Shown: positions 1 to 64,000 of the stretch, piece by piece
How positions within the stretch are numbered: position 1 is the stretch's first letter
How the letters are laid out: each line of letters starts with the position of its first letter
Assembly: GCA_002070115.1 (NCBI GenBank)
Contig: MWCO01000004.1
Span: 1 to 64,000, forward strand
Direction: 5' to 3'
Length of the DNA stretch: 64,000 bases
DNA from: Deltaproteobacteria bacterium ADurb.Bin207
GTDB taxonomy: Bacteria > Myxococcota_A > Polyangia > Polyangiales > Polyangiaceae
The notes under the pieces: model-generated
What the model was told of the DNA's origin: nothing
Seen by the model: only the letters and a program-made list of their open reading frames with translations
The model's database searches: none
Made by a program: the position numbers and the translations under genes

Positions 1-273
1 GAGCACCCGCAATATCATCCACCGCCGCGCCCGGCTTTGATGCTCGACCACCACGAAGAGCCAGCTCTGGCTTTCGTGCGTGGGAATCTTCCACACCATA
101 TCGGTCCGCTTCTCGGATAAATCCTTGTCCAAAAGCTCCAGCGGGACCTTGTCGATGCGGCGAAAATCCAGCACGGTGGCAAGATCGGAGGGAAAAACGC
201 AAGCCAGCAAGCCCGCCATGCGCTGTGGAAGGTCAAAGGCCCATCGGAAGAGGGAATCGTGGACGTTGGCCAT
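1..273 (-). CDS. Rpn-family nuclease/putative transposase, N-terminal part (cut by window edge)
   Basis: The reading frame starts with ATG at 273 and stays open to base 1, giving 91 residues of an unfinished protein. It begins MANVHDSLFRW and continues with a segment like LDFRRIDKVPLELLDKDLSEKRTDMVWKI split over two lines of homology-like text, then the hydrophobic strand SWLFVVVEHQS. This arrangement (an N-terminal HD.LFR motif, a DLSEKRTDMVW core and a VVVEHQS strand) is what I know from the Rpn/YhgA-like recombination-promoting nucleases of the PD-(D/E)XK superfamily, in which the E of VEHQS and the D of RTDMVW lie in the catalytic core. These proteins cut DNA and are often multicopy. The C-terminal part is outside the window, so I cannot tell whether the gene is intact. 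Confidence 0.75.
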   Translation of the reverse strand, partial: MANVHDSLFRWAFDLPQRMAGLLACVFPSDLATVLDFRRIDKVPLELLDKDLSEKRTDMVWKIPTHESQSWLFVVVEHQSRARRWMILRVL

Positions 274-568
274 GGTGGCAAGCAGAGCAGGAGGCGGGCC
301 AAAATTAATCATCAATAATATTCAATAGTTACAACTTAGCCGCGGTGGCGGCCGCCAGGGGTGGGGAGGGCCTTCTGGGTCCAAAATCACGGTAAATCCC
401 GGGAAATAGCAGCAAGTGGCGAAGCGCCAGTCCGGATCGGCGGCCGCCAGAGGAGTCGGTGTATGTTCTGGTCTTGTGCTGAAAAGGGGCCAAATTGGAG
501 CAAAAACCATGAAATAACGTGTATAAGCCAAAAAGCGACAACGTATTTTTCACACCAATCGCAACGTC
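274..568. other. Intergenic stretch with a short direct repeat
   Basis: This 295-base gap lies between two divergent genes. A 12-base sequence, GGCGGCCGCCAG, occurs at 347-358 and again at 439-450 in the same orientation. The section from about 340 to 460 is GC-rich, while 301-335 is AT-rich. I see no convincing coding frame or terminator. The repeats may be a remnant associated with the Rpn element or a small dispersed repeat, but one window cannot show this. Confidence 0.35.
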
Positions 569-1381
569 ATGGTTCCGAGAAAACACCTGCACCGCAACGG
601 AATCCGTATCGCATATAGCGTCGTGGGCGAAGGGCCCCTGGTACTGTTCATCCACGGGTTAGCGATGTCGTCTCGCGCCTGGCTTCAATCCTGGCAACCT
701 TTGGTGGAGCGGGGTTTTCGGGTAGCTGCGATCGACAACCGGGGCACGGGGCAATCGACCGTATCCATGCCGCCGTATTCCATGCGCGAGATGGCATCAG
801 ATACGGCCTATTTGCTTGAGCACCTCGGCGGTGGACCGGCGATTGTCGCTGGGCTGTCGCTCGGTGGCATGATTGCTCAGCACCTGACGATTCGCAATCC
901 GCACCTTGTATCCGGTCTCGTGCTCGCGGCGACGACAGTCGGCAACCCGTTTGGCAAACTTCCCCGGCCGGAGGTTTTGCGCACGTTGACGTTGGGATTG
1001 CTTGGTCATCGCCGAAGCGGCGTTGCGATGCGGCAATACCTCGTACATGCTGAAAATCTAGCGAATGATCCCGATCTTTTCCGGGAGTTCGATCGCGCCG
1101 TTTTGGCAGACGGGGTTCACGTACGGGGCGTCCTCGGACAGCTCGCGGCGGCAGCCCGGCATAACACGTATTTTTCCGTTCGGAAGATCCATGTTCCCGT
1201 CGAGATCGTCGCGGGAGACACGGATGCGTTGGTTCCCACGGTCAATGCTTCGCTTCTCGCACGTCGTATTCATGGTTCGGAATTGACGATACTGCCGCGA
1301 GCCGGGCACGCATTTCCGCTTGAACGGCCGGAAGCCATGGTGGATGCGGTCTTGCGGGTTCACCAACGAATCAGCCGATAG
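569..1381 (+). CDS. Alpha/beta hydrolase
   Basis: This is a 270-residue alpha/beta-hydrolase-fold protein, the usual length for the family. The oxyanion strand reads VLFIHGLAMSS (residues 25-35), the next strand RVAAIDNRGTGQS (51-63), and the nucleophile elbow GLSLGG places the catalytic Ser at 97. The acid is probably Asp219 in GDTDALVP and the base His247 in AGHAFP. The substrate cannot be read from the sequence; relatives include esterases, haloperoxidase-like enzymes and ester-ring hydrolases. No signal peptide is present, so it is probably cytoplasmic. The gene is convergent with the alcohol dehydrogenase, with only 6 bases between their stop codons. There is no clear Shine-Dalgarno sequence at the ATG. 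Confidence 0.88.
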   Translation: MVPRKHLHRNGIRIAYSVVGEGPLVLFIHGLAMSSRAWLQSWQPLVERGFRVAAIDNRGTGQSTVSMPPYSMREMASDTAYLLEHLGGGPAIVAGLSLGGMIAQHLTIRNPHLVSGLVLAATTVGNPFGKLPRPEVLRTLTLGLLGHRRSGVAMRQYLVHAENLANDPDLFREFDRAVLADGVHVRGVLGQLAAAARHNTYFSVRKIHVPVEIVAGDTDALVPTVNASLLARRIHGSELTILPRAGHAFPLERPEAMVDAVLRVHQRISR

Positions 1382-1387
1382 GTTGGT

Positions 1388-2425
1388 TTATCGAACCTGC
1401 AACACGATTTTTCCAAACACTTTGCGTTGTTCGAGTATTTCGTGCGCTTGTCTCGCTTCCCACAGGGGCAGGATTAGCCCAACCACGGGCTTGATGCGAC
1501 CGTCGGCCAATAACGGCATGGCTGCTGCCAAGTCCCCTTTCGAGCCCATGGTGGATCCCAATATTTCAATTTGTCGGAAAAATACGTGCCGCAGATCAAT
1601 TTTTTGGGAAAAACCGGCGGTAGCACCTACGGTTATTATTTTGCCGCCCCATGCACAAGCGCGCAAGCTCGCTTCGAATACTTCACCCCCCACATGGTCG
1701 AAAACGACATCGACCCCGCGCCCTGACGTCAGCCGTTTGCACTCTTTCGCTAGGTCCTGCTCCTGGTAAAGGATGACCTCATCGGCTCCAAGCTCCTTGG
1801 CCGGCTTTACTTTTTCCTTGGCTCCCACCGTTGTAATGACGCGGGCGCCCACGAGTTTGCACAGTTGGATAGCGATGGAGCCGACGCCACTGCCCGCGGC
1901 TTGCACGAGCACGGTGTGATGCGGCCCCACGTGAGCCTTTTTGTACATCGCTTGCCAAGCGGTGAGAGTACACAGCGGCAACGCGGCGGCTTGCACGAAG
2001 TCCAGGTTTGGAGGAAGAGCAAGCAAGTTGGTATCGGGCACATCGAGGTATTCTCCGTACCCCCCTTGGGTATTTTCACCAAGAATCCGATATTGTTTGC
2101 AAAGGTTGTCATGCCCACCCACACAAGCGGCACATACCCCACACGATACCCCTGGTTGCACCATCACGCGGTTTCCTACCGATACCCCACGAGCGCCCGG
2201 TCCAAGAGCTTCCACCTCGCCAACGACATCGCAGCCCAATCGGTGTGGATAGACGTGTTTGACGTTCGGCAATCCTCTACGAACCCATAAATCCATGTGG
2301 TTCATCGCCACGGCGTGGACTTTCACCCGAACCTGACAGGGAGCAGGCTCTCCGATATCCACCGTTTTTCGCTCCAATACCTCGGGCCCCCCATGGCGCT
2401 CCAACACCATCGCTTCCATCTTCAT
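1388..2425 (-). CDS. Zinc-type alcohol dehydrogenase/quinone oxidoreductase (MDR superfamily)
   Basis: This 345-residue medium-chain dehydrogenase/reductase has the GroES-like N-terminal domain, with the HRLGCDVVGEVEALG segment, a structural-zinc loop carrying four Cys (CGVCAACVGGHDNLC), and a Rossmann domain with AAGSGVGSIAIQLCK for NAD(P). It ends in KVFGKIVLQVR, typical of the family. The product probably oxidises an alcohol or reduces a quinone or enone; the substrate is unknown. I placed the start at ATG 2425 because AAGGAG lies 8 bases upstream; a GTG three codons earlier overlaps that site. It lies 30 bases downstream of an unknown gene on the same strand and may be cotranscribed with it. 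Confidence 0.88.
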   Translation of the reverse strand: MKMEAMVLERHGGPEVLERKTVDIGEPAPCQVRVKVHAVAMNHMDLWVRRGLPNVKHVYPHRLGCDVVGEVEALGPGARGVSVGNRVMVQPGVSCGVCAACVGGHDNLCKQYRILGENTQGGYGEYLDVPDTNLLALPPNLDFVQAAALPLCTLTAWQAMYKKAHVGPHHTVLVQAAGSGVGSIAIQLCKLVGARVITTVGAKEKVKPAKELGADEVILYQEQDLAKECKRLTSGRGVDVVFDHVGGEVFEASLRACAWGGKIITVGATAGFSQKIDLRHVFFRQIEILGSTMGSKGDLAAAMPLLADGRIKPVVGLILPLWEARQAHEILEQRKVFGKIVLQVR

Positions 2426-2455
2426 TTTCCACACTCCTTACCCGAAGCCCAAACT

Positions 2456-3217
2456 TCAACTCAAGCCGTCCGCCCCGTTGTCCATTCGCGACGACCACGG
2501 TTTCACGGCATAAGACAACACGAGCACCTCAACCAGCAGCATGCGATAAATCATGTCGACATCGTCGACATCCACGTCATCCGCGTAATTCGATAAGGTT
2601 TCGTCCAGCTTGTTGCGTATCAATCGCGCGATTTCCGGTTGATGGGCAGCGATGATATCGTCGGACTCGATGATCTCGTCGGGGTCATTGCAACGACGTT
2701 CCTCGTCGGTGCGGAGTAGTTCTTCCACATTGCGGAAATCCTGCGGGTCGACGGTACCGAGGTTGGTTCCGGCAAATAGGGTGAATGCCATCCAGATGCT
2801 CATGGCCATCGACGCACCGAAGCCTCTTGCCGCATCGTCGATACGTCCAGCCAATCGTTGTTCGAGCCAAGCGGCAAGAGATGGCTGGCTGACCCGGCAT
2901 TTTCGGAACGCACGGGCGAGCAAAGGAGCGCTGTATTGACCATCTAGGCCGATAAACTGATCCGAAGCCGCGTCAACCACATGAGCGGGAAGTCGCGCGA
3001 AGGGGGGAACCGGGGGAATGACCGACTGGGCCAGCCACAAGATGCGCGCAGGATAGCATTGGGGAGGTAAAAGGGAATGGGTAGACTGGGTATGGGTGGG
3101 GAGCGAACGGCAGGGGCAAAGCGCGGAGGGAAAGGAAAGCGATTTTGAGAATGCCTGTGCCCAATCAGGCCAACATATTGAATTTAAAGCATATTTATAC
3201 CGTTCGGACCAACGCAC
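2456..3217 (-). CDS. Hypothetical protein, start uncertain
   Basis: I do not recognise this protein. The reliable part is the last ~175 residues, which look like a soluble, mostly helical, acidic protein: RKCRVSQPSLAAWLEQRL, an alanine/methionine-rich helix (MAMSIWMAFTLFAG) and an Asp-rich run DDVDVDDVDMIY near the end. The frame is open from GTG 3217, giving 253 residues, but the first ~75 residues read like noncoding sequence (Pro/Ser/His-rich) and the DNA around 3190-3210 is AT-rich and promoter-like. GTG at 2980 (174 residues) or TTG near 3030 are plausible starts; none has a good ribosome binding site. The gene lies 38 bases downstream of pnp on the same strand. Confidence 0.5.
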   Translation of the reverse strand: MRWSERYKYALNSICWPDWAQAFSKSLSFPSALCPCRSLPTHTQSTHSLLPPQCYPARILWLAQSVIPPVPPFARLPAHVVDAASDQFIGLDGQYSAPLLARAFRKCRVSQPSLAAWLEQRLAGRIDDAARGFGASMAMSIWMAFTLFAGTNLGTVDPQDFRNVEELLRTDEERRCNDPDEIIESDDIIAAHQPEIARLIRNKLDETLSNYADDVDVDDVDMIYRMLLVEVLVLSYAVKPWSSRMDNGADGLS

Positions 3218-3255
3218 GGTGAGAAACGTAGCAGGTTGTCTCCGCTTGGGAGGGA

Positions 3256-5730
3256 TCAGCTATCGCGGGGTTCTCGACGGCGACGGGGGGCCGCAGAATC
3301 ACCGGAAGGCTCACTTCGTCGCTCCCGAGGCGCCCGTGCGCGAACGGGGGTATCATGGGTTTCGGGAGTTGATTCTTTTTCGATGCGGTCGCGAGGCTCG
3401 CGCGGGGGACGAGTCATTTCCGAGGCTTCGGAACGCGGCATTTTTACGGGTTTTTCCCGAGGTTCGCGCGCGGGTCGTTCGACCGATTCGCTTCGGCCCT
3501 CCCGGGCGGGGCGAGGCTCGCGGGGGGGAGGAGTTCGGGAGCGTTCACGGGGAGGCCCACCCCGTTCCCGTGTCGTCGTGCGCTCATTGCGCGTGCGGGG
3601 CGGAGCATCGGGCCGCGGACGTTCCGAAGAGTCGCCTCCTGGCAGAAGAACACGTCTACTGAGTCTCACTTTCCCATCTCGTTCGACACTGATGACCTTG
3701 ACCTCGATGCTGTCGCCCTCTTTCAGGACATCTTCGACGCGTTCAATCCGTTCGTGGGCGATTTCGGAGATATGCAACAGGCCATCGGTATTGGGGAGGA
3801 TTTCGACGAAGGCACCGAAGTCGGTGATGCGCTTGACGGTCCCTTTGTACACGACGCCCACTTCCGGTTCCGCAATCAGTCCTTGAATAATCTCGAGGGC
3901 TCGTCGGACAGCGCTTTCGTCCGAAGAAGCCACATTGACGGTTCCATCGTCTTCGACATCGATTTGGACACCGGTTTGGTCAACGATTCCTTTGATGGTT
4001 TTGCCACCGGAACCGATGATGATACGGATTTGGTCAGGTTTGACTTTGATGGTGGTAATTCGAGGTGCCCACTTGGACATATTTTCTCTTGGGGCGGGCA
4101 GCGATTCGAGCATTTTTCCCAGGATGAACAGACGCCCCTCCCGAGCCTGATCCAAAGCGGCGGCCAGTACGTTTCGGGATAGGCCTTTGACTTTGATATC
4201 CATCTGGATGGCGGTAATCCCTCGAGCCGTGCCACAGACTTTGAAGTCCATGTCGCCCATGTGATCTTCATCGCCAAGGATATCGGACAAAATAGCGATT
4301 CTGTCTCCGTCCTTGATGAGCCCCATGGCGATCCCTGCGACAGGAGCTTTGATGGGAACGCCAGCATCCATGAGGCTCAAGGTGCCACCGCAAACGGTAG
4401 CCATGGATGAGGAGCCGTTGGATTCGAGGATTTCACTGACGATGCGGGTGGTATAGGGGAAGGCTTCGTGGTCAGGAATCATCCCTTGCAGCGCGCGTTC
4501 AGCAAGGTTTCCATGCCCTACTTCTCGTCGCCCGACGGAACCGATTCGCTTGACTTCTCCGGTGCAGAACGGGGGGAAGTTGTAATGAAGGAGAAACGAT
4601 TTGTAGGTATCTCCCATGAGGGTATCGACTTTTTGCTCATCGGAGCTGGTTCCCAAGGTAGCGGTAACGAGGGCTTGCGTTTCGCCCCGTTGAAAGAGGG
4701 CGGAGCCATGCGTGCGGGGGAGAACGCCGACTTCACAACGGATATCGCGGATGGTTCGGGTATCGCGTCCTCCGATTCGCAGGCCTTTGTCGAGAATCAT
4801 GTCGCGCATCTCGCGGCCTTTGACATCATCTTCGAATGATTCTTTGAGGTGTTTTTCCCATGTGTTGATGGTTTCTTCGCCGAATTCTTCGATGAGTTTG
4901 GCGAAAGCCTCTTTGCGGACCACCTTGTATTGTGCGTATCGCGATTGTTTGTCAGCGATTTGAAGGCACGCGCGAACGCCGCCGACGCAATGGTCGAAAA
5001 GGCGTTTTTTGAGTTCTTCGGGCAGACGCACGGATTGGAAGGGGTATTTCGGTTTTCCGACGGATTGTCGGAGTCGTTCGATGAGATGGATGATGGGTTG
5101 GGCGGATTCGTGCGCGAACATGAGGGCATCGACAAGGACCTGTTCGGAGACCTCTTTGGTAGCGCCTTCCACCATGACGATGGCTTCTTTGGAGCAGGCG
5201 ACGGTGATGTCGATGTCGCTGAGTTCGAGTTGTTGGTAAGTGGGGAAAGCGATCAACTCGCCATCGACGCGTCCGACGCGGATTCCAGCGATGGGGCCTT
5301 CCCACGGGATATCGGAGATATGCAAAGCGGCGGAGGCGCCGATGAGGGCAAGGGGTTCAGCGGGGTGCTCTTTGTCGAAGGACCAGAGGGTAGCGATGAT
5401 TTGGGTTTCGACTTTGAAGCCTTCGGGAAAGAGGGGTCGCACGGGGCGGTCCATGAGCCGTGCGGTAAGGACTTCATAATCCCGAGGTCTTGCTTCCCGT
5501 TTGAAAAAGCCGCCGGGGATTTTTCCTGCGGCATAGGTTTTTTCGATGTAATCGCAAGTCAGGGGAAAAAAGTCGATTCCAGGTCTTTCCTCCCCCGAGG
5601 AGACAGCCGTCACCAGAAGAACGGTTTCTCCCATGGTAACGAGGACGGCGCCGCTGGCTTGTTTTGCAAGACGGCCTGTTTCTAGAGTGAGTTCGGCGTT
5701 GCCGACACGAATGGATTCTCTCACGAACAT
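3256..5730 (-). CDS. pnp: Polyribonucleotide nucleotidyltransferase with a long basic C-terminal tail
   Basis: PNPase degrades RNA phosphorolytically from the 3' end and belongs to the RNA degradosome. The 824-residue protein starts MFVRESIRVGN and has two RNase PH domains separated by the helical domain, the catalytic segment LGDEDHMGDMDFKVCGTARG in the second RNase PH domain, a KH domain with IIGSGGKTIKG, and an S1 domain (GTVKRITDFGAFVEILP). The tail of about 130 residues after S1 is extremely rich in Arg, Pro, Glu and Ser and is longer than in standard ~700-residue PNPases; it is probably disordered and may bind RNA or partners. I chose ATG 5730; the frame stays open 55 codons further upstream, but that part overlaps hairpins in the rpsO-pnp gap and lacks family similarity. 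The gene order rpsO-pnp is conserved in many bacteria. Confidence 0.97.
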   Translation of the reverse strand: MFVRESIRVGNAELTLETGRLAKQASGAVLVTMGETVLLVTAVSSGEERPGIDFFPLTCDYIEKTYAAGKIPGGFFKREARPRDYEVLTARLMDRPVRPLFPEGFKVETQIIATLWSFDKEHPAEPLALIGASAALHISDIPWEGPIAGIRVGRVDGELIAFPTYQQLELSDIDITVACSKEAIVMVEGATKEVSEQVLVDALMFAHESAQPIIHLIERLRQSVGKPKYPFQSVRLPEELKKRLFDHCVGGVRACLQIADKQSRYAQYKVVRKEAFAKLIEEFGEETINTWEKHLKESFEDDVKGREMRDMILDKGLRIGGRDTRTIRDIRCEVGVLPRTHGSALFQRGETQALVTATLGTSSDEQKVDTLMGDTYKSFLLHYNFPPFCTGEVKRIGSVGRREVGHGNLAERALQGMIPDHEAFPYTTRIVSEILESNGSSSMATVCGGTLSLMDAGVPIKAPVAGIAMGLIKDGDRIAILSDILGDEDHMGDMDFKVCGTARGITAIQMDIKVKGLSRNVLAAALDQAREGRLFILGKMLESLPAPRENMSKWAPRITTIKVKPDQIRIIIGSGGKTIKGIVDQTGVQIDVEDDGTVNVASSDESAVRRALEIIQGLIAEPEVGVVYKGTVKRITDFGAFVEILPNTDGLLHISEIAHERIERVEDVLKEGDSIEVKVISVERDGKVRLSRRVLLPGGDSSERPRPDAPPRTRNERTTTRERGGPPRERSRTPPPREPRPAREGRSESVERPAREPREKPVKMPRSEASEMTRPPREPRDRIEKESTPETHDTPVRARAPRERRSEPSGDSAAPRRRREPRDS

Positions 5731-5808
5731 GGCGATGGTCGCCTCTTTCTGCGCTGGAAAGGACACAGCGCGAGCCGGACGACCAGAACGCCTTCTTCCT
5801 CGGTTCTT

Positions 5809-5839
5809 GAACACGAAGCGATCGTGGTAGTTCGTGTCC
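5809..5839 (-). promoter_or_regulatory. Stem-loop in the pnp leader
   Basis: On the minus strand GGACACGA (5839-5832) can pair with TCGTGTTC (5816-5809), giving an 8-base-pair stem with one G-U pair and a 15-base loop. It lies about 80 bases upstream of the pnp start. In Escherichia coli the pnp leader forms a duplex cut by RNase III, through which PNPase limits its own synthesis; a similar role here is an inference. Confidence 0.4.
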
Positions 5840-5889
5840 ACGAAGCGAAGATGAAGTGGCTCAAAGGGATCGTCCGGGGGTTGGGGTTG

Positions 5890-5912
5890 GCCCATGCATG
5901 TCGAGCATGGGC
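5890..5912 (-). promoter_or_regulatory. Perfect hairpin between rpsO and pnp
   Basis: GCCCATGC and GCATGGGC form a perfect 8-base-pair stem around a 7-base loop, beginning 58 bases after the rpsO stop. No T-run follows on the minus strand, so it is not a classic intrinsic terminator. It could be an RNA-processing or 3'-end-stabilising structure of the rpsO message, or the upstream part of the pnp leader structure. Confidence 0.5.
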
Positions 5913-5969
5913 GATTATGCGGGTATCACAAGCCCACGATAGGCACTGGTACCGTGAGCCGTTGGCAAC

Positions 5970-6239
5970 CTATTTTCTCAAGCCGAGATCGGCCACCACT
6001 TTGCGGTACCGATCCATGTCTTTCCTTTTCAAGTAGTCAAGAAGACGACGTCGTTTGCCAACCAATTTGAGCAGGCCTCGACGGGAATGGTGGTCTTTGG
6101 AGTGGTTCTTGAAGTGTTCCGCAAGGTACGTGATACGCTTGGTAATCAAGGCGATCTGTACTTCTGGGGAGCCGGTATCGGTTTCGTGGCGACGATAGGT
6201 TGCCACAATATTGTTTTTTGATTCAGCGGTGAGAGCCAT
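5970..6239 (-). CDS. rpsO: Ribosomal protein S15
   Basis: The product is the 89-residue 30S subunit protein S15, exactly the usual family length. It reads [33 protein letters not shown] and contains the conserved [29 protein letters not shown] core that binds the 16S rRNA central-domain junction. The start is ATG 6239, with AGAAGG about 9 bases upstream; an ATG two codons earlier is too close to that site. It precedes pnp in the conserved order. S15 represses its own translation in several bacteria, but I did not identify such an element in the leader. Confidence 0.98.
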
Positions 6240-6438
6240 GGACATCGGCCTTCTGTGACGCCTTGGTGAGAGCCAGGTGCAACCATGCACAGCCCCGGAC
6301 CAGGCCAATTTCGAGAAACGGGAGTATACGCATGGTCATGGAATGGTCAATCGAAATTGGGAGAGTCCAAAGGACAGATTGAGCGTTGGCGGCAACTCGT
6401 TGGCGATGAAACCTTGCTCCAGCGCTTGAATTGTCCGC

Positions 6439-7329
6439 ATGCTACCCATCCTCATGACGCGTCCTTGTCCTGGTGCTTCCGTGGAAGAATTGGTTCGTAA
6501 CGCTTGGGAAGGCGAGACGAAAGCGTTGATTGAACTGTTGTTGCGTCGAGGCGGACTTCCCGGCCCGCGACCGAACATCAAGCTTGCCCTATCCGCGGCG
6601 CAAGGACTTGCCGGGGGTGGGGAAAAGGGGCACGGGGTTTTGGACGCATGGCGTTTGATGGGGGAAGCGGAGGCGCCGGTCGGTACGGCATATCCCATTC
6701 TGCCTATGGTGGGAGTCCTGGGCTATGGTTTCATCGCGTCCCGTGCTTCTTGTTCCGACGAATTCGAACGAGCCCTGGCAACCCTACACCAGCATGCAGA
6801 CGACAATCGTCGCGAAGTGCGGCAGGCTGTGGTGACATCCTTGACCATTGCCATGCAGGGGCAATCACACCCCACGTTGGAGGCGCTTCATGGTTGGACA
6901 GACGGGTATTTTCATGCGGAAGTGATGTTACAAGCGCTATCGGAGCCTTCGGTTCTTCAGGTCATACGGGATGCTGATCTGGTGTTGGAGCGATTACAAG
7001 ACGCCTATACGCTGGTGTCCGACGCGCCGCGTTCGCACCAGCGTTCCCATGGGTATCGGGCTCTCGTTCGAACCATGAGTCATGCTGTAGCCGCTATCGG
7101 TCGTAGGTACCCCCAACCCGTTGTGCATTGGATCGAGCAGCAGGTGCAAGGCAGCAACAAGGATTTGCTCGACATGCTCCACGCATCGCTTCGACGATTG
7201 CGCGATGAGGGGCTGCGCCGGGGCGACGTTCAGTCCATTTACCAAGCGATCGATGCGGCAGAGCCTGCCCCTCGAGACCCCAGGTGGAATGTGGGTCCAA
7301 CCCGAGGCCGCGGGAAAAAAATCAGATGA
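6439..7329 (+). CDS. Hypothetical helical (HEAT-like) protein
   Basis: This 296-residue protein is unknown to me. It has no signal peptide or membrane helix. The middle section is predicted helical with an alternating pattern (FERALATLHQHADDN, VRQAVVTSLTIAM, AEVMLQALSEPSVLQVIRDAD) that resembles HEAT/ARM-type repeats, and the end is basic (GPTRGRGKKIR). The gene is divergent from rpsO across a 199-base gap and is followed by the MopE-repeat lipoprotein on the same strand. No Shine-Dalgarno sequence is visible at ATG 6439. An initiation slightly downstream, at the ATG of MTRP, is possible. Confidence 0.65.
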   Translation: MLPILMTRPCPGASVEELVRNAWEGETKALIELLLRRGGLPGPRPNIKLALSAAQGLAGGGEKGHGVLDAWRLMGEAEAPVGTAYPILPMVGVLGYGFIASRASCSDEFERALATLHQHADDNRREVRQAVVTSLTIAMQGQSHPTLEALHGWTDGYFHAEVMLQALSEPSVLQVIRDADLVLERLQDAYTLVSDAPRSHQRSHGYRALVRTMSHAVAAIGRRYPQPVVHWIEQQVQGSNKDLLDMLHASLRRLRDEGLRRGDVQSIYQAIDAAEPAPRDPRWNVGPTRGRGKKIR

Positions 7330-7446
7330 ATCGCGCGCCAACGCTTCGTGTGACAAGAACAAGCCACCGTGCGACACCTGGACGATATCGTTGAATAAGG
7401 CTACCGTGAGTGAAATCGTGCGGCTTTGCGCGCACTTGGAGGAAAA

Positions 7447-8640
7447 ATGTCGCAAACGACTCTTGCCGCTTCCGTCGTCGTCGTAGGAACCCTGGTAGGA
7501 ATCGCTTGGTCCGGTTGCGCGACGGAGTCGACGAGCGCCGATGATTACCGATGCACCCCAAGCACGGAGTTATGCAATGGCATTGACGACGATTGCGATG
7601 GGCTCATCGACGAAGGCAACGATGGACAACCGATGCAGCGAGACTGTTCCAACGGTTGTGGAGCGGGATTCGAAACCTGCGAGGATGGTTATTGGGTCGG
7701 TTGTACGGCTCCGCGTCCATCGAAAGAGAAGTGCAACGGCATCGATGACGATTGCGACGGTATCATTGACAATGGTTTCGACTGTGCCGTGGGGAAGCAA
7801 GAGGTATGCGGCACGAATGTGGGGACGTGTCGAGAAGGGATTCGGGTGTGTGAAGACAATTGCACCTGGGGACCTTGCGAAGGAGCCGTGGAACCACGGA
7901 AAGAGATCTGCGAAGGATCGGAGGATGAGGACTGCGATGGGACGGTAGACAATGGTTGTTCTTGCGAGGATGGGGAGACCCGCTCGTGCTGCGGCGGGAC
8001 GATCATTACCTGCAAAAAAGGGGTTTGGCCCTCGTGTCCGAAACCACCGGAGGAGGTGTGCAACGGTCTGGACGATGATTGTAACGGCATCATCGATGAC
8101 CATCTTCCCACGGTGCCCTACCTGATCGACGAGTCGGACGACGGCAAAGATGATTGTGACCATGCGTACACGGAAGCTTTTTTAGCGCCGTTACTCGAAG
8201 ACGATCCGGCAAAGGTTTTCACCTTTTACATGCTGAAAGCCGACGGTTCGCAAGATCGTGATTTTTTCTCTTTCACGACATTCGATACGACAGACGTTTC
8301 CTGCGCCTCGAATCAATACGAGTGTTTTCGTCTCGACGTCAAGCTGACGAAAGAACCTGAGGGGTCCGATCTCGAGTTGTGCGTATACGATCTTGGTCTC
8401 CCCAGCACGAGCACGTCATGCAGCTCCTACGTAAGCAAGTCTTGTTCGAAACAAGGCGGCAACCCGCCGAATGCCGTGACGATGCATCTGCAGGGTGGGT
8501 GCGGCTTTGGAGACGATGATGCTCGTCGGTATGTGGTAGAGGTTTTTCACGCTCCCGGTTCCGCCACGAGTTGCGATTCTTACAAACTATCCTTGCGATG
8601 GTCTGCCGATCCTCCCCAAGCCACCCCCTGCGCATTCTAA
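7447..8640 (+). CDS. Lipoprotein/secreted protein with MopE-type Asp-Cys repeats
   Basis: The 397-residue protein starts at ATG 7447 behind GGAGG and has an N-terminal hydrophobic signal ending in a weak lipobox (WSGC, Cys24). The repeat CNGIDDDCDGLIDEG and close variants (CNGIDDDCDGIIDNG, CEGSEDEDCDGTVDNG, CNGLDDDCNGIIDD) occur four times at roughly residues 39-53, 92-106, 150-165 and 207-220. This is the repeat known from the copper-binding MopE protein and many myxobacterial surface proteins; the Asp cluster probably binds calcium and the Cys pair a disulfide. The C-terminal ~170 residues (DRDFFSFTTF, DLELCVYDLG, YVVEVFHAPG) look like a beta-sandwich resembling prepeptidase C-terminal domains. 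Its target is unknown. Confidence 0.82.
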   Translation: MSQTTLAASVVVVGTLVGIAWSGCATESTSADDYRCTPSTELCNGIDDDCDGLIDEGNDGQPMQRDCSNGCGAGFETCEDGYWVGCTAPRPSKEKCNGIDDDCDGIIDNGFDCAVGKQEVCGTNVGTCREGIRVCEDNCTWGPCEGAVEPRKEICEGSEDEDCDGTVDNGCSCEDGETRSCCGGTIITCKKGVWPSCPKPPEEVCNGLDDDCNGIIDDHLPTVPYLIDESDDGKDDCDHAYTEAFLAPLLEDDPAKVFTFYMLKADGSQDRDFFSFTTFDTTDVSCASNQYECFRLDVKLTKEPEGSDLELCVYDLGLPSTSTSCSSYVSKSCSKQGGNPPNAVTMHLQGGCGFGDDDARRYVVEVFHAPGSATSCDSYKLSLRWSADPPQATPCAF

Positions 8641-8710
8641 GGGTTCTGCCAAGTCAAAAATCGTTCCTCCAGCCCTGCTCATTTGCTGGATTGAGGCCCG
8701 TCGCATTTGC

Positions 8711-8716
8711 TACGGT
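8711..8716 (+). promoter_or_regulatory. Putative -10 box of a leaderless gene
   Basis: TACGGT ends 6 bases before ATG 8723, and no Shine-Dalgarno sequence is present. Transcription would then begin at or next to the start codon. The box is a weak match to TATAAT and no good -35 box is seen. Confidence 0.25.
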
Positions 8717-8722
8717 AGCCTG

Positions 8723-9142
8723 ATGCAGAGCCGTGGCGGTACGACATCGGAGGCGCTGTGGGTTGGTCTTCGTGAGTTGCGACGAACCTGGCCTGGAGGA
8801 GGCTGGAGTTGGGATGCTCGCCTTTCCTGCGTGGCTTGCTCTTTTGCCGTGGAGATCGTCGAGGAAGCCAAGGCAGCCGCACTCAAAGCCCTTCCGCATG
8901 CGTGGAACGAAAAGACACTGGTCAAAGCCCCATCTCATATTCGTCAACTGGCGGAAACGACGGGAGGAGTACGCGCCGATCAGTTGCTGTTGGCTCGTCA
9001 AAGCGTCGAAGGGTTGCTTACGTACGGTTTGTGGTGGCCTTGGCGTAATGAAGTGACCATTTCTTTTCGAATCGGAATGAGCGGAATCGCGTCTCCACGT
9101 GATGAGATGGAACTCATGGAGATGTTTGGCGCGTATTTGTGA
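8723..9142 (+). CDS. Hypothetical protein
   Basis: This 139-residue protein has no family I recognise. The sequence looks coding: it is a soluble protein with an Ala/Glu-rich helix (FAVEIVEEAKAAALKALPHAW), a later helix GVRADQLLLARQSVEGLLTYGLWWPW, a beta-like EVTISFRIGMSG and an acidic end. It lies between the MopE-repeat gene and the convergent Cys-rich lipoprotein, 23 bases from the latter's stop. Without homologues the role cannot be stated. Confidence 0.6.
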   Translation: MQSRGGTTSEALWVGLRELRRTWPGGGWSWDARLSCVACSFAVEIVEEAKAAALKALPHAWNEKTLVKAPSHIRQLAETTGGVRADQLLLARQSVEGLLTYGLWWPWRNEVTISFRIGMSGIASPRDEMELMEMFGAYL

Positions 9143-9165
9143 CGCATTCTTCGTGTGTTGAGCAA

Positions 9166-11307
9166 TTAGTAGCGCGTGAATTCGAGCTGGTAGGGCAAGC
9201 ACGAGGCAGCGGAATCCGACGAATACACCTCGATCAAAAATGAGGTTGAGATCGTGGAGTACGATCCTGTCACGGGCGTGGGATCGATGGTTCCCATATC
9301 TTGGCATGTTGCGGAATGCCCGAACTCCCAGGTTCGAATTCCGGTGGTGGAGTTGCCAGTGCCGCAAGCGTACCCGGAAGACGGCGGGCATGAAACGGAA
9401 TCATAGACCGCCATACGAAGCAGCCCGCTCTGATCCAACAATCGGATGCGCGGACGCTGGGTACAAGTCGAGACACTCATGTTGAGTGTCCCTCGAAACC
9501 AGTCACGATCACCCGCCGGCATGATGGAATAAGTAGGCGAAGTCCAAGTGGATAGGCCGATGGTGCCCAACAGTGTGGGTGTCGAACAGGAATCCGAAAC
9601 CGTATCGCTCAGGCATTCGCAGCCATTGGCAAATTGATGGTCTTCGTCGACATAGGAAGACTCACAGCTTTCTACCTCGCAAGTCGTGCCGTTACACGCG
9701 ACGGACGCGACGTTGGGAGGCATGGGAGAGCGGCAACTATTTCCGCAACTTCCGCAGGCATCGAGGTTGTTCAGCAAATGGGTTTCACAGCCATCCGTTT
9801 GTTTGTTTCCATTGCAGTCATCATAGCCAGTCGCACAGACGCCGTTGCAGATGCCCTGCGCGCAAGTGACGGAGATATTCTGAGAGGAACAGACGATCCC
9901 GCAACCACCACAATTCGCGGGGTCGCTCGAGGTATTGGCTTCGCAACCGTCGATGAGCTTGTCATTGTTGCAGTCCGCATATCCGTCATGGCAGCTTCCG
10001 GTACATTTTCCTGCTTCACAAGCGGGGTTAATGTTCTGGGTGCTGCATGCCCTTCCACAACCGGAGCAATGGGCGGGATCGGAGCGGGTATCGGTTTCGC
10101 AACCGTTTGCGGCGTTTCCATCGCAATTACCCCAACCCGAATCGCATAGGATATTGCAATCGCCCGCGACACATACTGCCGCGCCATGGACATCGGCACA
10201 TATTTTTCCGCAAGAGCCGCAGTTATTTTTGTTGGTTGCGAGGTTGGCTTCGCACCCGTTGTCGGCGATGCCATCGCAATCAGCCCAGCCCGCGTTGCAG
10301 GACTTGATCATGCATACGCCTCCCAAACAAGAGGTGACGGCATTGGGCAACGAGCAGGTGCATCCGCATTGGTTGGGAACGCCGCCTCCACCGCAGGTAT
10401 CCGGGGCATCGCAGGAACCACAATCGGCGCTACCACATCCGGTATCGACAGGGCCGCAGTTGGCGCCAAGTTGACCGCAGGTTTTAGGAGTACATCCACA
10501 CTGATTGGCGACACCAGATCCACCGCATTGGTCGGGAGGATCGCACTTTCCACAATCCAAGGCTTTGCTGCAACCATCCGAGGCATAGCCGCACGAGGCT
10601 CCGACTTGCGCGCAGGTTTTGGGAGTACACTCCCCGGTTCCGCAGACATTGGGGCCCGCTCCTCCACAGACTTGACCGCCTGCACAGTCACCGCAATTCA
10701 AGGTTCCGTTGCAGCCGTCGGGCACCACACCACAACTTGCTCCAAGCTGAGAGCAAGTTTTGGGAGTGCAACCGCATTCATTGGATTTTCCGCCTCCTCC
10801 ACAGGTTTGCGGTGCAGCGCAGGTCCCGCAATCGATGGCTGTCGCGCAACCATCTGAAATATATCCACATTGCGCGCCAAGCTGGACGCAAGACTTGGGA
10901 AAACAAGCGGAGGTCCCACAGCGATTCGGCCCACCCCCACCACAGACCTGGCCACTCATACACTCGCCACAATCAATTTTTCCTCCACAGCCATCCGGTG
11001 CCGAACCACACTCGGCTTCGAGTTGCGCGCACGTTTTGGGCACACATTCCGTGGGCCCGCCTTCCTCTACCCCCTCGTCGGCCACGTCCTTGGCCCCATC
11101 CTTGACCACATCACCAGCCGTGTCCGAAGAAGCGTCTTGCGGCTTGGCGTTGGATATGTTCTCGGCCTCCTCACCGTTGGCGCAACCGAGGGCGCTGAGC
11201 ATCAATAGGAGGAAAAACAGGGGACGGATCGGTCTTTTTACCTCCCTTGCACCGACAGATCCCACGAGTCTTCGACCGCTCACCCTTGGAAAGACGGAAG
11301 GCAGCAT
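9166..11307 (-). CDS. Large Cys-rich repeat lipoprotein
   Basis: The 713-residue product has a signal peptide (PLFFLLLMLSALGC) with lipobox SALGC, Cys42 being the lipidated residue, followed by an acidic Ala/Asp linker. Six repeats of about 40 residues follow, of the form C-x-PK-(T/S)-C-x-QLGA-x-CG-x4-DGC-x3-(L/I)DCG-x-C-x4-CGGGG, then about four repeats of a second kind with the pattern CxxGWxxCDGxxxNGCExxxxxxxxxCGxCGxxC. Both repeat types occur in numerous secreted myxobacterial proteins and are probably disulfide-stabilised adhesive or spacer modules; no enzymatic motif is seen. The C-terminal ~130 residues form a different domain (TGIRTWEFGHSATCQD, FLIEVYSSD). TATTCT lies 7 bases before ATG 11307, supporting that start. 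The gene follows the serine protease on the same strand. Confidence 0.85.
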   Translation of the reverse strand: MLPSVFPRVSGRRLVGSVGAREVKRPIRPLFFLLLMLSALGCANGEEAENISNAKPQDASSDTAGDVVKDGAKDVADEGVEEGGPTECVPKTCAQLEAECGSAPDGCGGKIDCGECMSGQVCGGGGPNRCGTSACFPKSCVQLGAQCGYISDGCATAIDCGTCAAPQTCGGGGKSNECGCTPKTCSQLGASCGVVPDGCNGTLNCGDCAGGQVCGGAGPNVCGTGECTPKTCAQVGASCGYASDGCSKALDCGKCDPPDQCGGSGVANQCGCTPKTCGQLGANCGPVDTGCGSADCGSCDAPDTCGGGGVPNQCGCTCSLPNAVTSCLGGVCMIKSCNAGWADCDGIADNGCEANLATNKNNCGSCGKICADVHGAAVCVAGDCNILCDSGWGNCDGNAANGCETDTRSDPAHCSGCGRACSTQNINPACEAGKCTGSCHDGYADCNNDKLIDGCEANTSSDPANCGGCGIVCSSQNISVTCAQGICNGVCATGYDDCNGNKQTDGCETHLLNNLDACGSCGNSCRSPMPPNVASVACNGTTCEVESCESSYVDEDHQFANGCECLSDTVSDSCSTPTLLGTIGLSTWTSPTYSIMPAGDRDWFRGTLNMSVSTCTQRPRIRLLDQSGLLRMAVYDSVSCPPSSGYACGTGNSTTGIRTWEFGHSATCQDMGTIDPTPVTGSYSTISTSFLIEVYSSDSAASCLPYQLEFTRY

Positions 11308-11314
11308 ACATCAA

Positions 11315-11320
11315 AGAATA
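11315..11320 (-). promoter_or_regulatory. Putative -10 box of a leaderless gene
   Basis: On the minus strand TATTCT stands 7 bases before the ATG of the Cys-rich lipoprotein, which has no Shine-Dalgarno sequence. It matches TATAAT at four of six positions. Confidence 0.3.
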
Positions 11321-11412
11321 CGGGAATCCCGACCACCGCTCAAGCGCAGGTCGCCACAGAACGTGAATTGGGACGGATTTCGAGCACCCCAGGGGGTCAA
11401 AACCAAACGCGT

Positions 11413-12948
11413 TTACGAACGTCTCCGTCGCCGAATCCAGCCGAAAACGCACGCTCCAAGCCATAGGAGCCCGGTCGAACGCAAAGCGCCTGACGGATGC
11501 TGAGCACATGCGCACCCCGGCTGAATGGCATCAGGGGGAATGAAGTCCGCATCGGTTTTCTGCTCTGATGTGTCAAGCTCCCCATCGGAGGAAGCTTCCG
11601 GGATCGTGGGCACGCTTTCGGACGACGTATCGGCAAATCCGTCGAGGGTTCCCCCTTCTTCTGGCTGTTGGACATCAGCCTTTTGGGCGTCTTCCACATC
11701 AGCAGAAGCATCAGCAGAAGCCTCATCGGGCACAGCGGCATCCGCGGGTATGGTGACCGGACCACAGGTCCCGATATTTCCGATCAGCGAAATGATGGGC
11801 GTACACGGCACCCCATCGGGACAGTCATCGTCGGAGCAACATATTTTTTCGCATCGAATCGAAGCACCACAAAAGTATCCGTACTGACAGAATCGCGAGG
11901 TTTGATCGCAGATTTTCCCTGAAGGCACCGTGTTGGGGCCGGGAAAGCATCCGAGCGTTCCCATCAGGGCATCGAAGCGACAAGCCTCACCAGCCGCCGT
12001 ATCACAACCTTCATTCGTGATGGGGTGACACACACTGTTGAGCGGCACGCAAGAAGGGTTGCCATCAAGCAGCGGAGCATCCGGTTCGGTGCCACCATCC
12101 CATCCTCCACCATTGAAACCGCCGTCGGTATTACCTCCCGATAGTGGGCCAGCCACGGTTTCGATCCAATCGACATAGGGAGAAACAAGCGTGTAGACGG
12201 TCGCATGACCACAAGGCGTCACGGCGTGTTCCCAGGCTCGAGATGTAGCTCCCACGAGCCAGAGGGTATTTTGATCGACGACATAAGCGGGGCCACCGCT
12301 ATCGCCGAAGCACGCATCCGGCTCACCCGAGCGTCCTCCAAGCAACTCCGTGGGAACGTGACGTATGTGAGGGGTTAGCCCTTTGTAAAGAACACCCGAT
12401 GCTTGGGACGCCGTGTTGTAGATGCCATAACCAGCGATGTGTAACGTCCGATTGGGATATAACACGGCATCCACTTGCGCGTTGGGAAGCACTGGAGCCA
12501 CGATTCCATTTTCGATCGGGTCTTGGAGAATCAACACGCCGATGTCATGCATCGGTCCAAGGCCATATGCATCCACAGGAGCGTTGGTGTTGTAGTGCGG
12601 GTGAGCGACAGCTTGTGTTACGATTCTTCGTTCCGAGGCGGGAGCTTGCTCGGGAACGGTGTGTCCATAAACCACACGCATACTCGATGGACTGCGTTTT
12701 TCGACGCAATGGGCCGCGGTAACCACGACGGATGGGGCTATCAGCGTACCTGAGCAGAAGGGGTCACCGCTTACGTTTGTGACGGCTACGGTAGAGGGAT
12801 AATCGGAAGGTTGCGCGGGGACTCCCCCTACGACCGGTTGCGTCAGCGAATCGGCTTCGGCGTTCGAGTCGGGAGTCGAACAATGAAATAAGGCCCCGAA
12901 AGAAAAGAGGATCGGGAGCGAACCAGTGAATGTGCGGAGATGATTCAT
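11413..12948 (-). CDS. Trypsin-like serine protease with MYXO-CTERM-like anchor
   Basis: This 511-residue secreted S1-family protease begins with a signal peptide, then the activation-type motif VVGGVPAQPSDYPSTVAV. The catalytic triad is His80 (VTAAHC), Asp135 (HDIGVL) and Ser217 (GDSGGP), all present, so it should be active. After the protease domain (to about residue 270) there is a Cys-rich module (CVPLNSVCHP, CCSDDDCPDG) and a long acidic Ala/Asp/Ser linker. The end, with QPGCACAQHP, a hydrophobic helix (STGLLWLGACVFGW) and IRRRRRS, matches the MYXO-CTERM sorting signal processed by myxosortase. The signal region also contains a Cys (ALFHC, Cys23) resembling a poor lipobox. The start lies 3 bases after the stop of the PIG-L deacetylase, suggesting translational coupling. 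Confidence 0.9.
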   Translation of the reverse strand: MNHLRTFTGSLPILFSFGALFHCSTPDSNAEADSLTQPVVGGVPAQPSDYPSTVAVTNVSGDPFCSGTLIAPSVVVTAAHCVEKRSPSSMRVVYGHTVPEQAPASERRIVTQAVAHPHYNTNAPVDAYGLGPMHDIGVLILQDPIENGIVAPVLPNAQVDAVLYPNRTLHIAGYGIYNTASQASGVLYKGLTPHIRHVPTELLGGRSGEPDACFGDSGGPAYVVDQNTLWLVGATSRAWEHAVTPCGHATVYTLVSPYVDWIETVAGPLSGGNTDGGFNGGGWDGGTEPDAPLLDGNPSCVPLNSVCHPITNEGCDTAAGEACRFDALMGTLGCFPGPNTVPSGKICDQTSRFCQYGYFCGASIRCEKICCSDDDCPDGVPCTPIISLIGNIGTCGPVTIPADAAVPDEASADASADVEDAQKADVQQPEEGGTLDGFADTSSESVPTIPEASSDGELDTSEQKTDADFIPPDAIQPGCACAQHPSGALRSTGLLWLGACVFGWIRRRRRS

Positions 12949-12951
12949 ACG

Positions 12952-13815
12952 TTATCCCAGCTTCCAAGATCGCTCCACGTAGGAGCCAAGGAATCCAAGT
13001 TGTTTTGCATACTCGACAGCAGCCCATTGGACATACAAGGGCGACCCGATGAATCCACAGGAAGTGGAAGGCAACGAGTCCAACGCGACCAGCCAATCTG
13101 ATAACAGGTCCAAAGGCCACGAGGAGCAAATACCGTGTATGGTAGCCATCGGGGATTGTGTTCCTCGAGCGAAGACTTCGAGCCAGTGAACCACGATCGG
13201 ACTAGGATCGCCAGGACGAACCTGCAGCCTCGTGGCGGGATGTCCGAAATAGGATTGGAAAAAACGCTCACAACGAACCGTCATCGGTAGGCTTTCGAAT
13301 TCGTGAGACGCCATGTTTAGATGCGCGAGACGCAGCCATATCGCCTCTTGGACATAGACGGCAGGACGCTCTTCGAAAAACGAAAAGGATATTCGAGGAT
13401 ACTTATCGATGAGGTCCATGGCTATTTGATGCGAGATCCTATGGTCGACATGCTGATCGACACCGAGGGGAGCCAAGACTTCGGAAGGAGTGAGTTCATC
13501 GATCAAAGCATGGAACCACGCCATCACGTGCCCGACGGTATCCAGGTCCATGGGCTGGCATAGTTGTTTGGAGTAGGAATTGAATAGCGCACCGCGAGCT
13601 GCGGCATGGGCGAAGCCTCCCGAACGAACAAGTGCGCCCAGAGTTGCCATGGCGGATTCCGCGCAATGCATTTCTTTGTTGCCATGGCCTCGCTCACTGA
13701 ACGGCACAGCAACCACGGGAATACAACCGTTTCGCGAGCGTTCTAGGATCCAACCGGGACAGGAAAGCAGCGCGTCATCAAGGTGAGGAGAGAGCACAAC
13801 GGCACAACGGTTCAT
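12952..13815 (-). CDS. PIG-L/LmbE-family deacetylase
   Basis: The product belongs to the PIG-L/LmbE family of zinc-dependent N-deacetylases, which act on GlcNAc-containing lipids, glycosides or thiols. The zinc motif SPHLDDALLS supplies His11, Asp13 and Asp14, and HVDHR supplies His122 and His125 (counting from MNRCAVV). The C-terminal part (LQVRPGDPSPIVVHWLE and beyond) is unassigned. From ATG 13815 the protein is 287 residues; the frame is open to 13968, adding a basic 51-residue segment with no better start signal. No signal peptide is seen, so the enzyme is probably cytoplasmic. The downstream protease gene starts 3 bases after this stop, which suggests a shared message although the functions are not obviously linked. 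Confidence 0.8.
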   Translation of the reverse strand: MNRCAVVLSPHLDDALLSCPGWILERSRNGCIPVVAVPFSERGHGNKEMHCAESAMATLGALVRSGGFAHAAARGALFNSYSKQLCQPMDLDTVGHVMAWFHALIDELTPSEVLAPLGVDQHVDHRISHQIAMDLIDKYPRISFSFFEERPAVYVQEAIWLRLAHLNMASHEFESLPMTVRCERFFQSYFGHPATRLQVRPGDPSPIVVHWLEVFARGTQSPMATIHGICSSWPLDLLSDWLVALDSLPSTSCGFIGSPLYVQWAAVEYAKQLGFLGSYVERSWKLG

Positions 13816-14074
13816 GCTCGGACCTGCTTCCGTCCTATCACGAAAGAAGCGGCGAATCCGATGTCGCAGCGCTCGCAAAGCGTCGCTTTGTCTCCCCATC
13901 CACGCGGGAGCCCAACCCACCGGATCATGAAAGGAGCAAAGCGGTCCATGGTATTTGCTTGCCCTCACGGTGGATGAATGTCCAGAGCCAAGGGACAGTT
14001 ATCTCTTCCTCTTGCGAGCCGTTGGGCTACGATCGGGCGACAGTACCGACGGCATATGGGTTTACCTACGGCAG

Positions 14075-16132
14075 ATGGCGAAAAAGGCGTTGATCATTGA
14101 TGTCGAGCCAACCCTCACGGACTTGTTAGGTCTGTTTTTGAGGCGCTATGGTTTCGAAGTGATCGCGACCCATGATGGGCTGGTCGGATTCGAGCGCATC
14201 ACGGTAGAGAAGCCAGATTTGGTGGTGATGGATGTGCTGCTTCCACGGATTCGGGGCCACGAGTTGTGCTGGCGAATGAAGCAAGATCCGTCTCTTGCCA
14301 CGATCCCAGTCATCGTCATGAGTTCCATCTACGAAGGCTATGCCTATATGGATCAGGCGCAAAAAGCGGGAGCGGATGCGTTTATGCTCAAGCCCATCGA
14401 GCCGCGAGCGTTCGTCGAAAAAGTCGCCAAGCTTGTCGGTCCTTTGCCTCGTCCGACACAACACGACAAACCATTACACCATCAACTATGGGATATTCGT
14501 CAGCGATACGAAAAAGAACTTCCTCACAAAATCGCGCAAATCGAAGCCGGTTATCGAAAAGCCGTGGGAGACGCCAATCGCCGACTTCTCGCCGAAGTGC
14601 ATATGGCAACCCATAGCGTGGTGGGCACGGCCGGGTCTCTTGGGCTTCATGATTACACAGCCCTTGCCAAGCCTTTTGAACTGCACGTGGTTCGCGCCAT
14701 GGGAGCGGATGGGCCTTTCACGCAAGAAGAAGAACGAGAAGGCATCGAACTGCTTTACGCCTTACGTGCCCTGTTCTCTGGCGAAGTCCAACATGTCAGC
14801 CAAGCTCCTGCCCCCGCACCGGCTCCCAAGATCGACGTTTCTTCCGCTCCACCCCCTTCTTCGTCCTTGATCACCCCCCGAGCCAAAACCGTCGCCGTGA
14901 TCGAACACGATGCAGAACTCGCACAAAACCTCCATCGTGTTCTCAGCCAATTTGGTTACGCGCCACGTGTTTTTCCCATGACCATAGACGCTATTCCTAT
15001 GGTGGCCAACGAGGATGTCAAAGCGCTGGTCGTCGATATGAGCATGCCGATTCGACGTGGAGGCGGCGTTGAATTCGTTACCGAGCTTCGAAACGCAACA
15101 AATCGGGTTCCTCCTGTCGTCTTTCTCGCTCCCAAGGAAGATTGGGACACACGTGCCCGGGCTGTTCGTGCGGGAGGTGACGCATTCATCGTCAAACCCG
15201 TGGACACCGATCGCCTCATCGATGCCCTTGGCGGCTTGACCACGTGCAACGACGCGGGACCCAACCGTGCATTGATTATCGCGGATGTTGCGCGGACAGC
15301 AGACCATCTTGCGCATGTGTTGCGCACGGAAGGCATGCTGGCTCAAGGCATCACGAATCCATCCCATACGCTATGCGCCATTGCAGCGCTCCTTCCCGAT
15401 GTGATCGTGGTCGATATTCGCGGCGATCAACAAGCGGCGGTCGAAATGGTTCAAGTGCTTCGTCAGCACCATCATTACTCGCACATTCCCTTCGTGATGC
15501 TTTCGTTGGCCCCCGCATTTCAAGCGCAGGTTCGCCTGGTCGGTTGGGGGCCGGATGATTTCGTCGATCGCGCAAAAGGTTCGGAATACGTTGCCGCCGT
15601 CGTACAGGCTCGATCGCGTCGAGCACGCCTGCTTCAAGCGTTCACGCTTCGAGATGCGCTGACGGGATTGCCGAGCCATCTGCGAATGATGGAGGAACTT
15701 CGTCGCAGCGTGGTGCAAGCGTCTCGGGAGCGGCAAGAGCTTTGTTATGCTTATGCGGATCTGGATTTCACGGGCAAGATCAATGACGAGTATGGAATCG
15801 CGGCTGGTGATCAGATGATCCGTGACTTTGGAGCGTTGCTTCGGGAACGGCTGCGAAGAACGGATATCGTGGGGCGCCTTGGCAGCGATGGTTTTGGGAT
15901 ATTGCTTCCCAACACAAAAGCGTGGGCAGCGGCACGAGTTCTCGATGAGATCCGAATGGCTTTTGGAGCGCGGCATTTTCGCGGCACCACGGGTTTCATT
16001 CCTTCGGTAAGCGTAGGCGTGGCGGAGTATCCGCGATGTGAAGACGCGGGTTCTTTGCACAGCGCGGTGGAACGAGCGCTGTTTGCGGCCAAGGAATCAG
16101 GGAGGAATCGGGTCGAGATAGGAACCTGCTGA
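14075..16132 (+). CDS. Multi-receiver signalling protein REC-HPt-REC-REC-GGDEF with degenerate GGDEF
   Basis: The 685-residue protein begins MAKKALIIDVEPTL. Receiver 1 (1-120) has Asp53 (VVMDVLL) and Lys106 (LKPIEP). A helical phosphotransfer domain follows with His180 in ATHSVVGTAGSLGL. A Pro/Ala linker leads to receiver 2 (270-385; Asp321, Lys374 in VKPVD). A third receiver-like domain (398-510) keeps Asp447 in VVDIR but the usual KP is not clear. The diguanylate cyclase-like domain (525-680) has ALTGLPSHLRMMEEL and NDEYGIAAGD, but the signature is GSDGF (603-607) instead of GGDEF: the catalytic acidic residue is Gly. It is therefore probably not a cyclase, and may bind GTP or act as a regulatory module. 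It may relay phosphate between its receivers. The start is uncertain; the frame is open 40 codons upstream. Confidence 0.87.
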   Translation: MAKKALIIDVEPTLTDLLGLFLRRYGFEVIATHDGLVGFERITVEKPDLVVMDVLLPRIRGHELCWRMKQDPSLATIPVIVMSSIYEGYAYMDQAQKAGADAFMLKPIEPRAFVEKVAKLVGPLPRPTQHDKPLHHQLWDIRQRYEKELPHKIAQIEAGYRKAVGDANRRLLAEVHMATHSVVGTAGSLGLHDYTALAKPFELHVVRAMGADGPFTQEEEREGIELLYALRALFSGEVQHVSQAPAPAPAPKIDVSSAPPPSSSLITPRAKTVAVIEHDAELAQNLHRVLSQFGYAPRVFPMTIDAIPMVANEDVKALVVDMSMPIRRGGGVEFVTELRNATNRVPPVVFLAPKEDWDTRARAVRAGGDAFIVKPVDTDRLIDALGGLTTCNDAGPNRALIIADVARTADHLAHVLRTEGMLAQGITNPSHTLCAIAALLPDVIVVDIRGDQQAAVEMVQVLRQHHHYSHIPFVMLSLAPAFQAQVRLVGWGPDDFVDRAKGSEYVAAVVQARSRRARLLQAFTLRDALTGLPSHLRMMEELRRSVVQASRERQELCYAYADLDFTGKINDEYGIAAGDQMIRDFGALLRERLRRTDIVGRLGSDGFGILLPNTKAWAAARVLDEIRMAFGARHFRGTTGFIPSVSVGVAEYPRCEDAGSLHSAVERALFAAKESGRNRVEIGTC

Positions 16133-16167
16133 CGGAAGCTTGGCAGGCGCAATGGGGTCGATAACGC

Positions 16168-17286
16168 TTACTTGAGCAGGGCCAAAAATGCGCCCGCGGC
16201 GACGGCTGTTCCAATGACTCCCGCCACGTTAGGCCCCATGGCATGCATGAGCAAGTAGTTGTTGGGGTCTTCCTCTTGAGCCACGTTATGAGCCACACGG
16301 GCAGCCATGGGGACTGCGGATACACCCGCAGCGCCGATCAATGGATTGAGAGGACGACCTGGCAACCGGCTCATCAACTTTCCGACCAACACCCCTCCCG
16401 CCGTGGAGATGGCGAAAGCAACACATCCGAGCCCAAGAATCATCAACGTGCGCACTTCCAAAAAGCTCTCGCCACTCATCGTCATACCCACGCAAAGGCC
16501 AAGCAAGATCGTGATCAGATCGATGAGTTCGTTTTGTGCTGCGCGGGACAAGCGTTCCGTCACCCCACATTCTCGCAATAGATTGCCGAACATCAGCACT
16601 CCGATGAGCGCCGTCGAAGGCGGCACGAGCAAAGCACAAACGACGGTAACCACGATCGGAAACGAAATCCTTAGCCATTGGGGCGCGGAGGCTGAGTCTT
16701 CCATCCGAATCGCACGCTCTTTTTTTGTCGTGAGAGCACGCATGATGGGTGGCTGAATCACGGGGACCAATGCCATGTAGCTATAGGCGGATACGGCAAT
16801 GGGTCCCATCAAGTGCGGAGCCAGTTTGGCCGAAAGATAGATCGATGTGGGACCATCGGCACCACCGATGATTCCCACGGCTGCGGCCTCGGGGCCGGTG
16901 AATCCCAGCATGCGAGCACCAATGAACGTGGCCACGACCCCAAACTGGGCGGCCCCTCCTAGCAATAGTGTTTTCGGATTTTGCAACAAAGGCCCGAAGT
17001 CCGTGAGCGCACCAAGACCTAGAAATATCAGCGGAGGAAAGATCTCGAGACGAATGCCGTAGCTGAGATAATAAAACAGACCGCCTACTTCTTCTCCGTG
17101 GGGAGGTGTCATCAACCCATTGACGGGAAGATTGACCATCATCGCTCCGAAGCCGATCGGCACGAGGAGCAACGGTTCGAATTTTCGGACGATAGCCAGC
17201 CACAGCAACACCGCGGCGACGGCGAGCATGCACGCGCCTCGCCATGTCAGATGAGCGAACCCCGTGCTTTGGAGCAACTCCCACAC
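16168..17286 (-). CDS. Sodium-translocating decarboxylase beta subunit (OadB/GcdB/MmdB family)
   Basis: This 372-residue polytopic membrane protein is the sodium-channel/decarboxylation subunit of the biotin-dependent Na+ pumps. It takes carboxybiotin from the carrier protein, releases CO2 and moves Na+ out. Family signatures seen are FPPLIFLGLGALTDFGPLL, VGIIGGADGPTSIY (with the functional Asp), GVLMFGNLLRECGVTERL and HAMGPNVAGVIGTAVAAG at the end; about ten hydrophobic segments are visible. The start is GTG 17286, one base after the TGA of the carrier gene, with GGAGG about 8 bases upstream. It is the last gene of the four-gene operon and ends 35 bases from the convergent receiver gene. Confidence 0.95.
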   Translation of the reverse strand: MWELLQSTGFAHLTWRGACMLAVAAVLLWLAIVRKFEPLLLVPIGFGAMMVNLPVNGLMTPPHGEEVGGLFYYLSYGIRLEIFPPLIFLGLGALTDFGPLLQNPKTLLLGGAAQFGVVATFIGARMLGFTGPEAAAVGIIGGADGPTSIYLSAKLAPHLMGPIAVSAYSYMALVPVIQPPIMRALTTKKERAIRMEDSASAPQWLRISFPIVVTVVCALLVPPSTALIGVLMFGNLLRECGVTERLSRAAQNELIDLITILLGLCVGMTMSGESFLEVRTLMILGLGCVAFAISTAGGVLVGKLMSRLPGRPLNPLIGAAGVSAVPMAARVAHNVAQEEDPNNYLLMHAMGPNVAGVIGTAVAAGAFLALLK

Positions 17287-17287
17287 G

Positions 17288-17695
17288 TCATGCCTCCTCT
17301 TCGTACTCGAACAGGAGCTGACCCACACGGACGGCATCACCTGGATTAACCGCTACTTTGGCGATGGTCCCCGATCGCGGCGCATAGATGTACGTATCCA
17401 TTTTCATGGCGTCCATCAAAAGCGCGGGGGCCTTGGCTTCGATATGTCCCCCCACCTGAACGAATATTTTTTGGATCGTTCCAGCGATGGGTGCCGTCAC
17501 TGCATCGAGGCTTTGGGCACTCGCACTCGTCGAGCGAGCCACAGGGCTCGACGGCATAGCCGGCCTCGGCCCTTCGGTGGCTTTCGGAGCCGTTTTCGGA
17601 GCACCGTTGGTGGCAACTGGCGCATCGTCGTCCGACACCACCTCCACCGTCACATCATATACCTTGTCATTGACTCGAATTCGCAGCGTTTTCAT
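17288..17695 (-). CDS. Biotin carboxyl carrier subunit of a Na+-pumping decarboxylase
   Basis: The product is a 135-residue biotin carrier. The N-terminal MKTLRIRVNDKVYDVTVEVV is a small beta domain, followed by an Ala/Pro/Thr linker (about residues 45-70), and the C-terminal biotinyl-lipoyl domain holds the target lysine in MDAMKMDT (Lys near 103). It carries carboxyl groups between the carboxyltransferase and the beta subunit. The ATG overlaps the stop of the upstream gamma-type gene by 4 bases (ATGA), and the stop is 1 base before the beta-subunit start, so translation is tightly coupled. MmdC is the closest named equivalent, but substrate identity is inferred from the operon. Confidence 0.93.
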   Translation of the reverse strand: MKTLRIRVNDKVYDVTVEVVSDDDAPVATNGAPKTAPKATEGPRPAMPSSPVARSTSASAQSLDAVTAPIAGTIQKIFVQVGGHIEAKAPALLMDAMKMDTYIYAPRSGTIAKVAVNPGDAVRVGQLLFEYEEEA

Positions 17696-18024
17696 CGTCG
17701 AGGCCCTACGCGGTGAGAAAGCATGATGTCCATTCGGCCAGCGGTCGACCATTCGGGAGCGTCCGCTTCGCGATGCAAGCGAACACTGCGGATTTGCGTT
17801 CGCCCGCCAAGTATTTCCGAAGCTGCTGCCGCTAGCACGGCAACGATTTCCGGAGACAACTCATCGCCCAACTCGTCGTCGGTTACGTCCGCGGCCGTTG
17901 CCACTGGTTTGTCCAATCCAGCCGCCAGACGAGCCAGCGCATAGATGAACAATGCGAGCAACACCATGACGAGCATGACGACGCCAATGACGGTGGTGAA
18001 CAACACCAAATCATCAACAGTCAT
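17692..18024 (-). CDS. OadG-family gamma/delta subunit of the sodium pump
   Basis: The 110-residue protein begins MTVDDLVLFTTVIGVVMLVMVLLALFIYALARL, one N-terminal membrane helix with the short periplasmic start characteristic of OadG/MmdD. The rest is cytoplasmic (DELGDELSPEIVAVLAAAASEILG) and contains a helix often found in OadG proteins of this pump type. Its role is to hold the carboxyltransferase and the biotin carrier onto the membrane beta subunit. It overlaps the carboxyltransferase gene by 4 bases (ATGA) and the carrier gene by 4 bases, as expected for subunits needed in fixed proportions. Confidence 0.88.
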   Translation of the reverse strand: MTVDDLVLFTTVIGVVMLVMVLLALFIYALARLAAGLDKPVATAADVTDDELGDELSPEIVAVLAAAASEILGGRTQIRSVRLHREADAPEWSTAGRMDIMLSHRVGPRR

Positions 18025-19604
18025 AGCGGGATGTTTCCGTGTTTCTTGTTGGGACGAAGCACGCGTTTGTCCGTGTTCGCCGCGATCCATTGCCCCACGA
18101 GCCTTCTGGTCCACGCGGGTCGAATGACATCATCGACGTGCAAGGATTCGGCGGCACGATACGGATTTGCGTGGGTTCGACGATACTCAGCGATCGCCTC
18201 GTCGAGGGCTTCCGGATCGTTGAGCAAGTCTCGGTTCAACACACGAACGGCAGCCTCCGGCCCCATCACGGCGATCTCTGCCGATGGCCATGCGAGCACG
18301 ATATCCGCCCCCATGTCCTTGGAACACATAGCCAAATAGGCTCCACCGTAGGCCTTGCGAACAATGAGCGTCACCTTGGGAACGGAAGCAGAACCATAGG
18401 CGAAGAGCATTTTCGCGCCGTGACGAATGATGCCCCCATGTTCCTGATCGACTCCCGGGAGGAATCCAGGCACATCGACAAGGGTCAACAACGGAACGTT
18501 ATAGATGTTGCACGTGCGAATGAAGCGAGAAGCTTTGTCCGACGCGTTGATATCGAGTGTTCCTGCCATGACAGCGGGCTGATTGGCCACAATACCCACG
18601 ACCATCCCGCAGATTCGAGCAAACCCAACCAAGATATTGGGGGCAAAGGTTGGTTGGATCTCGAAAAACTCTCCGTAATCGACGATGCGCTCGATGAGCA
18701 AATGCATGTCATAAGGTTTTCGGGGATCCTCGGGCAACAGGTCATCAAAGACAGTATCGTCTACCAGCGGCTCATCGAACCGCAATTCAGGCGGCGGCTG
18801 CAGGTTGTTGGAAGGTAAGTACGAGAGAAGCTGCTTGACCTTCGCGATCGCATCGTCCTCCGAGTGCGCCACGAGATGGACGTTACCGGATACGGAGGCG
18901 TGTACGTTCGCTCCGCCGAGTGCCTCTTCGGTAATCTCTTCCCCGGTGACAGCACGAATAACGGTCGGCCCAGTGATAAACATGTGGGCTGTCTGATCAA
19001 TCATGATGACGAAGTCGGTAAGAGCGGGCGAGTAGGCAGCACCCCCCGCGCAAGGGCCCGCGACCACGGAGATCTGCGGTACGACACCCGAGAGCATGGT
19101 GTTGAAGTAAAACACCCTCCCATAGCCGGAAAGGGAATGGACCCCTTCTTGGATCCGCGCGCCGCCGGAATCATTGAACCCGACTACCGGTGCTCCACAA
19201 CGAAGGGCACGCTGGCATAATTCCACGATTTTTTGGGCGTGCCGTTCTCCCAAGGAACCTCCCGCCACGGTCAAGTCTTGCGCAAAAGCCAAGACATTTC
19301 GCCCGTGGACTTCTCCCCTTCCCACCACCACGCCATCGCCCGGAATATCCTTCCCCGCCAGCGCCTCACAGCGATGCTTGGCGAACATCCCCAATTCCAA
19401 AAACGTCCCCGGATCGTAAAGCCGGTCGAGCCGTTCCCGAGCCGTCAGCTTGCCGCGCTTATGCTGCTTGTCCACGGCCGCGGACCCTCCCCCCGCTTCG
19501 ATCCGCGCACGAGTGTGCTCGAGCAACGCAATCCCACTCAATTCTGGTTGCTCAACCTGAGCCGCGTCGTTTCGGGAACCGCCTCGTTCGTTCCGATCGT
19601 TCAT
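18021..19604 (-). CDS. Carboxyltransferase alpha subunit, probably of methylmalonyl-CoA decarboxylase
   Basis: The 527-residue protein is an acyl-CoA carboxylase-type carboxyltransferase (PccB/MmdA family) with both crotonase-like halves. Seen are KLTARERLDRLYDPGTFLELG, GVVVGRGEVHGR, GGARIQEGV, GPCAGGAAYSPALTDF and, in the second half, LVDVPGFLPG and RKAYGGAYLAMCSK. MmdA transfers the carboxyl of methylmalonyl-CoA to biotin; PccB runs the reverse. The neighbouring OadB and OadG genes and the lack of a biotin carboxylase gene favour decarboxylation. I chose ATG 19604; the frame is open 29 codons further up. The stop overlaps the next start by 4 bases. Propionyl- or acetyl-CoA carboxylase remains possible for the substrate. 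Confidence 0.93.
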   Translation of the reverse strand: MNDRNERGGSRNDAAQVEQPELSGIALLEHTRARIEAGGGSAAVDKQHKRGKLTARERLDRLYDPGTFLELGMFAKHRCEALAGKDIPGDGVVVGRGEVHGRNVLAFAQDLTVAGGSLGERHAQKIVELCQRALRCGAPVVGFNDSGGARIQEGVHSLSGYGRVFYFNTMLSGVVPQISVVAGPCAGGAAYSPALTDFVIMIDQTAHMFITGPTVIRAVTGEEITEEALGGANVHASVSGNVHLVAHSEDDAIAKVKQLLSYLPSNNLQPPPELRFDEPLVDDTVFDDLLPEDPRKPYDMHLLIERIVDYGEFFEIQPTFAPNILVGFARICGMVVGIVANQPAVMAGTLDINASDKASRFIRTCNIYNVPLLTLVDVPGFLPGVDQEHGGIIRHGAKMLFAYGSASVPKVTLIVRKAYGGAYLAMCSKDMGADIVLAWPSAEIAVMGPEAAVRVLNRDLLNDPEALDEAIAEYRRTHANPYRAAESLHVDDVIRPAWTRRLVGQWIAANTDKRVLRPNKKHGNIPL

Positions 19605-20045
19605 CTCGTCGATGCCTCGTTCGTCTTCCAACCACTTCGTCCGCTCATGGACGATCAGCGGATCTGCGAATATCGCGAACCGAGTCCGCACTCACCATGC
19701 TTTCCCATCGGTCGCAACGGAAGCGTGGTTTCATGGAAGCTGGTGTCGTGTTGTTTGCGACCTGACGCGCGAAGACACCTATCATGAACGACAACAATCG
19801 CAAGTCCGGAGGAGCCGGCCGATGGCATCGTTCCGTGTTGCCAAGCTTTTCACGAACGCTGCCCGCCCAAAATCCCCGCCGATTCGATGACCAAACTCGC
19901 TGCCCGCGGCGTTGTCTCCCGCCATGCCCCACCGCGATTGACCCCACAGATGCTTGTTTCCGACAACCAAGCCTCAGCCATGTTTTCCCAGATTACTTAT
20001 TAAAATGTATCACGAATCATCGTTCAATCCGTTTATGGGAGGCGC
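19605..20045. other. Intergenic region upstream of the decarboxylase operon
   Basis: This 441-base gap separates mmdA-like from gtrA-like, both on the minus strand. The only clear signal is the promoter-like sequence at 19999-20027. The rest has no convincing coding frame; a long leader of roughly 390 bases would be transcribed if that promoter is used with ATG 19604. Confidence 0.5.
19999..20027 (-). promoter_or_regulatory. Sigma-70-like promoter for the decarboxylase operon
   Basis: On the minus strand TTGAAC (20027-20022) is followed by exactly 17 bases and TTTAAT (20004-19999). These match TTGACA at four and TATAAT at five of six positions with the ideal spacing, in an AT-rich patch. It points toward the mmdA-type gene 388 bases away. 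Confidence 0.45.
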
Positions 20046-20510
20046 TCAAAGAGAAACCGGAGGGTGCTCGGAAACCCGATCGTCGTGCTTTGGCAGGCGA
20101 CGCGACGTGGAGAAGACAAAAAGGCGTTGCATCGGATAGGAAACGCTGAGCCAAGCGGCGATTTTGGCAGGCACCCAGGCGATGGGAGCACTGATGGCAA
20201 GCCCTTCGATCAACACATACAGACAGGTTTGAAGAGCGAGGTAAGTAGCCAGACAAGCGATGGCGTATTCGAACGCTTGCAGCCGAATGTCCTTGGCAGT
20301 TGCGGTAAACGCCCAGGTTCGATTGAGAGTGAAGTTGGTCAATCCTCCAAGCAAAGCTCCGACAATGGCGGCCATCCAATAGCTTCCGAAAGCCAATACC
20401 AACACGGCTTGATAGGTCACCCCATCCACGCCAGTAGCCACGATCGACGATAGGGAGGCGCGTAACAGCGTTCGCATTTCACGAACTCGTTTGGTGAAGA
20501 CTCGGCTCAT
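20046..20510 (-). CDS. GtrA family membrane protein
   Basis: This 154-residue protein has four hydrophobic segments in the pattern of GtrA, a family of small membrane proteins that help flip polyprenyl-linked sugars across the membrane. The conserved stretch GALLGGLTNFTLNRTWAF is present. It starts at ATG 20510, overlapping the stop of the CDP-alcohol phosphatidyltransferase by 4 bases, so both are translated from one message. GtrA genes often sit next to glycosyltransferases; here the neighbour is a lipid-synthesis enzyme, and the substrate cannot be inferred. Confidence 0.88.
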   Translation of the reverse strand: MSRVFTKRVREMRTLLRASLSSIVATGVDGVTYQAVLVLAFGSYWMAAIVGALLGGLTNFTLNRTWAFTATAKDIRLQAFEYAIACLATYLALQTCLYVLIEGLAISAPIAWVPAKIAAWLSVSYPMQRLFVFSTSRRLPKHDDRVSEHPPVSL

Positions 20511-21295
20511 CCACGCTCCTTGGCATCGAGGAGCTTTCGTGCCGCAATCAGCAACTGAACCGCGACCAGATTGGACACGAGCGCGACGATGAGAATGATC
20601 GTGAGGGTAGCGGGATGCACAGCGCCCCAGGGGTTTCCCAACACCGGCGACAACAGGGGAGCCAGGATGAGCGCCCCGGAGATGTAGGCCACTCGCTCGT
20701 GACGTCTCATCAATGTGCTGGGCAGAGAAAGATCCATGGCTTCCGCTTTGGCGCGAACGTAGCTCACGAGTTGCGAGCCCATCAAAGCCACCAAGGGCAA
20801 GAGCATTTGCCACACGGAAAAGCGGTAAAAAATCGCAAGGCCAATCATGGGCGCGGCATCGGAGTATCGATCGAAAACCGAATCGAGCATGGCCCCCGAT
20901 TTTTTTACAGCGCCCGTTTCGCGTGCCACCATCCCGTCGAGGGCATCAAACGCACTTCCCACGAGAAACAATAAACCCGCCGTGGAAAAATGTCCCACCG
21001 CTGCGATGGGGGCCGCCGCCAACGTCAGAAGGAGCGAAATGATCGTCAAGGTATCGGGCTTGACCCCCAGGCGCGCAAACAATTTTCCTGGCGCCCGAAT
21101 CGCCCAATACACGGCCTCCATGAACCAAGCCCCCAACAACATCGTGCCCCCAAGCCGCTGCAACTTCTCGTCGTGCCTCCTTCCCACCAGAAGTGAACGA
21201 ACGGCATATCCCGACACCGCGGTCAGAAAAAACGCCGCAACCGAAATCACGACGATCAACGAAGTCGCCGCTGACTGATTGAATGTTCCATCCAT
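20507..21295 (-). CDS. CDP-alcohol phosphatidyltransferase
   Basis: This 262-residue polytopic membrane enzyme carries the full family motif D-x2-DG-x2-AR-x8-G-x3-D-x3-D, seen as DALDGMVARETGAVKKSGAMLDSVFD. The four Asp bind two metal ions. Such enzymes transfer a phosphatidyl group from CDP-diacylglycerol to an alcohol, as in phosphatidylglycerol-phosphate or phosphatidylinositol synthesis; which alcohol is used cannot be decided. About six membrane helices are apparent. I chose ATG 21295 although no Shine-Dalgarno sequence is clear; a further 22 codons are open upstream. The gene overlaps gtrA-like by 4 bases. Confidence 0.9.
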   Translation of the reverse strand: MDGTFNQSAATSLIVVISVAAFFLTAVSGYAVRSLLVGRRHDEKLQRLGGTMLLGAWFMEAVYWAIRAPGKLFARLGVKPDTLTIISLLLTLAAAPIAAVGHFSTAGLLFLVGSAFDALDGMVARETGAVKKSGAMLDSVFDRYSDAAPMIGLAIFYRFSVWQMLLPLVALMGSQLVSYVRAKAEAMDLSLPSTLMRRHERVAYISGALILAPLLSPVLGNPWGAVHPATLTIILIVALVSNLVAVQLLIAARKLLDAKERG

Positions 21296-21933
21296 GTGAA
21301 TAGCAGCTTTTCCGACTGAATAACGATAAAGATGCGCAATGCCAAGCGATGACAAAGTCATCCTTGATGAGAGTCAGGTCAAGATTTTTGCATCTACCAT
21401 GCCATCATTCGTAGTATCGATCCGCGGTCACTTTCCTTCCCTGGACCAACGAATATCTCCTTTCGGTGCGAAATTAACTTCGCTTCCCCACCCCCCCGCG
21501 ATGTACGGCTCGTGCAATCGACTCGGTGCTTCCACCAGTCGCACAAGTCGAATTCCAGCGTATTTCTCGCGCAACACGAAGATTGCCCGGCCCACACACC
21601 GCGGGGAAAGATGCTCGGTCAGTAGTTTTCTCCACCCTACCCTATCGGACCAAAGGACAGAGCAGCGTGTTCAAAAACCTGACAGGCTCTGGCTCATTTG
21701 TCAGACGTTTCGACAGGTTCGCGTCGCTCTTGCCTCAGTTCATCCCATCGCGTACCTTCGAGCCCCCAGGGGTGCCGAGCCCCCATCGTACCACTGCTGG
21801 TTTGGGCAGAGCTTTCTTTCCCTTCGTCGTTTTCACGCTGATCCCCCCTCTACCGATAGCGGGTCGTTCGAAAAGCTTCGGAGTTATTCTATTGACCAGC
21901 TACCGTTACACCAGTCGTTGACGAGAGTTGCTC
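21296..21933. other. Intergenic stretch without recognisable gene
   Basis: This 638-base gap lies between two divergent genes. A Ser/Arg/Pro-rich frame of about 200 residues on the plus strand spans most of it, but its composition, the lack of a start signal and the absence of any motif make it unlikely to be a gene. CTGACA and TGTCAG form a 6-base inverted repeat with a 14-base spacer near 21680-21706; this is too weak to assign. No terminator is clear. Confidence 0.4.
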
Positions 21934-22155
21934 ATGGATATCCTCAACACTGAATTGATTGCGGGCATCACGCTCCTTCATGCGTTCCTGGCTGTCTTCG
22001 TTGTTCTGATAGCGGGTATTGCAGTGCAAGCCTTGAGAAAAGACAAGCTCGCAGGCCAAGACCTTCAGCGCGAGGCGACATGCCCTCATTGCGGTTGGAA
22101 AGGACGTCTAAGCAAGTATCAGCGCAAGTGCCCCGGATGCAACCAGCAAGTGTGA
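21934..22155 (+). CDS. Small membrane protein with a zinc ribbon
   Basis: The 73-residue protein begins MDILNTELIAG, has a membrane helix at about residues 9-33 (ITLLHAFLAVFVVLIAGIAVQAL), then a cytoplasmic tail with CPHCGWKGRLSKYQRKCPGCNQQV. The four Cys (50, 53, 66 and 69) form a CxxC-x12-CxxC zinc ribbon. I do not recognise a named family; small zinc-ribbon membrane proteins may bind nucleic acid or partner proteins. The gene ends 73 bases from the convergent Cys-repeat membrane protein. Its length and clean motif support a real gene. Confidence 0.8.
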   Translation: MDILNTELIAGITLLHAFLAVFVVLIAGIAVQALRKDKLAGQDLQREATCPHCGWKGRLSKYQRKCPGCNQQV

Positions 22156-22228
22156 CGCGTTCCCATCGCGTCCCTTGGGGCCATCTTCCCGTTCCCAGGA
22201 AGACTTCGCCCCCCCATCGATGCCATCG

Positions 22229-23644
22229 TCAACGCACACACTCACCTTGGGATGCCCGGCAGCGTCCTTGTCGTTGGCACGTTTCGGAGTTCTTGCAGTC
22301 CTCGTTCGACGCGGCGTGACAAGACCATCGATCCTTGGGAGCACACCGCCCCCAGCGCTTGCAAGCCTCGGATCGTAAACAGTCTTGCGAGCCGCGTACT
22401 TCGCACCCATCTTCACGCAACGAACAACGACCGTCTCTTTTGCATCCCAACGACTCCAAGCACTGCGCCACAATGGTGGCCTTGCACCCACCTTTTCTCG
22501 CACTGCATTGCCCGTGTTCCTTACAGGCTACGGATTGACTACAGTCTTCGCCAGACACCACGCGACAGGCGCCATTGACCGCGGAGCACTGTCCGAATTG
22601 TGCACAAACGTTCGAGGCCATACATTCCGACTTGGACTTGGCCTCACACGCTCCCAGACGATCCGAACATCGGCCGTCCACCTTGCATGCAGCCGAATCC
22701 TGACACGAAGACACACATCGATCGTCCCTGGCGATGCATGCATTATCTTCTTTGCATGCTAGCGATCGCGCGCAATCCGTATCGCTCGCCGCTACGCACG
22801 CTCCTTTTTTTGCCGTGCATAATCCTTTCGCCTGACAACGTCCGGAAGCGGCACAATCCGCTGACGACCGAGCGATGCACCGCGGCTTTCCATCCACTTG
22901 TCCGAGGGTGCAGGCGCCGTATTCCGAACACCAAAACGAAGCGCGGCAATCCTCTTCTCTCGATACGGCACAAGAAGCATCCGCCGAAGAACACAACGCC
23001 CAATGAGCACATCCAGGTAGGTTCCGGCATACGCCCGTCGCGGCGCCTTGCCATGCATCGGGTACGACGCATTGGCCCGCGCTAGCCTTGCATCTGCCAA
23101 ACGTCGAACACAGTTGTGAGGAAGCACAGGATTCATCGACTTGTGCCACGCATTGGCCATCCACGTAGTCACATGCGCCAAGTAGCTGACAATTCTGCGT
23201 TTTTTTACAATCCTCGTGGGATCCGGGAGCACAGCGATCCCCACGCAAAGCGCACAATCCAGAAATCTCACATGCCTTCGACCGTTTACAACCTTGCTCT
23301 GACGCCGCAACGCAAAGGCCCTGGTGAAGGACGCAACGTCCTTCCGCCGAGCACGGTTGCGTACAATCTCGATCGGATTTTGCCACACACAATCCATTTT
23401 CGACGGAACACCGCGCGTGTTGACGGCAACCTTCCGAAGATTCACATGCCGATGGCGTTGCTACACAGCCGGGCCATGGGAGCCAACGAGTAGCGCATCG
23501 TCCCTCATCGACGCATGAACGCTGCGTAGGGCACCGAAGCAATGCCCACACGCCCGAGAGGACGAATGCGACCAGGAGCCCCGTCACAACAGGTATCGCG
23601 ATTCGTATGGCTCGGTTCAAGGTCATGATGGTTCGTAGTGCCAT
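22229..23644 (-). CDS. Membrane-anchored Cys-rich repeat protein
   Basis: The 471-residue protein has one N-terminal membrane helix (RIAIPVVTGLLVAFVLSGVWALL) with a positively charged start, so most of the chain is outside the cytoplasm. The remainder consists of about 15 repeats of 25-28 residues of the form DC-x4-C-x4-GxC-x5-GxC, for example RSKACEISGLCALRGDRC and SQSVACKEHGQCSARKGGC. The Cys are nearly all in the repeats, suggesting disulfide pairs in each unit. I know no named family. The start is ATG 23644, 9 bases after GAGG and 10 bases after the stop of the larger membrane protein upstream, so the two are almost certainly one operon. It could be a stalk, an adhesin or a ligand-binding partner. 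Confidence 0.8.
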   Translation of the reverse strand: MALRTIMTLNRAIRIAIPVVTGLLVAFVLSGVWALLRCPTQRSCVDEGRCATRWLPWPGCVATPSACESSEGCRQHARCSVENGLCVAKSDRDCTQPCSAEGRCVLHQGLCVAASEQGCKRSKACEISGLCALRGDRCAPGSHEDCKKTQNCQLLGACDYVDGQCVAQVDESCASSQLCSTFGRCKASAGQCVVPDAWQGAATGVCRNLPGCAHWALCSSADASCAVSREEDCRASFWCSEYGACTLGQVDGKPRCIARSSADCAASGRCQAKGLCTAKKGACVAASDTDCARSLACKEDNACIARDDRCVSSCQDSAACKVDGRCSDRLGACEAKSKSECMASNVCAQFGQCSAVNGACRVVSGEDCSQSVACKEHGQCSARKGGCKATIVAQCLESLGCKRDGRCSLREDGCEVRGSQDCLRSEACKRWGRCAPKDRWSCHAASNEDCKNSETCQRQGRCRASQGECVR

Positions 23645-23654
23645 TCGGTCCGCC

Positions 23655-25997
23655 TCACGCTCCTTCGTCCCACAAAAGCGCCAGGATGATCGTTGTGGAA
23701 CGATTCATCATTGCGGATCGATAAGCCTCCAAGGCTCGTTTGCTCTGGTCCATGCCATCAACAACGCCCGACAACGTGGCTATCCGATGCGCAACGGCGG
23801 CCTGCCACATGGCGAGCATGGGAGAGTCCACCGGTGTTCGAGAAGAAGCTTGCACCCAAGACATTCGATCAGAAGGTTGCGGAGCAATACGATTGGTTCC
23901 CACCATCCACGGCAGATGTTGCAGAGAGCCTACCGCTGCTGACGTGTTTGTCGGCATCTCGCCGAAAAGCGCAGAGGCCAGCTCATCGGCTATGGTTTTT
24001 CCGGCAAGCGTTTTGTCTTTGGCTACAGCCACGACGACCGCAGCATCGTCCACATGCCGAACCACCACGGATTGAATTCTCGAAAGAGCCGAGGGACCAT
24101 CGACAAAGGACGGGATATCGCGAACAAACCGGGCGGGAGATGTGTCAGACCAAGGTTCCATCACACGGGAGGCAGCGTCGACTTGCCCACACATCACATG
24201 AGCAAGAACACGTAATCCAACTGCTTCTGCCTCGGCTTCGATACTTTCCACCCACGCGTCCGATTGCATATTTGTCGTCGCCTCCCGTCGAGCCACGACA
24301 TTGTCTTTGTCGGCAAGTTCAATCAGCGGGAAAGCTTCTTGGGCGTGGCCGGCGAGAATCTCGAAACTGGCTACCCGAAGGGCAAGGTTTCTTCGCAAGC
24401 GACGCTGATCGAAACGCGGTTCTTTGAGTGCCGCAAGGTTCATCAGCACATCGTATTCCAACCTGTGGGCTCGACCCGCCGTCGCATGCGTTGGTTGCGT
24501 CATCAATTCGATGATGGGCGGCACGGATAGCGCGGGAAATTCCACGGAATAAACGTCGCGCTCGGCCATCAGTAGCGCCAGCAACGTTCGATAACGGTAT
24601 CGTTTGAGTTCGACCAAAGGCGCATCCGCCAGAGAGGACAGAATCTGCATCCTGGCAGGGCCATCAAGCGCATCAGCCTGGACAATTTGACAACCTTCGG
24701 AAACGCCGGCAACGAAAGTAGCGCTATCCGAACGCTTTCCTGCCAACTGGTCCAAAGCATCCGCCAGGCATTGCAACGTCACATCGCCATCATCACGCGC
24801 GGAAGTTTCGGTCGCGACCCGTCGTAAGACCGCTGCAGCTTGCCCATAACACCCTCCGAGTAGCAAATAGGCTGCCTGCGATCGAGTGGCTGCAGGCGTC
24901 ACGCGCTCGGCAATCTCGCACGCTTTTGCGAACTGCCCTTCGACACGATACGCGGCCATGGCTAGACGCAATGAGTCTTCCTCTTCGCAACTTGCTAGCA
25001 TCGTTGCCGCGTGAGCCCATTGCCCATGGTCCATCAAGGCACGCCCAGTGCGTCGGCAATCCGGAACCAAATCATGATATGCCAGAACCGTGGCCAAACG
25101 ATTCTGACTTGGAGGACCGATGACTGCTTGTTGGGCCAGCATGTCCACAGCCCAACCTCGGTATGGCGGTACGAGAGCAGCTACTCGTTCATCGTCCACA
25201 TTTCGTGCGGCTGCCCCCACCGCAATCCCCACCCCAATCGCCAAGGCAATTCCGGCAGCAAGCCCACGAATGAGCAACGTGGCCTTTCCAAACGATACAT
25301 CCATCACTCGTATCGCTGATACTTCGATGGCCTCCGTGTCCTGCGCAGCAACGAGTTCCAGCGTGGTGGCCATGGGACGGTACGAGGCTCCGGGGCCCGC
25401 ATCCGCAATGCTTTTTTGAAGCACTCCACGAACGATGACCTCATCACCGTGCCGCAGCGTGCGTATCACTCCTCCCACACGAAGGTCCTTGGGCCATGAG
25501 CCATGGCGAAAAGTCAGCGCATCATCGGGCGATGCCAATAGCCGGTCCCGGTCTTCCCCATCGAGAAGCGATAGGCTCCCCGGCAAGAACTCTCGTGAGC
25601 CGGCGGCCACGGACACCGCTCCACGCAACGCCGCACTTCCTTGTGCAAATCGGATGTGCAACGATGGGGCGCGAAAATGCGCCACCGTGCTCGTGGGCAG
25701 GGGAACGAAACGTAATCGTTCCGAAGATGCCTCGACGGAACAAGCCGCGGCCGCCCCCGTACCATCCAAGGAAGGCACGGGCGCTCCTGGCACTTCCAAA
25801 CGACCTCGCAACACAACCGCGCCAGGTACGGGCACGCCGGTACCCTCACCGAAGGAATGGATAATGCGCTTGGCGCGTCGACGCGCCAGCCACAACACCC
25901 ACAGCCAGGTCAAGACACCGCCCAAAACGACGACAGCGGCTGCGGCAGTCCAACCAATCCACAGGCCGTGGGTCACCTGCCAAGGTACGGACAGCAT
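23655..25997 (-). CDS. Two-helix membrane protein with GIDE/BAM-like domain and helical repeats
   Basis: The 780-residue protein has an N-terminal membrane helix (about 10-35), an extracytoplasmic or cytoplasmic beta-rich domain, a second helix (about 240-262, IRGLAAGIALAIGVGIAVGA) and a C-terminal helical region (270-780) of TPR-like character. The first domain has VVLRGRLEVPGAPV, an ACSVEASSE strand and VGGVIRTLRHGDEVIVRGVLQKS. This resembles the GIDE/MULAN BAM domain, which in bacteria occurs in conflict-associated proteins; the match is my inference. The start is not certain: ATG 25997, or TTG 26006, which is 6 bases after a TAGGGT box. The gene is followed by the Cys-repeat protein. It is preceded by an unknown small gene in the same orientation at 26087-26524. 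Confidence 0.7.
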   Translation of the reverse strand: MLSVPWQVTHGLWIGWTAAAAVVVLGGVLTWLWVLWLARRRAKRIIHSFGEGTGVPVPGAVVLRGRLEVPGAPVPSLDGTGAAAACSVEASSERLRFVPLPTSTVAHFRAPSLHIRFAQGSAALRGAVSVAAGSREFLPGSLSLLDGEDRDRLLASPDDALTFRHGSWPKDLRVGGVIRTLRHGDEVIVRGVLQKSIADAGPGASYRPMATTLELVAAQDTEAIEVSAIRVMDVSFGKATLLIRGLAAGIALAIGVGIAVGAAARNVDDERVAALVPPYRGWAVDMLAQQAVIGPPSQNRLATVLAYHDLVPDCRRTGRALMDHGQWAHAATMLASCEEEDSLRLAMAAYRVEGQFAKACEIAERVTPAATRSQAAYLLLGGCYGQAAAVLRRVATETSARDDGDVTLQCLADALDQLAGKRSDSATFVAGVSEGCQIVQADALDGPARMQILSSLADAPLVELKRYRYRTLLALLMAERDVYSVEFPALSVPPIIELMTQPTHATAGRAHRLEYDVLMNLAALKEPRFDQRRLRRNLALRVASFEILAGHAQEAFPLIELADKDNVVARREATTNMQSDAWVESIEAEAEAVGLRVLAHVMCGQVDAASRVMEPWSDTSPARFVRDIPSFVDGPSALSRIQSVVVRHVDDAAVVVAVAKDKTLAGKTIADELASALFGEMPTNTSAAVGSLQHLPWMVGTNRIAPQPSDRMSWVQASSRTPVDSPMLAMWQAAVAHRIATLSGVVDGMDQSKRALEAYRSAMMNRSTTIILALLWDEGA

Positions 25998-26086
25998 GGG
26001 GTCCAAGCATACACCCTAGTGCCAACCATGCGCATCTTGTTGCACAACTTTACAAAACGAATTCGCTTATCGAAGCGTCAGGTTTT

Positions 26087-26524
26087 TCACGAACCATCCG
26101 ATTTGCGCCACAAAAGCTCATCGATCACGGTCAACATCGCATATCGATGAACGAAAGGAGCATCGACAATGACAGGGACCAATCCATCCCAGCTTTCCGC
26201 ATTCGATGCTTGACGCTGCATGAGTTCGCGACCCAAGGCGTCGTCAGGGGAGATGAAAAACGCGATCGGATGTTCAGCTCCCTGATTGACCATGTCGACG
26301 AGGGCTTCTGCAAGCGCCAAAGCATCATCGTAGGTAAGCTTCGAGTCTTGCTTTTCCGATGCGGCTTGAAGGCTTTCCGAAGACCGAGCGTCATCACGAG
26401 GTTTGGATTTACGCGCCTTGCTTTCCTTCGATGCAGTTTTTTGTGTGGGCTTTGGCGAAGTCGGTCGTTTCGCTGCCTTGGTGATTGGTTCATCCGATTC
26501 GCGATTCACTTTTTTTGAGGCCAT
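26087..26524 (-). CDS. Hypothetical protein with basic N-terminal tail
   Basis: The 145-residue product starts at ATG 26524, with GGGAG 8 bases upstream; the frame is open further upstream but without a signal. The first 55 residues are a Lys/Ser/Thr-rich stretch (KAAKRPTSPKPTQKTASKESKARKSKPRD), like histone-H1 or nucleoid-associated tails. The C-terminal ~90 residues look like a small globular domain (YDDALALAEALVDMVNQG, SWDGLVPVIVDAPFVHRYAML). I do not recognise it. It could bind DNA through the tail. It follows the metallo-beta-lactamase-fold gene on the same strand by 106 bases. Confidence 0.65.
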   Translation of the reverse strand: MASKKVNRESDEPITKAAKRPTSPKPTQKTASKESKARKSKPRDDARSSESLQAASEKQDSKLTYDDALALAEALVDMVNQGAEHPIAFFISPDDALGRELMQRQASNAESWDGLVPVIVDAPFVHRYAMLTVIDELLWRKSDGS

Positions 26525-26630
26525 GACAGTCTCCCAAGACGAAAACGGGTTGGCTCGTCTCACGACATCGACTCCGTCATTACGAAAAAGTCGTCCATGG
26601 ATGAAGAATCGATTTTCGTGAGTGCGGGAC

Positions 26631-27398
26631 TCACACGATGTACCACCCTCCTTCACGAAGGGGTTCGATCTCCGCACCGTCGACACGAAATGAGTCGGGG
26701 TAATGGATAATCTTCATTTTTTCTCGCAAATTCCCGGGCAAATTGCATAATTTTTCATATTCCGTATGGATGCCCGCATTCGTCTCATGGACAAACATGT
26801 CGGCTTCTGCGAGCCAATCGATCAGCTCCGGATCAAACGACGTATCCGAACTGTAACCAAGACAACGATGACCCGCCCGAATCCGCAACGCGGTCGTTGG
26901 CACGGTGTGCATCGTGGTTCGACAAGCGATGGAAAATGGCCCCACACGCACCTCGCCTTGCGTGGGAATATGAACCACCGAAGCGAATTCTTCCAAGGAC
27001 CTCGTGCGCTCCATTCCCGTCGAAAGGTCCGTGCTGGTTTCCATTCCCGCTGCCAAATGGCCCGACCAAAGCTTGGACATCACGCTTTCATGGCCTACCA
27101 GAACCGGTTTTTGCTTCACGGCATAACGGTGAAAGAAGAGAAACCCTTCCACGCCGGAGCAATGGTCCGCATGAAGGTGGGTAAGCACGACATGGCCTAT
27201 GCTGTCGATGTCCAACGAAAAGCCGATTTTCTCGGTAGCCTCTCGCAGCATTTTTCGAATGGGATGAGGACAATCGATCAACAACCACTGCCGTTCGAAC
27301 CCCACGAGCAGACAAGAAGCATAGTGAAGGGTCGAAAACGCATCGCCGACGCCAAGTACAAGAAACCCTAAAGGACCATTCATCGGTAGGGATGACAC
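26631..27398 (-). CDS. Metallo-beta-lactamase-fold hydrolase
   Basis: This 255-residue protein has the metal motif HLHADHCSG (His74, His76, Asp78 and His79), an early LLIDCPHPIRKM strand, and later MHTVPTTALRI and GYSSDTSFD, with a HETNAG segment. It resembles RNase Z and related phosphodiesterase-type members more than beta-lactamases. It may hydrolyse a cyclic nucleotide, a nucleic acid or a thioester; the substrate is unresolved. The frame starts with GTG 27398; ATG 27383 is equally possible. No signal peptide is present. Confidence 0.82.
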   Translation of the reverse strand: MSSLPMNGPLGFLVLGVGDAFSTLHYASCLLVGFERQWLLIDCPHPIRKMLREATEKIGFSLDIDSIGHVVLTHLHADHCSGVEGFLFFHRYAVKQKPVLVGHESVMSKLWSGHLAAGMETSTDLSTGMERTRSLEEFASVVHIPTQGEVRVGPFSIACRTTMHTVPTTALRIRAGHRCLGYSSDTSFDPELIDWLAEADMFVHETNAGIHTEYEKLCNLPGNLREKMKIIHYPDSFRVDGAEIEPLREGGWYIV

Positions 27399-27517
27399 AT
27401 GGCTCTTGTCTCATTGCTCGGTGGTTGCGTCAATCACCGAGGCTCGTTGGCTTGCGTTGTCGGCAAATCGAAACGGTGCGTGTTGCCGGCCTTGTCGAAG
27501 GGTGATAGCACCGAAGG

Positions 27518-27781
27518 ATGAAGTCGTTGTGGATTGGCTTTGCGCTCCTGGCCGCGATCGTGGGTTGCGGCGACGATCAAGCCACGAAGTTCTGTTTGGG
27601 GGCGGAAGGCACGAGTCAAGACTGCGCCATTGGGTGCAAGACCGCGAAAAACAAGAAAGCTTGTGATAAGTGGGCGAAAAAAACGCGGGAGCTTTGCCCC
27701 AAGGTGGGGAAGGAAAAATGCCAAGAACTCTGCGAAAAAGACGAGAATCCGACAGCTTGTGAGTTGGCCAAGTCGATGTGA
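27518..27781 (+). CDS. Small Cys-rich lipoprotein
   Basis: The 87-residue protein starts MKSLWIGFALLAAIVGCGDDQ, with lipobox IVGC and Cys17 as the lipidated residue. The mature part has eight Cys in a Lys-rich chain (CLGAEGTSQDCAIGCKTAKNKKACDKW, then CPKVGKEKCQELCEKDENPTAC), suggesting four disulfides. I know no named function; the small size and spacing suggest a structural or binding lipoprotein. It ends 9 bases from the convergent kinase stop. The start has no strong Shine-Dalgarno sequence but GAAGG abuts the ATG. Confidence 0.75.
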   Translation: MKSLWIGFALLAAIVGCGDDQATKFCLGAEGTSQDCAIGCKTAKNKKACDKWAKKTRELCPKVGKEKCQELCEKDENPTACELAKSM

Positions 27782-27790
27782 GAATTCCGT

Positions 27791-29470
27791 TCAGCCACGC
27801 GGACCATGGTCCGCATCAAGCAGTCCTTCCCATTGGGTAAGCGCCTGCTCCAAGTCCGCTTGCGCACTTTCGTGGTTCGCCAACGCCCGTTGCATGCGTT
27901 GGTTATCCTCGGTGTCTGCCGCCTCACGCACTTCTTTTGCCGCTCGCTCCACAGACCGTTCGAGCATTCGAACACAAAATTCGACCGCCTCCAAGGATCG
28001 CTTCAACACCCTCGCATGGTCGGAAGCCTCGAACGATGCCGGGGCAGACCCCGTCCAAGTACTTTTGTCGACCATCCTTGCCGCAATCGCATTGAACGCG
28101 GCCGCTACTTCGCGCGCATGCATCCGCTGACGTAGGCTGGGGTCAACGGCCACGAGCCCATCGATGAGTTCGGCCACGGGAACCGGAACATCACCGCGCA
28201 AGTCAAGCAATCGCTTCCGAGCAGGATGAAGGATGGCTTGTGCCTTTTGCTCAAACGTTGCGCTCGAAGATGCACACGGCAGCACCAACGGCGTGTCCCC
28301 GGTAAGCATCCAAAACACGGTCGCAGCCCCCGCATACAAGTCCCCCTGCGGCCCTACATTGACAAAATCCTCGATCTGTTCAGGACCAATGGTCAATAAC
28401 GACCCACCACTTTCATTGCTCATCGTGATCGGATTACCGACCCCGGAACGGCTTTTCGCGAGTCCATAATCACCGAGCTTGCCGCGCAACGTCCCCTGCG
28501 GAGCTACCGGACATAACAATAAATTTGCGGGTTTCACATCACGATGCACGATTCCCAGGTCGTGACCGTAACCAAGCGCACGAAATAGATCGGCGCCCAG
28601 CCACAACACTTGCTGCAATGGACTCGTCAGCGACGAATACTTCAGAGCGTCACCCCCAGGGACAAATTCCGATACGATATATAAGGACCCTTCCCACACC
28701 CCAATGTCGTAACAACAGACGATGTTGGGATGACGCAACGCCATGGTGATCTGCTGCTCACGCGCAAAACGTTTGGCCGCTCGCTCTGCCCTAGGTCCGG
28801 AGGAACGCAAAATTTTGATCGCCACGTGCAGACCCGTGTCGCTATCGAGCCCCTCGAATACGACACCCATACCACCACGGGCAATCGGACGAAGCAGCTC
28901 GTAATGGCCCAACCGCGCGGGCATCCCCGCCATGGGCTTGCGACGTTCTTTCGCGCAAGCGGAGCAAAGCCACGCCGCATCCCATAAGTCGGGTCGGGGC
29001 GGCACGATACCGGCGATTCCGCATCCCGTGCAATGCAAGTTCTCACTCGCCAGCCCGCTGGGGGTAGGCGCACGACGTTGTGAATCGAGCCGCAGCGCCC
29101 GCGCACTTTCAATGATGTCGCGAAACGACAGCGGAATGGGTTCAATCATCGATTCGGAGTCCGGTCCTTGATCGGAATACAATCGGATGGTCGTATCTCC
29201 CACTTGCAACGAATCGCCGGCCACCATTCGTGTTGCGTTTTCAATCGGGCTACCGTTGACGAATACGGGGCCAACATTCGGCAAAGGATGGATTTGAACG
29301 TCCAATGGCGACACCAAAACCTCCGCATGACGCAACGCAATACCGCTGTCTTCCGCGGGAAGAGGAAGATCCACAGTCATGCCGCGTCCAAGAATCAAGG
29401 GACGACCTTCTTGCAGAGCGAGTTGCAAACCGGGTCGTGGTCCCTTCTCGACGAGGAAGAACAGAGCCAT
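27791..29470 (-). CDS. Ser/Thr protein kinase with FHA domain and zinc ribbon
   Basis: The 559-residue protein combines three modules. An FHA-like domain (1-105) has GRGMTVDLPLP, RHAEV and VNGSPI, and binds phosphothreonine in other proteins. A zinc ribbon has CTGC (147-150) and CSAC (169-172). The kinase domain (about 187-460) has the glycine loop GRGGMG-like ARGGMGVVFE, Lys219 in VAIK, Glu238, HRD (309-311) with HRDVKPANLLL, and DYG (334-336) in place of DFG, so it should be active. A helical, probably coiled-coil C-terminus follows (RMLERSVERAAKEVREAA). No transmembrane segment is present, so the kinase is cytoplasmic. It lies 128 bases downstream of the NifX-SlyD gene. Confidence 0.92.
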   Translation of the reverse strand: MALFFLVEKGPRPGLQLALQEGRPLILGRGMTVDLPLPAEDSGIALRHAEVLVSPLDVQIHPLPNVGPVFVNGSPIENATRMVAGDSLQVGDTTIRLYSDQGPDSESMIEPIPLSFRDIIESARALRLDSQRRAPTPSGLASENLHCTGCGIAGIVPPRPDLWDAAWLCSACAKERRKPMAGMPARLGHYELLRPIARGGMGVVFEGLDSDTGLHVAIKILRSSGPRAERAAKRFAREQQITMALRHPNIVCCYDIGVWEGSLYIVSEFVPGGDALKYSSLTSPLQQVLWLGADLFRALGYGHDLGIVHRDVKPANLLLCPVAPQGTLRGKLGDYGLAKSRSGVGNPITMSNESGGSLLTIGPEQIEDFVNVGPQGDLYAGAATVFWMLTGDTPLVLPCASSSATFEQKAQAILHPARKRLLDLRGDVPVPVAELIDGLVAVDPSLRQRMHAREVAAAFNAIAARMVDKSTWTGSAPASFEASDHARVLKRSLEAVEFCVRMLERSVERAAKEVREAADTEDNQRMQRALANHESAQADLEQALTQWEGLLDADHGPRG

Positions 29471-29598
29471 GGTTCATTTGATGATGTTTGAACATGGGCG
29501 CTGTCGCCCGGCGGGAAGCGATACTATGGCAGGATTGGAAACGATGACAAGGCCAAGGAGAAAAAACCAATAGATTAGGCAAAGGTTGGAAAGCGAAA

Positions 29599-30477
29599 TC
29601 AGTGAACGTGACCGTGCTCGATTTCGTCTTCCGTGGCAGCCTCCACCTTGAGTATCTTGACTTCAAACTGCAAAACCTTGCCTGCCAACGGATGATTACC
29701 GTCCAAACGAACGCTCTCGTCATTCACATCGATGACCATCATATGAACCTGCGCTCCGGTGGGATGCTGCGCCGTCACGATCTCGCCAAGCGTGACATCC
29801 TGCGGCAATTTCGAACGAGGAACCTCGATGATGCGCTGCTCGTCATGATCACCAAAAGCCTCGGAAGGCTGCAACGTTACACGAATCTCATCGCCCGCTT
29901 GCTTGCCGGCAATGGCTTTTTCCAGTCCTTCGATTCCCCCCGAGCCTTGTAAGTAGCGCATCGCGCTGCCTGGCTCCGAAGCTTCGATGAGATTGCCGCC
30001 CTCATCGCGAATGGCAAACTCCATCGTGACAATCCGTCCGTCACGAACGTCCGCAGGCCCTTCGATAGGCGGTCGCTTCGCCTCGTGACCATGATGGCCG
30101 CCGCATTGTCCTGCCCCACCTCCACAGGTCTGCGCTTTGCCGAATGGGCGGCACTTGCCTTCCGTATACATCGAAACCGCATCGCGCACCGTCGAAGCGT
30201 CTTCTTTGAAAAACACGTCGATACCGACGCTTTGAAAACCGGCCAGCGGACGCATCCCCATGCCGCCCGCCACAAGTACCTCGACTCCGTTGTCTTTCAA
30301 CAAATGAACGGGAGCCATGCATCCGCCATGCTCGTGCCCCCCATTGGGAATGAGACGAACCTCGCCTACTTTGCCGTCAGAAACATGAATCAGCGTGAAC
30401 ACATCGCAATGACCGAAGTGTTCGGAGATGGGGGCGTCGAGCCCACCAGGCATATCGGAAGGGATGGCAATGAGCAC
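29599..30477 (-). CDS. Fusion of NifX-type cofactor-binding domain with SlyD-type FKBP prolyl isomerase
   Basis: The 292-residue protein joins two families. Residues 1-120 are a dinitrogenase iron-molybdenum-cofactor (NifX/NifB-C) domain: MLIAIPSDMPGG, ISEHFGHCDVFTLI and VLVAGGMGMRPLAGFQSVGIDVF. A Gly/His/Cys linker follows (CGGGAGQCGGHHGHE). Residues 147-292 are a SlyD-like FKBP: AMRYLQGSGGIEGLEKAIAGKQAGDE, the insert-in-flap region, NHPLAGKVLQFEV and the ending EIEHGHVH. SlyD is a metal-binding chaperone that helps nickel-enzyme maturation; NifX-type domains hold metal clusters. Together they suggest a metallochaperone. The start is GTG 30477 behind AAAGGAG. The gene follows metG on the same strand by 24 bases. 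No nitrogenase genes are nearby. Confidence 0.88.
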   Translation of the reverse strand: MLIAIPSDMPGGLDAPISEHFGHCDVFTLIHVSDGKVGEVRLIPNGGHEHGGCMAPVHLLKDNGVEVLVAGGMGMRPLAGFQSVGIDVFFKEDASTVRDAVSMYTEGKCRPFGKAQTCGGGAGQCGGHHGHEAKRPPIEGPADVRDGRIVTMEFAIRDEGGNLIEASEPGSAMRYLQGSGGIEGLEKAIAGKQAGDEIRVTLQPSEAFGDHDEQRIIEVPRSKLPQDVTLGEIVTAQHPTGAQVHMMVIDVNDESVRLDGNHPLAGKVLQFEVKILKVEAATEDEIEHGHVH

Positions 30478-30501
30478 GGTAATCTCCTTTGTGGTTGAGG
30501 C

Positions 30502-32592
30502 TCAGCGGACGACGGAGCCGGGCTCTGCGTCAGCGGATAGAGCGAAAAGACGGTCTTCACGGTCTGTAGCCATAAGCATCATTCCGTGGCTTTCTAGTCC
30601 CATCATGGTACGAGGGGCGAGATTGGCCACCACGATGACGTTTCGCCCGATCAAGTGCTCGGGCTTGAAGTGCAGCGCTACCCCCGCGAGAATCTGCCGG
30701 GTCTCGAACCCCAGATCCACCTCGCAACGCAGGAGTTTTTTCGACTTTTTTACGGGTTCACAGGAAATCACGCGACCAACCCGAAGGTCGAGTTTGGCAA
30801 AGTCATCGTAAGTAATCGTATCACCCATGGGAAGGAAAGCGGCTTTCGGTGCCGGGGCTGCAGGCATGGCCGCGTCGAGCTTCGCGCGCTGTTTGGCCAC
30901 CTGCTCGTCTTGCACCTTGTGAAAAAGGATTTCAATGGGACCCAGGGTTTGGCCTGCCTCGATGAGCGGACGAACCGCGTCATCCCAGTGTATCGTGGCT
31001 TGGGTGCCAGATGCACTGCTCACGCCGTCGATCCCCAGCATGCGACGCACACTGGCCGCAGTAAACGGAAGGAATGGATCGATCAAGATGGACAAGCAGG
31101 CGCAAAGTTGCGCGGCCACGTGAATGGTGTTGCCGCAGGCTCGCGGGTCAGATTTGCGCGTAGCCCATGGCGCGGCATCGTTGAAGTACTTGTTTCCCAC
31201 CCTCGCCAACGCCATCACCTCGCTCAACGCCTCGCGGAAATGGAAAGACTCCAAATGTTCCGCGACGATGGCCGGATAGCGCGCGATTTCCGCGAGCATC
31301 GCCGAATCCGCTTCCGAAGGATGTTCAAGAGACGGGATTTTTCCGTCGAAATATCGGACCGCAAACGTCAAACTGCGGTTGATCAAGTTGCCAAGGGTAT
31401 CCGCAAGTTCATTGTTGATATGGGCTTGAAAGTCGGTGAACGAAAAATCCGCGTCTTTGGTTTCAGGAAGAATGCGAGCTAGCGAATACCGCAGGTAATC
31501 CGCTGGAAAGTCTTCCAAAAATTCGTGGAGCCATACCGCCCATCCACGGCTCGTCGATAGCTTCTGCCCTTCCAAGTTGAGAAATTCGTTGGCCGGTACC
31601 GCGTCGGGAAGCACGAATCCGCCGTGCGCTTGGAGCATCGCCGGAAAAATCAAGCAGTGAAACACGATGTTATCCTTGCCAATGAACTGCACGAGCCGCG
31701 TGCCAGGGTCCTGCCACCATCGCTTCCAGTCGTCCGGCTGCCCTTGCACCTGCGCCCACTCCGCCGTGAACGAAATATATCCAATCGGCGCGTCGAACCA
31801 CACATAAAGCACCTTGCCCGTCGCATCGATACCCGCTTTTTCCGCGGATTTTTTCGGAACTGGCACGCCCCAGGATTGATCTCGCGTCACGGCGCGATCC
31901 CCAAGCCCCTCCTGCAACCAACTTCTCACCTGACCCAACACATTGACTTTCCAATCTTCGTGATGGCTCAACCAAGCCTCCAACTTGGGCTGCAGCACAC
32001 CCAGAGGCAAGTACCAATGCGTGGTCTCTCGCACTTCCGGAATCGCATCCGAAATGACACTGCGTGGGTTTTTCAAGTCTTTTGGACTCAACGAGCGACC
32101 GCATTTCTCACACTGGTCCCCGTAAGCGTCGTCGTATTCACAATGCGGGCACGTGCCCCGAACGAATCGATCCGCCAAAAACATCCCGGCCTTCGGATCG
32201 AAAAGCTGCGATTCCGTTTTCTGCACGAACGAGCTTTTCTCGTCTAACACCGAGAAAAACGCCTGACTCGTGTCCGCGTGGACCGCCCCCGAAGTCCTGC
32301 CGAAATGATCGAAACTCATTCCAAAAGCCGCAAATGCGTCGCGCATCTGCACGTGGAACCGATCCACGATCGCTTGCGGCGATACCCCGTCTTTTCGCGC
32401 ACGAAGCACAATCGGCACCCCGTGCTCATCCGAACCACAGATGAACAAAACCGGTTTACCGCGTAAACGCTGGAAGCGAACGAAAATATCTGCGGGCAGA
32501 TAAGCACCCGCTAGGTGTCCGATATGAAGGGGGCCGTTGGCGTACGGCAGCGCCGCGGTCACGAGAATTCGTTCAAAAGTCGCTGAAGTCAT
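30502..32592 (-). CDS. metG: Methionyl-tRNA synthetase
   Basis: The 696-residue enzyme charges tRNA-Met with methionine. It begins MTSATFERILVTAALPYANGPLHIGH, with the HIGH motif as PLHIGHLAG, and the KMSKS loop as KLSTSRGW near residue 350. The zinc knuckle CPHCEYDDAYGDQCEKCG marks the MetRS-type connective domain. The C-terminal ~110 residues form a tRNA-binding OB domain (FAKLDLRVGRVIS, ANLAPRTMMGLESHGM), as in bacterial dimeric MetRS. ATG 32592 is the second ATG in the frame. It leads an apparent two-gene unit with the NifX-SlyD gene. Confidence 0.98.
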   Translation of the reverse strand: MTSATFERILVTAALPYANGPLHIGHLAGAYLPADIFVRFQRLRGKPVLFICGSDEHGVPIVLRARKDGVSPQAIVDRFHVQMRDAFAAFGMSFDHFGRTSGAVHADTSQAFFSVLDEKSSFVQKTESQLFDPKAGMFLADRFVRGTCPHCEYDDAYGDQCEKCGRSLSPKDLKNPRSVISDAIPEVRETTHWYLPLGVLQPKLEAWLSHHEDWKVNVLGQVRSWLQEGLGDRAVTRDQSWGVPVPKKSAEKAGIDATGKVLYVWFDAPIGYISFTAEWAQVQGQPDDWKRWWQDPGTRLVQFIGKDNIVFHCLIFPAMLQAHGGFVLPDAVPANEFLNLEGQKLSTSRGWAVWLHEFLEDFPADYLRYSLARILPETKDADFSFTDFQAHINNELADTLGNLINRSLTFAVRYFDGKIPSLEHPSEADSAMLAEIARYPAIVAEHLESFHFREALSEVMALARVGNKYFNDAAPWATRKSDPRACGNTIHVAAQLCACLSILIDPFLPFTAASVRRMLGIDGVSSASGTQATIHWDDAVRPLIEAGQTLGPIEILFHKVQDEQVAKQRAKLDAAMPAAPAPKAAFLPMGDTITYDDFAKLDLRVGRVISCEPVKKSKKLLRCEVDLGFETRQILAGVALHFKPEHLIGRNVIVVANLAPRTMMGLESHGMMLMATDREDRLFALSADAEPGSVVR

Positions 32593-32605
32593 GGTTCGGC
32601 GGGCC

Positions 32606-32633
32606 AACATAATGAATCGACCAGGATCCGCAA
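32606..32633 (-). promoter_or_regulatory. Possible metG promoter
   Basis: On the minus strand TTGCGG (32633-32628) lies 16 bases before TATGTT (32611-32606), which ends 13 bases upstream of the metG ATG. The -10 box is fair and the -35 box is weak. The short untranslated leader is consistent with the missing Shine-Dalgarno sequence. Confidence 0.3.
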
Positions 32634-32744
32634 TGACCAGATCTCAATCTTTTCCCGTTCAAGAGGGAAGGATGAAGGGGAAATTTCGTACCACGAATAA
32701 CAGTTTTCAGGATTTTTCCTGCAAGGAACTTAGGAGCAACGAAA

Positions 32745-34628
32745 ATGCGTCGAACGTATTCTTTTCTATCCGTACTCGTGGCCGGAACGATGGCTTTTGC
32801 CGGAGCATGCGGCGATTCCGATGATGAACCCGGGGAAGGAGGACACGGCGCGGCAACGGGCGGTAGCGGAGGCTCAGGCGAGACGGGAGGCAGTGGTGGT
32901 TCCAGTGAGACAGGCGGCAGCGGCGGTTCCGGTGAGACTGAAAAATTTGTACATAGCAACAAAATCGATATTTTGTTCATGATCGACAACTCGGCGTCTA
33001 TGGGGGATAAGCAGAAAATTCTCGCGGCAGCGGTCCCTGATCTCGTGGAACGGCTCATCAACCCGATTTGCGTAAATCCAGTGTCACGAGAGTTCGAAGC
33101 GTCCGTTGGACCAGAAGAAGACTGTCCAACCGGAACCGAACGTGAGTTCGAACCCGTTGTCGACATTCATATTGGCGTCATCACCTCTTCTCTTGGCGGC
33201 CACGGCGCGGATTCTTGCAGCAACGTACCTTCCCAGTACTGGAACCCCACCACGGAGGATATGGCCCATCTGATCACGCGTGGAAAAAACGATGCCGGCA
33301 ATTCCGTTACGGTTGATACCTACCAAGGACGCGGCTTTTTGAATTGGGATCCGACGGGTGAGAACAACCCGCCGGGGGAGAACAACGCCGCCACGCTGAA
33401 GCAAGACTTCACGAATTTGGTTCGAGGAGCGGACCAGACCGGCTGCGGTTACGAATCGAGCCTCGAGGCCTGGCGACGATTCCTCGTCGACCCCGCTCCT
33501 TATGAGAAGATGGTGCCTGTCAATTGCCCGGGGGGAGATACTGCCAACCGCTGTCGCGGACCCGAGGGTGTCGACCAGACGGTTCTTCAACAACGCAAAG
33601 ACTTCCTGCGCCCGGATTCGTTGGTGGCCATTGTCATGCTCACGGATGAAAACGACTGCTCCGTCATCGACGGCGGACAGTATTACCTGGCGTTACAAAT
33701 GTCGGACGGCGCCGCGTTTTTCCACCTCGCCCGAGGCACGGAAGCGTGTCAGACGGACCCGTGGAGTCCGGATTGCAAATCTTGTTGGGAAGTCAACCCC
33801 ACCGATCATCCGGAATGCGCCGAGGGCTGGGCCAGTCCCGAAAAAGACGACCCGCTCAACCTGCGTTGCTGGGATCAGAAACGTCGCTTCGGCATCGATT
33901 TTCTCTACCCTGTCCAGCGCTATGTCAAAGCCTTGACGGATCCAGTGCTGGAAAACGGCACGGTCAATCCATTGTTCTGTGGGGAGCCAAGCGCCAACGG
34001 GAAGAGCTGCCAAGGAGGCGTGCGTGACCGAAGCCAAGTCGTGCTCACGGGTATCGTGGGTGTTCCGTGGCAAGACCTGGCTGTCGACCCGACCGACCTG
34101 ACCAAGGGTTATCGTACTTCGAAAGATATTGATTGGGATCTTATCTTGGGTGATCCCCAAAACAACGTGAAACCGACCGATCCGTTGATGATGGAAACTG
34201 TTGAGCCGCGAACAGGTTCCCATCCTTTGACCGGTCAGCCCTTATCCTCGGAGAAGGGGTTGCCCAACGCCATCAACGGCGCGGAACGGCTGATTTCAAG
34301 TCATGATGACCTTCAGTACGCTTGCATTTTCGAACTCGGGGCCTTCGGTCCCATCGACTGCAATCTTCCAGAAAACAAATTTGGTTGTGATTGCAACGGC
34401 TCGCCCGAGAATCCACTTTGCTGGAACGGCAGCAGCTACGGTACGACGCAATATCGCGCCAAAGCCTATCCGGGACTCCGTCATCTTTCGGTGTTGAAAG
34501 ACCTGGGCTCCCAAGGTGTGGTGGCATCGATATGCCCTTCGAATATGACAGAGCTTAGCGCTGCGGATTACGGCTATCGGCCAGCGTTCAGCGCCCTCGT
34601 TCGACGTCTTTCCCATAACCTCCGATAG
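32745..34628 (+). CDS. Lipoprotein with a von Willebrand A-type domain
   Basis: The 627-residue protein has the signal peptide MRRTYSFLSVLVAGTMAFAGAC with Cys22, then a Gly/Ser/Glu repeat linker (ATGGSGGSGETGGSGGSSETGG), and from about residue 70 a VWA-like domain. The strand KIDILFMIDNSASMGDKQ gives an intact DxSxS metal site (Asp81, Ser83 and Ser85). The domain is interrupted by long Cys-containing insertions (ICVNPVSREF, GCGYESSLEAW, CSVIDGG). Such proteins bind metal-dependently to ligands or partner proteins at the cell surface. The linker suggests exposure away from the membrane. The ATG has AGGAG 9 bases upstream. It is divergent from metG. Confidence 0.9.
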   Translation: MRRTYSFLSVLVAGTMAFAGACGDSDDEPGEGGHGAATGGSGGSGETGGSGGSSETGGSGGSGETEKFVHSNKIDILFMIDNSASMGDKQKILAAAVPDLVERLINPICVNPVSREFEASVGPEEDCPTGTEREFEPVVDIHIGVITSSLGGHGADSCSNVPSQYWNPTTEDMAHLITRGKNDAGNSVTVDTYQGRGFLNWDPTGENNPPGENNAATLKQDFTNLVRGADQTGCGYESSLEAWRRFLVDPAPYEKMVPVNCPGGDTANRCRGPEGVDQTVLQQRKDFLRPDSLVAIVMLTDENDCSVIDGGQYYLALQMSDGAAFFHLARGTEACQTDPWSPDCKSCWEVNPTDHPECAEGWASPEKDDPLNLRCWDQKRRFGIDFLYPVQRYVKALTDPVLENGTVNPLFCGEPSANGKSCQGGVRDRSQVVLTGIVGVPWQDLAVDPTDLTKGYRTSKDIDWDLILGDPQNNVKPTDPLMMETVEPRTGSHPLTGQPLSSEKGLPNAINGAERLISSHDDLQYACIFELGAFGPIDCNLPENKFGCDCNGSPENPLCWNGSSYGTTQYRAKAYPGLRHLSVLKDLGSQGVVASICPSNMTELSAADYGYRPAFSALVRRLSHNLR

Positions 34629-35604
34629 TTTTCCCCTATTTTCCACTCCCTCACAACAAAAACACCGGGCAGCGGCACCGTTTTGGATAGCGCTATCCGT
34701 TCGGAAATTGGATTGTAGAATCAAGCTTAGTGCTCCTATGAGTTCGCCACACGGGTTCCTCGAAGAGCAATGGCTCCCCATGGTATATTCCGTCATAGGC
34801 GCCTCGGCCGAAAGCGACGCCTGGGACCCAAACACAGCCGCACATACGGCAAATACCCCTGGATAGTCGTACCCAATGGGTTTCAATTCCGACATAGGTA
34901 TCCAAATAGAGGACTTCATGGCGCTCCTGTGGATGCTCACGCCATGGAACCCGCATCTGGCCCGCGGCATAGAGCATGTCTCCGGATACTCGCCACCATG
35001 AAGGCCATCCGCCGCGTTGCCGATTTCGTTATCCGCGGAACCATCCAGCGCTACCACCGCCGTTTCCTGCCATAAGCGACCATCGATGCAAGCGGTATCC
35101 GCCCCAATGCCCGCGACCCACACACCACCCCCCGACGAAAACCCCTTCGACTCCTCAAAGCCCCACGATAGCGCCCCCAGACCACGACGTACTCCAAAAA
35201 CAAATTTGAATATCAATAGGTTACAACACTTTATTCCCTTGAAAACGAGTCGTTAGCTCATAAGTCCTGGCAATGGGCCCATCGGAAACCAGCCCCACAA
35301 GCGACCCGACCCATCATGCCCCTGGTATCACGTCGCGGGAACGAAAGCCAAAGGCACCCCTGTAGTTTGTCTTTACAGTCCAGATTTTTATCACCGAATC
35401 CAAGAAAAAAAATGATGGTAGCCGATTTCTATCGTCGCACGAAGAACGTGCATCAAGCCACCTGTTCACGGTTGCGTCTTGGTATTATATAGGCGTATCG
35501 AAACCGATCTTACCCATCGATGCAATCCCAAAGACGTGCAAGAATTCGTAGCCTCACCCCCTCCCCGCTTCCGTGGCGAGCACGTATCGCCAAAGGATAC
35601 TGAA
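34629..35604. other. Long gene-poor region
   Basis: This is the largest gap in the window. A perfect 14-base palindrome, GGATAGCGCTATCC, occurs at 34685-34698. On the minus strand a frame from 34977 to 34693 (94 residues, MLYAAGQMRVPWREHPQERHEVLYLDTYVG) looks partly protein-like, and an upstream frame from 35216 continues in a different phase near 35000, as in a frameshifted remnant. Neither has a start signal, a domain or a good composition. The zone from 35370 to 35480 is AT-rich and probably contains the promoter of the FGE-type gene. I do not annotate a gene here. Confidence 0.4.
34685..34698. promoter_or_regulatory. Perfect 14-base palindrome
   Basis: GGATAGCGCTATCC reads the same on both strands. 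It lies 57 bases after the VWA lipoprotein stop. There is no T-run, so it may be a protein-binding site or part of a weak terminator hairpin; its role is unknown. Confidence 0.35.
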
Positions 35605-37566
35605 ATGAATTACTTCGGCATCAGTCTCCCTGCTCGAGCCTTCGCCTACACTGGAATTACCGGGTTGTTATGCCTTGCCGCGGCTACGCTGACGAATTGT
35701 TCTCCCGATCAGGAGCCCGCAAAAGGCCAGCTCATGCTCGTGGTGCAAACGGATATGCCCATCCCCAAAGACGTGGACTCGATTCGGATCGAGATCAGTG
35801 CGTACGGCAACCTCCTGTTTGGCAACAACTACGCGGTAGGTCCCTCCAGGTTGCTCATCCCCGCTACGCTCGCGATCGTGGCGGGCGAACAAGAAACACT
35901 ACCAATTCATATCCGGCTGACATCGTTTCAAGAGTCACGACCTCGTACGCTTCGGGAGGCGGTCACCACCGTCCCCAAGGACCGAATTGGAACCTTACGT
36001 CTTCCGATTCAGTGGCTTTGCGACGGTCAAGTCAAGATGGTCAATGGGCAAGTGGAGAGCACCTGCCCTTTGGGGCAAACCTGCGTTGCAGGCCAATGCA
36101 TGGATAATAAGGTCGACTCCTCCCACCTGGAGGCCTATTCGCCACGGACGGTCTTCGGCGGGGGAAGCGGTGCCGGCGACGGAAAGTGTTTTGATGCTTT
36201 GCCGTGCTTTTCGGAAGGAGCGGGAGCGGAGGTGGATCGAGCGACATGCTCGATTGCCGAGCCCGTTACGGGTATAGGCACGAACGTTGCCCTGGTCATG
36301 CCACCGAAATCAGCCGGAATTTGCGGTCCGGATGCGTGTTTGATCCCCCTCGACGCTCATAGCGCCACTGGATGGCAATCCGAGGCTGGACGGATCGTCC
36401 TGCCGTCGGCGGTGTGCGACAGGCTTGAAAACAAGCAAATTGTAGCGGTGGCGGTGACCACGGCGTGCGAAACGAAAACAGAAAGCATTCCCCTTTGTGG
36501 TCCCTGGTCCTCAGTCATTGAAAAACCTGGGGATTTCGACGCCAAAGGGCCCGATGTCGAGCAATTACGGGAAGATGCATCGACACAGGACACAACGGAA
36601 CCACCGGATGCCGAACCGGATACAGACGGCGGAACGACGCCTCACGAAGTTCCAGGCCCATCCTGTAAGGACATGACAGGAAAGGAATGCGAGGGAAAAG
36701 ATTGCTGCTCGACCATCCTCCTCCCAGGCAGCTCGTTTCCGATGGGTAGAAGCCAAAACGGAAACGACGTATGCCCGAGCAACGAGTCTTGCGAGGCAGA
36801 CGAACAACCTGAACATACCGTGAAGTTATCTGAGTATTATCTGGACGAATTCGAGGTAACGGTGGGTCGATTTCGCCGGTTCGTCGATCAATTCGACGGA
36901 ACACCACCGGCGAAGGGAGATGGCGCGCATCCGGCGATTCCCGGAAGTGGTTGGCAAAGCGGTTGGAACAGCAACTTGCCGGCCTCCAAAGCGGCATTGC
37001 TGACCGAACTCAATTGCGATTCGCTGTATCAAACCTGGCGCGACACGCCCAACGGCACGGAGCAACTTCCCATCAATTGCGTGAGCTGGCCCGTCGCCTT
37101 TGCATTTTGCGCGTGGGATGGGGGGAGGCTTCCCACGGAAGCGGAGTGGGAAAACGCCGCGGCGGGGGGCGACGAGAATCGCTTGTATCCTTGGGGTGTT
37201 ACCCCACCGGATCCAACTCTCGCTTCCTGCTATTGTCTCTACGGAAAAAACACGAATTGCACTTTTAGCGATATCGCGCCGACGGGCGCATTGCCAAAAG
37301 GACAGGGTCGATGGGGACATAAGGATCTCGCGGGCAATATGATGGAGTGGGTGCTCGATTGGTGGGCCGATAATTGGTATGCCGAAGGAGGTAATACCTG
37401 CGTGGATTGCGCCAATATCTTGCTGGGGGAATATCGTGTGTTGCGGGGAGGTAGCTGGGTCCAAACGCAAGCCACGTACTTCCGCAACGCCAGTCGTGCC
37501 TACGACCACCCTGACACTCGACTAAGCTCGAGAGGATTTCGCTGTGCCCGGGACAAGAACCCTTGA
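35605..37566 (+). CDS. Lipoprotein with a formylglycine-generating-enzyme-like (SUMF1) domain
   Basis: The 653-residue protein has a signal peptide ending in TLTNC (Cys32) and an ATG preceded by AAAGGA at 8 bases. Residues 40-370 are a non-enzymatic, partly Cys-rich region (GQLMLVVQTDMPIPKD, TCPLGQTCVAGQC), followed by an acidic Asp/Glu/Thr-rich linker. The C-terminal part, about 390-650, is an FGE-sulfatase/SUMF1 fold: LLPGSSFPMGRS, EVTVGRFRRFVDQF, PINCVSWPVAFAFCAW, GRLPTEAEWE, GNMMEWVLDWW and VLRGGSW. Such domains bind metal and carbohydrate or peptide ligands; formylglycine activity cannot be assumed because most homologues lack it. It is followed by an inverted repeat at 37567-37595. Confidence 0.9.
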   Translation: MNYFGISLPARAFAYTGITGLLCLAAATLTNCSPDQEPAKGQLMLVVQTDMPIPKDVDSIRIEISAYGNLLFGNNYAVGPSRLLIPATLAIVAGEQETLPIHIRLTSFQESRPRTLREAVTTVPKDRIGTLRLPIQWLCDGQVKMVNGQVESTCPLGQTCVAGQCMDNKVDSSHLEAYSPRTVFGGGSGAGDGKCFDALPCFSEGAGAEVDRATCSIAEPVTGIGTNVALVMPPKSAGICGPDACLIPLDAHSATGWQSEAGRIVLPSAVCDRLENKQIVAVAVTTACETKTESIPLCGPWSSVIEKPGDFDAKGPDVEQLREDASTQDTTEPPDAEPDTDGGTTPHEVPGPSCKDMTGKECEGKDCCSTILLPGSSFPMGRSQNGNDVCPSNESCEADEQPEHTVKLSEYYLDEFEVTVGRFRRFVDQFDGTPPAKGDGAHPAIPGSGWQSGWNSNLPASKAALLTELNCDSLYQTWRDTPNGTEQLPINCVSWPVAFAFCAWDGGRLPTEAEWENAAAGGDENRLYPWGVTPPDPTLASCYCLYGKNTNCTFSDIAPTGALPKGQGRWGHKDLAGNMMEWVLDWWADNWYAEGGNTCVDCANILLGEYRVLRGGSWVQTQATYFRNASRAYDHPDTRLSSRGFRCARDKNP

Positions 37567-37595
37567 GGGAAATCATGTTGGTGATTTGATTTCCC
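37567..37595 (+). terminator. Putative terminator after the FGE-type gene
   Basis: GGGAAATCA (37567-37575) and TGATTTCCC (37587-37595) form a perfect 9-base-pair stem around an 11-base loop, starting on the base after the stop codon. The following bases (ATGTTT) contain only a short T-run, so termination would be weak. Confidence 0.45.
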
Positions 37596-37813
37596 ATGTT
37601 TAGGAAGGGTTACTAATACTATCTCACCATGGGCCTACGCTCATTCGCTTGAATAGACAATAGCTAGGCGAATTGGCAATAACGACCAAAACCGGATCCA
37701 TACATCCAAATCCAGGCAAGACACGAAATTCTCTTGCTTCGACCCCCAGGGCTCTTGACAGGTGCGTAAAACCGTGAGACTTTTTGCACAGTTCACCTAT
37801 TTATCGAGGTTCC

Positions 37814-38812
37814 ATGAGACAACAGCACTACCGTTTTTCCCACGAAGTGATGGTCAAGCACGTCTTGGACGATCCCATGAAGTGGATGGCACAGGCGCAA
37901 ACCTATGGCCCGCAGATGATCCACAATGCTTGGACCATGGCTGGAGAAGGTCTTGCCCCTCAAGACCGCGTGGACGGAAGCGTTCCAACCCTCGAACCCA
38001 TCACCCGGGGACCTCAACTTCGAGGTTATCTGGTTACCTTACCAGCACCCCAGGCCACGGGGGAATGCTACTTCCTGGCGGTCGCCGCGGCGGGCAACAA
38101 CCAACCTCGGTATTTCGCAGCAGAGCGCGGGAACGATGGGGGCGATGGCACCCCTCGTGCCTTCTTGGCCGAGTGGAAAGCGTCGGCCACCGGGCGGATG
38201 CGCGTTCACAACAGCGACCTTCCGCAAATTTCCCAGGCTGCGTTCATCGAAGCCGTCGCGGCTTCCGCCATGGCTCCCCCTGTCGAGGCCGCGCCAAAAA
38301 AAAAGAAGGCCAACGTCCCTTTGCTCATCGGCTGCGGTTGCGCCGTGCCCCTGGCATTCGGCATCATTGTCGGCAGTTGCCTGTTTTATTATGAGTCGAT
38401 CCTCGAAACCTACGATCCAACCAGCGAAGTGGTGAGCGTCCCGATTCACCCGAACCAACCCGCAAAATTCGAGTTCAAGTGGGACGGCCATGGCTACGCT
38501 TTCAACAACTTCTGGTTGGTGGTGGAAAATGGCACGAAAGAAAATAAGGAATTCACGTTTTCAGGCAATATTTCCTGCACGCCTTCGCCATCCTACAAAA
38601 CCTTCGAGACGAGCCTTTCCTATGGCAAGACGTACCACGTCAAGGAGATCGATAAAGATGGCTTTTCTGCCTGGATATACCTCAACGATCACTATGCCAA
38701 AAGCGCGTCAGAGCCAATGAAATGCACCGCTACCATCAAACCCTCCAAAGGGACATGGACGACAGCACGGATCGTGGTAACCCAAAGACAGCGTCCTAGT
38801 GATTGGCTATAA
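37814..38812 (+). CDS. One-helix membrane protein of unknown function
   Basis: The 332-residue protein starts at ATG 37814, 5 bases after GAGG. The N-terminal cytoplasmic ~160 residues contain an alternating Gln-rich stretch (MRQQHYRFSHEVMVKHVLDDP) and end with a Lys run, APKKKKANV. A membrane helix follows at about 167-193 (PLLIGCGCAVPLAFGIIVGSCLFYY), and residues 194-332 are outside, a beta-rich domain with FEFKWDGHGYAFNNFWLVVENG and CTATIKPSKGTW. I do not recognise a family. The positive-inside rule fits an N-in, C-out topology. It lies in the 3' flank of the FGE-type gene, but the spacing and the intervening hairpin argue for separate transcription. Confidence 0.7.
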   Translation: MRQQHYRFSHEVMVKHVLDDPMKWMAQAQTYGPQMIHNAWTMAGEGLAPQDRVDGSVPTLEPITRGPQLRGYLVTLPAPQATGECYFLAVAAAGNNQPRYFAAERGNDGGDGTPRAFLAEWKASATGRMRVHNSDLPQISQAAFIEAVAASAMAPPVEAAPKKKKANVPLLIGCGCAVPLAFGIIVGSCLFYYESILETYDPTSEVVSVPIHPNQPAKFEFKWDGHGYAFNNFWLVVENGTKENKEFTFSGNISCTPSPSYKTFETSLSYGKTYHVKEIDKDGFSAWIYLNDHYAKSASEPMKCTATIKPSKGTWTTARIVVTQRQRPSDWL

Positions 38813-38977
38813 ACGCCAATTATTCGCAAAACCTTCAAGAACGCAAGCCCTATCTGCCCCCGAGTATCCGCAGACAGCGGTCGTTTCCTCGATCCTCCAT
38901 GATGCTGCGTGCTTCTGCCGGATCCAATTATTTTCCAATGATATCAGTAAGCTATGACTATTGGAACGTATCGGATC

Positions 38978-41900
38978 TCAGCTTCTCTTGCCCGGTTTTC
39001 GGGGGGTCAGCTCATTGTCCAAGCGACGACATCCCGGTCCGGAGATTGAACTCCTGCCTCCCGTTTTCGGTGTGACTTCGATTTGAACTCCCACTCGCGC
39101 TTTCAAGGCTGGCACATGGGAAATCACGCCAATCAGCTTGCCCTCATGCTGTAAGCCAGAAAGGGTTGTCAGTGCCGAATCCAGCGCGTCCTCATCCAAA
39201 GAACCAAATCCTTCATCCAAGAACAACGAGTCCACCCGAACGTTTTGGCTCACCATCTGTGACAAGCCCAACGCCAGCGCCAAACTGACCAGGAAGGATT
39301 CCCCCCCTGAGAGGTTCTTCGTGGAACGAATCTCCCCCCCCTGGTAGTCATCGACCACATTGAACTGTAATGACGTGGCGTCATCTCGCTTGAGCAAATA
39401 CCGGTCCGTCATGGTCCGCAATTGGTGGTTGGCGTGGTGCAACATCACCTCGAGAGTCAATCCTTGGGCAAAATTGCGGAATTTTTTGCCATCCGCGGAA
39501 CCGATCAGCTTCGACAACGCGTCCCAGCGGCCACATTCCTTTCCTTGCGCTTCGATCGCTTGCTGTTTCTCTTTGATTCTCTCTTTCGCCACTTCCTGAT
39601 CATGTAGTTTAATCTTGATTTCAGCGATATCTCCACGTACGGCCTCAAGCTCCTCCTCCCCCTTTTTGTAAATCGGCAAGAGCGCCTCCAAGGATTGATC
39701 CGTCAACGAACGCACCAATTCCTTGTCAAGAGAAGCGTGCCGTTCCGCCTTTCGGGTTTTCAACTCCACCTCACGCTCGTCCAGTTGTTTGGCCCGAAAC
39801 GCCAATTGCTCCCTTTGCTCGTGGGAGAGAAGCGCTTGTAAATATTGCTCTTCACTCGAAAATCCGGCTGTTTCGACGGCTTGAGAGTACTCTTCCTGCA
39901 ACCGTTGGAGCACGGGTGCTCGCTTCTCCCGGCTTGTACGCAGCGATTCGATTTGCGTCTGAGTCGCAATCAACCTTTCATGGGCTTCCTGATGTTGTTC
40001 TCTTGCCCGCGTTTCCTCCATCTCCCGCGCAGTCACTGCCTCATACAAGCGAGCTTCCTCTTCTTCCGGTTTTTTATCCCCATACAATGCCTTGCGTTTC
40101 TCGCTCTCCACGGCGATAGTTTGGCGCACCTGTTCCAAACGCTCTTTTTTGTCTGCCAACACGGCATTCTGGGACTCGAGCAGGGCTCGCAATCGGCTCA
40201 TCTCCGTATCAATGACCGCAAGCTGTTTTTCCGCTTCCCCTTTCTTCTTACTATGGGTTTGCCAGGACGCGAGCCGGACGCGAAGGGGCTCGAGAACCAA
40301 AGCCATATCTGCGTCTTGGGCGGGCTCGATTCCCAGACCCAAAAGCGTATCGAACACCGTCTGCTTTCGCCTAGCATAATCCCCTTGCCACTCTGCCAAG
40401 GCATCGACAACCGTCTTCAAAGCATTTTCCGCAGTCGTTTTATCGTTGGCGGCAAGTATCTCTAGCTTTTCTGCTTCGGCCAGCTTGTCGCGCGCCCGCG
40501 TTTCCGCCTCTTCGAGCTTCCGAACCAGCGCTTCTTGCTCTTCCGCTTTTTCTATCAAGAGCCTGAGGGATTCGAGCTTCTTTTCGGTTTCATCCGGGAC
40601 GGGAACATTGCCTTTCGCATACGGATGCTCCGCCGCCCCACAAAGAGGACACGGCTCGCCATCTTGCAGCCGGGCGCGATGCTCTTGCAGCTCCGCAACA
40701 CGCGAAAAAAAGGCCATTTTACGAAGCAACGTTTCCTGTTCCGCCCGGTATTCCCTCAGCGACCGTCCCCCGAGCAACTGCTCCCACGCCTCTTTGCCCT
40801 CGTTGCGCTTTTGCGTGGCCTGCTGCCATGATTGCCTGCGCAGGACCGATTGCTTCTCCCGCTCCGCCACGGTCTTGGCCGCCTTGTCGCGAACAGCGGT
40901 GGCCTTGACCTGCTCGCCTTGCTTGCGCGCGATTTCTTTTTGCTTGTCCACCAATCCCTTGACCTGCTCTTCCACCCCCGCAAGTCCGCCCACCAGCCAT
41001 TCATCCTGAGCGTGGGTTTCGAGATAGGAGGAGGCGAGTTGCAGAACCTTCCCTGTGTTTTCTCTCTTTATCTGCTCGGATCCATGCGCTTTTTCGTGCG
41101 CTTGCAGGGTTGCTGCAGCCTTATCGCAAGCTTTCTGTTCTTCCGCGGCCATCTTCCGCTGCTCGGCGAGCCGCTGGTCAAGCGCACGGACTTCCTGCAA
41201 CTGAGGTCCCGCCTCCTTCAAAGCTTGTTTGGCCAGAAGGCTCTGTTGCGCTGCATTTTTCAGCGCTTCCGCTCGCTCCGTCACCAGCGACTGTAGCCCA
41301 GCTACCTTCCCGGTATGAGCCTCCAGGTCTATTTCCTCCTCCGTCTGCTGCTTGCGAGTCGTCGTGAGCTGTGCGTACAAACCATCGAGGGAAGCGGCTT
41401 TTTGGGCCTGATTGAGCTTCTCCCGTTCCGGAACAAAAGCTTCCAACTCCCCCTGTAGCCTCTCCGACTCCCCGGCCAATTCAGCAATCTCCTTGCGTAG
41501 CCGATCGATATCCTCGAGCCATTCCATGGCCTTTTTCGTATCCGCAACGTTTCGTGCGTGCTCTTTTTCTTTCGCTTCTTGTGCCTCGAGGCGCTGACGC
41601 AATTCTTGCTCCTGCGACGGCTCGAGAAGCTGAATTCCCGCGGTTTCCGCTTGGAGTACCAAAAGTTTCTGCCGTTCGTCTCGCTGCCGTTCATGGACGC
41701 GTATCGAAATATCACTATAGATTTCCGTTCCTGTGATCTGCTCGAGAATCGGCGCCCGGTCGTCCGGGGATGCCTGGAGAAAGGCCGCGAATTGCCCCTG
41801 GGCCAGGAGCATGGAGCGGGTGAACCGATAATAGTCCATGCCCGTCGCGGCTTCGATGGCAGCGGCCACTTTCCTGATCTGAGCTTCGAGAATGACACCG

Positions 41901-42262
41901 GAATCGGCGTTGGCGAGTTCATGTTTTGCGGGCTGCCAATCGTTTTTCGCCTTGCCGCGGGAACGGCGCTGGCTCCAATGACAGCGAAAACGCCCGTTAT
42001 CTGTTTCGAAGACCACCTCGGCAAAACAGTCTTCGGCCTGGCGCGACATGATCTCATTGCTGCTTTTCGTCACCTTTTCCAACCGAGGGGTTCGCCCATA
42101 CAGGGCAAGGCAAATCGCATCGAGAATCGTACTTTTGCCCGCCCCAGTCGGTCCTGTAATGGCAAAAATGCTTTCGGAGGTAAACGACGGATGGGTCAGG
42201 TCGATTTGCCATTCCCCCTCCAAAGAGTTCAAGTTTTTGAAACGGACTTGAAGGATTCGCAT
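38978..42262 (-). CDS. sbcC: Exonuclease SbcCD, ATPase subunit SbcC
   Basis: SbcC is an SMC-like ATPase that with SbcD forms the nuclease opening hairpins and processing double-strand breaks. The 1094-residue chain has Walker A GPTGAGKST (37-45), the Q-loop region MLLAQGQFAAFL, two long coiled coils joined by a zinc hook at CPLC in DGEPCPLCGAAEHPYA near the middle, and at the C-terminus LSGGESFLVSLALALGLS with Walker B SLFLDEGFGSLDEDALD. All ATPase motifs are intact. The start is ATG 42262, with GGGAGG 6 bases upstream and 11 bases after the sbcD stop. The end has a basic extension (GCRRLDNELTPRKPGKRS). Confidence 0.97.
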   Translation of the reverse strand: MRILQVRFKNLNSLEGEWQIDLTHPSFTSESIFAITGPTGAGKSTILDAICLALYGRTPRLEKVTKSSNEIMSRQAEDCFAEVVFETDNGRFRCHWSQRRSRGKAKNDWQPAKHELANADSGVILEAQIRKVAAAIEAATGMDYYRFTRSMLLAQGQFAAFLQASPDDRAPILEQITGTEIYSDISIRVHERQRDERQKLLVLQAETAGIQLLEPSQEQELRQRLEAQEAKEKEHARNVADTKKAMEWLEDIDRLRKEIAELAGESERLQGELEAFVPEREKLNQAQKAASLDGLYAQLTTTRKQQTEEEIDLEAHTGKVAGLQSLVTERAEALKNAAQQSLLAKQALKEAGPQLQEVRALDQRLAEQRKMAAEEQKACDKAAATLQAHEKAHGSEQIKRENTGKVLQLASSYLETHAQDEWLVGGLAGVEEQVKGLVDKQKEIARKQGEQVKATAVRDKAAKTVAEREKQSVLRRQSWQQATQKRNEGKEAWEQLLGGRSLREYRAEQETLLRKMAFFSRVAELQEHRARLQDGEPCPLCGAAEHPYAKGNVPVPDETEKKLESLRLLIEKAEEQEALVRKLEEAETRARDKLAEAEKLEILAANDKTTAENALKTVVDALAEWQGDYARRKQTVFDTLLGLGIEPAQDADMALVLEPLRVRLASWQTHSKKKGEAEKQLAVIDTEMSRLRALLESQNAVLADKKERLEQVRQTIAVESEKRKALYGDKKPEEEEARLYEAVTAREMEETRAREQHQEAHERLIATQTQIESLRTSREKRAPVLQRLQEEYSQAVETAGFSSEEQYLQALLSHEQREQLAFRAKQLDEREVELKTRKAERHASLDKELVRSLTDQSLEALLPIYKKGEEELEAVRGDIAEIKIKLHDQEVAKERIKEKQQAIEAQGKECGRWDALSKLIGSADGKKFRNFAQGLTLEVMLHHANHQLRTMTDRYLLKRDDATSLQFNVVDDYQGGEIRSTKNLSGGESFLVSLALALGLSQMVSQNVRVDSLFLDEGFGSLDEDALDSALTTLSGLQHEGKLIGVISHVPALKARVGVQIEVTPKTGGRSSISGPGCRRLDNELTPRKPGKRS

Positions 42263-42273
42263 CGTTCGCCTCC

Positions 42274-43503
42274 CTATTGCACGCGGACATCCTCTTCCAG
42301 TAGTGATTGAAGCACTTCTTGATAGGCCTGGATCAAGCCGGGGCGCTGGGTCTCAGGCACATCATGCGCCTCGAGACACCGCCGGAAAACCTCATCGGCT
42401 TTCAGTTCACCGAGGGATTCGTCGTCGTGGCAGCGTTTCATCACTTGTTCGATAATGCGGTTATTCTTAATGCGAAGCACTTCCATGGGCGAGTCCTCCA
42501 CCAAAGCCTCCAGCCGTTCACGCAAATTCCCAATCACCTCGTCGCCATCGTAGATGACTTCAAGCCATTTCTTCGATGCGGTGGCGGCCAAGGTGCGGAT
42601 TCGCGCCGAGATGACGTCCCAATTTCCTTGAATTCGCTCGAGTTCTTGAGATACCGGCACATCGAGGGATTCCACCGATGCCTTTCGTTTCTCGAATTCG
42701 ACAAGGTAGACCTTTTTTTTCTGATGAGCCTCCCCAAAACCCATGGGCAAAGGCGAGCCGCTATAGCGAGCCGTTTCCATGCCATGTACCTTCTGGGCAA
42801 CATGCAGGTGGCCGAGGGCTAGGTAGTCGAAACACGAAGGAAAACGGCTCGCGTCCACATGAGCCAACGATCCAACATAAAGCTCGCGCACCCCATCGCC
42901 GTCCACGATACGTCCGCCGCTGGTAAAAAGATGCCCCATCCCAACGATGGGAATATCCTCTCCCCACTGCTGACGTGTTTTTTCCGCCAGCTTGGCCACT
43001 TCGGCATAGTGCCTGTGAATGCCCTCTATCAGCTTTTTCCCCTTGTCTTCCACGCTTTCCCCTGCCTCCGCGTCGCGGATATCGCTGTCTCGCAGATAAG
43101 GAACCGCCGCCACGATGAGTTCAGGGGCGCCTTGTCGGTCACGAAGCACCAGCACCTCGTCGTCGACAGGGTCTCGTTTTTTTCCCACCACATGGATATG
43201 CAACGCCTCGAGCAATTGCTTTGGCGCATCGAGAAAGGAAGCGGAATCATGGTTTCCCGCGATGAATATGGCATGGCGGCACGGCGAATCGATGAGCTGA
43301 TGCAAAAAGCGGTAATAAAGCTCCTGAGCACGGTTGCTGGGAGTGCTCGTGTCAAAGATGTCTCCCGCCACCAAAAGCACGTCGACCTTCTCATCTATTA
43401 CCGTCTTGAGGAGCCAGTCCAGAAAATCCTCGAATTCCTTATAGCGTTTCTTGCCATAAAGAACGCGACCAAGATGCCAGTCGGACGTATGCAGGATCTT
43501 CAT
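42274..43503 (-). CDS. sbcD: Exonuclease SbcCD, nuclease subunit SbcD
   Basis: The 409-residue protein is the Mre11-like phosphoesterase partner of SbcC. It has MKILHTSDWHLGR (Asp8 and His10), LLVAGDIFD, AGNHDSASF, GMGHLFTSGG and LGHLHVAQK, the five phosphoesterase motifs that bind two metals. The C-terminal ~100 residues (MEVLRIKNNRIIEQVMKRCH) cap the active site and contact SbcC. The ATG has GGGGG upstream. The gene precedes sbcC by 11 bases, the usual sbcDC order, and its upstream region has an AT-rich palindrome at 43611-43633. Confidence 0.97.
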   Translation of the reverse strand: MKILHTSDWHLGRVLYGKKRYKEFEDFLDWLLKTVIDEKVDVLLVAGDIFDTSTPSNRAQELYYRFLHQLIDSPCRHAIFIAGNHDSASFLDAPKQLLEALHIHVVGKKRDPVDDEVLVLRDRQGAPELIVAAVPYLRDSDIRDAEAGESVEDKGKKLIEGIHRHYAEVAKLAEKTRQQWGEDIPIVGMGHLFTSGGRIVDGDGVRELYVGSLAHVDASRFPSCFDYLALGHLHVAQKVHGMETARYSGSPLPMGFGEAHQKKKVYLVEFEKRKASVESLDVPVSQELERIQGNWDVISARIRTLAATASKKWLEVIYDGDEVIGNLRERLEALVEDSPMEVLRIKNNRIIEQVMKRCHDDESLGELKADEVFRRCLEAHDVPETQRPGLIQAYQEVLQSLLEEDVRVQ

Positions 43504-43977
43504 TCATGCCCCCTTTCCGCATCGTGGGCGGTTCGATGGTTGGGAAAAACCGCTTGTTCCATGGTGTATCCAAGAAGAATAATCGAGAAAGAGGGATTCC
43601 TCATCCCTTCTTTACAAATTAAATAGATGTAAATACAAATACTTACGCCTACACCGAGGTCGGATGCCGTCAAGGACGGCGAAGCTGGCTCGATTGCGCC
43701 CCTAGGGTCGGCGAGCACGAAGGGTCCCGGTCCAGGCGAAACGGTCACTCCATTTTTTCCACCGCCGTGCGGCGATCCCGGTTCCATGGCATTTGTGGTA
43801 GGCGAGGGGGCCAGTGTATTGGCACACCGAACGGGAATGTGCGAGGCTCTGGTACGAAAGATCAAGCTATCGGGTTAAACAGCCCCTGCTGGAGATCGAG
43901 CGTCAGGAAGGGGTATTGATTCTGACGACCCATCTCATCGAGGCTTTAAACAGCGCTTTTCCAATAAAAGTTGTCCT
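43504..43977. other. Intergenic region with hairpin, AT-rich palindrome and a short cryptic frame
   Basis: This 474-base gap separates sbcD (minus) and the fibro-slime gene (minus). An AT-rich palindrome lies at 43611-43633. AGGGAT (43592-43597) and ATCCCT (43603-43608) form a 6-base-pair hairpin with a 5-base loop, followed on the minus strand by a T-rich stretch; it may attenuate sbcD transcription. On the plus strand a frame of about 80 residues closes at 43878, with ATG 43786 giving 30 residues (MAFVVGEGASVLAHRTGMCE). It is GC-rich compared with its surroundings and may be a decayed or foreign fragment. I do not call it a gene. Confidence 0.4.
43611..43633. promoter_or_regulatory. AT-rich palindrome upstream of sbcDC
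   Basis: TTTACA and TGTAAA form a perfect 6-base inverted repeat with an 11-base AT-rich spacer, 108 bases upstream of the sbcD start. The form is that of a dimeric repressor or activator site. The regulator is unknown. Confidence 0.35.
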
Positions 43978-45069
43978 TCACTTGGGCCTATCAGGAACGA
44001 CGCTTCCGCAATCCAAGAAGTCCAGGTTGGTATCGACACGGAAGTTGGAGCCTTCCGGGCGACGTTCTGCGTGGAAAAGCTCAATGCTATAGGCTTTGCC
44101 TTTGACGAGTCCGAAGTCAGCGGCGATGGCATCCAACTCGATGGTTTTGCTGACAGGAGGATGGAGGCCCCCCAGGTCGACCGCCAGCTCCCCATTGATG
44201 AAAACCCACACATCATCGTCGCCCGTAAACCGAAAGATTTCGCCCCCTTCGTACTTGAATCGGGTATGCAACTCCGTTGTAAAACCGAAATTGTGGTCAT
44301 ACCCGGGCGTATTCCCCCAGCCTTTGTTGTCCAAAGGGAAAAACGCGCTGCTCATGAAGGTGTACACACCCTCATGGGGAGCGAATTTCAAAAAGAGTTG
44401 ATATACTTTGTTGACGTTTTCCGTGTAACGATACCACTGGTCAAAGTTATTTTGATTCGTGGTTTGTTGTCCGAAAGGACAAGCTTGGGGATCGAAGGAA
44501 GCTTCGCACGCCGAGTGATAGACGGGTTTTCGGTCTGTCCCGAGCGCGCTTGTTACGAGCCCAAGGGTTGCATCAGCTCCCACGAATACGGCGAAGTCTG
44601 GGTGACCACCGGGTTCGTTTGCGCCTTTGAAGTCGCGCACAATGGCGAGCATGACTTCACAGCCTTCGCCATCGACCGTGTTCAGGCCCGTATCCCCCGA
44701 CTCTGCCGCTTTGATGGCTTCCCCAAGGGCATACGAGCCAATATCGGCTTGAACGAAGGAAGATTCCGGGGGAACGACCACCGCGTTTCCGCTAGATCCA
44801 CCAGTGGATGTTTCCTGGGGGGACGCATCGATGAAATGCCCACCCGTGGACGTCTCCTCGGGGGAGGCGTCGAAGGAATGCCCACCACTGCCTCCCTTGG
44901 AACTTGCGTCGTGCGCTGCCGCGGGGCCTGCTGTTCCTCCTTCGTCCGAACTACAGGCCAGAAGAATTCCCAAGGAAAAAGCCAGAAAACCGGGCAGCCA
45001 CAAACCAAACGGATGATACCGTGAAGTCTGTCCAAACCAGGAACGCAGCGTGGGAACCGAGTGCATCAT
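43978..45069 (-). CDS. Lipoprotein with a fibro-slime domain
   Basis: The 363-residue protein has an N-terminal signal with GILLAC (Cys39), a spacer with two copies of a similar Ser/Gly/Thr unit (FDASPEETSTGGHFIDASPQETSTGG), and from about residue 120 a fibro-slime domain. The diagnostic segment is FRFTGDDDVWVFINGELAVDLGGLHPP with FFPLDNKGWGNTPGYDHNFGFT upstream. Fibro-slime domains are beta-sandwich modules related to PA14, found in surface proteins of fibrobacteria, slime moulds and myxobacteria, and probably bind carbohydrate. ATG 45069 is preceded by GGAGG at 6 bases. The gene is followed (downstream on the minus strand) by the intergenic region before sbcDC. Confidence 0.92.
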   Translation of the reverse strand: MMHSVPTLRSWFGQTSRYHPFGLWLPGFLAFSLGILLACSSDEGGTAGPAAAHDASSKGGSGGHSFDASPEETSTGGHFIDASPQETSTGGSSGNAVVVPPESSFVQADIGSYALGEAIKAAESGDTGLNTVDGEGCEVMLAIVRDFKGANEPGGHPDFAVFVGADATLGLVTSALGTDRKPVYHSACEASFDPQACPFGQQTTNQNNFDQWYRYTENVNKVYQLFLKFAPHEGVYTFMSSAFFPLDNKGWGNTPGYDHNFGFTTELHTRFKYEGGEIFRFTGDDDVWVFINGELAVDLGGLHPPVSKTIELDAIAADFGLVKGKAYSIELFHAERRPEGSNFRVDTNLDFLDCGSVVPDRPK

Positions 45070-45479
45070 GGGAGCCTCCGTCGACACGATGAAGAATAAT
45101 CGGATTCCATGAGGGGATCAATCGAATTGTCGATTTTGGTTGTGTTCCTCAACAATGTCTCAGAGGCTGTTCCACCGACAGGGGTTGCAATCATGGGGTA
45201 GTCGAAATGGGGTCAAGGACCAGGTCAAACGCAAAAGCAAGATCCAAGGGATTCTCTGCTCTTATCCTTATCCGTTTCAGGGAAAAATGAGGGGATCTTT
45301 TAGGTTCCAAAGACCAACTCCCCCCACCGAGACGAAGCCGTAGGCCCATGCCTCATCGACGTAAAGGGAAGGCGTTGCAGACAACCGTATAACCCTTTGC
45401 CCTACGCGACCTCCCCTTCGATGCGGATGGAACCACTAAAAAACGGCTCCGTGCCCTCCTTGGGTGCCACCCCTATGAT
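45070..45479. other. Intergenic region between two lipoprotein genes
   Basis: This 410-base gap holds no convincing coding frame. AATCGA and TCGATT at 45120-45125 and 45130-45135 flank ATTG and form a 6-base inverted repeat about 50 bases upstream of the fibro-slime start. A purine-rich segment (about 45200-45300) is noncoding. No terminator for the methyltransferase-fold lipoprotein gene was identified. Confidence 0.35.
45120..45135. promoter_or_regulatory. Inverted repeat upstream of the fibro-slime gene
   Basis: AATCGA-ATTG-TCGATT is a 16-base imperfect palindrome, 51 bases before the fibro-slime start. It could be an operator. A partner protein is not known. Confidence 0.25.
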
Positions 45480-47294
45480 TCACCGCGAAAGAGAATCCTC
45501 CGGCAGCTCTTGCAGAGGACTCAATTCACCATACCGCGCGCGAATGGCCTTGAGCAGGCGACGGCCCGTGGCCGAATCCTCGTCGTCAATCAGCGCGAGC
45601 AAACGGCGCGCCGAAAACAGCGCGTCATCCCCGGTTTGCCTCAAAGCCGCTCGTTCGTAATACGTCAAAGCACAGGACCTCAGGGAACTACGCAAAAGGG
45701 CGCCATCCGTCACCGTCTCTTCTTCCTCTTCCGGCAAGCTATGCACGGCTCGATCGCACGCCCGCGCGGTCCACGACGCGGTAGGGGGAGTCGATGGCGG
45801 ATCCCCCAAGGCTTCCAAACGAGATCGCAATACCCGTATGTCTTCGATAAGTGGCAATGGCAAGGCCGCCGCTCCCAACGACGTTTCCACTTCTTGCAAG
45901 TAGGACCGTAATTCTTTCAATCCCTCCTGGATTTCCCCTCGCGTCAGACGCACCGCCGCGCGACGGGCCAGGGGCCGCAGACGCCGCGTATGCACGGCAT
46001 TCCAATCCGAATATCGCAGAGACCAGAGCAGATGAGCGTCTTGCAACTCGTAAAGCACACCACCATACGGAAGAAGGGGATTCGTAGGGAGGCGACGCGG
46101 TTGTCGCGAGGACATGCCCCAATCGGGGTCCACCAGGGCCCGCAACCGCGCTTTCCCCTGCACTTTCACCACAACCGGCGAAAAACGTACTTCCGACCGC
46201 TTCACCCCTCCTCCCCCCAACACCTCATGCAACGTACCCGACAAATCACCATCCGTTCGTATATCCCCTTGCGTGGGAAACGTGGTTTTGTCGGCAAGAA
46301 GGGGCGAGACAGCTTTGGCCGCAGGCTCATCGAGTACGTATCGAATGGCACCCATTTCTACATGAGGCAGATCAACCACGAAAACGCCCGAAGGGTCTCG
46401 GACCAGATAGCCCATCAGCACGACCTGTCGCTCGGATTGCTCCGAAGCAGCAAGCGTTTCGCGCATGGCTGGAGATACCTGTTCGGTCCCATGCATCGGC
46501 CACAACGGGATAGGCCCACCATCCTCGATGATCATGGGTACTTGGGATCCAAGCACCACGATCACCTGCGGCTCATTGTTGATTCCCGAAGTCATGGCGA
46601 TGCGAAAACGGTCGTTCCATGCCTGCCAAAGGGCATTGACCGCTGCCGAATCAGGCTTATCCACCGTTCGGACCATCACCAGACCATCACGGGCACGACG
46701 CTCCAAAAACACTTGCATGGCTTGCGAGGTCGTCAGATCGGAAAACCCTTGCGTGCCGTCGAAAGCATCGATGACCACCACATCGAAGACGCGAGAATCC
46801 GACTTGGCGAAAGCAAGCCCATCTGCCGCAATGGCATGACCTTGATAACTGAAGTAGCGACGTGCAAAATCAATGACCACGGGGTCGAGTTCGACAGCCA
46901 CGACATCGAGGCCCGCACGCGACAGCGCCGTCGCCGTCGCACCGGTGCCAAGGCCGATGAGCAGCACTGTCCGAGCTTGCGGACGTATCGTTTTGGCAAG
47001 GAGCACCAAAGGGTCCTGTTCCGGTAGCAGTCCCGGCTGTTGGCCGCCCTGGACGACCCCATCGATCGTCAACACCCGCGTGGTATCCCGCTGCTCGACC
47101 CGCACGATTCCCCGAATCCCTTTCGCTTGTGCGAGCACACCGGCAGGTAGCTCGGAAGATGGCGTAGGGGAAGGGATAGAAGATGAGGCGGAGGACGAGG
47201 CCGAGCGAAAGCGCGTGGGCGAGCGTTCGCAACCCGCGGAAACCATAAAAATCATTATAAAAATCAATACGATAAAACAGTAACGGGGGAACAT
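45480..47294 (-). CDS. Lipoprotein with a spermidine-synthase/methyltransferase-like fold
   Basis: The 604-residue protein starts MFPRYCFIVLIFIMIFMVSAGCERSP, a lipoprotein signal with Cys22. A Ser-rich linker follows, then a Rossmann-like domain (about 105-215): TVLLIGLGTGATATALSRAGLDVVAVELDPVV (motif GLGTG at 114-118 with acidic Glu135), ADGLAF (Asp158) and DVVVIDAFDG (Asp176). This is the SAM-binding pattern of spermidine synthase-like and methyltransferase proteins. The C-terminal half (about 300-604) is partly helical and Arg-rich (ARRAAVRLTRGEIQEGLKELRSYLQ), of unknown type. A periplasmic location for a SAM-type fold is unusual. The gene diverges from the PBP4-like gene 249 bases away. 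Confidence 0.85.
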   Translation of the reverse strand: MFPRYCFIVLIFIMIFMVSAGCERSPTRFRSASSSASSSIPSPTPSSELPAGVLAQAKGIRGIVRVEQRDTTRVLTIDGVVQGGQQPGLLPEQDPLVLLAKTIRPQARTVLLIGLGTGATATALSRAGLDVVAVELDPVVIDFARRYFSYQGHAIAADGLAFAKSDSRVFDVVVIDAFDGTQGFSDLTTSQAMQVFLERRARDGLVMVRTVDKPDSAAVNALWQAWNDRFRIAMTSGINNEPQVIVVLGSQVPMIIEDGGPIPLWPMHGTEQVSPAMRETLAASEQSERQVVLMGYLVRDPSGVFVVDLPHVEMGAIRYVLDEPAAKAVSPLLADKTTFPTQGDIRTDGDLSGTLHEVLGGGGVKRSEVRFSPVVVKVQGKARLRALVDPDWGMSSRQPRRLPTNPLLPYGGVLYELQDAHLLWSLRYSDWNAVHTRRLRPLARRAAVRLTRGEIQEGLKELRSYLQEVETSLGAAALPLPLIEDIRVLRSRLEALGDPPSTPPTASWTARACDRAVHSLPEEEEETVTDGALLRSSLRSCALTYYERAALRQTGDDALFSARRLLALIDDEDSATGRRLLKAIRARYGELSPLQELPEDSLSR

Positions 47295-47528
47295 GGGGGC
47301 ATGGAAACACAGCGACTGCTTTGGTTCAACTCCTTGCGTGTGGTCGGGGCCGAATTCTGCTGGATTCGATGAATGCCCTGCTCCTGCATGGGGTCCTGTT
47401 TTCAATGCATACCAGATTCCGCGGAATTTATGGTCTATCGGAGGGTTCGAGATCAACGTTATGGGCCCGGTTCTGTCATTTGTCTCGTGAAGAGGCACCA
47501 ACGCATGGGCCATGGCATGAAAATGCGC

Positions 47529-47534
47529 TATACT
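47529..47534 (+). promoter_or_regulatory. Putative -10 box of a nearly leaderless gene
   Basis: TATACT ends 9 bases before ATG 47544 and matches TATAAT at five of six positions. No Shine-Dalgarno sequence precedes the ATG. The start codon of the PBP4-like gene would then be within a few bases of the transcript end. Confidence 0.4.
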
Positions 47535-47543
47535 GAGTACCCC

Positions 47544-49991
47544 ATGATAACTGTCTCTCGGATGAGTTTTCTTACCCTTGGTCTTGTTGCCCTGATGGTG
47601 GCCGCTTGTGGCGACGACGATGATTCTTCGTCGTGGTCCTGGGGGGATGCGGGGGGAAGTCCTTCCGCGGGTGGCACCGGGGGTTGGGCGGGAAGTGCTG
47701 GAGGCGCGGGGATAGCCGGCGAAGCTGGAGCGTCTGGCGAGGCGGGCTCATCACCCCAGGGCGGCTCGGGTGGTTCGGGAGGTTCAGGAGGCAGCGGTGG
47801 TGCAGGCGCCACTGGAGGAAGCAGCGGTTCCGGGGGAACGAGTCAAGGCGGCTCCGGAGGTAGTCCCCCTGCGGGAGATCCCTTCGAGCCCCCCCCTTCC
47901 CCACCGTCCATACCCACCGCAAAACGCGAGAGCATCGCTAATTCCGTCGATACCATCCTCGCCTCGGGAACCGTCGCATCCGCCTCCCATTCCATTCTCA
48001 TTGTCGATCCGGACACCAACACTACCTTATTCGAGCGAAATCCGAACACGGTTCTCAAGCCAGCGTCCAACACCAAGCTATTCACCTCGGCCACCGCTTT
48101 CGGCCAGCTTGGGCAGGACCATCGTTTTGCCTCAGGCATTTATGCCGATGCTCCCATCTCGCCTACCGGAACGGTCTCGGGAAAGCTATATCTTGTTGGA
48201 CAGCATGACTTCACCTGGTCCACCTTCTTTTACGATGACCCCCGATTTGCTCTCGACCGTATCGCGGCCGATTTATACGCGCTTGGGTTGCGCACGGTAA
48301 CGGGTAATGTGGAAGTGCGCGGCGAGTTCGTTTACGACGGATATCAATTCGATGCTTATGATCCGGCGGCTCATCGCACAACCGTCGCCAACCGCTTTCG
48401 TTCCGCGCTTATCGCCAAGGGGATCAGTGTTGGTTCGGCGACGACGAACTCATCGATGGCAGTTCCTGCATCGGGAACATTGCTTACGGAATGGCACGCG
48501 CTACCGCTTTCGGTGGCGGCTTCCCCCATCAACCGCACCAGCCATAATGAATTCGCCGACATACTGCTGCGCCACGTCGGTTGGATGCAGAATTCGACAT
48601 CCTCGTACGATAGTGGAGCCAATGTTGTCCTTTCCTGGCTGCTCACGTTGGGGATGGATACCAGTGGGATCGCGATGCATGACGGCTCGGGCCTATCGCA
48701 CGACAACCGCTTTTCGGCGCAGCACGTAGTGTCTTTGCTGCAAACCATGGCAAAGCGTCCCGAGGGACAGGCTTGGGAAAGAACCTTCAGTGTCGCGGGC
48801 GTTCGCGGCACGCTGTCTTCGCGCATGACAGGAGCGGATACAGTCGGCCGGTTTTTTGGCAAAACCGGTACTCTCAACGGAGTCATCGCTACCAGCGGGT
48901 ACCTCGACCACCGCCATCTCGGACGCCGGCTCCTTTTTGGAATGCTCATGAACAATGTCGCAAACCAAACCAACGCGCGCACCGCACACGATAAAATCAT
49001 TCAAGCTTACGCCGCGGACCTGCTCTCGACGGGCTCCCGTCCTTCCGCTCCTGAATTGGAATCGGTCACCAACGATGGCAATGGCGCAACCGTCACGATC
49101 CGCTGGACCCCTGCCACGGGCGCATCGGGGTATCTCGTCTGGTCGAGCGCCGACGCCATGCTATGGAAGCGCGAACTGGCACGTCGTGTCACCGGAACCT
49201 CCCACGTTTTCGGGGGACTAACCCCCAATGAACGAGTGTATATCCGGGTTAGCGCATTCAATGATTCCGGCGAGAGCGACCCATCGGATGTGTATGGAAC
49301 CAAAGCCACCAAGACCGCGTCGACCATCTTGATCGTCGACGGAAATGATCGGTGGCAACGTCAGCCGGCTCCGGAAAACACCACGGGTGGAGGGCATGAT
49401 TTCGTCGCCCTCGTGGCAGAAGCGATTGAGACCCAAGGATATGACACGGTCACCCACGAAGCGGTGATACAAGGACAAGTTCCGCTGAAAAATTACGGTG
49501 CAGTGCTTTGGCATCTTGGAGAAGAAGGCAGTGAACACAGAACGTTCGAGCTGGCCGAACAACAGGCGATCACCGCCTATCTGCAGCAAGGCGGAAGTCT
49601 TTTCGTCAGCGGCGCCGAGATTGGCTATGACCTAATGACCTCGGGGATCGCGGCGGATCAAACGTTTCTTCAAGAGGTTCTTCGGGCGCAATACCTTGCG
49701 GACGACGCCGAAACGTTCGTGGTCAAGGGAAGTGGTGGTATTTTGCAGAATGTCGGAAGACTCGGTTTTTATACACCAGACCGCATGGTCGTATCCTATC
49801 CGGACCAAATCGCGCCCACCGGCGGGAGCAAAGCGATCCTGTCGTATGATGGGGGCCTCGGAGGCACGGCCGGCATTCAATATGAAGGGGCCTATCGCTT
49901 GGTGTATTTCGGCTTTCCTTTCGAATCCATTGATGCCCGAGAGGAGCGACGCGCCGTCATGAGCCGCGTATTGGGATTTCTCCTCCCGTGA
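47544..49991 (+). CDS. PBP4-like D-Ala-D-Ala carboxypeptidase lipoprotein fused to FN3 and gatase-like domains
   Basis: The 815-residue protein has a lipoprotein signal (LTLGLVALMVAACG, Cys22) and a long Gly/Ser linker. Residues about 130-460 form a peptidase S13 (PBP4, DacB) domain with SxxK at Ser175-Lys178 (PASNTK), SHN (333-335) and KTG (FFGKTGTLNG, 440). The distance between SxxK and SHN is about 160 residues, shorter than the ~245 of E. coli PBP4, so the inserted subdomains are reduced. Residues about 470-565 are fibronectin III-like (SESDPSDVYG), and 570-815 form a gatase/ThuA-like domain (ILIVDGNDRWQRQ, LWHLGEEGSEH, GGSLFVSGAEIGYD). It cleaves or modifies peptidoglycan D-Ala and may be anchored to a polysaccharide by the added domains. 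Confidence 0.9.
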   Translation: MITVSRMSFLTLGLVALMVAACGDDDDSSSWSWGDAGGSPSAGGTGGWAGSAGGAGIAGEAGASGEAGSSPQGGSGGSGGSGGSGGAGATGGSSGSGGTSQGGSGGSPPAGDPFEPPPSPPSIPTAKRESIANSVDTILASGTVASASHSILIVDPDTNTTLFERNPNTVLKPASNTKLFTSATAFGQLGQDHRFASGIYADAPISPTGTVSGKLYLVGQHDFTWSTFFYDDPRFALDRIAADLYALGLRTVTGNVEVRGEFVYDGYQFDAYDPAAHRTTVANRFRSALIAKGISVGSATTNSSMAVPASGTLLTEWHALPLSVAASPINRTSHNEFADILLRHVGWMQNSTSSYDSGANVVLSWLLTLGMDTSGIAMHDGSGLSHDNRFSAQHVVSLLQTMAKRPEGQAWERTFSVAGVRGTLSSRMTGADTVGRFFGKTGTLNGVIATSGYLDHRHLGRRLLFGMLMNNVANQTNARTAHDKIIQAYAADLLSTGSRPSAPELESVTNDGNGATVTIRWTPATGASGYLVWSSADAMLWKRELARRVTGTSHVFGGLTPNERVYIRVSAFNDSGESDPSDVYGTKATKTASTILIVDGNDRWQRQPAPENTTGGGHDFVALVAEAIETQGYDTVTHEAVIQGQVPLKNYGAVLWHLGEEGSEHRTFELAEQQAITAYLQQGGSLFVSGAEIGYDLMTSGIAADQTFLQEVLRAQYLADDAETFVVKGSGGILQNVGRLGFYTPDRMVVSYPDQIAPTGGSKAILSYDGGLGGTAGIQYEGAYRLVYFGFPFESIDAREERRAVMSRVLGFLLP

Positions 49992-50183
49992 CGCCTTCGG
50001 CGCCCATGGGCCTGGAAACCTCATCCTGAAATCAAAAATAACGGATACTATAGAGGACTAAGAGAACCGTGCAAGACAGAGGATTGCCCATCGCCAATCG
50101 GAAGACAAACCCCAGGGAATACCTAACGAACAACAAGCGTATTACGCAAGGCGCCCCTTGATGAAGCGAGCTTGGAGGAGTTC

Positions 50184-52049
50184 ATGAACCACCTCACCCC
50201 AACCCATTTGGCAAGATTATCCGTATTTCTAGTCGTCATCGTCGCTTTCGCCTGCGGGGGAGACGATGCGGATGAGTTGTATCAGCCCAATCCTCCGAAA
50301 ACCACTTGCAAAACATCGAGTGATTGTGCCGCGCCTTCCGCCGTTTGCGATGTGGAAAACGGCACCTGCGTACAATGCCTCAACGACACGCATTGCGATG
50401 GCGGGGCTCGGTGTATTTCGAACCGCTGCGTAGCGCCCACGGGATGCACCAGCAGTCTGGATTGTGTGAACGTGCCCCATGCTCCCATTTGTGATCCTTC
50501 CAGCCAAAACTGTGTGCCCTGTGTGGGACCGGAGGATTGTTCGGGAACCGCAGATTGCATCAAGAACCAATGTGTTCCTTACCATGCCTGTCAAACATCG
50601 TTGGACTGCCCCCCCAATCAGGTATGTGCTTCGCTGTTAGGGCGTTGTGTCGAATGCGAAACGGACTTCGACTGTCCCACAGATCATGTGTGTTTGGGCA
50701 ACTCCTGCGAAGTCCGAACCCCTTGCGTATCGGATACTCAGTGTACGCCGCAGGGAAAACTATGCGACAAGAGTCTTGGTTATTGCGTGGAATGCATGAC
50801 GAACCAACAATGCCATGAGGGCCACCATTGTGCGCAGGGGGTCTGCAGGCCGGATGAGTGCGATGCGGGCGAATCAACCTGCAAGTCCAATGCTCTTTTG
50901 ATGTGCGACCCGCAAGGTCACCGCTGGATGGATCCCGTTGCGTGCGGTTCTCAGACAACGTGTGTCGTGAAAGGGAAGTCAGCGAGTTGCGAGCCCTGGA
51001 TCTGCATGGCGGGCACAACGGCATGCGATGGTGACAAGGTGGTGGAATGTTCCAAGGACGGGATGACTATTATTTCCTCGGTCGATTGCTCCGTATTGAA
51101 GAAGCATTGCCTCGATGGTGAGTGCAGTGATCTCGCTTGCACGCCCAATTCGAAGTATTGTGTAGGTGCCGAACTGCGCCAATGCAATGCGGCAGGCAGC
51201 GATTATTCCGTACTCACCGTCTGTGAACCTAAGCAGGTATGCAATTCGACGGCGGGCGCGTGTGTCAACAAGCTATGTGAACCGGGCCAGCCGGCTTGCG
51301 ATGGTGAACGAGCCACGAAATGCAATGCGGCGGGGGATGGCTACGAGTCTGGGGGAACGAATTGCGCTTCGTCAGGAAAAAGCTGTAGCCAGGGAGCCTG
51401 TGTGGGATGTCCAGCCAATGGGGCGGCTCCCACGCAAGTGCGGATGACCGAGGTATACCTGGGAGTGGACGATTATATCGTATTGAAAAATCAGGGCAGT
51501 TGCCCCGCGCAATTGGATACGTTGCGTTTGCGGGTTATGGCGCAATATAGCGAAAACTCGATAGAATTGGATTTACCACCGTTCTTGCTCGGTGCGGGAG
51601 CAAGCGTTTATGTGATTGATGAAATGGGCGCGAAACCAGGCGACATCAGTTCGAAGGAGAACATCTATCTGACGGCCGATTCGGGAGAAAACGTCATGTT
51701 ATGCGAAGGCTCTTGTGCCACTGGCACGGTGCTCGATTTCTTCTCCCATGCCTCTGGAGCCCCACCGCCCGCTCCACCCCCAGGAATCACATTCACCCCA
51801 GGCCCTCTCACGGGAATCACCAATTCCACCGAAAACGACAGGGCCTATGTACGGACCGCCTTTTCCGGTTCTTATCCTGCCTTCAAGGCCTCCGATTGGC
51901 AAGAGCAAGCCGCCTCGCGAGCCTGGGAGAATCCAACCTCGTGTCCGGCCCTTCCACCCGACAATAGCACACCTTGCTCCGATACGGGACTCGTATGCTC
52001 CTACGGAACAGTATTGTGTTATTGTGTTATCATGTGGGTATGTCAGTAG
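50184..52049 (+). CDS. Cys-rich repeat lipoprotein
   Basis: This 621-residue product starts at ATG 50184, with GGAGGAG just upstream. The signal VVIVAFAC gives Cys24 as the probable lipidated residue. About ten Cys-rich repeats follow with the form C-x5-C-x6-C-x8-C-x2-C, e.g. CVECETDFDCPTDHVCLGNSC and CTPQGKLCDKSLGYCVEC, then a domain of about 130 residues that begins VRMTEVYLGVDDYIVLKNQG and resembles a lamin-tail (LTD) domain. The C-terminus again has Cys (CSYGTVLCYCVIMWVCQ). The likely role is surface binding or spacing. I know no enzyme. It is the fourth lipoprotein in the 44-52 kb run. Confidence 0.82.
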   Translation: MNHLTPTHLARLSVFLVVIVAFACGGDDADELYQPNPPKTTCKTSSDCAAPSAVCDVENGTCVQCLNDTHCDGGARCISNRCVAPTGCTSSLDCVNVPHAPICDPSSQNCVPCVGPEDCSGTADCIKNQCVPYHACQTSLDCPPNQVCASLLGRCVECETDFDCPTDHVCLGNSCEVRTPCVSDTQCTPQGKLCDKSLGYCVECMTNQQCHEGHHCAQGVCRPDECDAGESTCKSNALLMCDPQGHRWMDPVACGSQTTCVVKGKSASCEPWICMAGTTACDGDKVVECSKDGMTIISSVDCSVLKKHCLDGECSDLACTPNSKYCVGAELRQCNAAGSDYSVLTVCEPKQVCNSTAGACVNKLCEPGQPACDGERATKCNAAGDGYESGGTNCASSGKSCSQGACVGCPANGAAPTQVRMTEVYLGVDDYIVLKNQGSCPAQLDTLRLRVMAQYSENSIELDLPPFLLGAGASVYVIDEMGAKPGDISSKENIYLTADSGENVMLCEGSCATGTVLDFFSHASGAPPPAPPPGITFTPGPLTGITNSTENDRAYVRTAFSGSYPAFKASDWQEQAASRAWENPTSCPALPPDNSTPCSDTGLVCSYGTVLCYCVIMWVCQ

Positions 52050-52138
52050 TCCCGCTATCAAACCCATAGGTCGTCGTCCTTGGGGGATAGGAGCAACACC
52101 TGCGCCCGACCGATCTCAGGCCTAGAATTCTCCGTGGA

Positions 52139-54370
52139 TCAGCCGAAATCCTCTTCGATGGCGGCGGCAATCTGAGCACGTGGTTTGTTGCGCACGATAT
52201 CCTGCGCGCACAATTCATCCAAAATCCCCCGGATCATGGCTCGCCGTGCCTGGCGAAGATCGAAGGCGCTCACATATTCCCGCAGCTCCTCGCTGGCATG
52301 AGCACGAAGGGTGGCATGGGATAGTACCGTATGGCTGAAAGATACCAGGCCGGAGTCCCGAGCCGCGTCAAGCAAAGCCGTAAACCTTTCGACTACAGGG
52401 CTTTGGGGATGCTCTACGACCCAATCCATCATCTCCTGCATAAGAGGCTCGAACGCCATATTGTCGGGATTTTTTCGAATCAAATGAAGGATGGTATCGG
52501 CGGCCGCAGCGATGATCGAGGCAGGTGCGGCTGTGAGCAACAATCGCTCGAACGCTTTCCACAGTCGACCCACCGCGGCGCAATCCGGTTTTTTTTCGAT
52601 GAGTTCTTCGAAGGCAACGACCAACGGATCGACGCTCAACGCTTCCGGCCTGTCGCGCACCATTCCGACGATCACCGCGAGGACTTGCCGCATCTCGGGA
52701 CTATCTGGCTGTTTTTGCGCCAGCCGCGCGACCAAAGGCGCGAGAACTGTAAAATCGCTTTCCGAAGCTCGCGCCGAGGTAAGTGTCTGATGGGAAGCGG
52801 GTTGTTGTTGTGGCGATGATGCCGAAAGCACCTCGATCCAGGCGTCCAATCCGCTCAAATTCCGGGAACAAGCATAATACTTCACCGCGACTTTCGCGAC
52901 ACGACGGGCCTGAGGCGTTCCGATCAGGGAGTCGAGAGCCAGGGTAGCTTGCGTGCGAGCCCAGGGCCCGGCAAACGAATCATTCGAGATTTGGCCAAGG
53001 GCCTCCAACGCCGGCTCGAGAATCGACAAGGAATCATCTCCCAGTACCAAGTCTTCCAACGCTCTTTCGATACTGGGACGCCAGCCAGGGTCCCCCACCA
53101 ATCGAAGGGAGATGAAGATTCTCGTCCACAACCCCTGATCCTCGATGCCGGAACGCTTTACGCGGTCTATCAAATCATGGAGTGCCGAAACCGCCCAAGG
53201 CTCGGAAAATCCCAAGGACAAGGCGGGCAACAGATCCATCGCCAAATCCCTTCCGTCTGCCGGTCGATCGACAAGAGCAAACCAGGATTCGATACGCTGC
53301 CGCACGTAATCCGGATCGACACGAGCAACCGCGCAGCCCGCCAACACGCGCGCGACCATAACGTCGTCGTCAGCTTCCAGGATGCGCAGGGGAGAACAGG
53401 CGGTAAGAACGTGAAGGTCCGTGATGCGAGAACACCCCAGCACGGAAAGGGTGTGAAGGTTGGGGCAATCGCGAATGCTTTGCACCGAAAGCAAGGATGA
53501 ACATCCGCTCAAATCGAGCGAACTGAGGCTAGGCACGCGAGCCAACGGTGCCAAGTCCGGCAGTTGTGCGCAGTCAGCGAGACCGAGCAAGGAAAGAGTC
53601 GAAAGCCCAACCAACGGTTCCAGGCTTTGCAGTCGATCGCATCCTGATAAGTCCAGCGAAATAAGGCTGGTCAACGAGCGGAGAGCCGCTAGGGACTCGA
53701 TCGCGGAACAATCCGAAAGGTCGAGGTGGGTCAGGGTGGAAAGAGAAGACAAGGCGGCAAGGTCGCTTAGCGAGGAGCATCCTTCCAAATTCAAGCGACG
53801 CAACTGGGATAGATTCGCCAACGGTGTGAGGTCCTGGATCGATTCAATCCCGCGCAGGTCGAAGCCTTCCAACTTCGGAAAGGAAGAGGCAAGGCTAGGA
53901 GCCCGGGAACCCAACGCTTCGTTGCCGCCCACATCCAGGCTTCGAAGACTGTTTCCCACCTGGCTTGCAGCAAGTTCGAGCGACGACCATGACAATTCGG
54001 CGCCTTCAAGGTGCAAAAGACCTTCCGGAAGGCGGCTCATCCGGGGGCCCGCCACCGCGACAACGGGCTTTTCTCCAATCCAGAGCAAGATTCCATCCAC
54101 CTGCTCGTCGTGTTGAACACGTACCGGCCCTGGCTCGACACCATCGAGAAAATAAAGTGTCGTGGAGATGGAGCCTTCGATACTGATAGCATCGACGGGT
54201 TCCTTCCACTCATGGATTTGCGTATCGTTTGCCTGCAATTCCAACAGAGGAAGCCAGCCATCCTGGGTATGCAGCAACAGCGCTACGCCTTCGATGTCGG
54301 AAATTTCTTGTAATGCTCGAAGGGTTTCATCGAGGTGCTCCGGAGCTATCGACCATTTGCCGCGAGCCAT
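52139..54370 (-). CDS. LRR plus helical-repeat protein
   Basis: The 743-residue protein has no signal peptide. The first ~130 residues are unassigned. Residues about 140-345 contain eight or nine leucine-rich repeats of 22-24 residues with the pattern L-x-LxLSxC-xx-(I/L)-x(S/D)LxxL, e.g. LTHLDLSDCSAIESLAAL and LISLDLSGCDRLQSLEPL. Cys often replaces the Asn of classic repeats, as in cysteine-containing LRRs. The C-terminal ~400 residues are helical repeats of HEAT/ARM type (ALDSLIGTPQARRVAK, VARLAQKQPDSPEMRQVLAVIV). It is probably a protein-binding scaffold. ATG 54370 has AAGGA 8 bases upstream. The gene follows etfA by 101 bases. Confidence 0.82.
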   Translation of the reverse strand: MARGKWSIAPEHLDETLRALQEISDIEGVALLLHTQDGWLPLLELQANDTQIHEWKEPVDAISIEGSISTTLYFLDGVEPGPVRVQHDEQVDGILLWIGEKPVVAVAGPRMSRLPEGLLHLEGAELSWSSLELAASQVGNSLRSLDVGGNEALGSRAPSLASSFPKLEGFDLRGIESIQDLTPLANLSQLRRLNLEGCSSLSDLAALSSLSTLTHLDLSDCSAIESLAALRSLTSLISLDLSGCDRLQSLEPLVGLSTLSLLGLADCAQLPDLAPLARVPSLSSLDLSGCSSLLSVQSIRDCPNLHTLSVLGCSRITDLHVLTACSPLRILEADDDVMVARVLAGCAVARVDPDYVRQRIESWFALVDRPADGRDLAMDLLPALSLGFSEPWAVSALHDLIDRVKRSGIEDQGLWTRIFISLRLVGDPGWRPSIERALEDLVLGDDSLSILEPALEALGQISNDSFAGPWARTQATLALDSLIGTPQARRVAKVAVKYYACSRNLSGLDAWIEVLSASSPQQQPASHQTLTSARASESDFTVLAPLVARLAQKQPDSPEMRQVLAVIVGMVRDRPEALSVDPLVVAFEELIEKKPDCAAVGRLWKAFERLLLTAAPASIIAAAADTILHLIRKNPDNMAFEPLMQEMMDWVVEHPQSPVVERFTALLDAARDSGLVSFSHTVLSHATLRAHASEELREYVSAFDLRQARRAMIRGILDELCAQDIVRNKPRAQIAAAIEEDFG

Positions 54371-54471
54371 GATTGATCCTTCCTGCGCTGAACGATGAAC
54401 AACGTATCAGCGAAGCGGTTTCTTACCGCATCGACGCTACGGGAACAACGAGGGGAGGAAGGTCGGCGAGG

Positions 54472-55440
54472 TTATTCTTTAACAGCCTTGATTTGCTGTA
54501 CGAGTTCGGGAATCACCTGGAACAGGTCCGCCACCAGGCCATAGTCAGCCACGGAAAAAATCGGGGCTTCGGGGTCTTTGTTGACGGCAACGATGACCTT
54601 GGAGCCTTTCATTCCGGCGAGGTGTTGGATGGCACCGGACAGACCGAACGCAAAGTACAGGTCGGGGGCGACGATCTTTCCAGTTTGCCCGACCTGCAAG
54701 TCGCCGGGCGCATAGCCGGCATCGCAAGCAGCGCGGGTTGCGCCGATAGCAGCACCAAAAAGGTCGGCCAGGGGGTTGAGCACTTCGAAAAACTTTTCTT
54801 TGCAGGCTCGCCCGCCCGACACGACCACGGAAGCCTCCGTGAGTTCCGGACGTTCGCTTTTCACCTGGTCAAAACTGATGAATTCGACCCGATCGGCTCC
54901 CGCGGAAGGAGCCACGGCCGCTACGTTTTCGACGGGCGATGCCCCCCCCGCGGGTTGAGCAGCCGTGAATTCACTCTGCCGAACGGTGACCGCCTGAATC
55001 GGGGTGGAGATTTGCACATAACCGAAGGCGTTACCGGCGTAGATGGGGCGTTTGTACATGAGCCCATTTTCGTGACTCACACCTGAGATATCCGCGGCGT
55101 ATCCCGCGCCCAGTTTGGCGGCAACGCGCGGAATGAGGTCTTTTCCGTATGCGGTGGCCGTGGCGACCACCACGGCGAATTGTTTGGCGAGTTCCGCGAC
55201 GGTAGGGGCGTAATGCTCGCATACGTAGCCGTTAACGGAAGTAATTTCAGTGGTATAGACCTTGGTGGCTCCGAAGTCGGTGAGCTGTGCGGCTGCGGCG
55301 GCAGCGCCTTGACCGATGACCAAGATGGAAAACCCGCCACCAAGATGGCCCGCGGCCTCGCGGGCGAACGTGATTGCCGAGTGAGTCGCCTTTCGGATCT
55401 GACCACCGGCGAGCTCTGCAACTACCAATACGTCTGCCAT
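54472..55440 (-). CDS. etfA: Electron transfer flavoprotein, alpha subunit
   Basis: EtfA forms a heterodimer with EtfB that carries electrons from acyl-CoA and other dehydrogenases to ETF:quinone oxidoreductase. The 322-residue protein has the N-terminal domain ([16 protein letters not shown]) and the C-terminal FAD-binding domain with [47 protein letters not shown] and [20 protein letters not shown]. Those are the usual FAD contacts. It starts at ATG 55440, with GGAAGGAG about 10 bases upstream, 21 bases after etfB. Housekeeping for beta-oxidation-type catabolism. Confidence 0.97.
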
Positions 55441-55461
55441 ATCTGTCGCTCCTTCCAGAAG

Positions 55462-56289
55462 TCAGATGACCTTCGCTTCGTTCTTTAGCTTATCGACCAA
55501 CTCCGCCACATCCTTGACTTTGACGCCCGCTTTGCGGCCTTGAGGAGGTTCGAACTTCTTGTAGATGACACGCAGCGAGGTATCCGCCACGAGATCGCCG
55601 AGTTTCAACACATCGAGGGGCTTTTTCTTGGCCTTCATGATCGCGGGCAGAGGCGCAAAACGAACCCCATCATTGTATTTGAAATCCCGCTTGGTTTGCG
55701 ACGAGTACACGCTGGTCGGCGCGGTGATGCGAAGATCGACTGTCACAAGCCCCGGAGCTTTCACCTTCAGGTTGATGACACCACCGTCCACTTCGCGCCC
55801 CACATGCAAGGCGCCGGCCTCTTCCACGATGGTCGCTGCCGCGGTAGCCATCGGCCAACCGAGGTATTCCGCAAGGAATTGACCCACCTGGTTGGTATCG
55901 CCATCCACCGCTTGCTTGCCCATGAGCACAAAATCGGGTTTCTCCTTGTCCACGATGGCTTTCAGAGCCAAAGCAACCACGTTGCCGTCGAGTTGATCGT
56001 CATCGGCCTCGATTCGAATCGCCCGGTCGGCACCAGTAGCCAGCATGGCGCGGAGCGTGGTTTCGCATTCCTTGGGCCCCAGGGTGACGACAACCACTTC
56101 TCCCGCACGAACCTTGTTCTGTGCACCGTTTTCAGTAAGGCGAAGGGCGGCTTCGACTGCGTATTCGTCGAACGGGTTGGGCTTCCATTCGAGACCTGTC
56201 GTCTCGACCTTGCTCCCGTCGGCTGGCACTTTGACTTTGTTCGCGTTGTCCGGATCGGCCACACGCTTGAGGGGAACGAGGATCTTCAC
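55462..56289 (-). CDS. etfB: Electron transfer flavoprotein, beta subunit
   Basis: The 275-residue EtfB binds AMP in the heterodimer with EtfA. It begins MKILVPLKRVADPDNANKVKVPADG and has the conserved NPFDEYAVEAALRLTE, GADRAIRIE, LMGKQAVDGDTNQVGQFLAEYLGWP and LPAIMKAKKKPLD. The start is GTG 56289; AAGGAGG lies about 9 bases upstream. A hairpin TGCGCC-GTT-GGCGCA (56309-56323) immediately precedes that site. A putative sigma-54 promoter lies at 56441-56455. Confidence 0.97.
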   Translation of the reverse strand: MKILVPLKRVADPDNANKVKVPADGSKVETTGLEWKPNPFDEYAVEAALRLTENGAQNKVRAGEVVVVTLGPKECETTLRAMLATGADRAIRIEADDDQLDGNVVALALKAIVDKEKPDFVLMGKQAVDGDTNQVGQFLAEYLGWPMATAAATIVEEAGALHVGREVDGGVINLKVKAPGLVTVDLRITAPTSVYSSQTKRDFKYNDGVRFAPLPAIMKAKKKPLDVLKLGDLVADTSLRVIYKKFEPPQGRKAGVKVKDVAELVDKLKNEAKVI

Positions 56290-56598
56290 GAGGGTGACCT
56301 CCTTCCAGTGCGCCGTTGGCGCATGGTGGGTAGGGGGGGCAAAAACGCCGCAGTCGTTGCCTTACGACGCTCGTCGCGTTGCGTCAATTGCTCGGTTCAG
56401 ATACTGTATTCCTTTGGAGCGGTAATCTTTTTTCTCGACGGCCAATATCGTGCCAACCATAAAAAAATCCAATGCCATACAAATAGGGCGAGGAAGCCAT
56501 CCGATGATAGGGGTCCGAAAAGTGGTTGATGAACCTTGACGACCGACCTTTCGTAGGGAATCCTCACTATTGTCCTTTCTCGTAGAAGAGGTGACAGT
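56290..56598. other. Divergent intergenic region of etfB and a lipoprotein gene
   Basis: This 309-base gap contains the etfB leader hairpin (56309-56323), a sigma-54-like promoter toward etfB (56441-56455), and an AT-rich run near 56425-56475. On the other side AGAGG precedes the ATG 56599 of the lipoprotein. No coding frame is convincing. Confidence 0.5.
56441..56455 (-). promoter_or_regulatory. Sigma-54-like promoter upstream of etfBA
   Basis: On the minus strand the sequence is TGGCACG-ATAT-TGGC. The -24 element TGGCACG is perfect, the spacing from GG to GC is the required ten bases, and the -12 element TGGC differs from TTGC at one base. Transcription would start about 140 bases upstream of the etfB GTG. 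I found no adjacent enhancer-binding protein. Confidence 0.4.
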
Positions 56599-57516
56599 AT
56601 GGATCATTCACTCAAGTACTTGGCGGTCGGTATTGCGGCTTCGTTGCTTGTCTTCGCTTGCTCTAGTGACGACAATAACAAAAAATCGGACGACGGCACC
56701 GGTGGCGATTCAGGATCCGGGGGAAGCATAGTCCAGCCGGGCACCGGCGGCGGTAGCCCAACCGGTGGTTCCGGCGGCGGTAGCCCAACTGGTGGCTCCG
56801 GTGGTGGTGAGCCCGGTGGCTCCGGTGGTGGCGAGCCCGGTGGCTCCGGTGGTGGCGAGCCCGGTGGCTCCGGTGGTGGCGAGCCCGGTGGTTCTGGCGG
56901 TGCTCCGACCGGTGGCTCCGGCGGTGCTCCGACCGGTGGCTCCGGCGGTGGACCAAGCTCCGGGTACGGCAACCTCACAAAGGTCAGCTTCAGCAGCGGA
57001 TTCATCTTCGACGAGTCCAAACTCAACGATCAATCCTACTTGCAAGCGCACATGTCGGGCATCCAGATGACCCCTGCGTTCACGGGCTCTTATACCTCAG
57101 CCAACGCTGCGATTCCTCCCGGTGGAGCACAAACTCTAGCGTTGGCCATCCACTTTGCTCCCAATGGGCTCGGTGTGTTGCAGCAATCGGGACAAGGACA
57201 AACCGTCGTGGCGCCCATGATCCAGTTTATGTTCGCGTCCGATGTGGTCGCGAGCGGGCCCGTTGATGTCGGCCTCGAGCAGACCTCTGGCGCCATGTTG
57301 CTCGTCATGGATCCAGTCGGTGCCAACGATGCCTGCGTGGCTGCCATTGGTATCGGTCAGGTCCAGGTGACCCAGGCCCAGAACACGAACGCTGCCGATG
57401 GCGGCCAGCTAGCGTTCAACGGCTCCAATATCGCTTTGTACCATCCATCCGATACCCCGTACGGCAATATTGAGACTGAACTGGCCCAGCAAATCGCCGT
57501 CTGTCCGTTCAAGTAA
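56599..57516 (+). CDS. Lipoprotein with Gly/Ser-rich tandem repeats
   Basis: The 305-residue protein has the signal MDHSLKYLAVGIAASLLVFACSSDD (Cys21), then a Gly/Ser/Glu/Pro repetitive linker at about 35-122, encoded by a 24-bp tandem repeat. The C-terminal domain (123-305) is a beta-rich fold with a spondin-like pattern: FIFDESKLNDQSYLQAHMSGIQMTPAFTGSYTS and IPPGGAQTLALAIHFAPNGLG. I do not recognise a named family with certainty; a spondin/DUF-type or surface beta-sandwich is possible. The repeated linker suggests length variation between strains. It is divergent from etfB. Confidence 0.85.
   Translation: MDHSLKYLAVGIAASLLVFACSSDDNNKKSDDGTGGDSGSGGSIVQPGTGGGSPTGGSGGGSPTGGSGGGEPGGSGGGEPGGSGGGEPGGSGGGEPGGSGGAPTGGSGGAPTGGSGGGPSSGYGNLTKVSFSSGFIFDESKLNDQSYLQAHMSGIQMTPAFTGSYTSANAAIPPGGAQTLALAIHFAPNGLGVLQQSGQGQTVVAPMIQFMFASDVVASGPVDVGLEQTSGAMLLVMDPVGANDACVAAIGIGQVQVTQAQNTNAADGGQLAFNGSNIALYHPSDTPYGNIETELAQQIAVCPFK
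56764..56952 (+). repeat. 24-bp coding tandem repeat (VNTR)
   Basis: The unit GGTGGCTCCGGTGGTGGCGAGCCC occurs at 56791, 56815, 56839 and 56863; copies 2 to 4 are identical and the first differs by one base. Diverged copies flank it at 56764, 56887, 56911 and 56935. In the protein it encodes GGSGGGEP. Near-identity suggests recent slippage or recombination. Confidence 0.85.
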
Positions 57517-57545
57517 TCTCCCCTACCCCCTGCCCCATGCATTGC

Positions 57546-57570
57546 GAGGCTACGCAATTTTGCTAGCCTC
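57546..57570 (+). promoter_or_regulatory. Inverted repeat in front of nadB
   Basis: GAGGCTA (57546-57552) and TAGCCTC (57564-57570) form a perfect 7-base inverted repeat around an 11-base AT-rich spacer. The right arm ends 7 bases before the nadB ATG and includes a TAGCCT box. It may be an operator at a leaderless promoter or a terminator of the upstream gene. NAD-biosynthesis repressors bind similar palindromes, but the sequence does not identify one. Confidence 0.4.
57564..57569 (+). promoter_or_regulatory. Putative -10 box of nadB
   Basis: TAGCCT ends 8 bases before ATG 57578. There is no Shine-Dalgarno sequence between it and the ATG. It coincides with the right arm of the inverted repeat. 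Confidence 0.3.
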
Positions 57571-57577
57571 CGCGCCC

Positions 57578-59197
57578 ATGACCCTTTCCTGTGATTACCT
57601 GGTCATCGGCAGCGGTGTGGCCGGGCTCGCGTTCGCCCTCGAAGCCGCCAACCACGGCCACGTCATCGTCGTCACCAAACAACGCGCCGATGAATCCAAC
57701 ACCCGATATGCCCAGGGAGGGATCGCAAGCGTATTATCCCAAAAAGATAGCTTCGCTTCTCATATGCAAGACACGCTGACGGCAGGCGCTGGTCTCTGCC
57801 ATCCCCTTGCCGTTCAGGTATGTGTAGAAGAAGGGCCCGCGCGCATCGACTGGCTCGTCCAACAAGGGGTTGAATTTTCTACGAAACCAAACGGTACGCA
57901 AAAAACGGACCTCGATCTTGGGCGGGAGGGCGGCCATTCCGAGCGACGCGTAGCCCATGCGGGCGACATGACGGGCAAAGAGATCGTTCGTGTCCTCGAT
58001 GCAGCGGCTCGTGCCCACCCCAATATCCAGTTGCTCGAACACCACACCGCGGTCGACCTCATCATGCTACCGGAATATGGGGGGCCCGATATCTGCGGTG
58101 GAGCGTATGTCCTCGATGCTTCCAGCGAGCATGTCCTGACGATCCGCGCTCACGCCACCATGCTTTGCACCGGGGGAAGCGGAAAAGTCTATCTTTATAC
58201 CTCGAATCCCGATGTCGCCACGGGAGACGGCGTGGCTATGGCTTATCGTGCGGGTGCCGAGATCGCGAACATGGAATTTTATCAATTCCATCCAACGTGC
58301 TTGTTCCATTCCCAGGCCAAGAGCTTTCTCATCAGCGAAGCGTTGCGAGGAGAAGGCGCGATCCTTCGTCTGCTGGACGGAACCCCATTCATGAAAAAGC
58401 ATCATGAACGCGCGGACTTGGCCCCTCGTGACATCGTCGCCCGTTCCATCGACTACGAAATGAAACGAACCGGTTCGGACTACGTTTTGCTCGACATCAC
58501 CCACCGCCCAGCCTCTTTCGTTCGGGAACGTTTCCCCGGAATCCATGCGACTTGCCAGCAGTGGGGCATCGACATCACCTCGACTCCGATTCCCGTGGTT
58601 CCAGCAGCTCATTATATGTGCGGCGGCATTACCACCGACATGCATGGGCGTACGACCATTCCGGGCCTTTGGGCTTTGGGGGAAGTGGCATGCACGGGTC
58701 TTCACGGTGCCAATCGACTTGCCTCCAACTCCCTGCTCGAAGGGCTGGTGTTGGCCCATCGCGCAAGCCTCAAACTCAGCAGTCAAATCGATGCGTTGCG
58801 GTCGCGCCCCCACGTGACGGTCAAAGATTGGGAAGTGGGTGATGCCGTGTCCAGTGACGAAAAGGTCATTGTATCGCAGAACTGGGATGAGTTGCGACGC
58901 TTCATGTGGAATTACGTCGGGATCGTTCGATCGGCAACCCGATTGCAGCGCGCGGCACGCAGGATTGCATTGCTGCAAGACGAAATCCACGAGTACTACT
59001 GGCGTTACCTGGTGACCCGAGATCTCATCGAGCTACGAAACATCGCCACCGTGGCGGAACTCATCGTGGCATCCGCCGCATCACGGCAAGAAAGCCGCGG
59101 GTTGCACTTCACCCTCGACTATCCGGATAAGGATGATCGCTTCCTCGATGATACGGTGATGAAGCGTGGCGTCTCCGCGCGGTTGCGTGGAGTGTGA
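57578..59197 (+). CDS. nadB: L-aspartate oxidase
   Basis: NadB oxidises L-aspartate to iminoaspartate, the first step of NAD synthesis; NadA then makes quinolinate. The 539-residue protein begins MTLSCDYLVIGSGVAGLAFALEAA, with the FAD-binding GSGVAGL. Other landmarks are ESNTRYAQGGIASVL, GREGGHSERRVAHAGD, FHPTCLFH, AHYMCGGITTDMHGRTTIPGLWALGEVACTGLHGANRLASNSLLEGL and RSATRLQRAARRI near the end. The succinate dehydrogenase flavoprotein family is excluded by the length and the NadB-type signatures. It has no Shine-Dalgarno sequence; a TAGCCT box and an inverted repeat stand immediately upstream. NadA and nadC are not in the window. Confidence 0.96.
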   Translation: MTLSCDYLVIGSGVAGLAFALEAANHGHVIVVTKQRADESNTRYAQGGIASVLSQKDSFASHMQDTLTAGAGLCHPLAVQVCVEEGPARIDWLVQQGVEFSTKPNGTQKTDLDLGREGGHSERRVAHAGDMTGKEIVRVLDAAARAHPNIQLLEHHTAVDLIMLPEYGGPDICGGAYVLDASSEHVLTIRAHATMLCTGGSGKVYLYTSNPDVATGDGVAMAYRAGAEIANMEFYQFHPTCLFHSQAKSFLISEALRGEGAILRLLDGTPFMKKHHERADLAPRDIVARSIDYEMKRTGSDYVLLDITHRPASFVRERFPGIHATCQQWGIDITSTPIPVVPAAHYMCGGITTDMHGRTTIPGLWALGEVACTGLHGANRLASNSLLEGLVLAHRASLKLSSQIDALRSRPHVTVKDWEVGDAVSSDEKVIVSQNWDELRRFMWNYVGIVRSATRLQRAARRIALLQDEIHEYYWRYLVTRDLIELRNIATVAELIVASAASRQESRGLHFTLDYPDKDDRFLDDTVMKRGVSARLRGV

Positions 59198-59225
59198 AAG
59201 CCAGCGCTGAACAGCAACCGCTTAT

Positions 59226-59255
59226 TTGGCGGATGCCCCCCGTTGCGGATAGGCT
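59226..59255 (+). promoter_or_regulatory. Promoter of the polysaccharide deacetylase gene
   Basis: TTGGCG (59226-59231), 18 bases, then TAGGCT (59250-59255) end exactly 6 bases before ATG 59262. It fits a sigma-70-type promoter of a leaderless gene. Confidence 0.4.
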
Positions 59256-59261
59256 GAAGCC

Positions 59262-60227
59262 ATGGCGTTGTGGTGTTTGTGTATTGTATCGATGCTGCTT
59301 GCTTGCTGCTCCGCGCCTGCTCGCTCCGGGGCTAGTTCTCCAACTTCTCTGAACGCACGTTCGCCCGAGACGACGACTTCCCCACAAGCATCCTCTCCCG
59401 CCGCGTCCACGACATCCGGGCCCACGGAGCCCATGCCATCAGAGCCTTCGGTGGTCCTTTCGCCGGAACAGCCAGATTCCCCAAATGAAACGATGGCTAT
59501 CGCTGCGTCACCCTACGAAGACACGCGTATTCTCGTGCTCATGTATCACGCTTTCGATCGAGGGAAAGAACCGCTCACGGTCGATGGCTGGCAGTTCGAA
59601 CGGCAATTGCTTTGGCTGCGCGACAACGGCATCGCGATCGTGCCAACCTCTGCCCTGGCAATGTTTTTACGAAAGGAAAAACCTCTTCCGAAACGCGCCG
59701 CGGTCATCACCATCGATGATGGGGACAAGAGCGTGCATGCGGTCGCATGGCCGATTCTAAAAAAACTAGAGGTTCCTTTTACCCTCGCGCTGCCCACCAA
59801 GCTCATGAATGAAAACAAGAAGCATCGAATGCTGACGTGGGACCAAGTTCGAGAAATGGTGGACTCCGGGCTGTGCGAAGTCGCAAGCCACGGACACGAG
59901 CACAAAAGCATCGTCCACTTCTCCAACGAACAAGCTGTCCGACAGCTCGAAACCTCGAGGGATATTCTAGAAAAAGAAACGGGCCAGCGCCCTATCGCTT
60001 TTGTGTATCCGTTGGGAGCATTCGACGCTCGCACGAGCGCGCTCGTGGAAAAAGTGGGATACAGTATGGCGTTCAAAGCCTCTGGTGCTCCCATCGGGAT
60101 GGACTGTTGCGATCCTTATGCGCTTCCCCGCATGGGCATCGTTCATCAAGACACCGTCTGGTCGCTTGGTTGGTACTTTAGTCCAAGTTTTCTCGGACGT
60201 ATGACGCGCTTGCCTCGAGGCCGTTGA
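59262..60227 (+). CDS. Polysaccharide deacetylase lipoprotein (NodB fold)
   Basis: The 321-residue protein has a short signal with MLLACC (Cys15) and a Ser/Thr/Pro-rich spacer to about residue 85. The NodB domain follows: ILVLMYHAFDRG, AAVITIDDGDKS (Asp152 and Asp153, replacing the more usual TFDDG), CEVASHGHEHKSI (His210 and His214 as metal ligands) and RPIAFVYPLGAFD. These enzymes remove N-acetyl groups from peptidoglycan, chitin oligomers or other polysaccharides. All metal ligands are present. The gene is leaderless by appearance. The target polysaccharide is not known. Confidence 0.92.
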   Translation: MALWCLCIVSMLLACCSAPARSGASSPTSLNARSPETTTSPQASSPAASTTSGPTEPMPSEPSVVLSPEQPDSPNETMAIAASPYEDTRILVLMYHAFDRGKEPLTVDGWQFERQLLWLRDNGIAIVPTSALAMFLRKEKPLPKRAAVITIDDGDKSVHAVAWPILKKLEVPFTLALPTKLMNENKKHRMLTWDQVREMVDSGLCEVASHGHEHKSIVHFSNEQAVRQLETSRDILEKETGQRPIAFVYPLGAFDARTSALVEKVGYSMAFKASGAPIGMDCCDPYALPRMGIVHQDTVWSLGWYFSPSFLGRMTRLPRGR

Positions 60228-60267
60228 AGCGCTTGCCCTTCGTGATTGAAACGCGATGCGCCGTATC

Positions 60268-61992
60268 TTACGGACCCACCAGCACCGTTTGTTCGTCTCC
60301 CACGATGATAAATGACTCCGGAGCGTTCTGGTTACGATAGCTCGCGGCGATCCAAGCAGCACTTCGCGCCACGTTGCTGATGGATACTTCGTCGATATCA
60401 CCCTTCCAATAATTCGTCAGCAGTGTCCCCATGGGGCTTCCAATCCAAAGACTATGTCCCGTTCCATCTTCGCCAGTGGTATAGTCCCCCTTACCGTTCT
60501 GCACCCCGTCCACATAAAGTATCCACCGTTCGTTGAGACCGACGACATCTTTTTGTTGAGTCCAGACCACGTATCTCCATTGGTTGTCGTTGACGGGTTT
60601 CGTGGAACTCAACCACACTCCGAAGCCATTGGTGACGACAACAACGTTGTCGAGCATCCCAAACGCTTTGCTCTCCGGTGGCCATTGCGCGGCAGGAGAT
60701 TTGGTTACCAGCCCAGCACGTTGATGCGCCTTGGTTCGTATCCAGGCCGATATCGTAACATTTGAATTTCCCAGGGAAATTCCATCGGCTTTCACGATCT
60801 GGATGTGCTGATTTTGCCCGTCGAAACGCTGCGCGCGTCCCACTTTTCCCGCAACGGCATGATTACCAGCTTTGGCTCCGTGAAAACGATCGGCAGCCGA
60901 ATTGACATGCGATGTCGCGGCATCTTCTTCGTCCAGATGCCATACCGCGGAAAAACCATCTGTCCAAACCGGGATAGAAGGCGCTGGTGAAGGCGGCGAC
61001 GGGTTGCCGTAATACATGAGTATCTTGGTATCGAATAACGCGCTAAGGGCAGGCAGGCGTACCCACGCCACGAGTGCCCCATTTTCCGAGTTCCACGACA
61101 CGATTTCGTGAGCAAGTACGGTCGTACTGCCCCCCAGGGTGAAACGAAAGTCCGCAGATGACGTGACGTGGGCGGCAAGCGACGGGTCCACCACGGTTAC
61201 GAGTAAGGGGAAGCCCGACAAGGTTTCATCGACGAGCTTGTTCGGAACGGTGATGAGGCGTCGAAAGCGCCATTGAAGATCGCCCCAATCCGCTGAGGGA
61301 ACGAGGCACTGGCTCTTGTTCAGGGTGCAGTCATTTTTGCAGGACAGCACTCCGGATGCGTAGTGGAAGGTCTCGCATGTCGCTGCTCCCAGCTCGTTCC
61401 CATCGCATTCTTCTGGCCCTTCGATGATCCCATCGCCACAAGTATGGCAGCGTGTCGTATCGAACGTGCAATCGTCAGAGCATCTCACTTCGCCGCTTTG
61501 TCGACCCACGACAGTTTCACACGTGGCGGTGCTTGGCACAATCACGTCGCATTGTTCGTTTCCTTCGCGAACGCCATTGAGGCACTTGGAGCAGTTCGTA
61601 AGATCCCAGCGACATTGGGAAGTGCAACGCAATTCGCCGTCTGCAAGGCCGATCACGGAAGCACAGGTTTGCCCGGCCAGGTCGTTTCCGTCACATTGTT
61701 CATTTCCTTCGCGTATTCCATCGCCACAACGACCGCATCTGGACACATCGAATGTGCATGTTTTTGAGCAGCGAAGTTCTCCCCCGGAATATGCCAGCGT
61801 CATGCAAGTCATATCGGCAACAAGCGAGCCATCGCATTCTTCGCCTTCCTCGAGGATTTCGTTGCCACACGACACCGAAGACGTTCCGCGACCTTCCGCA
61901 TCGAGAACACAAGCACCGAAAATGATTCCAATCAGCGGTAGCGATAATCGGAAAGCAATGGTCCGAGCGGCTGACTTATTGCGCAACGACAC
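60268..61992 (-). CDS. Lipoprotein with Cys-rich repeats and DUF2341/LamG-like lectin region
   Basis: The 574-residue product starts with GTG 61992 and a signal ending IGIIFGAC (Cys28). Residues about 40-235 contain five repeats of the form C-G-(D/N)-G-I-x-E-G-x-E-(Q/E)-C-D-G-x9-C-x11-GxLxC-x2-xC, as seen in CGDGIREGNEQCDGNDLAGQTC. Residues about 240-330 are DUF2341-like (RRLITVPNKLVDETLSGFPLLVTV, ADFRFTLGGSTTVLAHEI and KILMYYGNPSPPSP), followed by a concanavalin/LamG-like domain (WHLDEEDAATSHVNSAADRFHG, RAQRFDGQNQHIQI, WKGDIDEVSISNVARSAAWI). A carbohydrate-binding function is likely. It is divergent from the TlpA-like gene. Confidence 0.88.
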   Translation of the reverse strand: MSLRNKSAARTIAFRLSLPLIGIIFGACVLDAEGRGTSSVSCGNEILEEGEECDGSLVADMTCMTLAYSGGELRCSKTCTFDVSRCGRCGDGIREGNEQCDGNDLAGQTCASVIGLADGELRCTSQCRWDLTNCSKCLNGVREGNEQCDVIVPSTATCETVVGRQSGEVRCSDDCTFDTTRCHTCGDGIIEGPEECDGNELGAATCETFHYASGVLSCKNDCTLNKSQCLVPSADWGDLQWRFRRLITVPNKLVDETLSGFPLLVTVVDPSLAAHVTSSADFRFTLGGSTTVLAHEIVSWNSENGALVAWVRLPALSALFDTKILMYYGNPSPPSPAPSIPVWTDGFSAVWHLDEEDAATSHVNSAADRFHGAKAGNHAVAGKVGRAQRFDGQNQHIQIVKADGISLGNSNVTISAWIRTKAHQRAGLVTKSPAAQWPPESKAFGMLDNVVVVTNGFGVWLSSTKPVNDNQWRYVVWTQQKDVVGLNERWILYVDGVQNGKGDYTTGEDGTGHSLWIGSPMGTLLTNYWKGDIDEVSISNVARSAAWIAASYRNQNAPESFIIVGDEQTVLVGP

Positions 61993-62000
61993 GACGGCTC

Positions 62001-62006
62001 ATCTTA
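62001..62006 (-). promoter_or_regulatory. Putative -10 box of a leaderless gene
   Basis: On the minus strand TAAGAT stands 8 bases before the GTG 61992. No Shine-Dalgarno sequence is present. The box has four of six consensus bases. Confidence 0.3.
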
Positions 62007-62081
62007 TCATCTTGCTGGGCAGAATGCACAACGACTCCATGGGTTGACCGAACGGAGCCTTCCCACCAAGATTGGGTCGTG

Positions 62082-62762
62082 ATGGGTGTATTTTTCCAAT
62101 CTGCCACGAGCAACGCGTTTCGGATCGTTCAAGTCGCATTCATAGCGATATCCGCTGCTCTTGCGTATTCCTATGTGGCTTCCGCGCGTGACGGCGAATT
62201 GCGCAAGTCCTGCACGAGTCTGTGTACGATGGCCCCTGACTACGCGGGAGAAGACCGAATGGCCCCGGACTTCGAGTTGACCACAACCCGAGGTTCTCGT
62301 TTTCGCCTCGCGGATCAACGGGGAAAAACCGTCTTGCTGGTGTTTTGGAACACGGCTTGCGATGCCTGCAAAAAGCAGATGCCAGCCCTGCGACAGCTCG
62401 CATCGACCCTGAGCGAAGAACCACGATTCCAGCTTCTTACCGTAGCCGTCGATGAGTCGGCAGCCGAGGTGGTCTCTGTCCTCGAGCAGCATACAGGCAG
62501 TAAGGACCCTTTTGCCGTCGCCTTGGATCCGGATGCCAAGGTGGTGACAGGACGTTATGGAACGAAGATGTATCCTGAAACGTGGCTGATTGATCCAGCC
62601 GGTAAAATTCGCTTGCGTTTCGATGGACCGAGAGACTGGTCGAGTCCGATCGCCATGGATGTGCTTCGTGGTTTGTCACGTGATGAGTCGTGTCCCATGA
62701 CGATCGAATCGATGGTGGCCCGGGGTCCTGGCGCGAGGATCTGCCAAGAGATCATGCCGTGA
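62082..62762 (+). CDS. TlpA-like thioredoxin-fold protein
   Basis: The 226-residue protein has one N-terminal membrane segment (about 12-35, RIVQVAFIAISAALAYSYVAS) and a periplasmic thioredoxin/AhpC-TSA-type domain. The active site is WNTACDAC (Cys93 and Cys96), with MAPDFELTTTRGSRFRLADQRGKTVLLVFW before it, and the cis-Pro segment MYPETWLIDPAGKI after it. An extra pair Cys44 and Cys48 (CTSLC) lies before the domain. It probably reduces disulfides of envelope proteins, which fits the many Cys-rich neighbours, but that link is an inference. A GTG one codon earlier could also start. No Shine-Dalgarno sequence is clear. Confidence 0.87.
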   Translation: MGVFFQSATSNAFRIVQVAFIAISAALAYSYVASARDGELRKSCTSLCTMAPDYAGEDRMAPDFELTTTRGSRFRLADQRGKTVLLVFWNTACDACKKQMPALRQLASTLSEEPRFQLLTVAVDESAAEVVSVLEQHTGSKDPFAVALDPDAKVVTGRYGTKMYPETWLIDPAGKIRLRFDGPRDWSSPIAMDVLRGLSRDESCPMTIESMVARGPGARICQEIMP

Positions 62763-62894
62763 TTCTGTGGCAATCGGCCTAGTTTTCACGAAGGGAAGCG
62801 AGAAGAACTGCCCTCTGTCGCGATCGCGAATCGTCACCGTTTCAGCGCTTACCAAAGGATAAAAGGGGTGGTATGCCTTGATGGGAGGCATGCC

Positions 62895-64000
62895 ATGACA
62901 CGAATGCAAGCAATCGGAATGGGAGTCGCGGGGGCTTTGGCTCTGCTCGTGATGAGTTGCGCAGCGGATGAAGGCGAGACATCTCGCGCGTACACGCCGC
63001 CTTGTGGACCTTCGAACTGCACCGGCTGTTGTAATGCTGCCGACCAATGCATTACGACACCTTCCGCTTCGTTTTGCGGGCGCCACGGAGCTTATTGTGT
63101 TTCTTGTGGACCTGGGCAGTCCTGCTCTTTGGGCACGTGTGTCGACGACGTATGCAGCCCGTCCAATTGTGCGGGGTGTTGTCAAAACGGACAATGTGTG
63201 AGTGGAGACTTGGAAAGTGCATGTGGAACGGGCGGGATCGAATGTTCGATTTGCAAAGCGAACGAAAGCTGTGTGACGGGTGCTTGCGTTGCGAGCAGCG
63301 TATGTGACGCCAACAACTGTGGAAACGGTTGCTGTATCAAAGGTGTATGCATGCCGGGCCGCACGGGGGAGGCTTGTGGAAAGGGGGGAATCCAGTGTGA
63401 GCAATGCTCAGAGGCGCAACAATGTGAGGATCAGGTTTGTCGAGCCACGGTTTGCGACGCGGATTCTTGCAAAAACGGTTGTTGTTATCAGGGCAAGTGT
63501 ATGGCTGGAACGAGTGCCGGAGCATGCGGAACAGGGGGTGTTCCTTGTAAGAAATGCAGCGACGGTGAGCAATGCCCGAAAGGTTCTTGCGTCACGGTGA
63601 CATGCGATGCTTCGACGTGTTCGGGGTGTTGCGATGCGAACGGCAATTGTCAGCTTGGCGTCAACCAAGCCGCCTGTGGAAAAGGCGGAGAAGCTTGTGT
63701 TTCCTGCGATGCCAACCAGGTTTGTATCCAATCGACATGCACGACCCAGACACAGAATTGTGGACCTTCGAATTGTTCAGGATGCTGCAACGAACAGGGT
63801 AAGTGCGTGAAGGGAAATACGGCAGCGGAATGCGGAGTGAGTGGCGGTGCCTGCACGGAGTGTGGCTCGGGCCGAGCATGTGTCGATGGCCAATGTACGT
63901 GCAATGCATCCTCTTGCCCCACGGGCTGCTGTCAAGGCGACCAATGCCTGTCCGGCTCGCAACAATCCGCATGCGGAAAAAATGGTTCCTCCTGCGCCGT
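62895..64000 (+). CDS. Cys-rich repeat lipoprotein, cut by the right edge
   Basis: The frame starts at ATG 62895, with GGAGG about 8 bases upstream, and remains open to the window end, giving 368 residues so far. The signal MTRMQAIGMGVAGALALLVMSC makes Cys22 the lipidated residue. The rest is about seven copies of a repeat of 45-50 residues with the order NC-x-GCC-x-(N/Q)-G-x-C-x9-CG-x2-G-x2-C-x2-C-x5-C-x4-C, e.g. NCAGCCQNGQC, CKNGCCYQGKC and CSGCCDANGNC. These are tandem disulfide modules without a known function. The TlpA-like gene just upstream could help fold such proteins. The C-terminus is outside the window. Confidence 0.87.
   Translation, partial: MTRMQAIGMGVAGALALLVMSCAADEGETSRAYTPPCGPSNCTGCCNAADQCITTPSASFCGRHGAYCVSCGPGQSCSLGTCVDDVCSPSNCAGCCQNGQCVSGDLESACGTGGIECSICKANESCVTGACVASSVCDANNCGNGCCIKGVCMPGRTGEACGKGGIQCEQCSEAQQCEDQVCRATVCDADSCKNGCCYQGKCMAGTSAGACGTGGVPCKKCSDGEQCPKGSCVTVTCDASTCSGCCDANGNCQLGVNQAACGKGGEACVSCDANQVCIQSTCTTQTQNCGPSNCSGCCNEQGKCVKGNTAAECGVSGGACTECGSGRACVDGQCTCNASSCPTGCCQGDQCLSGSQQSACGKNGSSCA

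Follow-up and report, generated by a model that had tools for sequence, protein, structure and literature searches.

Why should a NifX-type domain and a SlyD-type FKBP be joined in a single protein, and what could such a protein do for its host? This question is raised by a gene of Deltaproteobacteria bacterium ADurb.Bin207, which lies in the window (the whole analysed stretch of 64,000 nucleotides) at positions 29599..30477. The sequence-only reading had placed the gene correctly without giving its strand, which is the minus strand. The open frame and its translation comprise 292 amino acids, from a GTG start to a stop codon at 29599-29601, and a ribosome-binding site AAGGAG can be read on the same strand at 30484..30489, six bases 5' of the start. 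The upstream neighbour is metG (methionyl-tRNA synthetase; 30502..32610, minus strand; Pfam tRNA-synt_1g, E 2.6e-155). Both genes are on one strand and are separated by 24 bp, in which no terminator-like site was seen on inspection; the proximity to metG noted earlier is thus borne out, and the two genes may be cotranscribed. No nitrogenase or hydrogenase genes were recognised among the immediate neighbours examined, in line with what had been said before, and the [NiFe] hydrogenase genes of this genome sit elsewhere.

The architecture proposed at the outset, a NifX-type domain, a Cys/His linker and a SlyD-type FKBP in one protein, is confirmed by Pfam and fold matches. The NifX-type domain comprises residues 1-112 (30142..30477, minus strand): PF02579 matches residues 14-105 (E 3.9e-19, over its curated cut-off), and residues ~1-118 of the structural model match ORP (Z 17.8), TM1816 (Z 17.0) and the NafY core 1p90 (Z 13.1). 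The conserved positions are H20 (in an HFGHC motif), C24, H48 and C53. H20, H48 and C53 are invariant among 15 fused and stand-alone relatives, and two of the seven fusions lack C24, so that the ligands flanking the linker are not universal. In addition, residues 15-108 match the C-terminal NifX-type domain of the iron-sulfur cluster carrier MrpORP (E 1.6e-14; 54 bits against a cut-off of 450); the match is restricted to this C-terminal part, and the N-terminal Mrp-type ATPase domain of MrpORP is absent from the fusion.

Among proteins of this fold, NifX holds NifB-co via a histidine and hands it over, a histidine serves for cluster carriage in NifX as well as in NafY, and the latter is a NifX-like carrier with two domains (PMC13128457). 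The fusion shares with them the fold and has an invariant histidine in its HFG motif; this H20, a candidate counterpart of the cluster-binding H35 of NifX, lies near the expected spot within the NafY alignment range. As in NafY, the carrier domain is tethered to another domain (PMC13128457), although the partner is SlyD in the fusion and a targeting domain in NafY. The fusion differs from NifX and NafY also in the additional conserved Cys24 and Cys53 and in that no nif genes were recognised among the neighbours examined.

The SlyD-type FKBP domain occupies residues 148-292 (29602..30036, minus strand). PF00254 matches residues 142-216 (E 1.4e-6, over its curated cut-off), and the NCBIfam SlyD model PRK10737 matches residues 148-292 (E 3.4e-24) with a score of 85.8 bits, below the 174-bit equivalog cut-off of a model that includes the tail. 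In the AlphaFold model, for which fused and stand-alone relatives were aligned, residues 142-292 cover all of the T. thermophilus SlyD 4odm, including its insert-in-flap domain (Z 18.8, rmsd 1.2). This chaperone domain corresponds to residues ~216-259 (29701..29832, minus strand), the approximate limits following from its alignment with E. coli SlyD; T. thermophilus SlyD is also aligned over its full length. Since the mean pLDDT is 92 and the pTM is 0.58, the folds of the domains are reliable while their relative orientation is not. No match to the fusion was found among predicted viral structures at E 0.001. The genome of the window carries also a separate SlyD-type FKBP with a Cys-rich C-terminus (SCSPSACAGCGGSCH; L151:471-1139, contig C5).

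The FKBP half thus resembles the SlyDs of E. coli, T. thermophilus and H. pylori in its fold and insert-in-flap domain over the full length, but several changes are found in its active site. Residues F154, E165 and F208 are the equivalents of E. coli SlyD Y13, D24 and Y68. The Y13 equivalent is changed in 4/7 fusions versus 3/40 stand-alone SlyDs (p 0.006), and that of D24 in 3/7 versus 1/40 (p 0.008). One can suggest that the FKBP half has lost its prolyl isomerase activity and serves only as a client-binding chaperone, which would be compatible with any of the readings considered below. However, the changes are mostly mild, Tyr-Asp-Tyr is kept at the three positions in 3/7 fusions, and in T. 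thermophilus SlyD the Y63F mutant retains 76% activity while D23A results in an about twofold loss of kcat (PMC5034536). Because these mutants keep much of their activity, a weakened isomerase is possible, and its complete loss seems very improbable to us from the residues compared.

The Cys/His linker, residues 113-134 (GKAQTCGGGAGQCGGHHGHEAK; 30076..30141, minus strand), is modelled with pLDDT under 50, residues 120-130 being disordered, and the linker of each of the seven Myxococcota fusions contains 2-3 Cys and 3-6 His. It is followed by a junction, residues 135-147 (RPPIEGPADVRDG; 30037..30075, minus strand), in which R135, P137 and G140 are invariant in 7/7 fusions. A C-terminal His/Cys metal-binding tail is present in many SlyDs, though not in all. 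Such a tail (at least two His/Cys after the core) was detected in 34/39 stand-alone Myxococcota SlyDs and in 0/7 fusions (Fisher p 1.5e-5, an indicative value since the sequences are related). The domain had previously been described as a complete SlyD with a His-rich end; this does not hold, because the end consists of HGHVH only (29602..29616, minus strand). HGHxH forms the exact C-terminus of 5/7 fusions, is absent in 2/7, and is no more than a short motif that the cores of ordinary SlyDs have as well. Since the Cys part of the linker aligns with CGGGxxCHH, the sequence at the C-terminal end of stand-alone NifX proteins, the linker is probably, at least in part, the old NifX C-terminus with added His. 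The metal-binding segment therefore appears, as far as sequence comparison can tell, to have moved from the SlyD C-terminus to a place between the domains.

An architecture of this kind could be an artefact, with two separate genes in close relatives and a frameshift in the window. This was found not to be so: six further Myxococcota genomes encode the fusion intact and at full length (43-59% identity), three families being represented in all, and seven intact single-frame fusions in seven genomes exclude a frameshift or an assembly artefact. A full-length search in the family of the window revealed the fusion in 4/108 genomes belonging to four genera, namely the window, G015 (59%), G674 (53%) and G026 (51%). 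The fusions of G347, G146 and G284, which represent two further families, came from a scan of loci obtained in a phylum-wide PF02579 search. No further fusions were detected in the class of G146 (71 genomes, 3/71 in total) or in 377 genomes drawn from the phylum. In 7/7 fusions, both PF02579 and PF00254 exceed their cut-offs.

The phylogenies of the two halves are compatible with a common history of the Myxococcota fusions. The FKBP halves fall among myxobacterial SlyDs (support 64/69) and fit one origin (p-AU 0.75); the NifX halves fit one origin as well (p-AU 0.44), with a few stand-alone relatives intermixed in the tree. There, the sequences of the window and G015 cluster with that of G347, a genome of another class (99/93), and this suggests transfer within the phylum. 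Neither in G674 nor in G146 (fusions L107 and L081; genome completeness 96% and 89%) was another SlyD-type protein found, a hint that the fusion may be the only SlyD there.

Among the neighbours examined, no gene is common to all seven fusion genomes: the fusion adjoins genes for a glycosyltransferase in G015, an SDR enzyme in G674, a Fer4 protein in G026, DarP in G146 and a DUF4336 protein in G284, and in none of the other fusion genomes examined does the fusion lie next to metG. The neighbouring metG thus carries little information, and a special link to this gene is not supported. The lack of a common neighbour, together with the rarity of the fusion (4/108 family genomes and 3/71 in another class), would fit a tolerated accident in which NifX and SlyD were joined without cooperating. 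We consider such an accident improbable: the junction is conserved, the loss of the tail accompanies the linker, and the two domains were probably brought together at least twice.

The latter point comes from the gut bacterium Lachnospira eligens, in which a search with the NifX half, confined to plasmid records, revealed a further fusion. WP_012740742.1, annotated only as “FKBP-type peptidyl-prolyl cis-trans isomerase”, is encoded on a 627-kb plasmid (L158:4977-5891; NC_012780.1 433209-434123). Its 304 residues show the same order as in the window: PF02579 (9-96), a Cys/His-rich linker and a SlyD-type FKBP lacking the C-terminal tail. The two proteins differ in that they share 27% identity, the NifX half of the L. 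eligens protein is from another subfamily, and its linker far exceeds that of the window in length and Cys content. In the trees, the NifX half of the L. eligens protein falls with proteins of Treponema, Roseburia and Subdoligranulum (SH-aLRT 98), while alphaproteobacterial SlyDs are the companions of the FKBP half (95). For the NifX half, the hypothesis that all eight fusions share one origin is rejected (p-AU 5e-6); for the FKBP half it is not (0.22). Since the shared origin of the NifX half is rejected, NifX and SlyD were probably joined at least twice; the architecture is not unique to myxobacteria, and nothing argues more strongly for a joint function of the pair than its recurrence in another phylum.

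Outside Myxococcota, the closest relatives of the NifX halves are mostly stand-alone Desulfobacterota proteins of ~130 residues (45-50% identity), many of which end with CGGGxxCHH. They resemble the fusion in that this tail aligns with its linker, and differ in having no FKBP partner in the genomes searched, among the matches listed. No NifX-FKBP fusion occurred among the matches listed for 258 genomes of Desulfobulbia and for a phylum-wide sample of 395, the lists being sorted so that a full-length fusion would rank first. The stand-alone Desulfobacterota genes typically adjoin a DUF134 gene, which follows them in the loci examined; certain Desulfobacterota as well as Treponema and Roseburia have the DUF134 and NifX-type domains fused, with DUF134 first (loci for both arrangements: L035:4530-4814, L036:4511-4807, L118:1501-2238, L161:871-1587). 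The genome of the window possesses other NifX-type genes as well. One of them, located directly downstream of a sigma-54-type regulator gene, encodes a 263-aa protein with apparently two tandem NifX-type domains (L003:1057-1848, contig C36). At ~9000-12500 of L113 (contig C18), two NifX-type genes are accompanied by a ferredoxin-like gene and P-loop ATPase genes, an arrangement resembling the Fe-S carrier cluster of anaerobes.

The fusion genomes have one more feature in common. In 7/7 of them, a large subunit of [NiFe] hydrogenase is encoded that has both CxxC motifs, while any PF00374 match was found in 45/108 family genomes and in 11/71 genomes of the class of G146. The joint probability of a hydrogenase in all fusion genomes is 8e-5 if the genomes are independent, which they are not. 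Moreover, 11/11 family genomes bearing any PF02579 match have a PF00374 match (p 3e-5), and the link to hydrogenase may therefore be a general trait of NifX-type proteins or of an anaerobic lifestyle.

Taken at the level of sequence, these data suggest a single protein for metal delivery as the best reading for the fusion, and this reading is strengthened by the second occurrence in Lachnospira as well as by the Cys/His segment found in place of the usual SlyD tail. Both halves have relatives engaged in metal trafficking: the C-terminal segment of SlyD supplies nickel to hydrogenases (PMC11198818), and SlyD binds Fe-S assembly proteins, namely IscS, IscU and SufS of E. coli and MisSU of H. pylori (PMC10653786). 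We propose, with a confidence that stops a little short of an even chance, that the fusion may be a two-domain metallochaperone, which would pass a metal or a metal-sulfur cluster on to a client bound by its SlyD part. The NifX-type domain and the Cys/His linker would hold a metal ion or a small metal-sulfur cluster; the SlyD-type domain, judging by its family, would bind an unfolded or half-folded client via the insert-in-flap domain; and the metal would be released into the client while it folds. The linker would stand in for the missing His/Cys tail, the loss of the tail being read from the sequences and its replacement being presumed. The most likely clients would be metalloenzymes of the anaerobic lifestyle, with the [NiFe] hydrogenase or its iron-sulfur subunit as the first candidate by association.

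On the sequence, the cargo may be either nickel or a metal-sulfur cluster; the broader metallochaperone may be nearly an even call, and a protein that carries iron-sulfur or mixed metal-sulfur clusters only, without nickel, its SlyD docking on Fe-S assembly proteins or clients, is possible but rather unlikely. The cluster-only version fits the clusters carried by NifX-type domains of known function (PMC13128457), the match of the NifX half to the C-terminal part of MrpORP and the interaction of SlyD with IscS, IscU, SufS and MisSU (PMC10653786); on the other side, the His-rich part of the linker resembles a nickel or zinc site more than a cluster site, and 7/7 fusion genomes bear a hydrogenase. 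A cofactor-insertion chaperone of a new class, in which the NifX domain would carry a pre-assembled metal-sulfur cluster and insert it into a client that its SlyD holds open, and which would have evolved separately in Myxococcota and Bacillota, is to our mind an unlikely proposal. Slightly more doubtful still is a metal buffer or detoxification protein, whose Cys/His linker would soak up excess metal with the folded domains only stabilising it: a Cys/His-rich linker is indeed found in 7/7 fusions and is far richer in L. eligens, but family-specific conserved residues are kept in both folded domains, and efflux or metal-resistance genes were not recognised among the neighbours examined.

The fusion is apparently undescribed. 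Both domains are already known, and their fusion is visible in automatic annotation; however, no publication describing the NifX-SlyD architecture, or naming both domains together, was found among open-licence papers, which agrees with the initial impression that the architecture is not an established family. To our knowledge, the hand-over of metal to a protein during folding is poorly known. Nickel delivery and iron-sulfur assembly have each been connected with SlyD, in separate contexts, and clusters are carried by NifX-type proteins. The fusion occurs in two phyla, and its metal-binding segment sits between carrier and chaperone; this suggests that both activities can cooperate. It represents one small protein in which metal loading, client binding and folding may be measured jointly.
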